The position numbers were made by a program, and so were the translations under genes. This document shows, piece by piece, positions 1 to 50,617 of a DNA stretch of 50,617 nucleotides (positions within the stretch are counted from its first letter, which is position 1; every line of letters begins with the position of its first letter). The DNA is taken from contig JAHZJL010000115.1 in assembly GCA_022600935.1 (NCBI GenBank), forward strand, positions 1-50,617, in the 5' to 3' direction. The notes below the pieces were generated by a model. It ran no database searches, was not told where the DNA came from, and saw nothing but the letters and a program-made list of their open reading frames with translations. This DNA comes from Gammaproteobacteria bacterium. GTDB lineage: Bacteria > Pseudomonadota > Gammaproteobacteria > Methylococcales > DRLZ01.

Positions 1-1137
1 ATATATTCAATTATTCATTAATGAATGTAATTTTACATTTTCTAATTATAACATGGTCATGCGGGCATAGAAAATAAAATTTCATCGTATTAATATTTAA
101 ATAGACTAGTTAGATTTTAAAAATTACAGAAAAACCATCTCCAATCAAATATATTTTCGATTTTATTGTTTTATAGATTATATTTAGCAACTGTTACTAT
201 AGTAATTATTAATTTGAATTTAAGTTAATATTAATTCCATACATATTCAAATAGTTTATATAATGCGGATTCAACGCCGAAACACAATTCTACTAACCAT
301 GCGACCCCAAGTACATTATTGCCAAAAAATACAGTTTGAGGCGTGTTATAGTTTAGACTTTTCCGAGGTCGATTGTTGAGTTTGATCATGACGTCCTTAA
401 CCTGTTCATCGGTTATATTTTTAAAGCACCTCCCAAACAACCAATTAGTGTTTTCATTCAGTCCATGCTCCCAGGAAAGATAAGGGTGTGCAAAATAAAC
501 AGCTGCGTCGAGTTGCTCCGCCATACGTTCATGCCCGGTAAATTCATTTCAGTTATCCGCAGTAAGGTTTAGGTCTTTCCCAGATATGGCTTCAGTAACG
601 TAATAGTGAGACCCATGACCACATATGCATGTTTGCTATCAACCTTCTTGATTTAGGTGAACTTGGACACACAGTCCACTATCGTCTCCAAGGCCCCTTT
701 TTAGATTTTGACCAATGACAGTATCGATCTCCCAATCTCCTATGCGCTTTTTTTGTTCAACAAACACAGGCCGTTCATCAATACTGACTCGGTTTTTTGT
801 TTGACCGCGTTTATCTTTGGAGCCGTATTGCTTTTTTACGCTTTTTGTGGCTGTGCCGAAGGTGTTTATAGAGCGTTCGTCTTTGGCGCTTATCTGCCCG
901 GACATGCTGGAAAATCCGTTCAAGACTGATAGTAATGGCTTGTACAGGACTCCAAAACTAATCGAATTTTGGTTTCAATCAAGGTGATAACTTCCGTCGT
1001 CATTTTAATCACTTTGACGGCGTATTTCTTCGAGCGAGGATCTCGATATGAGCTTGTTTAGGGCGATAGCCTCGTTGTTCAGAATTGCGCTTCAGCTCTC
1101 GGCAAATTGTCGAAGTCGATACACCAACAATCCGGGC

Positions 1138-1143
1138 TATTTC
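1138..1143. repeat. Left target-site duplication of the IS5-family element
   Basis: TATTTC directly abuts the left inverted repeat and is matched by TATTTC at 2652-2657 next to the right one. Collapsing the two copies restores an open IS30 helix-turn-helix frame, which supports it as a true duplication. Confidence 0.75.
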
Positions 1144-1187
1144 GTTGTCCCTGAAAAAACGTGTTTACCGATCCAGGCCGGGGCTGC

Positions 1188-2531
1188 TCAAGCCAAAATC
1201 ACCTGAATCTTGTCAATTGGACCCCAAAGCAACCTGAGCATTCTCCAGAATTCAGGCCAAAAAATCCGCAAGGTGCGGAGGATTAACCGAATGTTGTGGC
1301 CAGCGCCACAGAGAATGGCATGTAGCGCATCACCGAGTTCGCCTTTCAGATGATTTCGACCTAATAATCCATCGTTTTTCATGTGTCCGATGACCGGCTC
1401 AATCGCATTTCTGCGTTTTAATGCCCGTTTCAGGCGCCGGGTATTGATGCCACGTTTCTGTCTGGCTCTGTAACTGTTGACACCTTCAATGTCGACACCA
1501 CGATAGCCCAGATCAGTAAAGGCTTCCTCTGGTTTCACATCACTGACAATCTCTGCTTGTTCCAAACAGGAGTCCAGGGTGTGACCGTCATACGGGTTAC
1601 CTGGGAAGCTCCGAGCGCCCAGAACAAAGTTGCTTTGATTGGTGACTGTAATCCCAACTTTGACACCAAATTCATAGCGCTTGTGGACTTTGCCTTTGCT
1701 GATACACTCGACCTCAGGCGCATGAAAGCTGTAGATTTTCTGTTTGTCTTCACGCTTCTGGTCCAAAATACGGCGTGTGGTGTCCAGAACAGGTTGCAGC
1801 TCCAATCGAACATCGATGGGTTGTTTCGGTAACTGGCGTTCCAGGTCACGGTACACCCGACCCACAACGGTCTTCAGCTTTTTCAGTGCACGCCGTTTAC
1901 GCTTCATTTGTTTGGCGTGGTTGTAGCGATTCACCTGAAACAGCAAGCGTGGCGCAACCCGATTGTAATTTTGACGCAAATCAATGGAATGAGTGTTAGC
2001 CTGCCGCACCAGATGTTGGCGACAGCGTTCGTACAGTTTGCCATCTGTTGGGTCGGTGATGGCTTTCTCTTGAACGGTCGTGTCAACCGTGACGGATGTC
2101 ATGTCGGACCGTTTCACAGTGTTGGTTTTCACCCCAGCCTGAACGGTTATCGATAACATCCACTCACAGTCTTCCTCACCAATGCGCTGACGCCATTTGG
2201 TCAATGAGGTCGGATGGCACGGTAACTCATGCTGGAAATACTCTGCACCACAGAACAACTGCCAGTAGGGATTCTCAACCCAGCGCTCGACAACGGCTTC
2301 ATCAGATAACCCAAAGGCATGTTTCAGGTAATGTAGCCCGGCAACCAATCGAGTCGGGAGTGCAGGCGCACCGTTAACAGGCTCAAAAAACTGACCAAAC
2401 TCACTATCCAGTGTCTTCCAGTCGATTACCGTGGCAAGTAACACCAGTTCGTGGCGTTGATTGAGAAAATCGACAAGGCGGGTGTTAAACAAATCGGTCT
2501 GGCCGCTGGGTTCCTGATATTTTGGCTTCAT
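1188..2531 (-). CDS. IS5-family transposase (DDE type)
   Basis: This is a full-length transposase of 447 residues with an N-terminal DUF772-like region (residues about 20-125) and a C-terminal DDE RNase H-fold domain. Likely catalytic residues are D150 in SVTVDTTV, D340 in FTDLGYRG and E378 in NAIEPVIGHMK. The tail GELGDALHAILCGAGHN is typical of this IS5 subgroup. A long basic stretch (KQMKRKRRALKKLK) lies between the first and second Asp. No internal stop or frameshift is visible, so the enzyme may still be active, unlike the IS30 gene it interrupted. The start at 2531 lies just after the hairpin-forming leader at 2546-2584. Confidence 0.93.
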   Translation of the reverse strand: MKPKYQEPSGQTDLFNTRLVDFLNQRHELVLLATVIDWKTLDSEFGQFFEPVNGAPALPTRLVAGLHYLKHAFGLSDEAVVERWVENPYWQLFCGAEYFQHELPCHPTSLTKWRQRIGEEDCEWMLSITVQAGVKTNTVKRSDMTSVTVDTTVQEKAITDPTDGKLYERCRQHLVRQANTHSIDLRQNYNRVAPRLLFQVNRYNHAKQMKRKRRALKKLKTVVGRVYRDLERQLPKQPIDVRLELQPVLDTTRRILDQKREDKQKIYSFHAPEVECISKGKVHKRYEFGVKVGITVTNQSNFVLGARSFPGNPYDGHTLDSCLEQAEIVSDVKPEEAFTDLGYRGVDIEGVNSYRARQKRGINTRRLKRALKRRNAIEPVIGHMKNDGLLGRNHLKGELGDALHAILCGAGHNIRLILRTLRIFWPEFWRMLRLLWGPIDKIQVILA

Positions 2532-2545
2532 TCTTTGGAATTTAT

Positions 2546-2584
2546 TTGCAAGAAACTAAGGTTTATTTTACCAGTTTCTTGCAA
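2546..2584. repeat. Perfect 12-bp inverted repeat in the IS leader
   Basis: TTGCAAGAAACT (2546-2557) and AGTTTCTTGCAA (2573-2584) are exact reverse complements separated by 15 bases. The repeat sits 15 bases upstream of the transposase start codon and inside the right inverted end of the element. It could form a transcript hairpin or be a protein-binding site limiting transposase expression; this role is inferred. Confidence 0.75.
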
Positions 2585-2651
2585 TTTATTCCCGGGTTAA
2601 TTTCAGTATTCTTTCATTTTTTCAATGGGTTAATGTATTTTCAGGGGCGAC

Positions 2652-2657
2652 TATTTC
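2652..2657. repeat. Right target-site duplication of the IS5-family element
   Basis: This is the second copy of TATTTC, directly outside the right inverted repeat. It lies inside the N-terminal fragment of the IS30 transposase pseudogene. Confidence 0.75.
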
Positions 2658-2735
2658 GTCCTGAGCTTTTTTTGCTTTCTTCAAGACTTCAATCTGATAG
2701 CGTTGTACTTAAGTCAGCTGACTCTATGTGTTCAT

Positions 2736-3222
2736 ATGATTCCTCATTTTTGGTTGGATTGAAAAAGTTTGAATTATAGTTCAGCTGATTCTTTCAATTC
2801 TATTAAAATGAATTGCACTGATAAGTTGAATCTAAGAAATATTTTTAAAATTATTAAAATGGATTTTAAATTTAGCCATTAAATGTATACAGTATTTAAG
2901 AGATAAAATTTGTCAAATCCTGTAAACAAAGATTCAACCTTACCACTATTTTGTCATTCGCAATTTTTTGATTGACACATTCAGGCAACAACTCAAGAAT
3001 TAAAACTCCAATTTGTAGTATAAAATTGTTTGTTAATCGAAAATATGCTAGTTGTTATCTTACACTGTTATGGGGTCAATAAGGCGGGAACAAGTCGGAA
3101 AGGTTCTGGGGGGGATTAATCTATCAATTATGCAACCAGTAACTTCTAATTTTCGGGTACCGACCTGTGAAACAATGCTACAGGCCGGTTATAATTTGTT
3201 GTCATGATTAAAAAGATCAGCA
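2736..3222. other. Intergenic region, 487 bases, AT-rich
   Basis: No plausible gene is seen. The stretch is AT-rich up to about 3060, then less so. Near its right end, ACCGACCTGT (3159-3168) and ACAGGCCGGT (3180-3189) form an imperfect hairpin with one mismatch, 3' of the small ORF at 3223-3420. No strong T-run follows on either strand, so it is at best a weak terminator. Confidence 0.6.
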
Positions 3223-3420
3223 TCAGTTTATTTGATCTTCTGTATCTTCTAGAATACTCATATCCAGAATTTCCAAATCCAGCAGATCGATTTGCAGGTG
3301 ATTAAAAGCTTCCTGCTCGTCACAGAAGGAATCGATACTGAATTCCATATCGGTGAAAGTTTCGTTATAGCTGTCAGTCGAATATCCGCTGTTGTCAATA
3401 AATGTATCTTGATAATGCAT
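3223..3420 (-). CDS. Small acidic protein of unknown function
   Basis: The predicted product has 65 residues, starts MHYQDTFIDN and ends LEDTEDQIN. It is strongly acidic, has one Cys (in SIDSFCDEQEAF) and hydrophobic residues spaced among acids in its second half (LDLEILDMSILED), which could form an amphipathic helix. There is no signal peptide or membrane segment. ATG at 3420 is preferred over GTG at 3429 because a good ribosome site (AGAGG) lies 8 bases upstream of the ATG and overlaps the GTG. I do not recognise a family. It stands alone between the IS remnants and the BrkB-type gene. Its ribosome site and low-complexity-free composition argue for a real gene, but it is short and could be spurious. 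A leader-like peptide or a regulatory protein are both possible. Confidence 0.5.
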   Translation of the reverse strand: MHYQDTFIDNSGYSTDSYNETFTDMEFSIDSFCDEQEAFNHLQIDLLDLEILDMSILEDTEDQIN

Positions 3421-3587
3421 TACAGGCACCTCTTTTCTAACTGTGAAGTAACAGCTGCTGTTGCAGCGCTTACCCCTTATAAACGCACAGTCAGGAGAGT
3501 TTACCTGTGTTTTATGGCGTGAATATTACACATGTATGCTGTGAAAATTTACATGCCATATCTGAGATTTTTTGCTATTTGGTCGTG

Positions 3588-4877
3588 TTAAAAGTCCCTG
3601 ATTAAATGATCGTCCTTGTATTGATTGATTCTGGTTATCTGTTGATCACTTTTAGTTCCTGGAACCACGTTTTGGCCTGAAGTTTCAAGAGCTTCTTTGA
3701 CGCTGGCGATACTGATTTTGTTGATATCGCGCCCGGGTTGAAAGCAGACTTCTTCGTTATCATCTGCATTTAATGCAACCGCAAGCCCGCAATCCTCCAA
3801 CGCTGAAAGACTGGATTGTACGATTGAAACAGGGAGTTGCAATTCACTGGCAATGGTCACAGTATCAGGTGCTTGCTGTCCATTTGAAAAGCGCGAGATG
3901 ATGGCATGAAGCACTTGAACTGCAATGGATTTTTTTAAAGCAAAACTTAAATTGGAAAATTTCTTGTTATGTCGGTAACTTTCAAAATTATGAACAAAAA
4001 ATGCGATTTCACAACCAAACAGAACAACCATCCATCCAATCTGTAACCAGATTAAAAATAATGGTAACGCGGCAAAACTGCCATAAATCGCATTGTAACT
4101 GGATACACCGATTTGCAGACTTAAATACGCGGATTGCACCATTTGATACAGTATCGCAGTGACAATTCCTGCGATCACACCTGCTTTTATTGACACTTTC
4201 TGATTGGGCATAAACAGAAAAATAAACGTAAACAGCAAGGACAGAATCAGCAATGGCGTGAAACCCATTGCAAACAATACCAGTTTAGTACCAAATTCAG
4301 GCAGTTGTATAACCTCAATCAGCCAGGTTATTTTAGTTTTAATAAACACATTGATACTGCTGGACGCGATCATCAATACCGGGGCCAACATCATCAAAGA
4401 CAGGTAATCGCTCAGTTTACGTGCCAGTGGTCTGTCTTTATGAATTTTCCAGATAAAGTTGAATGATTCTTCGATATTTCCTATCACTTTGATCACAGAC
4501 CAGAACAACACAATGATACCAATCCCAGCCACCACACCGCCTTTGGTATTGGCTAACATGTTCTGGGAAAATTCGATAACCTGAAGCATCATGGTGTCAT
4601 GCTCAGATGCCTGTTCAAGTAAACGTTCTTCAAGTTTTTTCTCGAACCCGAAGCCTTTGGCGACACCGAACAACAAGGCAATCACAGGCACAATTGACAG
4701 TAATGTATATAAGGTTAGAGCAGATGCCCGTAGTGGACAATCGTCTTTTTTGAATCCCTGAATTGAGAGTAAGATGACTTTCAGCAGGTTAACGCCAAAA
4801 CGCTGCTGAACCGATAAATCCTTATCTGACAATAACCAGATATCTTCCTGTACAAAACGTGAGAGCTGAGAACCCAT
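3588..4877 (-). CDS. YihY/virulence factor BrkB family inner-membrane protein
   Basis: This 429-residue protein has the YihY/BrkB layout: an N-terminal cytoplasmic stretch, then the signature region RASALTLYTLLSIVPVIALL (about residues 50-70) and about six membrane segments up to residue 300, including GVVAGIGIIVLFWSVIKVI and FAALPLFLIWLQIGWMVVLFGCEIAFF. A C-terminal cytoplasmic extension of about 120 residues has a winged-helix feel (VTIASELQLPVSIVQSSLSALEDCGL). The family was once annotated as ribonuclease BN, which is not supported; its transport or export role remains unclear. It is transcribed from the minus strand downstream of gcvP but with a 148-base gap, so it probably has its own promoter. 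A 14-bp palindrome lies 33 bases upstream of its start. Confidence 0.9.
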   Translation of the reverse strand: MGSQLSRFVQEDIWLLSDKDLSVQQRFGVNLLKVILLSIQGFKKDDCPLRASALTLYTLLSIVPVIALLFGVAKGFGFEKKLEERLLEQASEHDTMMLQVIEFSQNMLANTKGGVVAGIGIIVLFWSVIKVIGNIEESFNFIWKIHKDRPLARKLSDYLSLMMLAPVLMIASSSINVFIKTKITWLIEVIQLPEFGTKLVLFAMGFTPLLILSLLFTFIFLFMPNQKVSIKAGVIAGIVTAILYQMVQSAYLSLQIGVSSYNAIYGSFAALPLFLIWLQIGWMVVLFGCEIAFFVHNFESYRHNKKFSNLSFALKKSIAVQVLHAIISRFSNGQQAPDTVTIASELQLPVSIVQSSLSALEDCGLAVALNADDNEEVCFQPGRDINKISIASVKEALETSGQNVVPGTKSDQQITRINQYKDDHLIRDF

Positions 4878-4909
4878 AAATTGGTACGCTTTTGTTTTAT
4901 CTGAAAATC

Positions 4910-4923
4910 ACAGACCTGTCTGT
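4910..4923. promoter_or_regulatory. 14-bp palindrome upstream of the BrkB-type gene
   Basis: ACAGACCTGTCTGT is a near-perfect dyad (ACAGAC, two bases, GTCTGT) between the gcvP stop and the brkB-like start. It could be an operator or the short stem of a weak gcvP terminator. The sequence does not decide between these. Confidence 0.4.
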
Positions 4924-5025
4924 AAAATGGTTATAATCTGGAGCAGTATTTGATTGAACCAGATTGCTTGCTTTCAGACAACTGTTTTTTTATACAAGTC
5001 TGTGAATTATCAGTGTTTAAATGCT

Positions 5026-7929
5026 TCAACTCTGGTTTTGATAAGCGTCCATTGGTGCACATGAGCAGTGCAAATGTCTATCCCCATACGCATTATCAAT
5101 GCGAGCGACAGGTGGCCAGTACTTGTCTTCGCGAATATCCTGGAGAGGATAAAATGCCTGTTTCCGTGAGTAGGGAAACGGCCAGAATTCGTCCAGTAAC
5201 AGTTCATGAGTATGAGGCGCATTGACCAATAGATTATTTTTCAGGTCAGCTTCACCGGTTTCTATTGCCTTAATTTCTTCCCGAATAGCAATCAGAGCAT
5301 TACAAAAGCGGTCAATTTCACGCTTGTTTTCGCTCTCAGTCGGTTCGATCATCATGGTTTCAGCAACTGGAAACGAAACCGTTGGCGCATGAAACCCAAA
5401 GTCAATCAGGCGTTTGGCGATATCGTCTACAGTGATTCCTGTGCGCTTTTTAATCTCTCGCAGATCAATGATGCATTCATGAGCAACCATATCATTCTTG
5501 CCTGTATACAATATCGGGTAATATGTTTGAAGGCGTTTGACAATATAGTTGGCATTGAGGATAGCAACCTGGGTGGCGCGTTTCAAACCACTGGCACGCA
5601 TCATGGCAATATATGCCCAGGAAACTGTCAGAATGCTTGCAGAACTCCAGGGTGCTGCAGCTATGGTTCCGATTGTTTTCTGTTTTCCGGCTGCCGGATT
5701 TACACCTTCAACAACCGGGTGATCCGGTAAAAACGGTGCAAGATGGGATTTGACCCCAATCGGACCCATGCCAGGCCCGCCTCCCCCATGTGGAATGCTG
5801 AAGGTTTTGTGCAGGTTAATATGCGCAACATCAGCACCCAGCAAACCCGGCTGACATAAACCAACCAGAGCATTGAAATTTGCTCCATCCAGATACACCT
5901 GTCCACCTGCTTCATGTACCATATCGCAGATGGTACAAAACGCCTCTTCAAATACCCCGTGGGTTGATGGGTACGTGATCATTAATGCCGCAAGATTGCT
6001 GCCAAATTCCAGCAGTTTGTGTTGCAGATCCTCTACACTGATATTACCGCAATCGTCACATGAGACAACGACAACTTGCAATCCGGCCAGGATAGCACTG
6101 GCAGGGTTGGTTCCATGCGCGGAAGCTGGAATCAGGCAGATGTTTCTGTGACCTTGCTGCCTGATCTGATGGAAGCGTTTGATGACCAGTAGTCCGGCAT
6201 ATTCACCTTGTGATCCGGCATTGGGTTGCAACGAGAACGCATTGAATCCGGTCAGACCGCATAACATCACTTCCAGCTCTTCAAACAACTGCTGGTAGCC
6301 TTGCGCCTGTTCCAGAGGAGCAAACGGGTGCATGGCACTGAATTCATATCTGGACAGCGCTTGCAGCTCGGTTGCTGCATTAAGCTTCATGGTACACGAG
6401 CCCAGAGCAATCATGGATCGATCGAGAGCGATATCCCGACGTGCCAGCCAGCGCATATAACGCATCATTTCAGTTTCACAATGATACATTTCAAACACAG
6501 GATGAGTCAGAAACAGACTGGAACGTTTCAATGATTGAGGGATCGTATCGCTGACACGTTGATCCAGTTCACTGAGTTTAAAATCAGTCTGAGAACAAAA
6601 CACTTTCAGCAAAGCGCGGATATCATTACGTCCTGTGGTTTCATCCAGTGCAATCCCCAGCCTGTCGGCATCAACGATGCGTAAATTGATTCCAGCTTCC
6701 CTGGCCTTGGCAGCAATGCGTCTGGCTTGACCCGGCGCGTGAACAGTCAAGGTGTCAAAGAAAATTCGATTTTGAATGGAATACCCAGACTCCTGTAATG
6801 CAAGCGCGGTAATCTGGGTCAAGCGGCGAACCCTGTTTGCAATCAACCTCAAGCCTTTGGCTCCATGATAAATCGCATAAAAACCCGAGATTACTGCCAG
6901 CAAGGCTTGCGATGTGCAAATATTCGATGTCGCCTTATCACGCCGTATATGTTGTTCTCTGGTTTGCAGTGCCATACGAAAAGCGGGTTTGCCAGACTTA
7001 TCTTTGGACAATCCAATGATACGTCCCGGCACAGCACGCTTGTGCCTATCGTGGGTCGCAAAAAATGCTGCATGCGGACCACCATAACCCATCGGTACCC
7101 CAAACCGTTGTGCACTGCCGACAACAATATCTGCACCCTGCTCACCCGGCGGTTTCAGTAACACCAGGCTTAATAAGTCTGCCGCAACTGTTAGGCAAGC
7201 TTGATGCGAATGCAAGCGATCGGCGACTGGTTGCAAGGGGTTGACTTCACCACTGGATCCGGGATATTGAACCAGCGCTCCAAATACAGATTGAGTATCC
7301 AGATCATCGCTCCAGGGATTACCAATGATGATTGTATACCCCAGATTTTCTGCTCGGGTTCTAACTACGGCAATAGTTTGGGGATGGCAATCCTGATCGA
7401 CAAAATACATTGAGGATGATTTGCTGGTGATTCGCTTGCTCATGGTCATGGCTTCAGCAGCAGCTGTCGCTTCATCCAGCATGGATGCATTAGCCAGTTC
7501 CATCGCTGTCAGATCCATAATCATTTGCTGAAAATTACTCAGTGCTTCAAGACGACCCTGGCTGACCTCTGCCTGATAGGGCGTATAAGCGGTATACCAA
7601 CCTGGGTTTTCCAATACATTTCGCTTGATCACCGCTGGCGTAATGGTGTTGTAATACCCCATGCCGATCATGGAGGTGTACACCTTGTTGCGTTTTCTCA
7701 TCTTGCGCATATAGGTGTTGACGGCTTGTTCACTGAAATTCGATTGCAAAGCCGATGACTGCCCACTCAAAATATTGTCAGGGAAGACTGTTTCAATCAG
7801 TTCTTCAAGTGAATCAAGTTCAAGATACTGAAGAGTCTCCTTGATTTGAGCAGAATTGGAACCGATGTGACGACGAATGAAATCGCCTCGCTGTTCAAAT
7901 TCTTCCAGAGATAAATGTGTGTCAGGCAC
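5026..7929 (-). CDS. gcvP: Glycine dehydrogenase (decarboxylating), P-protein
   Basis: This is the pyridoxal-phosphate P-protein of the glycine cleavage system. It decarboxylates glycine and passes the aminomethyl group to lipoyl-GcvH. It is the long single-chain type with both halves fused. The PLP lysine lies in the motif NLHKTFSIPHGGGGPG in the C-terminal half, and the N-terminal half has the typical GMGYYNTITPAVI and YTPYQAEVSQGRLE. The start is set at GTG 7929 (967 residues), because a perfect AGGAGG lies 6 bases upstream (7936-7941). An upstream in-frame ATG at 7956 would place this ribosome site inside the coding region and has none of its own. gcvT lies 119 bases upstream on the same strand. 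gcvH, usually between or next to them, is absent from the window. Confidence 0.95.
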   Translation of the reverse strand: MPDTHLSLEEFEQRGDFIRRHIGSNSAQIKETLQYLELDSLEELIETVFPDNILSGQSSALQSNFSEQAVNTYMRKMRKRNKVYTSMIGMGYYNTITPAVIKRNVLENPGWYTAYTPYQAEVSQGRLEALSNFQQMIMDLTAMELANASMLDEATAAAEAMTMSKRITSKSSSMYFVDQDCHPQTIAVVRTRAENLGYTIIIGNPWSDDLDTQSVFGALVQYPGSSGEVNPLQPVADRLHSHQACLTVAADLLSLVLLKPPGEQGADIVVGSAQRFGVPMGYGGPHAAFFATHDRHKRAVPGRIIGLSKDKSGKPAFRMALQTREQHIRRDKATSNICTSQALLAVISGFYAIYHGAKGLRLIANRVRRLTQITALALQESGYSIQNRIFFDTLTVHAPGQARRIAAKAREAGINLRIVDADRLGIALDETTGRNDIRALLKVFCSQTDFKLSELDQRVSDTIPQSLKRSSLFLTHPVFEMYHCETEMMRYMRWLARRDIALDRSMIALGSCTMKLNAATELQALSRYEFSAMHPFAPLEQAQGYQQLFEELEVMLCGLTGFNAFSLQPNAGSQGEYAGLLVIKRFHQIRQQGHRNICLIPASAHGTNPASAILAGLQVVVVSCDDCGNISVEDLQHKLLEFGSNLAALMITYPSTHGVFEEAFCTICDMVHEAGGQVYLDGANFNALVGLCQPGLLGADVAHINLHKTFSIPHGGGGPGMGPIGVKSHLAPFLPDHPVVEGVNPAAGKQKTIGTIAAAPWSSASILTVSWAYIAMMRASGLKRATQVAILNANYIVKRLQTYYPILYTGKNDMVAHECIIDLREIKKRTGITVDDIAKRLIDFGFHAPTVSFPVAETMMIEPTESENKREIDRFCNALIAIREEIKAIETGEADLKNNLLVNAPHTHELLLDEFWPFPYSRKQAFYPLQDIREDKYWPPVARIDNAYGDRHLHCSCAPMDAYQNQS

Positions 7930-7935
7930 AACAAC

Positions 7936-7941
7936 CCTCCT
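7936..7941 (-). promoter_or_regulatory. Ribosome binding site deciding the gcvP start
   Basis: AGGAGG on the minus strand is followed after 6 bases by GTG (7929). It lies within the longer ORF that begins at ATG 7956 and argues for the shorter GTG-started protein. Confidence 0.7.
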
Positions 7942-8048
7942 GAATTGAAAATTCATGCATTTACAATCATCCGATTGAGCTGATAATCATGACACTGATT
8001 ATTTTACTGTTGTCATTAAAAAACAAATAACTGGTTAAGGGTTAAGCA

Positions 8049-9170
8049 CTAAGACCGATAATACCGGTGAGACACAAACGGCATAGGCGTGACTTGGGTT
8101 TCGATCGCACGTCCTCTGGTCTTGGCAACCAGCACAGAACCTGTTTCTGTATAGTCTTGTTTGACATAAGCCATTGCGATAGGTTTACCAAGGCTTGGCG
8201 CATACCCGCCACTGGTGACTACACCAGCAAGTTTCTCGTGATCATCATAGAGCTCTGTTCCTGCTCGAACTGAAATACGTCCGCTTGCGATCAATCCAAT
8301 TCTCTGCCGCTCAGTTCCATTTTGAATGTGCTCAAGAATCAATCGGTGTCCGGGAAACTTTGGTCGCTTGCCGTTGTTTTTTAGATAGTTTCGATCAATC
8401 ACCCAGCTTAACCCGGCTTCTTCTGGTGTTGTCGATGTATCGATATCCTGTCCGTATAAACAGAGTCCGGCTTCAAGCCTGAGTGTATCTCTGGCGCCCA
8501 GACCAATCGGCAAAACATCTGGATGATTGAGCAGCAGACTGGCTAATTGTTGAACCTGGCCACGATGAACTGAAATTTCGAAACCATCTTCTCCGGTATA
8601 CCCACATCGACTTAGCCGACAGGGAATATCTGCAAGTTCTACTGCTCTGACAGTCATAAATGCAATGTCATCAAGCCCGTCGCTGACAAATGACTGCATT
8701 ACCGTTGCTGCTGCTGGTCCTTGCAATGCAAGCATACATTCTTGATTGAGGAGTTCAGTTTGAATATTATCAGCGATATGTCTGCAAATATACTCATAAA
8801 CCTGATATTTATTTGACGCATTGACAACTAGAATCCACTGGTTATTAATGCGGCTGATGATTAAATCATCAATAATGCCACCTGACTGATTGGTGAGAAC
8901 TGTATAGCGTAGACTGTTATTATTTAAGTCGCTGAGATTTCCAGGAACAAGTGTCTCCAATTCATCATCAATGTGCTGGCCAGATAAGCAGATTTGGCCC
9001 ATATGCGAAATATCAAACAACCCTGCCTTAGAGCGTGTATGCAAATGTTCCTTAATGATTCCGGTTGGGTAGCTGACCGGTAGACAATAGCCACCAAAAC
9101 TGGTCATTTTGGCGTCCAATTCTACATGTAGTGAGTATAGAGGTGTACGTTGTGCAGGTGTTTGATTCAT
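8049..9170 (-). CDS. gcvT: Aminomethyltransferase, glycine cleavage T-protein
   Basis: GcvT transfers the C1 unit from aminomethyl-GcvH to tetrahydrofolate, giving methylene-THF and ammonia. The 373-residue length fits the family. The N-terminus TPLYSLHVELDAKMTSFGGY and the motifs FDISHMGQI, GYTGEDGFEI and LRLEAGLCLYGQDID are characteristic of folate-binding GcvT. It is read ahead of gcvP on the minus strand, probably as a two-gene unit. The methylene-THF it makes is a substrate for the MtdA-like enzyme at 21969-22829. I saw no tandem glycine-riboswitch consensus upstream, only two small hairpins. Confidence 0.95.
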   Translation of the reverse strand: MNQTPAQRTPLYSLHVELDAKMTSFGGYCLPVSYPTGIIKEHLHTRSKAGLFDISHMGQICLSGQHIDDELETLVPGNLSDLNNNSLRYTVLTNQSGGIIDDLIISRINNQWILVVNASNKYQVYEYICRHIADNIQTELLNQECMLALQGPAAATVMQSFVSDGLDDIAFMTVRAVELADIPCRLSRCGYTGEDGFEISVHRGQVQQLASLLLNHPDVLPIGLGARDTLRLEAGLCLYGQDIDTSTTPEEAGLSWVIDRNYLKNNGKRPKFPGHRLILEHIQNGTERQRIGLIASGRISVRAGTELYDDHEKLAGVVTSGGYAPSLGKPIAMAYVKQDYTETGSVLVAKTRGRAIETQVTPMPFVSHRYYRS

Positions 9171-9549
9171 TAATCTTTTGAGGGTGCGAATGTTGAGCTG
9201 AATGTCTCAATCGCAAAGCAAGCTGTCAGAAGTGTTGCATGGATATCAATATCTGGCTGACAACAAACAGTGTCAGCTAGCACTGGTGTTGTGCAATTGA
9301 TACAGATACGAGAATAATCATGCATTCATGGCACTGAATTAATACCATAAATGTTCCTGGCTCAGGAGTGACTGAAAATCAACAGGCCTTTAAACTTCTG
9401 GTATACAGGCATTTTAGCGTACAATTTTTGGCATTATACGGCAACAGGGAATTCAATGTACTTCAGTGGACAAGACGATATTCAACTTATCTGAGTCAAT
9501 ACATCAGTCATGACAAAGAAATGACTTAAATTCAAATTGATCTTTTTAT
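9171..9549. other. gcvT leader / intergenic region, 379 bases
   Basis: No gene is seen. Two perfect short inverted repeats lie close together: GATAT-CA-ATATC (9242-9253) and GCTGACA-N8-TGTCAGC (9256-9277). Both lie 70 to 110 bases upstream of gcvT and would fall in its transcript leader. The remainder, up to the DUF2914 gene end at 9550, shows nothing I can assign. Confidence 0.5.
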
Positions 9550-10686
9550 TTATAAAGCCTGAAAGGATTTTGAAACGAGCTGCCTGTTTTCTGAATCAAC
9601 AACCTCGACCATCCAGTTACCGGACATCGACGCTGGAATCAACTTGCCGATATAACTACGCCAAGTGTAATTGCCTTTGATGACAACCGGTTTGCTATAG
9701 ATCAGATTACCTTCGTATAACCAGCGATAACTAATGGTTTGCCCTGCCATGCCATTAACTTCGGTAAAATAGTACAATCTGACTGCATCACCCCCACTCA
9801 AATTAATGACATCGACTTCATTACCAACGGGTTCACGGTTCTCGATTGATTTAACAAGTTTTGAACGACTCACATGAGTTGAAGTTGCACCCGTTTGTGT
9901 CGAGCCTGTTTGTGTAGATATTGTTGTCAGCTCATCTGATACAGCCTTGTCAGTACTCACTTGCTCCTGTGTCACGGTATCCGTTGTTGCTTGACTGGTT
10001 TGAACCTGTTTTAGCAGCTGTTTCTCTGGTTGTTCCAGGTCAGCCAGTCTCATTGGCTTAATTGCATTTTCAACCTTAGGTAGTACTTTGGCAGGTTTTG
10101 CATTCAATACAGGTTGTGATTCGGATTGCAGTTCCGGATTTTCAGAAATAACAGTTATAGCAGCTGTATCTTTAACAGCTATGCCACTATTACCTGTAAC
10201 AGTTTTCAGTTGATCTGGCTCAATTACTGGTTCATTCACACCTGCTTCAGTATCAGCTGACATTGCAGAAGACGGTTGATCAGCAGGGAGTAATTCAGTT
10301 GAAACAGTTACAACAGTGTCTTGGTCAGGTGCCACTTCGACAGATTGCTGAGCTGGACTCTGATCTAGAGCTGGGCTTCCCAGGGTTTGAGCAGCAGATC
10401 GAGGTTCAACTTCAGATTCATTGACTGCCAGTATCACGTTCTCAGGAGAATCAGCCCTAGATACCAATTGCTCTGTGCCGATAATTGAATCTTTTTGATA
10501 GCTGTCAATCAACAACGCTGCAACAGGTATCAATATCAAGGCCATCAGAATTGCAATCGCCCAGGCAATGCGTTTTCCATCCCAGACTTCTATCATCACG
10601 GGTTGTATCTCATAATCCGGATTTGAAAATGCTTCACTTAGGCCAGGCCCTGAATTCGATTTAATTTTAATTTTTTTCTGTGACAT
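9550..10686 (-). CDS. DUF2914 domain membrane protein with long linker
   Basis: The 378-residue protein has a short cytoplasmic N-terminus, one membrane segment at about residues 38-60 (RIAWAIAILMALILIPVAALLI), and a roughly 220-residue linker rich in Ser, Thr, Gln, Val and Glu (residues about 70-290) with the small repeat TQTGSTQTGATST. A C-terminal DUF2914 domain (about 290-378) shows ISYRWLYEGNL, GNYTWRSYIGKL and GNWMVEVVDSENR. This topology puts the DUF2914 domain in the periplasm. The family is found in many proteobacteria, and its biochemical role is unknown to me. It lies 3' of recJ on the same strand with a gap of about 240 bases, so it probably has its own promoter. Confidence 0.8.
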   Translation of the reverse strand: MSQKKIKIKSNSGPGLSEAFSNPDYEIQPVMIEVWDGKRIAWAIAILMALILIPVAALLIDSYQKDSIIGTEQLVSRADSPENVILAVNESEVEPRSAAQTLGSPALDQSPAQQSVEVAPDQDTVVTVSTELLPADQPSSAMSADTEAGVNEPVIEPDQLKTVTGNSGIAVKDTAAITVISENPELQSESQPVLNAKPAKVLPKVENAIKPMRLADLEQPEKQLLKQVQTSQATTDTVTQEQVSTDKAVSDELTTISTQTGSTQTGATSTHVSRSKLVKSIENREPVGNEVDVINLSGGDAVRLYYFTEVNGMAGQTISYRWLYEGNLIYSKPVVIKGNYTWRSYIGKLIPASMSGNWMVEVVDSENRQLVSKSFQAL

Positions 10687-10929
10687 TGGTTTATTTTCAT
10701 GGTTAGAGTATCCACCTGCAGTTTGCTGTCGCCACTCTACTCTTGCAGCGCCAATGTTAAATTGACTGATATCTGTTTGATTGCGCGATTAACAATCAGC
10801 AACTCACTGATAATGTTTGCGTTATTCAGTGACGTAGTGGTTAAAACAAATTAGTCTGCTACTTCAGCACGATCAATATAACGAGTTTGATGTAATCAGC
10901 AATAATTAACAATCAGTTTGCATAAAGCT

Positions 10930-12711
10930 TCAAGTGGGACAATGAACACTGTTGTTTTGTTCGATCGACCTGCTGACAGAGGCATGTAAATATTCAATAA
11001 CAAGCTGTACAGTTTCCTGATGTCTAAAGCGGTTAACCTGCAATCGATAGACAATTTCAATTTTTTGGTAACCCATCCATTCCCGGGCCTGATCAACATT
11101 GAATGCAATTGCTTCAACAAACAATTCAGCATCAGGAATTCCGAGTAATAACTTTACATGTTTTTCATGTAAAATTCTAATTTCGATGATATCAAATATT
11201 CCCTCGAATACAGGTTCAGGAAAACCTTGACCCCATGGCCCTGATTGTTCCAATAAACCAGCAAAGGCCATACTGATATCAACTGCTTCCAGGCGGCCAT
11301 CGCTGTAAATTATCGGCCTGGACGGCTTATCCCCGATTCGCTGACCGGTCATTTCATTAAAAGCCGCTTGAAACTGTTCCAGTTTATCCTTCTCAAGCGT
11401 TAACCCGACAGCCATGGCGTGACCACCAAACTTTCGTATTAAATGCGGGTCTCTGGCTGCAATATCTGCCAGTAAATCCCTGAGATGCAAGCCACTGATT
11501 GAACGACCTGAACCTTTTAATATTCCGTCATCCGTATCAGCAAACAGGATCACTGGTTTATGCAGATCATCCTTGATACGGGATGCCAGAATACCGATGA
11601 CGCCTTGATGCCAGTTGCAATGATACATGCAGATTGCATGGTGTTGTGATTCATCATGGAGATAATCAATCTGTTGAAGACAATCCACCGCTTCAATTCT
11701 CATCGACTGCTCAATAGCACGTCGTTCTTCATTCAACTTATCCAGCTTTGTGCCCAGCAATCTAGCTGTATCTGGATCTTCGCTAAGCAAACATTGCACA
11801 CCGATACTCATATCTTCCAGGCGACCAGCTGCATTGAGCCGTGGTGCAATAACAAATCCAAGATCTGAAGCGCTGACAGTAGCAGCATCACGTTTTTTCA
11901 ACTCAATCAGCGATTGGATGCCGGGTCGGGTTTTACCTGCATTAATTCTTGACAAGCCCTGTTTGACAAACAATCGATTGATACTGTCCAGACTAACCAC
12001 ATCTGCCACAGTACCCAGCGCAACAAGGTCCAGCAAATGCGCCAGATTGGGTTCGGGAATCTGTTTGATTTGAAACCAGTTATTGTCACGCAGGAATTTG
12101 CGTAGCCCCAGCAATACATAGAACATGACTCCAACTCCGGCCAAATTGCCACTTGGGAAACTGCATCCGGATTGATTGGGATTGACAATTGCTTCAGCAG
12201 GAGGCAACTGCTCACCAGGCAAATGATGATCGGTGATCAGTACTTTTATACCATGTTGCCGGGCATGAACCACGCCATCAATGCTGTTAATACCATTGTC
12301 GACCGTGATCAAAATATCCGGCTTGTATTGCAAAGCGACATCGACAATTTCCGGACTCAGCCCATAACCGAACTTGAAGCGGTCAGGGATAACATAACTG
12401 ACATGATCAGCCCCCATGGATTCCAGGCCAAGTTTGGCAACAGCGCAGCTGGTTGCACCATCGGCATCGAAATCAGCAACAATGATAATGTTCAGTTGGT
12501 GTTGCAGTGCATCTGCCAGGTGTTCAACCATGGCCTCCATGCCTAACAATCGACTTGGCTGAGGTAAACGACTGAATGAGTAATCCAGTTGTTCTGGTGA
12601 TTCTATATTGCGTGATAAATAAATGGACTGCAGTTTTGGATGAAGCTCACCCAGCACAGCTGTTGAGCTTTTATGCGGTTCCCGCTGAACAATTGTTTTT
12701 TGGCCTTGCAT
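10930..12711 (-). CDS. recJ: Single-stranded-DNA-specific exonuclease RecJ
   Basis: RecJ is a 5' to 3' single-strand DNA exonuclease acting in RecFOR recombination, mismatch repair and base excision repair. The DHH-phosphoesterase signature is clear: DFDADG with D80, D82 and D84, then VDNG at about 137, and DHH at residues 161-163. The DHHA1 region includes GFVIAPRLNAAGRL and later RKFGGHAMAVGLTL, followed by the OB-like C-terminal part. At 593 residues it is slightly longer than the Escherichia coli protein. It follows thrC by 50 bases, a gene order also known in Pseudomonas. No convincing ribosome site precedes the ATG, so the exact start is less certain than the gene. Confidence 0.95.
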   Translation of the reverse strand: MQGQKTIVQREPHKSSTAVLGELHPKLQSIYLSRNIESPEQLDYSFSRLPQPSRLLGMEAMVEHLADALQHQLNIIIVADFDADGATSCAVAKLGLESMGADHVSYVIPDRFKFGYGLSPEIVDVALQYKPDILITVDNGINSIDGVVHARQHGIKVLITDHHLPGEQLPPAEAIVNPNQSGCSFPSGNLAGVGVMFYVLLGLRKFLRDNNWFQIKQIPEPNLAHLLDLVALGTVADVVSLDSINRLFVKQGLSRINAGKTRPGIQSLIELKKRDAATVSASDLGFVIAPRLNAAGRLEDMSIGVQCLLSEDPDTARLLGTKLDKLNEERRAIEQSMRIEAVDCLQQIDYLHDESQHHAICMYHCNWHQGVIGILASRIKDDLHKPVILFADTDDGILKGSGRSISGLHLRDLLADIAARDPHLIRKFGGHAMAVGLTLEKDKLEQFQAAFNEMTGQRIGDKPSRPIIYSDGRLEAVDISMAFAGLLEQSGPWGQGFPEPVFEGIFDIIEIRILHEKHVKLLLGIPDAELFVEAIAFNVDQAREWMGYQKIEIVYRLQVNRFRHQETVQLVIEYLHASVSRSIEQNNSVHCPT

Positions 12712-12761
12712 GGATTAAAACCGGAACCGGACAGATTTTGGTTGCTTGTGTGAGTGGTAAA

Positions 12762-13853
12762 TTACAATGACTCCAGTATTGCCTGTTCAACAGCTTGACG
12801 TTGAGCTGGAATAGCGGTCGGATTGACATCACACTGTGCAATCGCAGTATCCGGATCTTTCAAGCCGTTTCCGGTCAATGTACAGACCACCAGACTACCT
12901 TCAGGAATTTTTCCCGATGTAATATCTTTCATTGCGCCGGACACTGAAACTGCCGAAGCCGGTTCACAAAAGATTCCTTCCTGGTCAGCCAGTAATTTTT
13001 GGGTTTCAAGTATTTCCGCATCCGTAAACGCATCAAACCATCCACCGCTTTCCCGATTTGCCTGCCAGGCATATTCCCAGCTTTGTGGATTGCCGATACG
13101 AATTGCAGTAGCCACGGTTTCAGGATTGTCTACTGGCCCTCCAGTGATAAAGGGTGCAGCTCCTGCAGCTTGATAACCACACATCACCGGTGTTTTATCG
13201 ACGACAGCTGCTAAGGTTTCTGTGGAATTTGCATATTCCTTGTAGCCACGCCAATAGGCACTGATATTACCGGCATTACCCACTGGCAGGCAATGATAAT
13301 CAGGGCACGCACCCAGGGCATCGATAATTTCGAAAGCGGCAGTTTTCTGACCTTCCAGGCGGTAAGGATTGATTGAATTGACAATTGCCACGGGTGCGGT
13401 CTCCGCCACTTCTTTCACCAGTCGCATACCATCATCAAAATTACCCTGAATCTGTATAATCCGCGCGCCATACATCATTGCTTGAGCCAGTTTGCCCATG
13501 GCGATTTTACCCTCAGGGATCAACACAAAGGCTTTGATTTGCGCCCTAGCAGCATAGGCTGCTGCCGAAGCTGAGGTATTACCGGTTGAAGCACAAATGA
13601 TGGCCTGACTGCCTTCATGTACCGCTTGTGTCACTGCCATGGTCATACCACGATCTTTAAACGAACCGGTTGGGTTTAAACCTTCAAATTTAACAAATAC
13701 ATCAACATTCTTTTTAAGAATCCCAGGAATATTCTGAAGTTGAATGAGTGGTGTATCACCTTCATTGAGACTGATAATTTGCATACCTTCTGTCACCGGA
13801 AGGCGTTCGGCGTATCGATTTAAAAGACCCTGGTACCGTGTCGGCGTTGTCAT
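12762..13853 (-). CDS. thrC: Threonine synthase
   Basis: ThrC converts O-phosphohomoserine to threonine with PLP. The PLP lysine is K66 in NPTGSFKDRGM, and the phosphate-cup glycines appear in SVGNAGNISAYWRG-like form (VGNAGNISAYW). At 363 residues it is the short class II/actinobacterial-like type rather than the 430-residue enterobacterial type. The ribosome site AGAGG precedes ATG 13853. It lies between hom and recJ on the same strand with spacing of about 50 bases each side, so hom-thrC is likely one transcript and together they complete homoserine-to-threonine synthesis except ThrB, which is not in this window. Confidence 0.95.
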   Translation of the reverse strand: MTTPTRYQGLLNRYAERLPVTEGMQIISLNEGDTPLIQLQNIPGILKKNVDVFVKFEGLNPTGSFKDRGMTMAVTQAVHEGSQAIICASTGNTSASAAAYAARAQIKAFVLIPEGKIAMGKLAQAMMYGARIIQIQGNFDDGMRLVKEVAETAPVAIVNSINPYRLEGQKTAAFEIIDALGACPDYHCLPVGNAGNISAYWRGYKEYANSTETLAAVVDKTPVMCGYQAAGAAPFITGGPVDNPETVATAIRIGNPQSWEYAWQANRESGGWFDAFTDAEILETQKLLADQEGIFCEPASAVSVSGAMKDITSGKIPEGSLVVCTLTGNGLKDPDTAIAQCDVNPTAIPAQRQAVEQAILESL

Positions 13854-13903
13854 GCTGTCCTCTGAAGATCTGGAGTTTGAAATGGAAATATTGAGTAATC
13901 GGT

Positions 13904-15214
13904 TTAGTTTAAGGTTTCAACACGGATTCGTGTGACCTTGTCGTTGACAGATGACAAGGCTTCTATTTGTTTCAGCGCTGCGTTTATGCGTTGTTCCGGT
14001 ACAGAATGAGTCAGCAAAATCACCGGAATACGGGGTTCATCATCAACCGGCTCTTTTTGAATAACAGCCTCGATACTGATGTCCTGGTCAGCGAGAATTC
14101 GGGTGATATCAGCTAAAACACCGGGTTTGTCATCAGCATACAATCTCAGATAATATGCAGTCTTGATTGCATCAATTGGTAACACCGGAATATCTGACAA
14201 TGCATTGGGCTGAAATGCCAGATGCGGCACATGATGCTCCGGATCGCTTGTCATCACACGCACAACATCAACAATATCTGCAACCACAGCTGATGCAGTC
14301 GGTTCAGCACCAGCTCCTGCACCGTAATACAAAGTAGGCCCAACAGCATCGCCATGCACCACAACAGCATTCATGACTCCATCGACATTGGCCAGTAATC
14401 GGCGTTCTGGCACCATGGCCGGGTGTACCCTGAGTTCTACCCCTGATTCGCTTTTGCGGGCGATACCGAGGTGCTTGATTCGGTATCCTAGCTCCTCGGC
14501 ATAAGTGACATCAGCTGCAGTAATCTGGCCGATGCCCTCGGTATAGGCTTTATCGAACTGCAGGGGAATTCCAAATGAAATCGCAGCCAGAATCGTCAAT
14601 TTGTGAGCAGCATCGATGCCTTCGATATCAAATGTTGGATCAGCCTCGGCATATCCAAGCGCTTGCGCTTCGGCAAGAACATCATCAAAATCCCGACCTT
14701 TGTCTCGCATTTCGGTGAGAATGAAATTGCTTGTGCCGTTGATAATTCCCGCCAGCCATTGAATCCGGTTTGCAGCCAGCCCTTCGCGAACTGCCTTGAT
14801 AATTGGAATGCCGCCGGCAACAGCCGCTTCAAACGCCACCATCACCTCACGTTGTCTGGCCAGTTCGAAGATTTCATTGCCGTGCAATGCAATCAACGCC
14901 TTGTTAGCCGTCACTACATGTTTGCCGTTTTCGATTGCCTGAACAACCAGCTCTTTAGCCAGAGTATCGCCACCAATCAATTCCACAACGATATCGATAC
15001 CAGGCGAATTGACCACCTGGTAAGGATCTGTAGTTAACTCAATGGCTGATGTATCACAAATTCGATCTGACTGTAACGTTCTTACAGAAGCGAGTTTGAC
15101 GCGAATATCACGTCCAGCGCGGCGTCCAATCTCAGGGGCATTTCTGTGTAATACGTTGACAGTGCCTCCGCCAACAGTCCCCAGTCCCAGCAAACCGACT
15201 TGTACAGGATCCAA
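13904..15214 (-). CDS. hom: Homoserine dehydrogenase with ACT domain
   Basis: This is a monofunctional homoserine dehydrogenase of 436 residues that reduces aspartate semialdehyde to homoserine. The nucleotide-binding motif GLGTVGGGTV lies at residues about 10-19. The central catalytic region contains GIINGTSNFILTEM and ALGYAEADPTFDIEGIDAAHKL. A C-terminal ACT domain (about 355-436, YYLRLYADDKPGVLADIT) suggests feedback control by an amino acid, usually threonine. The start is TTG at 15214: an in-frame stop lies two codons upstream, GAGG sits 9 bases before the TTG, and no ATG or GTG precedes the nucleotide-binding motif. It lies 30 bases after the AlaC-type gene and before thrC. Confidence 0.95.
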   Translation of the reverse strand: MDPVQVGLLGLGTVGGGTVNVLHRNAPEIGRRAGRDIRVKLASVRTLQSDRICDTSAIELTTDPYQVVNSPGIDIVVELIGGDTLAKELVVQAIENGKHVVTANKALIALHGNEIFELARQREVMVAFEAAVAGGIPIIKAVREGLAANRIQWLAGIINGTSNFILTEMRDKGRDFDDVLAEAQALGYAEADPTFDIEGIDAAHKLTILAAISFGIPLQFDKAYTEGIGQITAADVTYAEELGYRIKHLGIARKSESGVELRVHPAMVPERRLLANVDGVMNAVVVHGDAVGPTLYYGAGAGAEPTASAVVADIVDVVRVMTSDPEHHVPHLAFQPNALSDIPVLPIDAIKTAYYLRLYADDKPGVLADITRILADQDISIEAVIQKEPVDDEPRIPVILLTHSVPEQRINAALKQIEALSSVNDKVTRIRVETLN

Positions 15215-15244
15215 CTTCAGTTACCTCAATTTAAAAATGCACGA

Positions 15245-16429
15245 TTATATCGCGTTATCACTGCGAAACATATTGCGTATTCCACGCACTGCCTGACGGG
15301 TTCGATGCTCGTTCTCAATCAGGCTGAAACGCACATGATCATCTCCATACTCACCAAAACCGATTCCGGGAGAAACCGCAACCTTGGCATCCAGCAGCAG
15401 TTTTTTGGAAAATTCCAGGGAGCCCATTGCCTTGTATTGCTCTGGTATTTCAGCCCAGACAAACATGGTTGCTTTGGGCTTGATGACATTCCAGCCAGCA
15501 CTGTTGAGCCCGTCACACAAGACATTGCGACGGCTGCAATACATGTCCCTGATGTCTTTAACACATTGTTGCGGACCTTCCAGAGCTGTAATTGCAGCAA
15601 CCTGAATGGGTGTAAACATCCCGTAATCCAAGTACGATTTAATACGGCCAAGAGCCGAGACAAGATCACTGTTGCCGCACATAAACCCAACTCGCCAGCC
15701 AGGCATATTATAGCTTTTCGACAGTGAATAAAATTCAACTGCGATATCCTTGGCATCGGGAACCTGCAAAATTGATGGCGCGACATAGCCATCGAATACA
15801 ATATCGGCATAAGCGATATCGTGGACGACATAAATGTTATATTCCCTGGCGATGGCGATTATTTTCTCGAAAAAACCCAGTTCCACACACTGAGTGGTGG
15901 GGTTTCCGGGAAAATTCAGAATCAACACCTTGGGTGATGGCCAGGTGGTTTTGATGGCTTTAACCAGCTCTTCAAAAAAGTCAACTCCTGGTACCATTGG
16001 CACATGTCGAATATCTGCTCCCGAAATAACCGCACCATACGGGTGAATTGGATAGGCAGGATTCGGCACCAGCACAGCATCCCCGGGACCTGTAACAGCT
16101 AAAGCAAGGTGCGCCAGACCTTCCTTGGAACCAATAGTGACTATCGCTTCGGATTCCGGATCGAGTTCAACATCAAAGCGTTGGCGATACCAGTGACAGA
16201 TTGCCCTTCGCAAACGGGGAATTCCCTTCGACCAGGAATAGCGATGATTATGTTCCTTGCCGGCTGATTCCAGCAGTTTATCGATGATATGTTTGGGCGG
16301 TGGTTGATCCGGGTTACCCATGCCGACATCGATAATATCTTCCCCTTTTGCGCGTGCCTGGGCTTTCAACAAATTGACTTCGTTAAACACATAAGGGGGT
16401 AGGCGACTAATCCTTTGAAAGTCTTGCAT
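15245..16429 (-). CDS. alaC: AlaC-type PLP aminotransferase
   Basis: This class I/II aminotransferase of 394 residues has the PLP lysine in [15 protein letters not shown]. Other fold type I markers are [10 protein letters not shown] near residue 38, NFPGNPTTQ near 175, and YADIVFDGY near 205. The close match in style is AlaC/YfdZ, which makes alanine from pyruvate and glutamate. In this gammaproteobacterial position (just before hom) the gene is often annotated alaC. A role in aspartate-family metabolism is possible from context but is inference. It starts the alaC-hom-thrC-recJ minus-strand run and has a 710-base gap upstream. Confidence 0.88.
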
Positions 16430-17139
16430 GGATGATATTTGGGTTATGAATTAAACAGATTAAACGTGATGAGAAGCGCCACAGCAATCTCAGAGTTTTG
16501 AATATTATTTTTAATTTAAAAAATGTCAATGGCAATCAACCTGACACTGTTGAAAACTCTCAGGCATTTGATTCTCAGCACCCGATCAACACAACTATGA
16601 AAACCGGATGGATATGACTGTCTCTATACATTGAGGGTGTCCTGCATGCAGAAACAACCTGGCTATACCTGTTTTCAGGGTGACATAAGGTTCAGAAACA
16701 AGGTCTCAATGCCCTGCCTGAGCCATTGAACTTGCATCAAACCAAGGTCTACATTCTACAGATAATAGCCATGAATTGTAGAATTTTAATTCACTGTTCA
16801 TACCGCTGTAACTATACTTACAGATAAGCCCGAACTGGCTTTAAACCATGCCAAAGGAAACCTTGTACACTAAATGGATTGAAACTTTACATATGAATCC
16901 CTATCTATACGAGAATATAACGCAATGCTGACAACGGTCAGACAATAGCAACCGGAGCTGTAAACACCTGTGTTGAAAAAAATCCATGCTGAAACTGAAA
17001 CGTATCATCTTCTGATTGGCAACACCGGTTTATTGATAACTTCAACACTATTGAAAGAATCTGGTCAGGGCTATTTTCGTATCCCTATACAAGTGATAGA
17101 ATCGAACAAAACAAAGCGATATCAGTTAATTTATTTACA
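16430..17139. other. Intergenic region, 710 bases, divergent promoters of alaC and clpS
   Basis: No convincing gene is seen. The region must hold the promoters of alaC (minus) and clpSA (plus). A candidate plus-strand promoter is TTCACT (16790-16795), 17 bases, TATACT (16813-16818). A second is TTGAAA (16879-16884), 17 bases, TATCTA (16902-16907). A long-spaced imperfect inverted repeat, CTCAGAGTTTTGA and TGAAAACTCTCAG, spans about 16489-16563 just upstream of alaC. An ORF of 60 codons (16970-17152) has no support. Confidence 0.45.
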
Positions 17140-17463
17140 ATGTCTGACTTAAATATTGACCAAGAAAACGAACAGGAACTGGTTGTCAGCGAGGCCCCGA
17201 TAAAACCCAAGAGGCCTCCGTTGTACAAGGTGATTCTCCTGAATGACGATTTTACCCCCATGGACTTCGTTGTGGATATTCTCAAGCGTTTTTTTGGCAT
17301 GAATGAAGACAAGGCAACCCAGATCATGCTTCATATTCATCATCGAGGAATTGGTGTTTGTGGTGTATACAGCAAAGATGTTGCAGAATCAAAAGTGCAA
17401 ATTGTTAATGACTATGCACGTCATAATCAACATCCTTTGCTCTGTTCAATGGAAAAATCGTAG
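17140..17463 (+). CDS. clpS: ATP-dependent Clp protease adaptor ClpS
   Basis: ClpS is the N-recognin that delivers N-end-rule substrates to ClpAP. The 107-residue protein has a flexible acidic N-terminus (residues 1-25) and the conserved core YKVILLNDDFTPMDFVV, where the Asn-Asp-Asp loop and nearby residues contact the N-terminal amino acid. IMLHIHHRG carries the conserved His pair, and the family's C-terminus SKVQIVNDYARHNQHPLLCSME follows. clpA starts 9 bases downstream on the same strand, the usual clpS-clpA operon. The ribosome site is weak. Confidence 0.97.
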   Translation: MSDLNIDQENEQELVVSEAPIKPKRPPLYKVILLNDDFTPMDFVVDILKRFFGMNEDKATQIMLHIHHRGIGVCGVYSKDVAESKVQIVNDYARHNQHPLLCSMEKS

Positions 17464-17472
17464 GACTGAAAG

Positions 17473-19761
17473 ATGTTAGACAAAGAACTCGAACAAACAT
17501 TGAATAATGCGTTCAAATACGCATATAAAAACCACCACGAATTTATCACCGTCGAGCATTTACTGTTGTCTTTGCTTGATAATGCCTCAGCACGGGAGGT
17601 ACTCGATAACTGCGGAGTCGGTATTGAACAACTGATCAAGGACTTGACCGAATTCATTGAACAGACAACCCCGGTTCTGCCCGAAAATTCAGGCCGCGAA
17701 ACCCAGCCAACACTGGGCTTTCAACGTGTACTGCAACGTGCGGTCTTTCATGTCCAGTCATCAGAAAAAAATGAAGTCAGCGGTGCGAACATACTTGTTG
17801 CCATCTTCAATGAACAGGACTCACATGCTGTGTTTCTGCTTCAACAGCATGATATGTCGCGGCTGGATGCAGTCAATTACCTTGCACACGGCGTCACCAA
17901 AACCAAGGACGAGCAATTTGAAGAGATTGATTCCGAAACCAAACAGATTGATAGTGAGCAAGTATCTGCCAGCAGTAGCTCCCCATTACAGAATTATTCA
18001 CGCAATCTCAATCTTGATGCCGAAGAAGGTCGAATTGACCCATTGATCGGGCGTTATTCTGAAGTTGAACGCACCATACAAATACTGTGTCGCAGACGAA
18101 AAAACAACCCGTTGCTTGTTGGTGATGCAGGTGTTGGAAAAACAGCTATCGCCGAAGGATTGGCAAGACGAATTGTCGAAGAACAGGTTCCTGAAGTGTT
18201 GCGGGAATGCGTCATATATTCGCTTGACCTCGGAGCATTGGTGGCAGGTACAAAATACCGGGGTGATTTTGAAAAACGCCTTAAATCAGTACTTGGAGAA
18301 CTGGAGAAAAAACCAAATTCCATTCTGTTTATTGACGAAATTCATACCATCATCGGCGCAGGTGCCACGTCGGGTGGTGTCATGGATGCTTCAAACCTGA
18401 TCAAACCAATGCTGGCATCCGGCCAGCTCCGTTGCATCGGCTCGACAACATACCAGGAGTACAGAGGTATCTTTGAGAAAGATCACGCCCTGACCCGGCG
18501 TTTTCAGAAAATTGATGTCAACGAGCCATCGATTGATGAAACTGTGGAAATATTAAAAGGCCTGCAGTCCAGGTTTGAGGAATTTCATTCCGTTCGTTAT
18601 TCAACTGATGCCTTACATACTGCAGCAGAGTTGTCGGCTCGCTATATCAACGACAGACAACTGCCTGACAAAGCCATTGATGTGATCGATGAGGCCGGCG
18701 CCCAGCAACGTTTGTTACCCGAAAATGAAAAGCTGGAAACCATTGATATCCCGCAAATTGAGGACATCGTATCCAAAATTGCCAGAATACCACCCAAATC
18801 AGTATCTACAAGCGATCTTGATAAATTAAAAACACTGGAATCCAACCTCAAAATGATGGTTTTTGGTCAAAACGAGGCCATTGCAGCGCTGTGTTCTTCA
18901 ATCAAACTTGCTAGAGTTGGACTTGGAAACCGCCAGAAAACAATTGGTTCGTTCCTGTTAGCCGGACCGACCGGTGTCGGCAAAACCGAAGTCAGTCGGC
19001 AGCTTGCACAGGTGCTGGGCATTGAGCTGATTCGTTTTGACATGTCTGAGTATATGGAAGCCCATACTGTTTCCAGATTGATTGGCGCACCTCCGGGTTA
19101 TGTCGGCTTTGATCAGGGTGGCTTGTTAACTGAAGAAGTCAACAAACATCCCCATGCTGTGTTATTGCTCGATGAAATTGAAAAAGCCCACCCTGACGTT
19201 TTCAATTTGTTACTCCAGGTTATGGATCATGGAACCTTGACTGACAATAACGGGCGAAAAGCGGATTTCAGAAACATTATTCTTATCATGACCACAAACG
19301 CCGGTGCAATAGAAGGCAGTCGCGCATCCATGGGATTTCAGACCCAGGATCACAGCAGTGACAGCATGCAGATCATTAACAAGTCCTTCAGCCCTGAATT
19401 CCGGAATCGCCTGGATGCAATCATTCAGTTTAAACACCTGGATGCGGAAATTCTGGAACGCGTTGTCGATAAATTTATCTTTGAACTGGAAGCTCAGCTT
19501 GCCGAAAAACATGTGACCTTGTCACTGGATACCGCTGCACGGAGTTGGCTGGCAAAACATGGTAGTGATTCAACCATGGGGGCACGCCCAATGGCGCGCT
19601 TAATCCAGGAAAATATCAATAAACCACTTGCCGAGGAATTACTTTTCGGAAAACTGGCACATGGCGGCAGCGTATTAATTTATCTTGAAGGCGAGAAATT
19701 GTCATTTAAATTTGAACAAAATGACGAGAACAGAATTCTCGCGCTAGAAGGAGACAGTTGA
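17473..19761 (+). CDS. clpA: ATP-dependent Clp protease ATP-binding subunit ClpA
   Basis: ClpA is the AAA+ unfoldase that feeds substrates into ClpP. The 762 residues show an N-terminal ClpS-binding repeat domain (about 1-145), D1 with Walker A GDAGVGKT (217-224) and Walker B ILFIDEIH, and D2 with Walker A GPTGVGKT (498-505) and Walker B VLLLDEIEKAHPDVF. The length and the absence of a long coiled-coil middle domain separate it from ClpB. It is translationally close to clpS. Its 3' end faces that of infA with only 4 bases between them, so the two transcripts must converge and overlap. Confidence 0.97.
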   Translation: MLDKELEQTLNNAFKYAYKNHHEFITVEHLLLSLLDNASAREVLDNCGVGIEQLIKDLTEFIEQTTPVLPENSGRETQPTLGFQRVLQRAVFHVQSSEKNEVSGANILVAIFNEQDSHAVFLLQQHDMSRLDAVNYLAHGVTKTKDEQFEEIDSETKQIDSEQVSASSSSPLQNYSRNLNLDAEEGRIDPLIGRYSEVERTIQILCRRRKNNPLLVGDAGVGKTAIAEGLARRIVEEQVPEVLRECVIYSLDLGALVAGTKYRGDFEKRLKSVLGELEKKPNSILFIDEIHTIIGAGATSGGVMDASNLIKPMLASGQLRCIGSTTYQEYRGIFEKDHALTRRFQKIDVNEPSIDETVEILKGLQSRFEEFHSVRYSTDALHTAAELSARYINDRQLPDKAIDVIDEAGAQQRLLPENEKLETIDIPQIEDIVSKIARIPPKSVSTSDLDKLKTLESNLKMMVFGQNEAIAALCSSIKLARVGLGNRQKTIGSFLLAGPTGVGKTEVSRQLAQVLGIELIRFDMSEYMEAHTVSRLIGAPPGYVGFDQGGLLTEEVNKHPHAVLLLDEIEKAHPDVFNLLLQVMDHGTLTDNNGRKADFRNIILIMTTNAGAIEGSRASMGFQTQDHSSDSMQIINKSFSPEFRNRLDAIIQFKHLDAEILERVVDKFIFELEAQLAEKHVTLSLDTAARSWLAKHGSDSTMGARPMARLIQENINKPLAEELLFGKLAHGGSVLIYLEGEKLSFKFEQNDENRILALEGDS

Positions 19762-19765
19762 TCTT

Positions 19766-19984
19766 TTACCGCATTCTGAATGTAATACGGCCTTTGGATA
19801 AATCATAAGGTGTCATTTCAACCTTGACACGGTCACCGGTTAATATGCGAATGTAATGTTTACGCATTTTGCCTGAGATATGGGCTGTAATGATGTGCCC
19901 GTTATCGAGTTCCACCCTGAATGTTGTATTAGGAAGAGACTCAATAATCTTGCCTTCCATTTCTATTTGATCTTCTTTTGCCAT
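19766..19984 (-). CDS. infA: Translation initiation factor IF-1
   Basis: IF-1 is a one-domain OB-fold (S1-like) protein that binds the ribosomal A site during initiation. All 72 residues match the family, from [19 protein letters not shown] to the C-terminus [13 protein letters not shown]. It faces clpA tail to tail, a gene pairing common in gammaproteobacteria. Confidence 0.98.
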
Positions 19985-20128
19985 TGTCTACCTTGGTTAA
20001 AAATTATTTTATTTGTAATACCGAAGAATAACTTATCAACATTAATAGCAGATGACTCTGTTCTAATCGGTATTATTCTTGCCGGGAAGTTTATCCCAGA
20101 ACTTTCTGTGCTGTATCATTGAATCAGT

Positions 20129-21496
20129 CTATTGGCTCAGGTGTTGTACAAACAGTGTTGCCAACCCCAGAAATGCAATAAACCCGATAACATCGGTGAT
20201 TGTGGTTAAGACAACACTGCCTGCCAGAGCCGGGTCGATTTTAAAACGCAGCATCAATATTGGAATTAATGCCCCAGCAAGCGCTGCACAAACCAGATTG
20301 ACAACCAATGCCACTCCGATCACCAAACCCAAAAGGATACTATCAAACCAAATCCCGGCCGCTAACGCAACTACTATCGCCCATAACAAGCCATTGACTG
20401 CACCGACACCAAGCTCTTTGAACAATAGTTGTCGGGCATTTGTATCACCAATGTGTTTTAATGCCAGGCCACGTATCACAAGCGTCAACGTCTGACTTCC
20501 GGCAATTCCTCCCATACTGGCAACGATCGGCATCAATATGGCCAACGCAACGACCTGTTGAATCGTTGCTTCAAACATGCCGATTACAGCTGATGCAATA
20601 AACGCTGTTACCAGATTTATACCTAACCAGACTGAACGCCGACGCGCACTGATAAAAACCGGTGCGAAGATATCCGTATCCTCGGCTAAACCGGCGTGAC
20701 CCATTAAACTGTGTTCAGCTTCTTCACGAATCACATCCATGACATCATCAACCGTTATTCGTCCGATCAAGCGTCCATTCCCATCGATAACTGGCGCGGA
20801 TACCAGGTTTTTTTGCTCAAACAACATTGCAACTTCATTGGCAGGCAAATCAGCAGGGATAGGTTGCAGGTCTTGAACCATCAACTCATCGACAGGTTGT
20901 TGTTCGTCGCTGGTAAGTAGCACTGTAATAGGAAGTGTCCCCAAATAGTGATCAGTGCGATCAACAATGAACAAACTGTCTGTCAATTCCGGCATGGACC
21001 CACGTGAACGCAGATACCGCAGCACTACCAGTATACTGACATCCGGGCGAACAGTGACTACATCCAGATTCATCAACCCGCCGGCACTGTCTTTGGGAAA
21101 CGACAAAACCGATTCAAGCCGTCTGCGATTCTGGTTATCCAAAGCCAACAGAATCTGGTTTGTAACAAACTCCGGAAGCTTTTGAACGAGGTCAGCCAGA
21201 TCGTCAGTTTCCAGCTGTGCGACCGCTTCGATTAACGTTTTGGTATCGGTGACATCGATCAGTGTGTTGCGGACTTCATCACTCAATTCAACCAGAATTT
21301 CACCGCGCAACTCCGGACCGGTCAACCTCCAGATCACGATACGGTCTTCAGGAGCCAGGGCTTCCAGCATGTGCGCAATCTCAGCCGGATGTAATGTATT
21401 GATCATGCGCCGCAAACGCAGAAATGTTCCTGTTTCAAGACGTTCTGCGATAAAACGCAAATGATCCTGTATATTTTCCTGCTGTGCCGCTTGCAT
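20129..21496 (-). CDS. mgtE: Magnesium transporter MgtE
   Basis: The 455-residue protein has the MgtE order: an N-terminal helical superhelical domain (about 1-130), two CBS domains (about 135-260, ending GRITVDDVMDVIREE), and five membrane helices from about residue 285, with RLIGINL-like entry (VWLGINLVTAFIASAVIG) and GIAGSQTLTLVIRGLAL, the conserved pore-proximal stretch. It mediates Mg2+ uptake gated by cytosolic Mg2+ binding between the N and CBS domains. It is transcribed alone on the minus strand; nothing nearby suggests special regulation. Confidence 0.95.
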   Translation of the reverse strand: MQAAQQENIQDHLRFIAERLETGTFLRLRRMINTLHPAEIAHMLEALAPEDRIVIWRLTGPELRGEILVELSDEVRNTLIDVTDTKTLIEAVAQLETDDLADLVQKLPEFVTNQILLALDNQNRRRLESVLSFPKDSAGGLMNLDVVTVRPDVSILVVLRYLRSRGSMPELTDSLFIVDRTDHYLGTLPITVLLTSDEQQPVDELMVQDLQPIPADLPANEVAMLFEQKNLVSAPVIDGNGRLIGRITVDDVMDVIREEAEHSLMGHAGLAEDTDIFAPVFISARRRSVWLGINLVTAFIASAVIGMFEATIQQVVALAILMPIVASMGGIAGSQTLTLVIRGLALKHIGDTNARQLLFKELGVGAVNGLLWAIVVALAAGIWFDSILLGLVIGVALVVNLVCAALAGALIPILMLRFKIDPALAGSVVLTTITDVIGFIAFLGLATLFVQHLSQ

Positions 21497-21968
21497 GGTG
21501 GGTTGGTTGTTGAACCTGACTGAACTCTGTAATCGACAGCTATCTAGTATTAAAAAAAATAAAATGAGTGCTTAAATTTAGACTTTACTGTTGATTATTC
21601 AATGCCTCATTTCTAAAAACCCGAATACGATTAGATCACTTGAGTTAAACCTCAACTTTTCGGTTATAAACGTTCCGAGGTGTTTACAGGTATCCAACAA
21701 TTCAATAATGACTGATCTAAAAATCAAAATTTTGATAAACTACGCAAATATTGACTTATAACCTATTGTTAATTATAGCCATCCATAATAATACAACACG
21801 AAAAAAACCTCAAGACACGCTCTCACACCTGTCGTCAGAGACAAGGATTAAACTCGTTGTTCAGAACTGAATTTGATACACAACATGAACATTCCGTTCA
21901 TGATACACGCTCTCAACAACCGGTTGTCTATTCGTAGATGTTACAAACAATCACATCACATTTTTCGA
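21497..21968. other. Intergenic region, 472 bases, between mtdA and mgtE
   Basis: No gene is seen. It contains an 11-base direct repeat ACACGCTCTCA at 21815-21825 and 21905-21915, exactly 90 bases apart, and a perfect hairpin CATGAAC-N5-GTTCATG at 21884-21902 beyond the 3' end of the mtdA-like gene. The hairpin has no T-run in the minus direction, so it is not a clear intrinsic terminator. Confidence 0.5.
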
Positions 21969-22829
21969 TCAACCGGCAAGTTGTTCGGCTATGGAAAAGA
22001 TTTCCTCTATATTCAACAGAGTTTTATTATCGTCAAACAATCGTGAAATACAGGTTCGATGTAAATCGAGTTTCAAGGTACCAAAGCCTATGGCACCCCA
22101 GCAGATTGATTCATGCCGTTGTTCACCGCGATCCATCATATCGATACCTTCAACCCCCAACTCTGGTGTCGCATTTGCGTCCATGATCACTTGAAGTTGC
22201 TTCAATGAGGACCAATGGGATTGTTCCAGCAACCTCACCCCAGCAGCCCCACAGGCAAAGACAATCTGTGCATCCTCAATTGCTGTGGCCCGATCCTGGT
22301 TTGTAGCCGCCTGAACCGGATTCAACTCAACATTATATTGAGACGACATCGCTTTACACGCATCAGTTGCGCGTGACATAGACCGGGAAGTAATTGAAAC
22401 ATCAGCACCAAGCCTGGCCAGTAATACCGCAGCACGCTGCCCAACCGGACCAGTACCGGCCAGTAGCACCGCTTTTTTGCCGGATATAGACGTTGAATTT
22501 TTGAGCCTGGCGACTCCTGCAGCCGCAGTTGTATTACTCCCATTACTATCCAGCATCACCGACACTCTGAAATTTGAGAAAAAAGTCGACATGACCGCAT
22601 CATATACCTCCTGACCCGCTTGAAGACTGCTCCCTCCAACAAAAATAGCGGTGTTTTTCTTGTCTTTAGGTGCACGGGTAAATATTGCACCTTCAACCAG
22701 CTTGACCACAGTATCAGTTGTCACGTTGGCATGACCGATAACATGATCAGCACCGCCATCATATCCAACCACTGTGTCAAACACTGATGGAAACGCATCC
22801 GTATCAAATTGAAAAAGTAGTTTTTTCAT
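21969..22829 (-). CDS. mtdA: NAD(P)-dependent methylene-tetrahydrofolate / methylene-H4MPT dehydrogenase, MtdA type
   Basis: The 286-residue protein closely follows Methylobacterium MtdA: KLLFQFDTDAFPSVFDTVVGYDGGADH at the N-terminus (given here as KLLFQFDTD and VGYDGGADH), then FVGGSSLQAG, MLDSNGSNTTAAAGVA, the dinucleotide-binding loop LAGTGPVGQRAA, and TLKLDLHRTCI near the C-terminus, whose lysine corresponds to the catalytic Lys of MtdA. The family oxidises methylene-H4F or methylene-H4MPT with NADP. The divergent FchA-like neighbour acts on methenyl-H4F, which favours folate as the cofactor here. The ribosome site AAGGA lies 7 bases before ATG. MtdA is typical of serine-cycle methylotrophs and methanotrophs; which C1 source feeds it here cannot be seen. 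Confidence 0.93.
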   Translation of the reverse strand: MKKLLFQFDTDAFPSVFDTVVGYDGGADHVIGHANVTTDTVVKLVEGAIFTRAPKDKKNTAIFVGGSSLQAGQEVYDAVMSTFFSNFRVSVMLDSNGSNTTAAAGVARLKNSTSISGKKAVLLAGTGPVGQRAAVLLARLGADVSITSRSMSRATDACKAMSSQYNVELNPVQAATNQDRATAIEDAQIVFACGAAGVRLLEQSHWSSLKQLQVIMDANATPELGVEGIDMMDRGEQRHESICWGAIGFGTLKLDLHRTCISRLFDDNKTLLNIEEIFSIAEQLAG

Positions 22830-22856
22830 TGTATATCCTTGCCTTTCAGGACAGTG

Positions 22857-22919
22857 TTATAAAATATTTTGATAACAGTTCGCAGTACTCTGCCAGATAT
22901 TTCAATTCAGCGCAGAGTA
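22857..22919. promoter_or_regulatory. Inverted repeats in the mtdA-fchA divergent promoter region
   Basis: TACTCTGC (22886-22893) and GCAGAGTA (22912-22919) are exact reverse complements 18 bases apart. Just left of them lies a near-palindrome centred on AAAATATTTT (22861-22870) flanked by TTAT and GATAA. These lie in the 182-base space between two divergent C1 genes and could be operators for a shared regulator. No regulator gene is adjacent. Confidence 0.5.
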
Positions 22920-23011
22920 TGGATTCGATGCTGTTTAAACTACTTGATCGGTGTACAATGAGCAAGTCAAATCAATCATTCTCCATCATAACCAGCCATA
23001 ATTCACAATCA

Positions 23012-23644
23012 ATGACATCGGAAATCAAGCAACAATCAATTGACGATTTTATCAATCACCTGGCCAGTGGAGACCCGACTCCCGGAGGTGGCAGTGTTTG
23101 TGCAGTGATGGGATCGATGAGTGCCGCTCTGATCAGCATGGTCGCCAATTTAACAATTGGCAAAAAAAAATACCTGTCCGTTGAAACGCATATGCAGGTA
23201 CTACTGGAACAAGCAACTGAATTGAATGAACAACTACTCGATTTATTAAAGGCTGATATCGCTGCATTCAATCAGGTTATGCAAGCATACCGGTTGCCCA
23301 AACAATCTGATGAAGAGAAAAACAAACGCAACACAGAAATTCAATCCGCCTTGATAACAGCCACTGAAGTTCCGCTGTCATGCGCTGAGATTTGCCGAAA
23401 ACTCATTGCGCTATCAAGACAGGCCGCACTTCTCGGGAATACAAATGTAGCCAGTGATGCAGGTGTTGCAGTGGTGGCAGCACAGGCTGCACTGCGTAGT
23501 TCAGCTTTGAATGTTTACGTAAATACCGGGCTCATCAGTCAGCCCGAATTCAAAAAAAGCTGCGAAGCTAAAATAGCCCAATTGCTGGCTGGAGCAGATT
23601 CAGAAACAGAGGAAATTTATGCTCTGGTTAAATCAAAATTGTAA
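23012..23644 (+). CDS. fchA: Methenyltetrahydrofolate cyclohydrolase, FchA type
   Basis: This belongs to the formiminotransferase-cyclodeaminase fold family; stand-alone members of about 208 residues hydrolyse methenyl-H4F to formyl-H4F. The diagnostic motif is GDPTPGGGSVCAVMGSMSAAL near the N-terminus (residues about 18-38), followed by MVANLTIGKKKY. The reading frame is open from 22787, overlapping the divergent mtdA, but the start is placed at ATG 23012 (210 residues) because the family begins a few residues before SIDDFINHLASGDPTPGGGS; ATG 22958 is an alternative. The C-terminus has ASDAGVAVVAAQAALRS, also conserved. With the MtdA-like enzyme it would replace or supplement FolD. Confidence 0.92.
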   Translation: MTSEIKQQSIDDFINHLASGDPTPGGGSVCAVMGSMSAALISMVANLTIGKKKYLSVETHMQVLLEQATELNEQLLDLLKADIAAFNQVMQAYRLPKQSDEEKNKRNTEIQSALITATEVPLSCAEICRKLIALSRQAALLGNTNVASDAGVAVVAAQAALRSSALNVYVNTGLISQPEFKKSCEAKIAQLLAGADSETEEIYALVKSKL

Positions 23645-23765
23645 ATAACGGAATTAGAAACAGGATTGAAACAACTCCAGATCACCGGTGTAACAGCACA
23701 GGCACTGTGACCAGCGCCTGACTATATCCTGAGTAGATTGTCCGGCAGCTCATACACCACCAAAC

Positions 23766-24008
23766 TCAGGAATGCAGTTCCCTGTCCAGTCGTTTCAATT
23801 CTGATTTAAGCCTCAAGATTTTGCCCAAAGTGGCTGTACAGCCTAACATTACACCCACAATCAAGCTGATGATCAAGGCAATTGCCAGTGGTACCTCAAT
23901 GCCAAGTTCCTTATAGTAGTACACAAAGGTTGTATGCTGGTTGAACAAAAAGAACACAAACAGCAGTGTAAACATTGCCAGAAAGAACAAGCGTGCAATC
24001 CATTTCAT
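23766..24008 (-). CDS. lapA: LapA-domain (DUF1049) membrane protein
   Basis: This small inner-membrane protein has two membrane segments (about residues 5-25, ARLFFLAMFTLLFVFFLFNQ, and 40-65, VPLAIALIISLIVGVMLGCTA) and a short coiled-coil tail (LKSELKRLDRELHS). LapA with LapB is linked to regulation of lipopolysaccharide assembly in Escherichia coli. ATG 24008 (80 residues) is chosen over TTG 24014. It follows ihfB on the same strand, as in many gammaproteobacteria; lapB is not seen next to it and the adjacent gene 3' of it is the convergent fchA. Confidence 0.88.
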   Translation of the reverse strand: MKWIARLFFLAMFTLLFVFFLFNQHTTFVYYYKELGIEVPLAIALIISLIVGVMLGCTATLGKILRLKSELKRLDRELHS

Positions 24009-24056
24009 AACCAATCAGTCCCTAGAAAAGCCGTTCTTCAGCATAAACCTGTTATG

Positions 24057-24350
24057 TCAAATCTTTGACCCGTGACGATCGACTCGCTCTCTGAGCTCCT
24101 TGCCGGGCTTGAAATGTGGGACATGTTTCGACGGCAGGGAAACTGTCTCTCCGGTCTTGGGATTGCGAGCAACCCTGGGAGGTCGATAATGCAGGGAGAA
24201 ACTTCCAAACCCCCTGATTTCGATCCGGTTGCCATTTGCAAGTGCATCACTCATTTGCTCCAGCAAACACTTGACAACTAACTCGACATCTTTATGAGCC
24301 AGATGAGGTTGTTTATTCGTTAATCGATCAATGAGTTCTGATTTAGTCAC
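24057..24350 (-). CDS. ihfB: Integration host factor subunit beta
   Basis: IHF-beta pairs with IHF-alpha to bend DNA at specific sites. The protein matches the family throughout: [39 protein letters not shown], the DNA-intercalating arm region RNPKTGE, and [14 protein letters not shown]. The start is placed at GTG 24350 (97 residues, [10 protein letters not shown]) by alignment with known IhfB N-termini; TTG 24356 would add two residues. It sits between rpsA and lapA, the conserved order. Confidence 0.96.
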
Positions 24351-24396
24351 GGGCAATCTCTACTGAATGAATTGAACAAAAAAGTAGGTTAGCACT

Positions 24397-26073
24397 TTAT
24401 TTTTCTTCCATCTGTTCCTTGAAAATATCGCCAAGAGTCGGAGAAGCTGCTGACAATGCAGCTTTTTGCGCGTAATCTTTCATAGTATCAGCTTCTTCAT
24501 CGTAATCTTTGGCCTTTATGGACAAGCTGATCGTCTTGCTTTTACGATCTACACCGATAAACTTGGCTTCGACTTCATCGCCGACTTTCAGGTAATTTCT
24601 GGCATCTTCAACACGATCCTGCTGAATCTCAGATGCACGCAAATAACCCTCGATTCCTTCTTCCAGATCAATCACTGCACCTTTTGCATCAACCTCTCTG
24701 ATTTTACCGATGACTATGCTGCCTTTTTCATGAGAACCCAGATAATTCTGATATGGATCCTGTTCAAGTTGTTTGATACCGAGTGAAATTCGCTCTCGTT
24801 CTGAATCAATCCCCAGAATCACGGCTTCCACTTCATCGCCTTTATTAAAATTGCGGATGGCTTCCTCTCCAGGTGTATTCCAGGAAATATCCGATAAATG
24901 AACCAATCCGTCAATTTCACCTTCCAATCCGATAAAGACACCAAAATCGGTAATGGACTTGATAGTACCACTAATTTTATCGCCTTTGTTATGCGTAGCC
25001 GAGAAAACATCCCAAGGATTGGCCTTGCATTGTTTCATACCCAAAGAGATACGGCGACGTTCTTCATCGATATCGAGCACCACAACTTCAACTTCATCGC
25101 CAAGTTCAACCACTTTGGACGGATTGACATTTTTATTGGTCCAATCCATTTCAGAAACGTGAACCAGACCTTCAATGCCTTCCTCGAGCTCTACAAAACA
25201 ACCATAATCGGTAATGTTGCTGACTTTACCGAAGACACGAGTTCCTGATGGATAACGGCGTGACACATCGACCCACGGGTCTTCACCCATCTGGCGCAAA
25301 CCAAGTGAAACACGACCTTTTTCTTTGTTAAAGCGCAATACACGCACTTCAATTTCATCACCAACCTGAACAATTTCTGATGGATGTCTGACGCGCTTCC
25401 AGGCCATATCTGTAATATGCAACAAACCATCGATTCCACCAAGGTCGATGAATGCACCGTAATCAGTCAGATTCTTGACAATACCTTTAACGTCGATGCC
25501 TTCCTGCAGTTTTTCAAGCATCGCATCACGTTCAGCACTGTACTCAGATTCAACCACGGCGCGGCGCGATAACACGATGTTATTGCGTTTCTGGTCAATC
25601 TTGATGACCTTGAATTCGATATCCTTGTCTTCCAGAAACGATGTATCCCGAATAGGCCGAACATCAACCAGCGATCCAGGCAGGAAGGCGCGTAACGCAC
25701 CAACTGCAACAGTAAAACCACCTCTTACCTTTCCGGTAATTCGGCCGGTTATTGTCTGATTATCCTCATGTGCATTTTGCAGCTCTGTCCATGCTTGCAG
25801 TTTCTTGGCTTTATCTCTTGACAGTAATGTCGATCCCATGCCATCTTCAAAAAGATCCAGCGCAACATCAACCTGATCACCAACTTCAACTTCCAATTCA
25901 CCATCGGCAGAGAGAAACTGCCATTTGGGAATCATACTTTCAGATTTTAAACCGGCATTGACAATGACAACATCGGGTTCAATATCAAGGATTGTGGCAT
26001 TGATAATGGTTCCAGGACGCATTTCTGTTTTACTGAGGCTGGCCTCGAATAGTTCAGCAAAGCTTTCGCTCAT
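24397..26073 (-). CDS. rpsA: 30S ribosomal protein S1
   Basis: The 558-residue protein has six S1 OB-fold repeats. The first two are the divergent ribosome-binding ones (residues about 20-170). The later four show the repeated pattern typified by [44 protein letters not shown] and [19 protein letters not shown]. It binds mRNA leaders and is needed for translation initiation of most messages. It lies downstream of cmk by 106 bases and upstream of ihfB by 40 bases. Confidence 0.98.
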
Positions 26074-26179
26074 GAGTTAAATATCCCGACTCACCTTCAT
26101 GCAGGTGAATCTTATCTGTTACATAGTTAAAAAAAACAACTGCACCGGCAAGCAATTACCATGCAGTCCCGAAAATATA

Positions 26180-26845
26180 TTATTTAATTAAATCAAGACA
26201 TTGACTGATAACTTCATCCACAGTCAACGCAGTACTGTCGATCAAAACAGCATCAACAGCCGGTTTTAATGGCGCAACAGCGCGATTCATATCACGATTG
26301 TCACGAGTCTCGATTTCTTCTCGTAGCCTATCAAGGCTAACATTGTTATCTGATTGTTTCAACTGTAAATATCGTCTTTTTGCCCGCTCTTCAGCGGATG
26401 CCGTTAAAAATACCTTGTGGCTCGCTTCCGGAAAAATCACTGTCCCCATATCCCGGCCTTCTGCAACAAGCCCCGGTAATTGCTTGAAAAGACGTTGTTT
26501 ATCCAAAAGCGCCTGACGAACCTCGGGAATAGCTGCAATCCTCGACGCCATATTGCCGCAGGATTCTTGTCTGATCGTCTCGGTAACATCATCTCCATCC
26601 AGACTCACAGTATAGTTGCTTGCGTCACATTGGAAAACCAGATTCATGGACAAGGCAGTTTGCACCAAACGATCTGTATGCCCGGGATCAAGACTATCAC
26701 GCTTGGCAGCGACCGCCAGTGCACGATATATTGCGCCACTTTCCAGATAATGCCAATTGAGTTTTACAGCGACAAGACGGCTGACAGTCCCCTTGCCCGC
26801 ACCACCGGGTCCATCAATCGTCAAAACCGGTATTTGAGTCGTCAT
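26180..26845 (-). CDS. cmk: Cytidylate kinase
   Basis: The 221-residue enzyme phosphorylates CMP and dCMP. The P-loop IDGPGGAGKGTVSR is at residues about 10-23, the NMP-binding part contains LESGAIYRALA, and later come VAEGRDMGTVIFPEA and the LID arginines in SAEERAKRRYLQL. Its ATG overlaps the aroA stop by four bases (ATGA), indicating translational coupling. The order aroA-cmk-rpsA is conserved. Confidence 0.97.
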   Translation of the reverse strand: MTTQIPVLTIDGPGGAGKGTVSRLVAVKLNWHYLESGAIYRALAVAAKRDSLDPGHTDRLVQTALSMNLVFQCDASNYTVSLDGDDVTETIRQESCGNMASRIAAIPEVRQALLDKQRLFKQLPGLVAEGRDMGTVIFPEASHKVFLTASAEERAKRRYLQLKQSDNNVSLDRLREEIETRDNRDMNRAVAPLKPAVDAVLIDSTALTVDEVISQCLDLIK

Positions 26846-28167
26846 ACGGACTCTTGCGAACGTTGAATATCAAGCCCCAAACGTGCAGCGATTTCAGGAA
26901 AATCCGGGAATGATGTCTGAACATTGTCACAACGCCTGATTTCAATTCTGGATGTGGATTTTAATGCGGCAATTGAAAATGCCATGGCGATCCGGTGATC
27001 ACCCCCTGAATCAACTACACCGCCACCGAGCTTACTGCCAGTGATGCGCATCCCGTCCGGAGTTGGATTGGCGTCAATACCTAATTGCTGCAGGCCATCT
27101 GCCATGACCTGAATCCGATCACTTTCCTTGACTCTCAATTCGGCGGCTCCGGTCAACACTGTTTGTCCTTCTGCACATGCAGCTGCAACAAAAATCACCG
27201 GAAATTCATCAATTGCCAGAGGTACCAGATATTCAGGGATTTTCACGCCTTGCAAAGGCGCATATCGAATCCGGATATCGGCAACCATCTCACCGCCAAC
27301 AGTACGTTGATTGAGCAGTTCAATATTTGAGCCCATTAAACGCAGGATATCGATAATCCCTGTACGGGTTGGGTTCACACCCACATGTTTGAGCAAGACA
27401 TTGGAACCCGGACTAATCGAAGCACCAACCATAAAAAAAGCTGCTGAGGAAATATCACCGGGCACATCGATATTTACTGCTTTAAGAGACGCTTGACGTC
27501 CTTCGATCAAGACAGTCGAGCCTTCACGTTTAACTGGATATCCAAACCCTTCAAGCATACGTTCAGTATGGTCACGAGTCGGTGCCGGCTCGGTAATCGA
27601 TGTAGTACCCTGAGCATACAGTCCTGCCAACAATAAACAGGATTTAACCTGGGCGCTGGCAATGTCCATGGAATAATGAATCCCGTTGAGATGCGAATTT
27701 CCCTGTATGCGTATCGGCGCTGTGCCTGAATTTGTGGTTTCCAAGACAGCACCCATTTTAGCCAATGGCACAGTAACACGTTGCATTGGTCGCTTACTCA
27801 GTGATTCATCGCCAGTCAGGACAGAATCGAAAGACTGGGCGCTTAACAATCCGCTCATCAATCGCATCGATGTTCCAGAATTCCCCAGATCCAGTGGTTC
27901 GGACGAGGCCGACAACCCATTCATACCAACACCCTGAATCTCAACCCTACCCTGACCATGATGCTCGATCCTGACACCAAGATGGCGAAACGCTTTTAAT
28001 GTGGACAAGGTATCTTCCGCTTCCAGAAAGCCGTCAACCTGGGTCACTCCTTCGGCAATTGAGCCCAGGATAATTGACCGGTGCGAGATTGACTTGTCGC
28101 TAGCTACTCGGGTATCACCATTAAATTGACCTCCCGGATTGATTTTGAAAATGACTTCTTTTTTCAT
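26842..28167 (-). CDS. aroA: 3-phosphoshikimate 1-carboxyvinyltransferase (EPSP synthase)
   Basis: AroA joins phosphoenolpyruvate and shikimate 3-phosphate in the sixth step of the shikimate pathway. The 441 residues show SDKSISHRSIILGSIAEG, LGNSGTSMRLMSGLL, PTRDHTERML and AELRVKESDRIQVMADGL, all family signatures. The N-terminal glycine loop reads LGNSGTSMR with Ser-Gly-Thr rather than the class I NAGTAMR, which resembles class II enzymes; glyphosate response cannot be judged from this alone. In Pseudomonas the neighbour tyrA is fused to aroA; here they are separate genes 117 bases apart. Confidence 0.97.
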   Translation of the reverse strand: MKKEVIFKINPGGQFNGDTRVASDKSISHRSIILGSIAEGVTQVDGFLEAEDTLSTLKAFRHLGVRIEHHGQGRVEIQGVGMNGLSASSEPLDLGNSGTSMRLMSGLLSAQSFDSVLTGDESLSKRPMQRVTVPLAKMGAVLETTNSGTAPIRIQGNSHLNGIHYSMDIASAQVKSCLLLAGLYAQGTTSITEPAPTRDHTERMLEGFGYPVKREGSTVLIEGRQASLKAVNIDVPGDISSAAFFMVGASISPGSNVLLKHVGVNPTRTGIIDILRLMGSNIELLNQRTVGGEMVADIRIRYAPLQGVKIPEYLVPLAIDEFPVIFVAAACAEGQTVLTGAAELRVKESDRIQVMADGLQQLGIDANPTPDGMRITGSKLGGGVVDSGGDHRIAMAFSIAALKSTSRIEIRRCDNVQTSFPDFPEIAARLGLDIQRSQESV

Positions 28168-28284
28168 GTCTGTTTATGCGTTAATGTTTAATTAATTTTA
28201 TTTGTTATGATTTAATTTGCTTCGACGTATGAGATTGTCGAACAGCTTACCGATAATGATGCACAAAACAATGACAGCCAGTCA

Positions 28285-29187
28285 TCATGTTGTTTCAACT
28301 GTTGTATTCCGGCTCTGATCAATATTGCCACCAACCAGATGTTGCCGGGTTTTGCGGGCATTGCTGAATCGACTCATCAACTGCTGTTTATCACCTTGTT
28401 TCAGGCAGCTTAGCAGATGATCCAGCTCGCGTTGATAGTCTTTGAGCAAAGGCAGTAAATATTCCCGATTCGCCAGACAAATATCAGACCACATTTCAGA
28501 GTCACTGCTGGCAATCCGGGTAAAATCCTTGAACCCACCTGCTGTAAACCGGGAATAATCAAGATCATCATTATTTTTTGATAACAGGTTAACCAGAGCA
28601 AATGCAGCGATATGCGGCAAGTGACTGGTTGCCGCCAGAATCTGATCATGATGGTCAGCCGGCATTTCATTGACGATAGCGCCAGCGCCCTGCCCCCAAA
28701 GTTCACGAACCCGCTGCACCGCAGACTCAGATGTTGACTGCCCTGGAGTCAGAATGACATGTTTGTTGCGATATAATTCTGCAAATGCAGCACCAGAACC
28801 GGATTGTTCGGTACCTGCGACTGGATGGCCGGGTACAAAATTAGCCGGCAACTCACCAAACACATCCTGCAGATCATGGATGACGCTCTGTTTGGTGCTG
28901 CCGACATCGGTATAGACGCAATCTGAATTCCAGTACGGTTTAATCGCTTGTAAAACCGGTTTAATGACGCCTACTGGCGTTGCGATAACAACTAATTGAG
29001 CTGATTCGAGTATTTCATGAATCGATGACATTGCATCATCTATAACCCCTAACTCCAGCGCCAGTTGCAGATTATCCAGATCAGAATCAAACCCGCAGAT
29101 CTCATCATAAAGACCGGCTTGACGCACCGCCAGCGCCAGTGATCCTCCAATCAGGCCAACTCCAATAAAAGCAATCCGTTGTTTCAT
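28285..29187 (-). CDS. tyrA: Prephenate dehydrogenase
   Basis: This 300-residue NAD-dependent enzyme oxidises prephenate to 4-hydroxyphenylpyruvate for tyrosine synthesis (cyclohexadienyl dehydrogenase activity on arogenate is also possible in this family). The nucleotide motif GVGLIGGSLALAVR is at residues about 7-20, DVGSTKQSV near 117, the catalytic-His region PGHPVAGTEQSG near 137, and ATSHLPHIAAFAL near 210. It lacks the chorismate mutase domain of enteric TyrA. Its start overlaps the hisC stop by four bases. Confidence 0.95.
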   Translation of the reverse strand: MKQRIAFIGVGLIGGSLALAVRQAGLYDEICGFDSDLDNLQLALELGVIDDAMSSIHEILESAQLVVIATPVGVIKPVLQAIKPYWNSDCVYTDVGSTKQSVIHDLQDVFGELPANFVPGHPVAGTEQSGSGAAFAELYRNKHVILTPGQSTSESAVQRVRELWGQGAGAIVNEMPADHHDQILAATSHLPHIAAFALVNLLSKNNDDLDYSRFTAGGFKDFTRIASSDSEMWSDICLANREYLLPLLKDYQRELDHLLSCLKQGDKQQLMSRFSNARKTRQHLVGGNIDQSRNTTVETT

Positions 29188-30302
29188 TGACGCAACAATT
29201 TGTCCAGGACATTGAGAAAAAAGGAGTTCTCTGACTCTGTACCTACGCTGACCCGCACATACCCCGGCATCTGATAATTTTCGATCGGACGAATAATGAC
29301 ACCGTGGCGCAACAGCGCTTGATACATTGTTTGCACCGGCTGATCCAGTTTGACACTAATAAAATTGCCAACAGAAGGAATAAAGTTTAAATTCAGCGCC
29401 TTCAAACCATCTTCAAGTTGCCTCAGGCCCGATTGATTGGATAACTTGCTGGATTCAATATAACAATTATCCTGTACTGACAATGTTGCAGCCGCTATGC
29501 CCAGTGAATTGATATTAAACGGCTGGCGCACCCGATTCATCAATTCAGCAATCATCACACTGGACACAGCATATCCAACTCGCAACCCGGCCAAACCATA
29601 GGCTTTGGAAAAAGTTCTTGTCATGATCAGATTCGGGAACTGTTGCACTAATTCAATTACCGAACGATAGTCGTCCTGGACCACATATTCAAAATAAGCC
29701 TCATCAACAACACAAATCACCTGTGGTGGCAGACATTCGACAAAGTGTTTAAGTTGACCATAGGGTAAATAAGTTCCGGTCGGATTATTTGGATTGGCGA
29801 TAAACACCACAGCAGTCTGATCATCAACCTGGTGAAACAGGTTATCCAGATCATGTGCGAAACCATGGAAATTGTCATCATTGGCCGGCTCAGCAAGCTT
29901 GATCTCCGCACCAACGCTGCGAGTAACCAGTCCATAGATAGCAAACGCATGACGCGACATGACAGCATTGCGGCCTGGTTGCAAAAAGACTCTGGCGACC
30001 AGGTCAAGAATATCATTGGAACCGTTGCCAAGGGTTATTTGCTGACACTCAACGACCAGCCTCTCGCTCAAAATTTGCTTTAACTCGAACCCGTTACTGT
30101 CCGGATATCGTGACAACCCTGACAGCAAACCGGGAAGCTCATCAATCACACGTGGATCAGGACCATTCGGGTTTTCATTCGAAGCCAGTTTGATAATTGA
30201 CTCAAGCCCTAATTCGCGTTTGAGTTCGCTTTCCGGCTTACCCGCTTGATACGGCTCCAGACCCTGAATTCCTGCAACGGCCAGATGGGTAAAATCGACC
30301 AT
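29184..30302 (-). CDS. hisC: Histidinol-phosphate aminotransferase, HisC2 type
   Basis: This PLP aminotransferase has 372 residues. The PLP lysine is in TRTFSKAYGLAGLRVGYA, with IKLASNENPNGPDP near the N-terminus, NPNNPTGTYLPYG near 170 and VVDEAYFEYV near 205. Its place between pheA and tyrA, as in Pseudomonas hisC2, suggests a main role in transaminating aromatic keto acids (phenylpyruvate, hydroxyphenylpyruvate), although histidinol phosphate could also be used. It starts directly after the pheA stop and overlaps tyrA, so the three are one translation-coupled unit. Confidence 0.93.
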   Translation of the reverse strand: MVDFTHLAVAGIQGLEPYQAGKPESELKRELGLESIIKLASNENPNGPDPRVIDELPGLLSGLSRYPDSNGFELKQILSERLVVECQQITLGNGSNDILDLVARVFLQPGRNAVMSRHAFAIYGLVTRSVGAEIKLAEPANDDNFHGFAHDLDNLFHQVDDQTAVVFIANPNNPTGTYLPYGQLKHFVECLPPQVICVVDEAYFEYVVQDDYRSVIELVQQFPNLIMTRTFSKAYGLAGLRVGYAVSSVMIAELMNRVRQPFNINSLGIAAATLSVQDNCYIESSKLSNQSGLRQLEDGLKALNLNFIPSVGNFISVKLDQPVQTMYQALLRHGVIIRPIENYQMPGYVRVSVGTESENSFFLNVLDKLLRQ

Positions 30303-31397
30303 TCAGGCTCCAAGCACTGCAGTCGGGTAAGAGCCAAGAATCTTGAACTGCTTGACTTTTTTTTGAAGATCATCAAGCGCCTTACTCACAGTTGCATCAT
30401 CCTGATGACCATTGATATCAACGAAAAACACATAATCCCAGTTAGCCAGCTTGGACGGACGGGATTCGATCTTGGTCATGCTGATACTGTGCCGTGAAAA
30501 CGGCTCAAGCATGGAATACAATGCACCTGGACGATTATCGGCAGATAACAGCAAACTGGTTTTATCCTTTCCGGTTTGCTTGACCGGCATGGTTCCAATC
30601 ACCAGAAAACGGGTAGTATTATCCGTTTCGTCTTCAATATTCGCTTGCAGAACAGTCATTGAATACATTCCTGCCGCAATTGATCCTGCAATTGCTGCCA
30701 GACCCGGTTTTTCGGCAGCGATGCGTGCCGCCTCTCCATTGCTTGAGACGCAGGTTCGCTTGATATTGGGTAGATGACGATCGAGCCAAGCCCGACACTG
30801 TGCAAATGATTGTTGATGTGAAACCAGTTCTTCGATGTCGTGTAACTGATCAGTTTTGCTCAGCAGGTTATGATGAATACTCAACATCACCTCACCGCAG
30901 ATACACACCCCGGATGCCTTTACAAAACTGTCCAGTGTATGGGTGACAACACCTTCAGTCGAATTTTCAACAGGAACAACACCATATTCGGCATTTCCAC
31001 TGGCAACTTCGCGAAATACTGCATCGATTGATGCTAACGGCATGGTCTCCACTGACTGGCCGAAATGCTGGTAGACCGCTTGCTGGGTAAACGTACCTTC
31101 CGGTCCCAGATAAGCCACATTGAGCGGTTGCTCAAGGGCGAGACATGCGGACATAATCTCACGGAAAATCCGCGCGACACCCTCTTTAGCTGCAGGCCCA
31201 GGATTGTTCTGAATCATTCTGCGTAAAATACTGGCTTCACGCTCAGGTCGATAAAACGACACTGTCTCACCTTGAGCCTTTTTTACGCTTGCCACTGATT
31301 GGGCCAATGCTGCTCGTTTGTTGACCAGATCAAGAATCTGGTCATCCAGACTGTCAATCTGTTGACGCAGACCATCAAGTTGAAGCTTATCGCTCAA
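30303..31397 (-). CDS. pheA: Bifunctional chorismate mutase / prephenate dehydratase
   Basis: This P-protein of 364 residues makes phenylpyruvate from chorismate. The AroQ chorismate mutase helix bundle covers residues about 5-90 (LRQQIDSLDDQILDLVNKRA). The dehydratase domain covers about 95-270, with the catalytic TRF in NTTRFLVIG. A C-terminal ACT domain contains ESRPSKLANWDYVFFVD, the phenylalanine-binding ESRP motif, so feedback inhibition by phenylalanine is expected. The start is TTG 31397, with GGAG seven bases upstream and no ATG or GTG available ahead of the mutase helix. Confidence 0.96.
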   Translation of the reverse strand: MSDKLQLDGLRQQIDSLDDQILDLVNKRAALAQSVASVKKAQGETVSFYRPEREASILRRMIQNNPGPAAKEGVARIFREIMSACLALEQPLNVAYLGPEGTFTQQAVYQHFGQSVETMPLASIDAVFREVASGNAEYGVVPVENSTEGVVTHTLDSFVKASGVCICGEVMLSIHHNLLSKTDQLHDIEELVSHQQSFAQCRAWLDRHLPNIKRTCVSSNGEAARIAAEKPGLAAIAGSIAAGMYSMTVLQANIEDETDNTTRFLVIGTMPVKQTGKDKTSLLLSADNRPGALYSMLEPFSRHSISMTKIESRPSKLANWDYVFFVDINGHQDDATVSKALDDLQKKVKQFKILGSYPTAVLGA

Positions 31398-31588
31398 GAT
31401 CCAGCTCCGTTAGTCAATATAGATGGCATAACTGTATCAAATCGACTGTCGGCACTGCTGTCAGTTCTTTGAAATACAGACAACATTTGCTTTGCTTCAT
31501 AGATTTGAGTTTGGCAGCAAGTGCAACGCATAACAACTTGATTAAATGAAGATTTCATTCGGTGATCAGGCATCAGGTTTAACCTGCA

Positions 31589-32671
31589 TCAACCATGGGT
31601 TCGCTCAAATTCCCGCATGAACTCAACCAGAGTCTGTACACCTGTCAACGGCATTGCGTTGTATATACTGGCTCTCAACCCACCAACCGCACGATGCCCT
31701 TTTAACCCGTCCAGCCCTGTATCCGCAGCTTCTTTTAAAAACACCGGTTCCAGGTCTGAATCACCCAGTAAAAATGGCACATTCATGCGTGATCGATAAT
31801 TCTGCTCAACCGGATTACTGTAAAAATCACTGCCATCAATGGTCTTGTACAAAGTTTCGGCTTTGGTTTGATTCATTTCGGCAAGCCCACTGACTCCACC
31901 TTGTGACTCAATCCATTCAAGCACAAGATTCAAAATATACCAACTCCAGCTCGGCGGTGTGTTTAACATCGATCCTTGATCAGCGTGTTTTTTGTAATCC
32001 AGCATACTGGGGGTATTCGGTAACGCTTTACCAAGCAAATCATCGCGCACAATGACCAGTGTGATCCCCGCACAACCCATATTTTTTTGCGCTCCAGCAT
32101 AAATCAGACCAAAGCGCGAGACATCAATAGGTCGGGACAACATATTTGACGACATATCACTCACCAATGGTAACCCCTGACTATCAGGTATATATCCGAA
32201 TTCGACACCATGAATAGTTTCATTGTCGGTATAGTGCAAATAAGCGGCATTCGGATCAATCGACCATGCGTCCTGATCGGCGATTGTGTTATACAGGCCA
32301 TCGTCTCTGTCAGTGGCAATCCTGACTTCACAGATATTGCGTGCATCATTGATGGCTTTTTTAGACCAGGCCCCAGTATTACAATACACAGCGGACTTTT
32401 TTTCATGCAACAGATTCATTGGAATCATTGCAAACTGAGTTGTTGCGCCACCTTGTAGAAACAAAACCCGATAATTATCGGGAATATCCAAAAGCGAACG
32501 CATTCGTTGTTCGCTCTGCTCAGCCATTGAAACAAATGCCTTACCCCGATGACTGACTTCCATGACAGATGCACCACAACCGTTCCAGTCCAGCATCTCA
32601 GCCTGGGCTTTTTTGAGTACTGACTCGGCGATTGTCGATGGACCGGCGCTAAAATTATAGATTCTTGCCAC
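31589..32671 (-). CDS. serC: Phosphoserine aminotransferase
   Basis: SerC transaminates 3-phosphohydroxypyruvate in serine synthesis and also acts in pyridoxal phosphate synthesis. The 360-residue protein starts ARIYNFSAGPS as the family does. The PLP lysine is K196 in YAGAQKNMGCAG, and HRGKAF and GGATTQFAMIP are also typical. The start is GTG 32671, just ahead of the conserved N-terminus; an AAGGA lies rather far (12 bases) upstream. It lies between gyrA and pheA, the Pseudomonas order, with about 160 and 190 base gaps. Confidence 0.96.
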   Translation of the reverse strand: MARIYNFSAGPSTIAESVLKKAQAEMLDWNGCGASVMEVSHRGKAFVSMAEQSEQRMRSLLDIPDNYRVLFLQGGATTQFAMIPMNLLHEKKSAVYCNTGAWSKKAINDARNICEVRIATDRDDGLYNTIADQDAWSIDPNAAYLHYTDNETIHGVEFGYIPDSQGLPLVSDMSSNMLSRPIDVSRFGLIYAGAQKNMGCAGITLVIVRDDLLGKALPNTPSMLDYKKHADQGSMLNTPPSWSWYILNLVLEWIESQGGVSGLAEMNQTKAETLYKTIDGSDFYSNPVEQNYRSRMNVPFLLGDSDLEPVFLKEAADTGLDGLKGHRAVGGLRASIYNAMPLTGVQTLVEFMREFERTHG

Positions 32672-32833
32672 TGATTTAATAGTTCCTTAAAATTTAGATG
32701 TAAAAATAAAAGATTAATTTTTGTTAAAAAACATACTGATAGACTACCCGGATTCATTGCCTGAGAGAGCAGGCTGGGGAATTAACTGATTGTGCGATTT
32801 GTTCTGAATGATACGTGTTGAATGGAATATCGT

Positions 32834-35416
32834 TTATTCAGGAGTTTCTTCCTGACCTGATTCATCATCCAGTAATTCATCTTCACCATCTGGAAGCCCT
32901 TCGGTGCGGTCAACGCTGACAACTTTTTCACCATCGTCAAGGCGGATTATTTTAACCCCCTGGGTGTTTCTGCCAATCACCGAAATCTCACTGGCACGGG
33001 TTCTGACCAGTACACCGCCACTGGTAATCAGCATAATATCGTCAATTTCATCGACCATCAGTACACCAACAACCTGGCCGTTTCGCTGGCTGGTCTGGAT
33101 TGAAATCACACCTCTTCCGCCACGCCCTTGTGGCGAAAACTCATCGACACGAGTACGTTTTCCATAACCGTTTTCTGTAACAGACAACACACAGTCATCA
33201 CCAGCATGCGTCAAGGCAATCACTGCCTGATCTTCACTCAAGCGCATACCGCGCACACCACCGGCTGTGCGGCCCATGGAGCGCACATCGGATTCAGCAA
33301 AACGGATTGCCTTGCCGTCCGAGCTGAACATCATAATATCCTGTTGCCCGTCAGTGACCATGGCACCAACCAGCACATCGCCTTCTTTTAAATCGATTGC
33401 GATTTTACCGTTGGTACGCTGTCGTTCAAATTCCTTGATCGGTGTTTTCTTGACTGTACCCTGTTCAGTTGCGAAAAAGATAAACTGATTATCCAGATAT
33501 TCATGCACTGACAGGATGGCATTGATGCGCTCGCCTTCAACCAAAGGCAGCAGATTGACAAACGGCTTGCCTCGAGCATTGCGATTGGCCATCGGCAATT
33601 CATAGACTTTTAGCCAGTAAACCTTGCCGGCATTGGAAAAACACAAGACAGTATCATGCGTGTTAGCGACAATAATTTGCTCGACAAAATCATCTTCCTT
33701 GTTATTGGCAGCCGATTTACCTCGTCCACCTCTGCGTTGCGCGCGATATTCACTGATCGGCTGAGCTTTGACATAGCTTTGATGAGAAATCGTGACCGCC
33801 ACATCTTCTTCACTAATCAAATCGGCCAGAGACAGCTCCAGTCTGTCGTGGAGAATCTCAGCGCGTCTTTCATCACTGAATTGTTCACGCACTGCAACCA
33901 GCTCCTCGCGAATGACTTCCAGCAAGCGCTGATCACTATTGATAATTTCCAGTAATTCCTTGATGGTTTGAAGAATATCCTTGTATTCTTCAATAATCTT
34001 TTCCTGCTCGAGCCCGGTCAGTCGATGCAAACGCAAATCCAGAATCGCCTGGGCTTGTTCGGGTGACAACCAGTATCCACCATCCCGCAAACCATAATCC
34101 GGTTCCAGACTTTCAGGTCTGGACATGTCACGGTCAGAACGCTCCAGTAACTCGATCACCAGACCTGGTTTCCAGCCTCGCGCAATCAACTGTTGCTTGG
34201 CTTCAGCCGAATTCTGTGAAGCTTTGATTAATTCAATAATCGGATCAATATTGGCCAGAGCTACTGCCAGCCCTTCCAGCACATGTGCCCGATCTCGCGC
34301 CTTACCAAGCAGGTATAACGTCCGTCGGGTCACCACTTCTCTGCGGAAATCCAGAAACGCAACCAGAATTTCCTTGAGGTTCAGACAACGTGGGCGGTTG
34401 TTGACAATCGCAACCATGTTAATACCAAACACAGTCTGTAGCTGGGTATGTTTGTAAAGATTGTTGAGGATCACCTCTGCCACTTCACCGCGCTTGAGTT
34501 CGACAACCATGCGAATGCCGTCCTTGTCGGACTCATCACGAATGGCCGAAATTCCGGTGAGTTTGCCTTCCTTTGCCAGTTCAGCAATTTTTTCCATCAC
34601 CCTGGCCTTGTTAACCTGATATGGAAATTCTGTGACAACGATACTCTGTCGACTGCTGTCTTCAATATCCTCAAAATGGCAACGCGCTCTCAGATAAATT
34701 CGTCCGCGACCGGTGTGATAGGCTTCATGAATGCCTTTGGAACCATTGATAATTGCAGCAGTCGGGAAATCAGGACCAGGAAGCACATCGATGAGCTGCT
34801 CCACTGTGGTTTCAGGTTCATCGATTAACAGCAAGGCTGCATCGATCACTTCACCCATATTATGCGGCGGGATATTGGTTGCCATACCAACAGCAATCCC
34901 GGATGAGCCATTAATCAGAAGGTTGGGAACTTTTGACGGCAGAACGGATGGTTCCAGTTCACGTTCGTCATAATTGGGAATAAAATCAACCGTATCCTTG
35001 TCCAGATCGGCCAATAATTCATGTGAAATCCGCGCCATTCGGACTTCGGTATAACGCATGGCCGCTGGCGGGTCACCATCGATAGAGCCAAAATTGCCCT
35101 GACCGTCAATCAGCATGTAACGCATCGAGAATGGCTGTGCCATTCGAACCAGTGCATCATAGACAGCGCTATCACCGTGAGGATGATATTTACCGATGAC
35201 ATCACCGACAATACGGGCTGATTTCAGATACGGTTTGTTCCAGTCATTACCGAGCTCATGCATCGCATACAGAACACGCCGATGCACAGGTTTGAGTCCG
35301 TCTCTGACATCCGGTAATGCACGGCCGATAATAACGCTCATGGCATAGGCGAGATACGATTGCTGCATCTCGTCTTCGAGGCCTAACGGTGTGATTTCTT
35401 TTGCAAATTCAGACAT
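32834..35416 (-). CDS. gyrA: DNA gyrase subunit A
   Basis: The 860-residue protein is the breakage-reunion subunit of gyrase. The active-site tyrosine is Y122 in [11 protein letters not shown]. The quinolone-determining region reads [15 protein letters not shown] with Ser83 and Asp87, the residues found in sensitive Escherichia coli. The C-terminal beta-pinwheel carries the GyrA box QRRGGRGK (about residues 570-577), which distinguishes it from ParC. The C-terminus is acidic ([18 protein letters not shown]). It opens the long minus-strand block reaching down to lapA. Confidence 0.98.
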
Positions 35417-35607
35417 TAATCAATGCTTTAGGGTTAAATGAACCAAACTTGATATCTATTAACAAAAACCTGCTGATTATATCAGAATTTGCCAGTCAAA
35501 TGCAGAGTTACTGTTTTTTACTTGCTGTTTTCATAAAAAATTCCTATGGAGTACATTCAATCCCATCAAACAAAACCTAAACCGACTCACACAAAACAAT
35601 CCGTCAA

Positions 35608-37326
35608 TTAACGACTGGACGCCAGTTGCTTCAGCAATCCATCCGGCTCAGCAATCCCAAGACTGACAATTTCGTCAGCGCGCTGTTGAGTATCCGCATA
35701 CGCATAGAGTCTTAACTGCGGAGCGTTTCCAGAAGGACGGATATGGACAATCTCACCATTATTGAAGTAACAACGGACTCCATCCAGATAATTGATTTGT
35801 GTCACTTGAGCAAATCTCAGTTCTTGTGAAAAAAATGATTCAAGCATGGCTTTAATCGCAAGCAAATCCGCTGCACGCTCACTGACTCTGGAACATTGAC
35901 CAATAATTTGCTGATCCCGATCGATAAATACAATAGTGGTGGAATCAAAGCGGATATCAATCACTGAATGATCAAACTCAGGGGTTAACTTCTGCAGGAG
36001 TTTTAAACTTGAGGATTTAGGAAATTCATCGATCAAACCTGCTTTTCCATAGCGAGGTGGCAGATCATTAACTATCTCCGTCAAAGTGCGGCCTGACTGA
36101 GCAACTAAACTCAAAACTGACAGGATTGGCAGAATCGCATCGCGGGTTGGCAAAGCTGTGAGTTTCTGTTCATTTATCCTGAAATCAGATCCCATCAGGA
36201 AGCCGCCATTCGCTTCCCAGGCAACGATGCGCTGTTTTAAGTCATATCGTTTAGCTGACAGCATGGATTCGATAACATATGGAGACCCGATTCGAGTTAA
36301 CTGAACCGGAATATTTTGTCGACTGAAATAGTCCATGATGAGCGGATTGGAGCTGACCGGCACTGAGACAGAATCAACCCCCAGATAATCAGCCGTCAGC
36401 AGTCCCAGCTTATCACCCGGTATGAACTGTAATACTCCGTTTACATCAGACTCATTCACTGCCAGAACCAATGGTCTGTCACTATCGCCATCTGTTGAAA
36501 CCAACGCATCGATTCGCCCATGCTCTGATTGCGCCTGCTTGACCAACTCCCCAAGCTCAAGTAGATGCTGATCAGAAATGGCTTCGGTATCGATAGGGAA
36601 AAACTCATCGCTGCGCGCCATGCAAATAACTTCCGCTCCAGCCATTCTCAAGATAGCCGGCAGTAAATCACGACCTACTGCACTGTACTCAAAAAACACG
36701 ATTCTTAATCCCGATAGCGAACCATCCGGGAATACAGTCTGATAGCGATTAATGTAATGCCTGGCAGCTGCTTCTGAAACCTTGGGCAAATCAGTACGAT
36801 GTTCAGGTTTAAACATACCAAACTGATTAAACAAAGAGTCTTGAGCTGCACCTTGTAAGACAGTATCGCGCACCTCGTTCACTGAAGCCGTAATTCCAGC
36901 TTCATCCGACTTCATGACTTCTCCATCACAACGATTGGCTTTAATACCATTTCGATCCAGCGGGATATGGCTCCCCGTTATCATAAAACTGGCAACCCCT
37001 TTTTCCAGAGCATAACTGGTCAAAGCAGGTGTCGGAACCTGACCCACAAACTGAGCTTCAAACCCACACGCATGAACAGCACAGATACAGGCCTGGGTTA
37101 AACGAGGAGAAGACGGTCTTAAATCACATGCGACCGGGATTTTCAATGTCTGGTCGTTGTCGTATTTTGAAAACAACAAGTGATGACTTTGAAAATAGAG
37201 AATAGTCCCCTTGACCAGGCAAAACATTTCCAGATCGGTCAAATCCTCTACCAGGGCACGCACCCCACTCGTACCAAATCCAGGCTGAACCGGATTATAT
37301 TTAATAATATCTAATAATGATTGCAT
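35608..37326 (-). CDS. Phosphohexomutase (phosphomannomutase/phosphoglucomutase superfamily)
   Basis: The 572-residue protein belongs to the alpha-D-phosphohexomutase superfamily. All four signature loops are visible: the phosphoserine loop MITGSHIPLDRNGIKAN near residue 137, the metal loop STDGDSDRPL near 287, the sugar-recognition loop WEANGGFLMGSDF near 380, and the phosphate-binding loop IRPSGNAPQLRLYAYA near 535. The phosphoserine loop is TGSH rather than the common TASH. Its length exceeds typical bacterial phosphomannomutase (about 460), so the exact substrate cannot be set; glucose 1-phosphate, mannose 1-phosphate or both are plausible. It stands alone on the minus strand. Confidence 0.88.
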   Translation of the reverse strand: MQSLLDIIKYNPVQPGFGTSGVRALVEDLTDLEMFCLVKGTILYFQSHHLLFSKYDNDQTLKIPVACDLRPSSPRLTQACICAVHACGFEAQFVGQVPTPALTSYALEKGVASFMITGSHIPLDRNGIKANRCDGEVMKSDEAGITASVNEVRDTVLQGAAQDSLFNQFGMFKPEHRTDLPKVSEAAARHYINRYQTVFPDGSLSGLRIVFFEYSAVGRDLLPAILRMAGAEVICMARSDEFFPIDTEAISDQHLLELGELVKQAQSEHGRIDALVSTDGDSDRPLVLAVNESDVNGVLQFIPGDKLGLLTADYLGVDSVSVPVSSNPLIMDYFSRQNIPVQLTRIGSPYVIESMLSAKRYDLKQRIVAWEANGGFLMGSDFRINEQKLTALPTRDAILPILSVLSLVAQSGRTLTEIVNDLPPRYGKAGLIDEFPKSSSLKLLQKLTPEFDHSVIDIRFDSTTIVFIDRDQQIIGQCSRVSERAADLLAIKAMLESFFSQELRFAQVTQINYLDGVRCYFNNGEIVHIRPSGNAPQLRLYAYADTQQRADEIVSLGIAEPDGLLKQLASSR

Positions 37327-37938
37327 TGAAGAATAATGTAGTTGTTGATTGATTGACTAGCGGATTTTTAATTTATTATTATTTAAATTATTATAAAGTG
37401 CATGACAGGACACCCAGAAACATGATCAATGAATAACAGCCAAGAGACCATCCCGAAATCTATGAGCATATCCACAGAGCACCATTGTTGCATGTATCAG
37501 CCAAATTCGTACGCACATCTCTGGCTGCGGAATTGCCCACCACCTATGCTGCTAAGCATAGAATACGTTCATGAAAGATCAACAAAGAATATCAAAAATT
37601 GAATCTGCAGAGCCAGGTAAAAGGCAAATTGCAACATAACAACAAAACTAATGTAAAACAGACTGACGCAACAATGGATTTATAACCAATCACAGTAAAA
37701 ACTGTATAGTTTTTAACTCCTGCCTGACATTATATTAATAATTATTAATCTATACATATTAACCGGCACAACAAGGAATGATTACCATTTTAGATATCGA
37801 TATCTCATATTCATTGACACAAACCTGATTAAATCATCACATTTGACAGTAGTATGCGCTGAATTTAGAGTTATCTGACTCAGGCAAGTCTACATTTTGT
37901 TTCTGAGAGTAAAAGCGTTTTCTGGGTAAACGTGTCTG
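37327..37938. other. Intergenic region, 612 bases
   Basis: No gene, tRNA or recognisable remnant is seen. Notable short symmetries are a perfect hairpin CTATGCT-GCTA-AGCATAG (37544-37561), ACAGT-AAAA-ACTGT (37692-37705) and the 14-bp perfect palindrome AGATATCGATATCT (37792-37805). The central part (about 37730-37830) is AT-rich. It must include the promoter of the phosphohexomutase gene at its left edge. Confidence 0.5.
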
Positions 37939-38697
37939 CTATTCACTACCATCAGAAACAGGTAGTTTACTGACTAAACGGATACTAGCGCCAATGATTG
38001 ATTGCCTGTCCTGTTCAGTGTTATACCCCCAGTCAGCCAGATACAACTTAATAGCAGACAATTCGTTTTCTTTCGAGATTGCCGCCAATGTCGGTAAACG
38101 GTCTTCGACAAAATGAATGGTTTGATCAGGGTGTGAGCGAAGCAATAGTTTCAAGACTGAAGATTTATTCATCTGGCGATCCAACCCATACAGTCTATCA
38201 TCAGGCAAGCTGATTCCGTTTGCTTCAAGTATCTGCTTCACAAAGCGCTCCTGTTTGGTGGTAATGATGTACCAGATGGCTTGTTTGTTGAGCGTTATCA
38301 GTTGCTCGATGATTCCCGGAAATAATGGATTTCTGGCTATCCAGGATTCCAGATCACTAGCAATCCAGGTATCTCGGGTTGCTCCAAGTCGTTGTTTCAA
38401 CTCATTAATATCCAGATCCTGCTGATGTATCAATGAAGCAATCCGGTTTGAATAATCGGCAACCAGGGATTCTGCTACTTCCCCATCCTTGAGCAAACGC
38501 ATAATCAGAATCGCCTCATACCCGGTTTCCAGTACAGGGCGGACTTTTCGGAATGCATCCAGAATTGCCTTATCAGGCATCGGGTCTTTGAAATCGGGCC
38601 ACAGCGTGGCAGCAGCTTTCCAACCAGTGATTCCGGTTTCAACAGCGCTATCGCAAATAACACCGTCGAAATCGAGTGCATAAATTGAGCTTGTCAT
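37939..38697 (-). CDS. HAD-superfamily hydrolase
   Basis: The 252-residue protein starts with HAD motif I, YALDFDGVICDSAVE, whose first Asp is the nucleophile. Motif II is the Thr in IITTKQERF near residue 146, and motif IV is VEDRLPTL near 197. A helical cap lies between residues about 20 and 120. Such proteins are often annotated as phosphoglycolate-phosphatase-like, but the substrate is not known here. It lies 47 bases 3' of the inositol-monophosphatase-family gene and may be co-transcribed with it. Confidence 0.85.
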   Translation of the reverse strand: MTSSIYALDFDGVICDSAVETGITGWKAAATLWPDFKDPMPDKAILDAFRKVRPVLETGYEAILIMRLLKDGEVAESLVADYSNRIASLIHQQDLDINELKQRLGATRDTWIASDLESWIARNPLFPGIIEQLITLNKQAIWYIITTKQERFVKQILEANGISLPDDRLYGLDRQMNKSSVLKLLLRSHPDQTIHFVEDRLPTLAAISKENELSAIKLYLADWGYNTEQDRQSIIGASIRLVSKLPVSDGSE

Positions 38698-38744
38698 TAA
38701 TGAATCTCTATTTGTGAATACATTAACTCTGCATAAAAACCTGC

Positions 38745-39509
38745 TTACATGAGTGGCAGTAGCTGGTTTAGAATTTTACCGTTGGTCACCAGAATCTGTT
38801 TGGGAAATATGCCATCATTTCCCTGAAAATCAGTCACCGAAGCACCGGCTTCCCGGGCGATCAAGGCTCCCGCTGCAACATCATACAAATTTAATTCCTG
38901 TTCCCAGAATGCATCCACCTGTCCATCGGCGACAGTGCACAAATCCATGGCTGCGGAACCAAAACGGCGCTGTCCTGTGGTGAGTTGAGCAATTCGTGCA
39001 AAGCGTTCCAGATTGTTATTTTCCAGATAATCCCTGAGGCAGGCAAACCCGGTTGATATCATTGAATCAGCAAGACTCGACTCAGATGACACCGTGATCT
39101 GCTTACCGTTTTTCCAGGCGCCCTTGTCTTTGACTGCACAATAATAATCATCCAGTGCTGGCGCATACACTGCACCAAACTCAATATTCTTGTCGATTTC
39201 CAGCGCGACACTGATAGCCCAGAAATACTGACCTCGTGCAAATGAATGGGTGCCGTCAATCGGGTCTACAATCCAGCGTTCATGCTGGTTTTCAGTTTGA
39301 CCGCTTTCTTCACCCCAGAAACCATAATCTGGATGATGTTCAGTGAGTCGCTGCTTGAGCAGGGCTTCAACAGCAATATCAGTCTCAGTCACAAAATCGC
39401 GTGGGCGTTTTTTACTGACTTGCAGTGATGATAAATTATTAAACTGGCTCAGCGCCAGCTCTCCGGCTTCACGAATAATCGCCTCCAGTCCGGATTTTGA
39501 TAATGTCAT
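38745..39509 (-). CDS. Inositol monophosphatase family protein
   Basis: This Mg2+-dependent phosphatase fold has metal-site motifs WGEESGQT (about residue 66), WIVDPIDGTHSFARG (about 78-92) and, near the C-terminus, LYDVAAGALIAREAGASVTDF. The family includes SuhB, CysQ and HisN-type histidinol-phosphatases; GTHSF in place of GTxNF and the length of 254 residues fit the HisN/SuhB-like branch but do not settle it. The start at ATG 39509 is chosen over an upstream codon at 39557 because AAGGA sits 6 bases before it and the family begins at this helix. Confidence 0.9.
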   Translation of the reverse strand: MTLSKSGLEAIIREAGELALSQFNNLSSLQVSKKRPRDFVTETDIAVEALLKQRLTEHHPDYGFWGEESGQTENQHERWIVDPIDGTHSFARGQYFWAISVALEIDKNIEFGAVYAPALDDYYCAVKDKGAWKNGKQITVSSESSLADSMISTGFACLRDYLENNNLERFARIAQLTTGQRRFGSAAMDLCTVADGQVDAFWEQELNLYDVAAGALIAREAGASVTDFQGNDGIFPKQILVTNGKILNQLLPLM

Positions 39510-39692
39510 GGATAATCCTTGATTCAGTGTGTCTTTACGGAGAATTGTCAATGCCATAGCAGAATCTCAAACGCCATCATCAATTTCTGCAATTGAGCAG
39601 ATTGATAGACTTTGAGCAATGACAATGACATTTTGATAGATCTGCCTGGTTAAAAAACCAGGTCTTCAATTTTAGCAAGTCTATGCAAGGGA

Positions 39693-40109
39693 CTAGTATC
39701 TTTTGGATGACTTCAGACGTTTTGTTGATTGTTGCAAAAACCGGCATACGGATGCCACAAGCGCTGGCGTGTCATCAAAAACTCTTTTTATAACAGTTCT
39801 GGAAACTTGTAACATGTGTTGAAACAGTTGCCGTTTTGATGGAATCGACAATCCCATGGTTGGAGCTTTACTAGTCTGGCTGTGAATCAGACTTTGAACG
39901 TGTTGGCTGAGTTGGTCCTGGTGCAAGCTATTGGCTGATATGATATGAACCTGACTTTGCTGGTGCTGATTGTCCACCCAGCTCAGAATCGCTTCAGCCA
40001 GTTTTATTCTTGACTGCTTGTGAATTCGCAACAATACCGAGAGATCTGCCTGACATCGCGGGCAGATTGCTGTGGATTGCAGACTGGCGTTACAGGCCGG
40101 ACATTGCAT
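39693..40109 (-). CDS. Zinc-ribbon protein linked to an Hsp70 gene
   Basis: The protein has about 138 residues. Near its N-terminus are four cysteines in CPAC and CPRC (Cys 3, 6, 16 and 19 from the chosen ATG 40109), a rubredoxin-like zinc knuckle. The middle is a helical region (LAEAILSWVDNQHQQSQVH), and the tail is basic (RLKSSKRY). There is no J-domain HPD motif. ATG 40109 lies directly after the Hsp70 stop; TTG 40121 would overlap it. It is the third gene of the GrpE-like, Hsp70, zinc-ribbon unit and is likely to work with that Hsp70, perhaps in client binding. This is inference from context. Confidence 0.7.
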   Translation of the reverse strand: MQCPACNASLQSTAICPRCQADLSVLLRIHKQSRIKLAEAILSWVDNQHQQSQVHIISANSLHQDQLSQHVQSLIHSQTSKAPTMGLSIPSKRQLFQHMLQVSRTVIKRVFDDTPALVASVCRFLQQSTKRLKSSKRY

Positions 40110-40110
40110 C

Positions 40111-41844
40111 TCAACTTTCAAGGTAATATAAAATCTCTTCCAGCTTTTTCTGAGTGCGCATCAGCGATTCAGTATTGTGATCAGTGTGTGCTGAAAGAAG
40201 TGCATCCATTAACTCATCGATTAACCGAATATCAGCTTCAGTTGCCTGCTGCCGCGCAGATTCAACCCGCTTAGTAAATGCTGGTGATATAGCAGGTTCT
40301 ATTTCGCCTGTTTCAGACTCGGTTCCGGTCAATTGATCCAGCTTGTCTCTGGCCTGTTCAATCAATTCATCCTGCATTCGTGGGCAAGCGTTCTGAATCG
40401 TAATCTGTTTGTTCAAACCGGTTTCTTTTTCGGTCGCTTTGACAGTCAACAAGCCATTGGCATCCAGTGAAAATTCGACAATAACCGGATTTTTGTAGCG
40501 CACTTTGCGCAGACCTTCTACCCTGAATTCACCAATCAGTGTGTTGTTCAATGCGTTGTCATCTTCACCCTGGTAAATTTTCAAATCAATATAAGTTTGC
40601 TTGTCCTGTGCTGTGTAAAACAGCTCGCTGCACGTGACAGGTATTGGCGTGTTACGCTTGATGACCGGAAAAAACAAAGCCGGATACGGCATGCCATTCA
40701 GCTCGCCAATGATGCGGGTACCGAAACTGTATGGTGTAATATCGACAAGCACAGAATCAACAGTCTGCCCTGCCAGCATTCCCGCCTGCATGGCTGCGCC
40801 AGTGACCACGCATAAATCTGGATGCAAGCCATCGGTTGGTTCTATTCCGGTTTCTGCGGCAAGCAATTGTTTAACCAGCGGGGTTCGGGTTGCACCTCCA
40901 GCCAGAAGAATCTCATCGAGGTCAGAGATGTTCATATCAGCACTGCTTAATACCTGTTGCGCAGTGTCCAGAATATCCATAACCAGTGGCATGATGGCCT
41001 GCTCATAGTGGTCACGCGATAATTCCATGGATAAATTAAACGGTATACCATGTTCACTGAATAAGAACTCTTCATTAATCTTCACAAATGGCTGGTTCGA
41101 CAATGCCAGTTTAGCCTGCACCGCCGAGCGCCAGAGCCTGGCCGTAAGTTGTCCATCGCTCTCAAGCTGATCAACAGTCCGGTTGGAATAGTGTGCAATG
41201 TGTTGCACAATCAGATTAATGATCACCTGATCGAAATCATCACCACCCAATGACGTTAACCCTTGACTGGCCAGCACTTCGACAACGCCATTTTCGATTC
41301 TGACAATGGAGATATCAAGTGTACCCCCGCCCAGGTCACAAACCAGCGCTGTTTTTTGACCCTCAAAATGCACATCATATGACAATGCCGCCGCAGTGGG
41401 TTCGTTGAGCAAACGCACGACCTCCAGTCCTGCAATCTGCCCGGCTTCGCGGGTAGCCTGGCGCTGCGCGTCATTGAAATATGCGGGGACAGTGATAACG
41501 GCTTGAGAAACAGATTCTCCGAGAAACTGCTCCGCATTGCGTTTTAACTGACGCAACAACATGGCCGATATTTCCTGGGGTGTATAGTGTTCTTTACCCA
41601 GAGTCACAGTCTCTGAACTACCCATCTTGCGCTTGATGGATTTGATCGTCTGCTCAGGAAACAAGTGATATTGATTACGTGCCGCTTCGCCGATTAACAA
41701 TTCACCATTCTGGCTCAGACCGACAAACGAGGGCAACAGCTTGCGATTGTCACTGTCTGTCATGACAACAGGTTTGCCATTAATGATGACAGCCACTTCC
41801 GAATTAGTCGTTCCGAGGTCAATCCCCAGGATAATGTCAGACAT
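40111..41844 (-). CDS. Hsp70-family chaperone (accessory DnaK/HscC-like)
   Basis: The start at ATG 41844 gives 577 residues, beginning MSDIILGIDLGTTNSEVAVI, the phosphate-1 loop of the Hsp70 ATPase. Other ATPase signatures are VITVPAYFNDAQRQATREAG, LLNEPTAAALSYD, VCDLGGGTLDISI and ILLAGGATRTPLV. A substrate-binding beta-domain follows (NTPIPVTCSELFYTAQDKQ), and a short helical lid ends the protein. It is about 60 residues shorter than DnaK, with a reduced lid, like specialised paralogues such as HscC. The GrpE-like gene ends 6 bases upstream and the zinc-ribbon gene starts at its stop. Confidence 0.93.
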   Translation of the reverse strand: MSDIILGIDLGTTNSEVAVIINGKPVVMTDSDNRKLLPSFVGLSQNGELLIGEAARNQYHLFPEQTIKSIKRKMGSSETVTLGKEHYTPQEISAMLLRQLKRNAEQFLGESVSQAVITVPAYFNDAQRQATREAGQIAGLEVVRLLNEPTAAALSYDVHFEGQKTALVCDLGGGTLDISIVRIENGVVEVLASQGLTSLGGDDFDQVIINLIVQHIAHYSNRTVDQLESDGQLTARLWRSAVQAKLALSNQPFVKINEEFLFSEHGIPFNLSMELSRDHYEQAIMPLVMDILDTAQQVLSSADMNISDLDEILLAGGATRTPLVKQLLAAETGIEPTDGLHPDLCVVTGAAMQAGMLAGQTVDSVLVDITPYSFGTRIIGELNGMPYPALFFPVIKRNTPIPVTCSELFYTAQDKQTYIDLKIYQGEDDNALNNTLIGEFRVEGLRKVRYKNPVIVEFSLDANGLLTVKATEKETGLNKQITIQNACPRMQDELIEQARDKLDQLTGTESETGEIEPAISPAFTKRVESARQQATEADIRLIDELMDALLSAHTDHNTESLMRTQKKLEEILYYLES

Positions 41845-41849
41845 AGAGC

Positions 41850-42485
41850 TTATAACCTGTTTACGATAACTTGCGCTGCACGGATAACCCGGTCTTGCCA
41901 ACAATATCCTGCACTGATCTGCCGACTGACGACATGATTGTCAAACGCGTCATCATGACTCACTTCGATTGCGCACATTGTGTCAGGATTAAACGGTTTT
42001 CCGAGAGTTTGAATCGGTTTGACCTGTAACGAGCTCAGTAACTGATCGAGCCGTTCCAGGGTTAGTTGTTGCCCGTCATGCAAAGATTTAATCAGTTTGC
42101 GTTCCTGATGACGAGCGATTAACGCAAATGTTCTGGGTTGATAATGTCCGGACATAACCACTGCGTTGGCAATCCGGTCACGAATTTCAAGTAAATCCTC
42201 GATAACCTGCAGTTGCTGGTGATGCTGGGATTTCAGTAACAGTTGCTGATTATCATCCAGTAATTCCCGGTTTGAAGTATGTGCGTCAGACAGTTGATCA
42301 AGCGCAGATTTGAATTGTCGTCCCTGAATACGCAGTTCGGTTTTAATTGCGATTAACTCGCTGAACACATCAAACAGATCAACATCGCGCTGGTCTTGTT
42401 TCAGCGCATGGCTGGCATTGAATCCAGGAGAATCCAGTAATTCTCTAAACTGTTCGATGAGTTGTTGCTTTGCTTCGGCATCCAT
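41850..42485 (-). CDS. GrpE-like nucleotide exchange factor
   Basis: The 211-residue protein has an N-terminal helical region predicted to form a coiled coil (about 40-120, with RELLDDNQQLLLKSQHHQQLQVIEDLL in part), then a C-terminal region LGKPFNPDTMCAIEV and NHVVSRQISAGYCWQDRVIRAAQVIV, which matches the beta-wing of GrpE (G-x-x-F-x-P ... GY-x-x-x-D-R-V-x-R-x-A-x-V). It is divergent from housekeeping GrpE and probably serves the Hsp70 encoded directly downstream. Confidence 0.75.
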   Translation of the reverse strand: MDAEAKQQLIEQFRELLDSPGFNASHALKQDQRDVDLFDVFSELIAIKTELRIQGRQFKSALDQLSDAHTSNRELLDDNQQLLLKSQHHQQLQVIEDLLEIRDRIANAVVMSGHYQPRTFALIARHQERKLIKSLHDGQQLTLERLDQLLSSLQVKPIQTLGKPFNPDTMCAIEVSHDDAFDNHVVSRQISAGYCWQDRVIRAAQVIVNRL

Positions 42486-42503
42486 GACTCTGGTCTAAAT
42501 ATC

Positions 42504-42653
42504 ACTAAGAACCTGTTCAAGATCTCACTGAATGCCATTTTGCGGCGTTAACTGTGGACTCAAAATGCTCACAGACTCCAGTATGCTGCGCTTTTTCGCC
42601 CACTGTTGCCTTGCACTCCATCCATTCATCAAAATCTTGAACATGCTCTTAAT
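42504..42653. mobile_element. MITE-like repeat, about 150 bp
   Basis: The two ends are imperfect inverted repeats. The left end reads ACTAAGAACCTGTTCAAGAT from 42504. The right end, read inward from 42653 on the opposite strand, is ATTAAGAGCATGTTCAAGAT. Continuing inward, both reach TGAATG, so 24 of 31 positions agree. There is no gene inside. It lies between the GrpE-like gene and pyrR. No clear target duplication was found. No second copy is in the window, so its mobility and family are inferred from structure. Confidence 0.6.
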
Positions 42654-42696
42654 AATCACATCAATGTGGGGAGCATAACAAGACCAATATACTGGT

Positions 42697-43209
42697 TCAG
42701 CTGGACACATTTTCGATAACGAGTCGAAGTGGCTCAGGCCCGACCAGCTTGATGCGTTCATCACCGGCAAGGTCAAGAGAAAACCCGTTAAAATCCGGTT
42801 GAATAGGAAGCTGGCGGCCATTTCGAGTCAGCAAAGTAACCAGATTGACCTGCGCTGGTCTGCCATAATCAAATATTTCATTAAGAGCGGCCCTGATTGT
42901 GCGGCCGGTATATAACACATCATCAACCAGGATAATGTTTCTGTCATCAACATCGAATGCTAATTCACTGCGTTTGACCTGAGGATGCAGACCGACCTGA
43001 GAAAAGTCATCCCGGTAAAATGAAATATCCAGCACCCCAAGCGGTTCTGTCAAACCAAGATTTTGATGCAGTATTTCAGCAATCCAGGCACCACCGGAAT
43101 GAATACCAATCATCAGTGGATTGCTCAGTGTACCGTCCTCAATTGACTGTTTAAGCAGTGTAGTCAGTTGCCTGATATGTTCATCGATATCACAAGGATA
43201 CGGTCTCAT
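42697..43209 (-). CDS. pyrR: Bifunctional PyrR (pyrimidine operon regulator / uracil phosphoribosyltransferase)
   Basis: The 170-residue phosphoribosyltransferase-fold protein has the PRPP-binding motif NIILVDDVLYTGRTIRAAL near residue 95 and the family's SFYRDDFSQVGLHPQVKRSEL. PyrR in Gram-positive bacteria attenuates pyr operons; in Pseudomonas it is encoded before pyrB-pyrC. Here its start overlaps the ruvX stop by one base, but no pyrB or pyrC follows: the next features are the MITE-like repeat and the chaperone trio. Confidence 0.93.
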   Translation of the reverse strand: MRPYPCDIDEHIRQLTTLLKQSIEDGTLSNPLMIGIHSGGAWIAEILHQNLGLTEPLGVLDISFYRDDFSQVGLHPQVKRSELAFDVDDRNIILVDDVLYTGRTIRAALNEIFDYGRPAQVNLVTLLTRNGRQLPIQPDFNGFSLDLAGDERIKLVGPEPLRLVIENVSS

Positions 43210-43670
43210 CAGCGTTTCTCCGTGGATATCTGATCAAACCAGGTTTGCAGGATCAATTGAGCGGCCACCTGGTCTTGTTTATTCAATGCTTTTTGGTGTG
43301 AAACGTGAGGGTTGCCACTGATCAATTCCCAGGCCCCTCTGCTGCTCAATGTTTCATCGACCAGGTTTACCGGTAACCCGAAGCGCCCTTCCAGTTGTCT
43401 GGAAAAACGCCGGATCGCATGAGTCAATTCATGGTCGCTACCATCAATATTGCGGGAAATCCCGACCACAAGCAAAGTCGGTTGCCATTCTGTAATCAAA
43501 TTTTGAATTGCTGTCCAGCGAGTCTGTTTGGGAACTGAAGCAATACGTGTCAAGGCGTTGGCAATTCGGCATTCACTGTCACCCACAGCAATCCCGATTT
43601 TTTTAAGCCCAAAATCGAAAGCAAGAAAAGTCTCGGTCTGCGCTGCAGACTGATACGACATCTTTGTCAT
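43209..43670 (-). CDS. ruvX: Putative pre-16S rRNA nuclease / Holliday junction resolvase-like YqgF
   Basis: This RNase H-fold protein has 153 residues. FLAFDFGLKKIGIAVGD holds the first catalytic Asp, LLVVGISRNIDGSDHELT the second strand, and NLVDETLSSRGAW the conserved Glu. The family processes the 5' end of 16S rRNA. It lies between yqgE and pyrR, the usual order. Confidence 0.95.
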   Translation of the reverse strand: MTKMSYQSAAQTETFLAFDFGLKKIGIAVGDSECRIANALTRIASVPKQTRWTAIQNLITEWQPTLLVVGISRNIDGSDHELTHAIRRFSRQLEGRFGLPVNLVDETLSSRGAWELISGNPHVSHQKALNKQDQVAAQLILQTWFDQISTEKR

Positions 43671-43723
43671 GGTAATCTGGTGTTTACAGAACAGAACTGG
43701 CAGTCAGATTCGCCATGATACGA

Positions 43724-44317
43724 TCAGGCATGACCAACCTGGGACGATAGCACATCAATATTGACACCAAGGATTGCCGCTGCTGCTTTACTGCGTTGCT
43801 CGACAGGTGTATCGAAGATAATACTTGAATCAGCACTTACATTTAACCAGGCATTGTTGATAATTTCCTGTTCAAGTTGCTGGGCGCCCCAACCGGCATA
43901 ACCCAGAGCAATCAGAAATTCACTGGGCCCTTCATCTTTGGCAATCGCTTCAAGGATATCTCTGGATGTTGTCAACGCCATACTGTCAGTCATATACAGT
44001 GTGGAATCCCATTTTCCGGATGGTGGATGCAGAATAAACCCACGTTCAGGCTCAACCGGACCGCCATCGAACACAGGAAGACTCTTGACATTATCACTGA
44101 CATTGTCAATATTCATCTGATTCATCACTTCACCGACAGTTATGCTGCTGTGTCGATTGATAACCACACCAAATGCGCCTTCCTCAGAATGCTGGCACAA
44201 GTAGGTGACGCTACCGGAAAACGAGGAATCATTTAGACTCGGCATTGCAATTAAAAACTGATTTGTCAGATACAGTGGTTTTTCGGCAAATTCTTCACTT
44301 TTATTTTCAGTATCCAT
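43724..44317 (-). CDS. yqgE: YqgE/AlgH family protein
   Basis: The 197-residue protein has the YqgE/AlgH signatures LTNQFLIAMPSLNDSSFSGSV (first part LTNQFLIAMP), EGAFGVVINRHSSITVGEV, VFDGGPVEPERGFILH and FLIALGYAGWGAQQLEQEI. In Pseudomonas the homologue AlgH affects alginate expression; the molecular function is unresolved. It precedes ruvX and pyrR on the same strand. Confidence 0.95.
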   Translation of the reverse strand: MDTENKSEEFAEKPLYLTNQFLIAMPSLNDSSFSGSVTYLCQHSEEGAFGVVINRHSSITVGEVMNQMNIDNVSDNVKSLPVFDGGPVEPERGFILHPPSGKWDSTLYMTDSMALTTSRDILEAIAKDEGPSEFLIALGYAGWGAQQLEQEIINNAWLNVSADSSIIFDTPVEQRSKAAAAILGVNIDVLSSQVGHA

Positions 44318-44469
44318 TCCATCTCCATCTCGTTACTGTTGAAGATACAGTCAACGAGCATAACATTTGAGCAGAATCCTTAAGAATTAATCTTTAAAAT
44401 ATGGATATTTTCGTATCGATACCTTGAAATTTAATCGTAATTCAACCCACTAATCAAGCTGATCCTCAA

Positions 44470-45351
44470 TTAATTTCCTCCAGACGACAATCTGTTTTCT
44501 GAAAAAACCCAACGCCGTTTAATAAACAGGATATCGACTTCTTCCCGCACGCCATTAGGTAATCTGGCAAATGGCGCGGCCAGTTTCACAATATTGATCG
44601 CAGCGTCGTCAAGTTCCTTGTGTCCTGATGATCGCAAAACATCAACCCGATATAAAGATCCGTCATGATTGATTCCTACACTCAATTCCAGGTTGCCATT
44701 CAATCGTCCATTTTGAGCAGCCTCGGGATAATTCATGTTACCGATACGCTGAACCTTGTCCTGCCAGGTTTTTTCATATGCTGCGGCCTGATATTTATGT
44801 GCATTGATGGTATTTACATAGGCAACTCGTTTGGTCGATATATTACGATTCATTAAGTCAGTTAATTCAGTACTCACGGCCGATATCTGCTGCGCCAGCA
44901 TTTCAGGGGTTAATTTTTTCCTGGTGTTGGTTGTTTCCTCTTGTTGTTTAGACTGTGTTTTATTGATTGATTCAGTTTTTAAGGAAATTTCCTGTGTTTC
45001 CGGCTTTTTTTGTTTGCTCAGGTTTTCCTGCTCAGCTTGTTTGACATCGACTTTGACCGGCTTGATGTCAGTTTCAGCTAATTCAGCGGCTCTGGGTGAT
45101 TCAGAGGTTCCCTGCAATCCAGCGGCTGTCTGATTCTGCTGAGCCAAAACATCGGCTTTATCCGGTTTGCTGGTGTTTTCTGTGGGGATCACCAGCGTCA
45201 CTTCGAGAGAACGTTTTAACGGCGCTTTGGGTAATTCAATTTTCCAGACAAACAGCACAATGGCATGCAGTAAAATTGCTATGCCCAATGCAAAATAAAA
45301 ACGCTCTGCCGACGGTAATTTCTCTCGTCGGATTAAATCTGCAGCATTCAT
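44470..45351 (-). CDS. tonB: TonB family energy-transducing protein
   Basis: The 293-residue protein has one N-terminal membrane anchor (about residues 20-38, FYFALGIAILLHAIVLFVW), a long charged periplasmic linker rich in Lys, Glu, Gln and Thr (about 50-190), and a C-terminal TonB domain (about 205-290) with YPEAAQNGRLNGNLELSVGI and VDVLRSSGHKELDDAAINIV. This corresponds to the tonB3-type gene next to gshB in Pseudomonas. Its ATG overlaps the gshB stop (ATGA). No exbB or exbD gene lies nearby, so it must share those with another locus or act in another way. Confidence 0.92.
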   Translation of the reverse strand: MNAADLIRREKLPSAERFYFALGIAILLHAIVLFVWKIELPKAPLKRSLEVTLVIPTENTSKPDKADVLAQQNQTAAGLQGTSESPRAAELAETDIKPVKVDVKQAEQENLSKQKKPETQEISLKTESINKTQSKQQEETTNTRKKLTPEMLAQQISAVSTELTDLMNRNISTKRVAYVNTINAHKYQAAAYEKTWQDKVQRIGNMNYPEAAQNGRLNGNLELSVGINHDGSLYRVDVLRSSGHKELDDAAINIVKLAAPFARLPNGVREEVDILFIKRRWVFSENRLSSGGN

Positions 45352-46310
45352 TGTTTTTCCTCGTTACCCAGGTAGTTTTCAATACAATCAAGAAAGTCGC
45401 CAGCGATATTCAACCCATACATGGCATCCAGTTCACGCGCACAAGTCGGGCTGGTGACATTAATTTCGGTCAGATAATCTCCAATCACATCAAGACCCAC
45501 AAAGAGTAATTTTTTCTGTTTCAATAACGGCGCGACTTGTTGAGTAATCCACACATCACGTTCGCTTAGGGGCACTCCTTTGGCCGTTCCGCCTGCAGCA
45601 AGATTGCCCCGGCTTTCACCATGTGCCGGTATTCTGGCCAAAGCATAAGGTACCGGCTTGCCATCAATCATCAAAATGCGCTTGTCACCTGCGCTGATTT
45701 CCGGCAAAAATTGCTGGGCCATAATTGAGCGAGTTCCGTGATCTGTCATTAATTCCAGTATGACAGAGACATTCGGATCTCCTTGTTGGACAACAAATAT
45801 CGACGCACCACCCATGCCATCCAGTGGTTTAAGGACAATTTTCCGGTATTGATCCAGAAACTGCCGAAATCGCGCTTGATCACGGCTAACCAGAGTCGGC
45901 GGCGCACAATCAGTAAACCATGCCGTCCACAGCTTTTCATTGACATCTCGCAACGATTGCGGTTTATTTAACACCAGGGTACCGGCCATTTCAGCCAACT
46001 CCAGAATATGCGACGCATACACATATTCCAGGTTGAATGGCGGGTCCTTGCGCATCAGGATCACGTCAAGCTCGTGCAGCAGAATCTCATGCTCACCTAA
46101 ATGCTCGAACCAGTGTTGCGCATCGTCAAACACATCCACTGTGCGGCTGCGAGCGCCTGCAACACCATCAAGAATATACAAATCACTCATTTCCATGACA
46201 TGCACATCCCATTGGCGCTGGCGTGCTTGTAACAGCATTGTCAGTGTCGTATCCTTTTTAGGATTGATTCCCGACAATGGGTCCATGACCACACCGATTT
46301 TTAGTGACAA
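45348..46310 (-). CDS. gshB: Glutathione synthetase
   Basis: This ATP-grasp enzyme of 320 residues joins glutamylcysteine and glycine. The N-terminus LKIGVVMDPLSGINPKKDTT is characteristic, as are MRKDPPFNLEYVYA, KPLDGMGGASIF (ATP-binding) and IPAHGESRGNLAAGGTA. The start is TTG 46310, with AGGAG about 11 bases upstream and no ATG or GTG before the conserved GVVMDP. It is the usual first gene of the gshB-tonB-yqgE-ruvX-pyrR set. Confidence 0.96.
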   Translation of the reverse strand: MSLKIGVVMDPLSGINPKKDTTLTMLLQARQRQWDVHVMEMSDLYILDGVAGARSRTVDVFDDAQHWFEHLGEHEILLHELDVILMRKDPPFNLEYVYASHILELAEMAGTLVLNKPQSLRDVNEKLWTAWFTDCAPPTLVSRDQARFRQFLDQYRKIVLKPLDGMGGASIFVVQQGDPNVSVILELMTDHGTRSIMAQQFLPEISAGDKRILMIDGKPVPYALARIPAHGESRGNLAAGGTAKGVPLSERDVWITQQVAPLLKQKKLLFVGLDVIGDYLTEINVTSPTCARELDAMYGLNIAGDFLDCIENYLGNEEKQ

Positions 46311-46333
46311 CGTTTGGGTACTCCTGGTTAAGT

Positions 46334-47341
46334 TTAGTCGTGATTCAAGGCTTTATCAGTTTTAAGGATGATTTTTCCCTGATGCCTGCCCTGCTCCATA
46401 TACCGATGCGCTTTGCCAGCATCAGCGAGAGGAAATGTCCTGTCGATAAACACCTTTATTTTACCCTGCTCAAGCAGCGGCCAGACATGTTTCAACAGAT
46501 TTTTTGCGATACAGTACTTATCATCGACTGATTTAGGGCGCAATACCGAGCCTTTAATAGTCAGTGCATTGAGCAGAACCGGAAGCAGATTAATAGATGT
46601 TTTTGGTCCATTCTGCATGGCAATCTGCAATAGCCGGCCATTTCTGGCAAGGCATTTCAGGTTACGCTGCAAATAATCCCCACCAACATTATCGAGTATC
46701 AAATTGACTCCGGTTTGGGCCTGATCAGATGTTGCCTGCACAATCACATCGACAAAATCTTCAGTTTGATAATTAATCACAAAATCAGCCCCCAACTCCA
46801 GACAAAACTGGCACTTTTCATCACTTCCAGCCGTTGTAAACACCGTAGCGCCCAGGTTTTTTGCCAGTTGAATCGCCATGCTGCCGATACCTCCACTGCC
46901 ACCATGAATCAGACAACTGTCTCCTGGAACCAACTGCCCCTGATCAACCAGATTACTCCATACCGTGAACAACACTTCTGGCAATCCCGCCGCTTCAGTC
47001 ATGCTCAGTCCTTCCGGAACAGGCAGACATAACACGGCATCTGCACAACAATATTGAGCATACCCACCTCCGGTTACCAACGCACAGACTTTATCTCCAA
47101 TGGCCGGAGTCTGGACACTGTCATGACTGTCAATCACTGTACCGGAAACTTCCAGGCCTGGAATTTCGGAAGCACCAGGAGGAGGTGGATACAACCCTTT
47201 CCGCTGCATTAAGTCAGGTCTGTTTAGTCCAGCAGCTTCGATCTCAATCAAGACCTGTCCCTTTTTGCACACAGGTTTTGAATACTCAGAGGCAACCAAT
47301 ACATCGGGACCACCTGGTTGTGTAATTGTCACTGCCAACAT
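46334..47341 (-). CDS. NAD(P)H quinone oxidoreductase, PIG3 type
   Basis: This zinc-free medium-chain reductase has about 335 residues from ATG 47341 (MLAVTITQPGGPDVL); GTG 47365 would add eight. Motifs are AGLNRPDLMQRKGLYPPPPGA, IPGLEVSGTV, and the nucleotide loop IHGGSGGIGSMAIQLAK. No structural-zinc cysteine cluster is present. PIG3-like members reduce quinones using NADPH. It lies 23 bases upstream of gshB on the same strand and could be co-transcribed with it. Confidence 0.92.
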   Translation of the reverse strand: MLAVTITQPGGPDVLVASEYSKPVCKKGQVLIEIEAAGLNRPDLMQRKGLYPPPPGASEIPGLEVSGTVIDSHDSVQTPAIGDKVCALVTGGGYAQYCCADAVLCLPVPEGLSMTEAAGLPEVLFTVWSNLVDQGQLVPGDSCLIHGGSGGIGSMAIQLAKNLGATVFTTAGSDEKCQFCLELGADFVINYQTEDFVDVIVQATSDQAQTGVNLILDNVGGDYLQRNLKCLARNGRLLQIAMQNGPKTSINLLPVLLNALTIKGSVLRPKSVDDKYCIAKNLLKHVWPLLEQGKIKVFIDRTFPLADAGKAHRYMEQGRHQGKIILKTDKALNHD

Positions 47342-47521
47342 TGGAGTTTGATTCGAATTATTCACAACGGGTTCAAAAAATTACACTCATAAAGAATCAG
47401 CCGACTTGATGTATTCTGCTAAAATTAGCATAACTGTCATCTCTCATTATCGTTTTAAAGCCGACTTTATTTCAAACCGTTTCGTTTCAATCTGATTACC
47501 TTTAACAAGGACATTCTATCT

Positions 47522-49363
47522 ATGCCCCAATTTTCCAGCTGGGCGGCTCAATCGCCACTATCTGAAGCTGATCTCAAATCCTTTTATTCTTCTCTTGAAA
47601 TCAAACGCTCTGAACACCTGAAACAAAACAGCAAAATTGGCATCTACAATGGCAAACATGCACCATTGTCTAAAGACAACCTGCTAGCTTCCGTTAACGG
47701 ACAATGTCAATGGCATGATTCAGAACTGCAACGCCTGAGCAAGGAAGCTGGTCATGAAACTGCATTAATCGAAGCCTGGCGCCGTTATGGTACTGAATTA
47801 TTAAACCATGTTATCGGCCCATGCAGTCTGGTCATTGCCAATCTCGAAACTGCAGAACTGTTTGTCAGCACAGATCGAGTCGGGATTCATAACCTCTATT
47901 ACACAACAACACCATCCAATTGTATTCTGGTTGCAGATTCAATTAACCCTGTTCTTAGCTTTCCAGGTGTACCACAACAACTCTCGGCACAATCTGTGTA
48001 CGATTATCTTTATTTCCACATGATCCCCGGTCCAAATAGTATATACGACTCAATCTCTAAACTGCCTCCGGCTCATTATCTTCATGTTCAAAATGGCAAA
48101 CTGGATATCAGGCAATACTGGGTGCCCGAATTCACTGAAAAAACCGCACTCTCCAGGGAAAGCATGGGTGGCGAACTCAAATCCCTGTTAGGTGAAATTG
48201 TCTCTGATCGTTTGACCAATGCCGGGACTCCCAATGTTGGCAGTTTTTTAAGCGGAGGACTGGACAGCTCGACAGTGACAGGCATGATGGCGCAAGCGTC
48301 ACCATCTACATTATCCAGTTACACAATTGGCTTTGATGCCGAAGGCTTCGATGAAGTTGAATATGCAAAAATTGCCTCCAAACATTTCGGCACCAACAGC
48401 AAGGTCTATTATTTGACGCCGGAAGATATCCTTGATGCAGTTCCACGTATAGCAGCATGTTACGACGAACCTTTCGGAAATTCCTCGGTAATACCAACCT
48501 ACTATTGTGCAAAGTTTGCCAAAGAAAATGGTGAAAAACTGTTACTGGCGGGAGACGGAGGCGATGAATTATTTGCTGGCAACGAGCGTTATGCAAAACA
48601 ACAAGTGTTTGAAATTTATCACCATTTACCAGGTTTTGCGCGCAAAATGCTACAACACTCAGTCAGTCATGAGTCATTAACACAAAAAGTGTTGCCGCTT
48701 AGAAAATTACAAAGCTATATCGAACAAGCATCTGTACCGTTGCCTGGCCGTTTACAAACATATAACTATCTATATCGTCACGACCCTCAGGAAATCTTTA
48801 CCCGCGACTTTTATTCACGAGTCGACAGTGATTACCCCAATCAACTACAGAATGACTGGTTTCACAAACCGCAATCAGCATCTGCATTGAATAAAATGCT
48901 CTACCTGGACTGGCTCATCACTTTGGGCTGGAATGATTTGCGTAAAGTCACACATGCATGCAACTATGCTGGTATTGATGTTGAATACCCGATGCTGGAT
49001 GAGCGACTGATTGATTTTTCCTGCCAGATACCGAGCAGCTGGAAACTGAATAAACTGCGTTTACGGTATTTTTATAAACAATCCATGCAAGGATTTCTTC
49101 CAGACGCCATACTCAACAAATCCAAACACGGATTCGGTTTACCGTTTGGAATCTGGGCAACCACTCATAACGGACTCAGAGAACTGATCCACGACAGTGT
49201 CAGTGACTTGAAAAAACGGGATATTATCAGCAAACAATTCCTCGACCAGGCCCTCAATATGCATGAACAAACCCATGCCAAATACTACGGCGAATTACTC
49301 TGGGTACTGATGATGCTCGAACTCTGGTTAAGCTCACATACTGCCAACTCAAACAGTTTTTAA
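47522..49363 (+). CDS. Asparagine-synthetase-like protein lacking the glutaminase cysteine
   Basis: The 613-residue protein has an N-terminal class II glutamine-amidotransferase fold (about 1-200, with STDRVGIHNLYY) and a C-terminal AsnB synthetase domain (about 215-600). The PP-loop is FLSGGLDSST at residues 242-251, with GDGGDELFAGNERY near 345 and the C-terminal KSKHGFGLPFGIW. In AsnB the mature protein starts with Cys, the glutaminase nucleophile. Here the N-terminus reads MPQFSSWAAQ, and no alternative start with Cys is available, so glutamine hydrolysis is not expected. It may use ammonia or another amine, or be an amide-bond-forming relative such as beta-lactam synthetase or lasso cyclase. 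It stands alone on the plus strand with its own terminator. Confidence 0.85.
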   Translation: MPQFSSWAAQSPLSEADLKSFYSSLEIKRSEHLKQNSKIGIYNGKHAPLSKDNLLASVNGQCQWHDSELQRLSKEAGHETALIEAWRRYGTELLNHVIGPCSLVIANLETAELFVSTDRVGIHNLYYTTTPSNCILVADSINPVLSFPGVPQQLSAQSVYDYLYFHMIPGPNSIYDSISKLPPAHYLHVQNGKLDIRQYWVPEFTEKTALSRESMGGELKSLLGEIVSDRLTNAGTPNVGSFLSGGLDSSTVTGMMAQASPSTLSSYTIGFDAEGFDEVEYAKIASKHFGTNSKVYYLTPEDILDAVPRIAACYDEPFGNSSVIPTYYCAKFAKENGEKLLLAGDGGDELFAGNERYAKQQVFEIYHHLPGFARKMLQHSVSHESLTQKVLPLRKLQSYIEQASVPLPGRLQTYNYLYRHDPQEIFTRDFYSRVDSDYPNQLQNDWFHKPQSASALNKMLYLDWLITLGWNDLRKVTHACNYAGIDVEYPMLDERLIDFSCQIPSSWKLNKLRLRYFYKQSMQGFLPDAILNKSKHGFGLPFGIWATTHNGLRELIHDSVSDLKKRDIISKQFLDQALNMHEQTHAKYYGELLWVLMMLELWLSSHTANSNSF

Positions 49364-49509
49364 AGTTTATCGTCAAAATATCGCTTTGATAATAGTTTTA
49401 ATGCAAATGTTACTGAAACAAAACCCGACTCCCCCCACAACCCCAGGTGACCAACGTAACCCAAAATGCTGACACACGGCTTTCAACCGATCCAACCTAC
49501 TTGCCATGC

Positions 49510-49532
49510 GCGGTAAACACCGCTCTTTTTTT
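49510..49532 (+). terminator. Intrinsic terminator after the AsnB-like gene
   Basis: GCGGT-AAAC-ACCGC (49510-49523) forms a 5-bp GC-rich stem, followed by TCTTTTTTT on the plus strand, about 150 bases after the stop codon at 49363. Confidence 0.75.
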
Positions 49533-49561
49533 CGCTTTTTTATCTTTTGTTTTTTTCGTAG

Positions 49562-49599
49562 GGTAAAAAAAAGGGCAAGCCCCGAAAGACTTGCCCTTT
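49562..49599 (-). terminator. Intrinsic terminator after the cold-shock gene
   Basis: On the minus strand, AAAGGGCAAG and CTTGCCCTTT (arms 49590-49599 and 49570-49579) form a perfect 10-bp stem with a 10-base loop, followed by a run of T. It lies 20 bases past the cold-shock stop codon. Confidence 0.9.
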
Positions 49600-49618
49600 A
49601 AATAAAGTAAACTATTTT

Positions 49619-49828
49619 TTAAATAGCTACAATATTCTCGGCTTGCGGACCTTTTTGACCACTAGTAACAACAAATTGTACTTGCTGGCCTTCCGTTAAT
49701 GTTTTAAAGCCTTCACTGACAATTGAGCTGAAGTGAGCAAATACATCTGGCCCAGATTCCTGCTCAATAAAACCAAAACCTTTAGATTCGTTGAACCACT
49801 TTACAGTTCCTGTAGTTGTATTAGACAT
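49619..49828 (-). CDS. Cold-shock protein, CspA family
   Basis: The 69-residue single OB-fold protein carries both RNA-binding motifs, KGFGFIEQ (RNP1) and VFAHFS (RNP2), in [16 protein letters not shown]. It binds single-stranded RNA or DNA as an RNA chaperone. AGGA lies 7 bases before the ATG. A candidate promoter -10 (TATAAT) lies about 130 bases upstream, which would give a leader of about 120 bases, consistent with the long leaders of cold-induced csp genes. A strong intrinsic terminator follows. Confidence 0.97.
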
Positions 49829-49955
49829 ATTAATATCCTGAAATTTATATAAAAAAGTGCCTTCAATAGGCCTGAATTGCTTAAAAAATGTAGAATTGAA
49901 TTTAAAAACTGCAGAACGGAGAAATATGAATAAAACAACGAAATGGAGGATGTAA

Positions 49956-49961
49956 ATTATA
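49956..49961 (-). promoter_or_regulatory. Candidate -10 box of the cold-shock gene
   Basis: TATAAT on the minus strand, inside GTATATAATTTAC, upstream of the csp start. The -35 region is weak. The predicted transcript leader is about 120 bases and AT-rich. Confidence 0.4.
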
Positions 49962-50039
49962 TACTTTTTCTAGCTGGGAATAACCATACAGACATTATTG
50001 GTGCTTGTCGAGATTTATTTGGTTTTACTTATAACACCT

Positions 50040-50087
50040 GCATCACTTGACCGTAAAAATTGGCGGTTTTTTGCAGCCAAGTGATGC
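50040..50087. repeat. Perfect 10-bp inverted repeat before the intron remnant
   Basis: GCATCACTTG (50040-50049) and CAAGTGATGC (50078-50087) are exact reverse complements around a 28-base loop. The loop contains ACCG and CGGT, which could extend pairing, and a T-run. The 5' end of the group II intron-like sequence begins 5 bases further on. Confidence 0.7.
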
Positions 50088-50091
50088 GATC

Positions 50092-50210
50092 GTGTACGCC
50101 CAGCATGAGGGTTAACAATTGAGGTGCAAATCCTCTGTCGTAGAACCTTACTGATTCGGTAATTCCGGGCCAGCTTTAAATGCAAACCAACACCTGAACA
50201 ACCGTTTAAC
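50092..50210 (+). mobile_element. Group II intron 5' fragment
   Basis: The sequence begins GTGTACGCCCAGCATGAGGG, which matches the 5' consensus of bacterial group II introns (GUGYG followed by a CCCAGCAUGGG-type stem). It continues with GAGGTGCAAATCCTC, the usual GUGAAAGUC-type hairpin, and then GATTCGGTAA, GGGCCAGCTT and GCAAACC, all in the expected order for domain I. Only the first roughly 120 bases are present: the sequence changes into an IS3 transposase remnant, and no reverse transcriptase gene or domains V-VI follow. Identification is by pattern; the right boundary is approximate. Confidence 0.65.
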
Positions 50211-50488
50211 ATGCTACCAGCAGCACGGGGCTGGGTTCAAGGTTTGTGGTTTGGTACAATCATGCGCACTTGCATAGCGCGATCAACGTTGTCACGCCAG
50301 AACAGCGTCACAGAGGGGAAGACGCGGCCAGACTGACTGAGCGTAAGCAGGTCTATTTGAATGCACAGTCCAAAAAACCTGATCGCTGGAGTGGCAACAT
50401 ACGTAACAGGGAACAGGCCTCTGTCGTTTATCTCAACCCGGAAAAACCAGACACAGAAAGAGACACTGAACAATACAGGGCAGCATAA
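50211..50488 (+). pseudogene. IS3-family transposase C-terminal remnant
   Basis: From 50246 the plus strand reads VWYNHAHLHSAINVVTPEQR, then KQVYLNAQSKKPDRWSGNIR and SVVYLNPEK before the stop at 50488. This is the C-terminal end of the IS3-family (rve/DDE) transposase, where WYNHEHRHSAIRFVTPxQRH, PERWSG and VWLNPE are standard. Upstream, AWVQG appears in another frame (about 50225-50242), showing a one-base shift. The rest of the transposase is missing, replaced by the intron fragment. The stretch 50489-50515 resembles the terminal inverted repeat region of the element. Confidence 0.85.
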
Positions 50489-50518
50489 TTGTTAACTTTA
50501 GGCGATTTCCAGATATGC

Positions 50519-50617
50519 TTATACCAACTGAGCGGGTCGAATCATAATATCCCACTTGGGCAAATCCGGATTTCGTTCAAGCCGTGTTTCCACCTTGCAC
50601 ATTGTTTTCTTGGTGAG
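50519..50617 (-). CDS. Partial ORF running off the window edge, unrecognised
   Basis: The last 32 codons of a minus-strand ORF are open to the edge: TKKTMCKVETRLERNPDLP followed by KWDIMIRPAQLV and a stop at 50519-50521. The composition looks coding (charged, with Pro and Trp), but I do not recognise a family. Because it lies next to transposon remnants, it could belong to another mobile element. Confidence 0.35.
   Translation of the reverse strand, partial: LTKKTMCKVETRLERNPDLPKWDIMIRPAQLV

Follow-up and report, generated by a model that had tools for sequence, protein, structure and literature searches.

A divergent mtdA–fchA gene pair in an uncultured Methylococcales lineage, a probable stand-in for FolD

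In Methylobacterium extorquens, MtdA and FchA together interconvert methylene-H4F and formyl-H4F. The same two reactions are carried out by FolD, a bifunctional methylene-H4F dehydrogenase/cyclohydrolase of an unrelated family. Flux through the M. extorquens branch runs towards methylene-H4F (PMC539335, PMC2680597). Among methanotrophs, Methylococcus capsulatus has an mtdA/fch pair (PMC2680597), both genes are on record from further methanotrophs (PMC5604758, PMC12636513), and of the type Ib genomes analysed, every one but that of strain C50C1 has genes for MtdA/Fch and none for FolD (PMC6553558). Here we describe such a pair in a 50,617-nucleotide stretch of DNA, hereafter the window, which is contig C225 of a 3.89-Mb bin (G000; 305 contigs, 85% complete, 4% contamination). 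We read it, with high confidence, as the standard Methylococcales MtdA–FchA pair, standing in for the bifunctional FolD.

The two genes and the region between them

The pair is laid out as follows.

21969–22829, minus strand: mtdA, predicted NADP-dependent methylene-H4F/methylene-H4MPT dehydrogenase, 286 aa (PDB, Pfam, tree and residue evidence)
22830–23011, no strand: divergent intergenic region, 182 bp, partly alignable with the same-genus region
23012–23644, plus strand: fchA, predicted methenyl-H4F cyclohydrolase, 210 aa, start moved from 22787 (NCBIfam, Pfam and PDB evidence)

The preliminary description of this DNA had called the 286-residue product a clear MtdA homologue, and sequence comparison confirms it as MtdA. 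The protein matches the structures of M. extorquens MtdA (PDB 6TGE, 1LU9 and 6TLK) over its full length (residues 2–285, E 7e-89), and its domain make-up is that of Mpt_N (106 bits in Pfam) plus an NAD(P)-binding domain. We placed it in a tree of 30 MtdA-like proteins, that of Methylorubrum (Methylobacterium) extorquens AM1 included, and 18 MtdB/MtdC-type paralogues, the latter labelled from similarity and from co-occurrence in the same genomes, with no characterised MtdB among the tips. A shared fold family, and an identity of 29–36% to these paralogues, are what might suggest an H4MPT-only dehydrogenase, MtdB or MtdC, in place of MtdA; the tree, however, splits the paralogues off with support of 100/100 and groups the window protein inside MtdA with the AM1 sequence, while the host bin has two such paralogues of its own on contig C277. 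We therefore give an MtdB or MtdC identity next to no credence, and reject it on the tree placement. The paralogues of the bin lie in tandem (G000:C277:500-6500), as in several relatives, and the second sits on a long branch.

A position outside the MtdA group was what the preliminary description would have counted against the identification; the protein lies inside it, and its nearest partner there comes from a same-genus genome (Crenotrichaceae HyVt-476; support 100/99). By MtdA identity, too, Crenotrichaceae HyVt-476 is the nearest of the named relatives (69%), followed by Methylococcaceae and Methylothermaceae; it is from these relatives that we place the host in the order Methylococcales. 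The window protein keeps 91 of the 96 near-invariant MtdA columns and in this, as in its full-length match, resembles the AM1 enzyme (PDB 1LU9, 6TGE). Among the columns kept is K253 (K255 of AM1 in our own numbering), the lysine of an LKL-HR motif and a residue conserved across MtdA and its paralogues; mutation of the catalytic lysine had been raised as a point against MtdA, and this family-conserved candidate for that residue is intact.

The call of an FchA homologue in the preliminary description also stands. The product passes the NCBIfam FchA equivalog NF045657 barely (275.2 bits where 275 is required), scores 216 bits with Pfam FTCD_C and resembles FchA of M. extorquens (PDB 7VG4) over its full length (E 4e-54). 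Position 22787, from which the gene had been drawn, is just where the first ATG in the open frame falls, and would make fchA overlap mtdA. Because homology begins only some 80 residues into that frame, and because the same-genus homologue begins near the equivalent of 23012, the start most likely lies at about 23012, clear of mtdA; on this comparison of start sites we reject the overlap. Measured against 42 relatives, the window FchA keeps 56 near-invariant columns and departs from them at seven, which in the 210-aa numbering are I14, V29, C30, S35, N72, Q177 and I188; residue 72 has N in place of R, and residue 177 has Q in place of D. At most of the seven it differs from its same-genus homologue as well.

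With the start so revised, the two genes diverge, as the preliminary description had it, across 182 bp (22830–23011), a region that presumably holds the promoters of both; a promoter scan around it returned one site against 1.3 expected, no better than chance. This arrangement differs from the layout in M. extorquens. It agrees with that in Methylococcus capsulatus and other Methylococcales, where the same two genes show the same divergent adjacency and FolD is absent in most; from those pairs the window pair differs by sequence divergence only, its nearest MtdA being 69–70% identical. In families f1–f5, mtdA and fchA are adjacent and divergent in 44 of the 44 genomes that have both on one contig, whereas in family f8 they are non-adjacent in all 30 genomes that have both, and in 18 f8 genomes a formate–H4F ligase gene lies 2.7–5.3 kb from mtdA on the same strand. 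The two layouts, a divergent pair in f1–f5 and separated genes with mtdA near the ligase gene in f8, make a modest, clear-cut contrast in gene order. The divergent layout is also found in metagenome-assembled genomes labelled Legionellales and Thiotrichaceae.

Distribution of the pair and the host bin

The preliminary description had regarded MtdA plus Fch as uncommon in ordinary heterotrophic gammaproteobacteria, and our counts for the class at large agree: an MtdA-grade match (identity of at least 58%) occurs in 28 of 369 evenly drawn genomes of the class, or in about 25 of about 365 outside the order. Inside the order the picture is different. MtdA-grade matches occur in 78 of 101 Methylococcales genomes, and 18 of the 23 genomes that lack one belong to a single family, f6, 17 of whose 18 genomes have FolD. 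The pair is thus unusual for the class and the rule in Methylococcales outside one FolD-bearing family, and for this reason it marks its genome as that of a probable methylotroph, not a strange heterotroph.

FolD is distributed in complementary fashion, being found in 5 of the 78 MtdA-bearing genomes and in 18 of the 23 that lack MtdA (Fisher p 2e-11, kinship ignored). The exceptions G008, G091, G043, G044 and G069 carry FolD alongside MtdA/FchA. A further genome, G056 (f8, 99% complete), has fch, and searches of it found neither an MtdA-grade match nor formate–H4F ligase nor FolD; a single gap in the assembly could account for this, because mtdA and the ligase gene are close neighbours in that family. 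In the window's own bin, a folD search, which the preliminary description had proposed, returned no match above the family cut-off. One PF02882 match, which at 22.6 bits stays under the cut-off and lies in a frame of 481 aa, was considered as FolD and rejected. At 85% completeness and 4% contamination of the bin, this absence is weak taken alone; the same-genus genome and the order carry the case for it. With no FolD found, no route of this kind other than the pair was seen, and the most likely role of the pair would be as the sole interconversion of methylene-H4F and formyl-H4F.

The methylotroph type assigned to the pair in the preliminary description is borne out by the other contigs of the bin, whose gene set makes methylotrophy of the host well supported. 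This one genome carries a formate–H4F ligase gene (C258), two copies of fae (C38 and C123) and a gene for a PQQ methanol dehydrogenase family protein of full length (C66); for assimilation it encodes hexulose-phosphate synthase (C129), which indicates the RuMP route. Searches of the same 85%-complete bin for pmoA and pmoC found neither; the same-genus genome used for comparison (G001) has both on contig C383, and their lack in the window's bin is likely an assembly loss. A pmoB search gave no match anywhere, the positive controls included, and so carries no weight. Genome G004 likewise has methylotrophy genes and no detected pmoA or pmoC.

Fragmentation of the bin, its 4% contamination and the missing pmoA and pmoC might together suggest a non-methylotrophic heterotroph in which the pair is a foreign methylotroph fragment, either misbinned or acquired recently. 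We consider this highly improbable: fae and the genes for methanol dehydrogenase, hexulose-phosphate synthase and formate–H4F ligase lie on other contigs of the bin, and the window MtdA pairs (100/99) with that of a same-genus genome that has the same divergent pair together with pmoA and pmoC. What does not survive is the surprise implied in the preliminary description, which took the host for an ordinary heterotroph, the host being a member of Methylococcales with methylotrophy genes. The finding is real but ordinary; replacement of FolD by MtdA/Fch is already published for the group (PMC6553558), and the window adds one more pair of known type, from an uncultured lineage.

Direction of the branch and the glycine cleavage genes

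As the standard Methylococcales pair, MtdA would interconvert methylene-H4F and methenyl-H4F with NADP, and FchA methenyl-H4F and 10-formyl-H4F. Together with the formate–H4F ligase encoded elsewhere in the genome, the two would make up a complete branch from formate to methylene-H4F, probably running beside RuMP as the main route and formaldehyde oxidation through H4MPT. The pair would be expected to provide biosynthesis with formyl-H4F and methylene-H4F, conditions setting the net direction; judged from the genes, formate could feed the branch towards methylene-H4F, or serine or glycine could feed it in the oxidative direction.

The preliminary description had pointed to glycine as a possible source, citing gcvT–gcvP and serC nearby.

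5026–7956, minus strand: gcvP, glycine dehydrogenase (glycine cleavage; TIGR00461, 1410.6 bits)
8049–9170, minus strand: gcvT, aminomethyltransferase (glycine cleavage; TIGR00528, 331.7 bits, cut-off 235.85)
31589–32671, minus strand: serC, phosphoserine transaminase (NF003764, 538.1 bits)

These genes are real, but their nearness is relative: they lie about 8–14 kb from the pair and do not form one operon with it, gcvT being ~13 kb and gcvP ~14 kb from mtdA, with clpS, clpA, mgtE and others between. In G001 (L127 2522-5757, contig C169), gcvP lies ~1.6 kb past fchA, convergent, with one 435-residue gene between; there it stands beyond fchA, in the window beyond mtdA. Outside this genus, none of the mtdA-bearing loci compared, many of them short, has gcvP near mtdA.

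Oxidation of glycine-derived methylene-H4F to formyl-H4F, as the preliminary description had suggested, is possible as one option. That it is the main work of the pair, fed by glycine cleavage, we regard as unlikely. The presence of gcvT and gcvP in the same window, of GcvH elsewhere in the bin (C23) and of gcvP so close to fchA in the same-genus genome would fit such a role; against it stand the ~13 kb and lack of a shared operon in the window, the lack of gcvP in the other mtdA-bearing loci compared (many of them short), a formate–H4F ligase that offers a direct alternative source of formyl-H4F, and flux in the opposite direction in M. extorquens (PMC539335). The link between glycine and the pair is weak, and glycine is a possible C1 source that is not specially supported. 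A stronger form of the idea, in which the nearby gcv genes and mtdA–fchA make up a functional glycine-to-formyl-H4F module in this Crenotrichaceae-like genus, with FchA altered at its invariant sites to suit, appears very improbable. Near one end of the window, an open frame at 1188–2531 resembles an IS5-type transposase, as judged by reading its sequence only.
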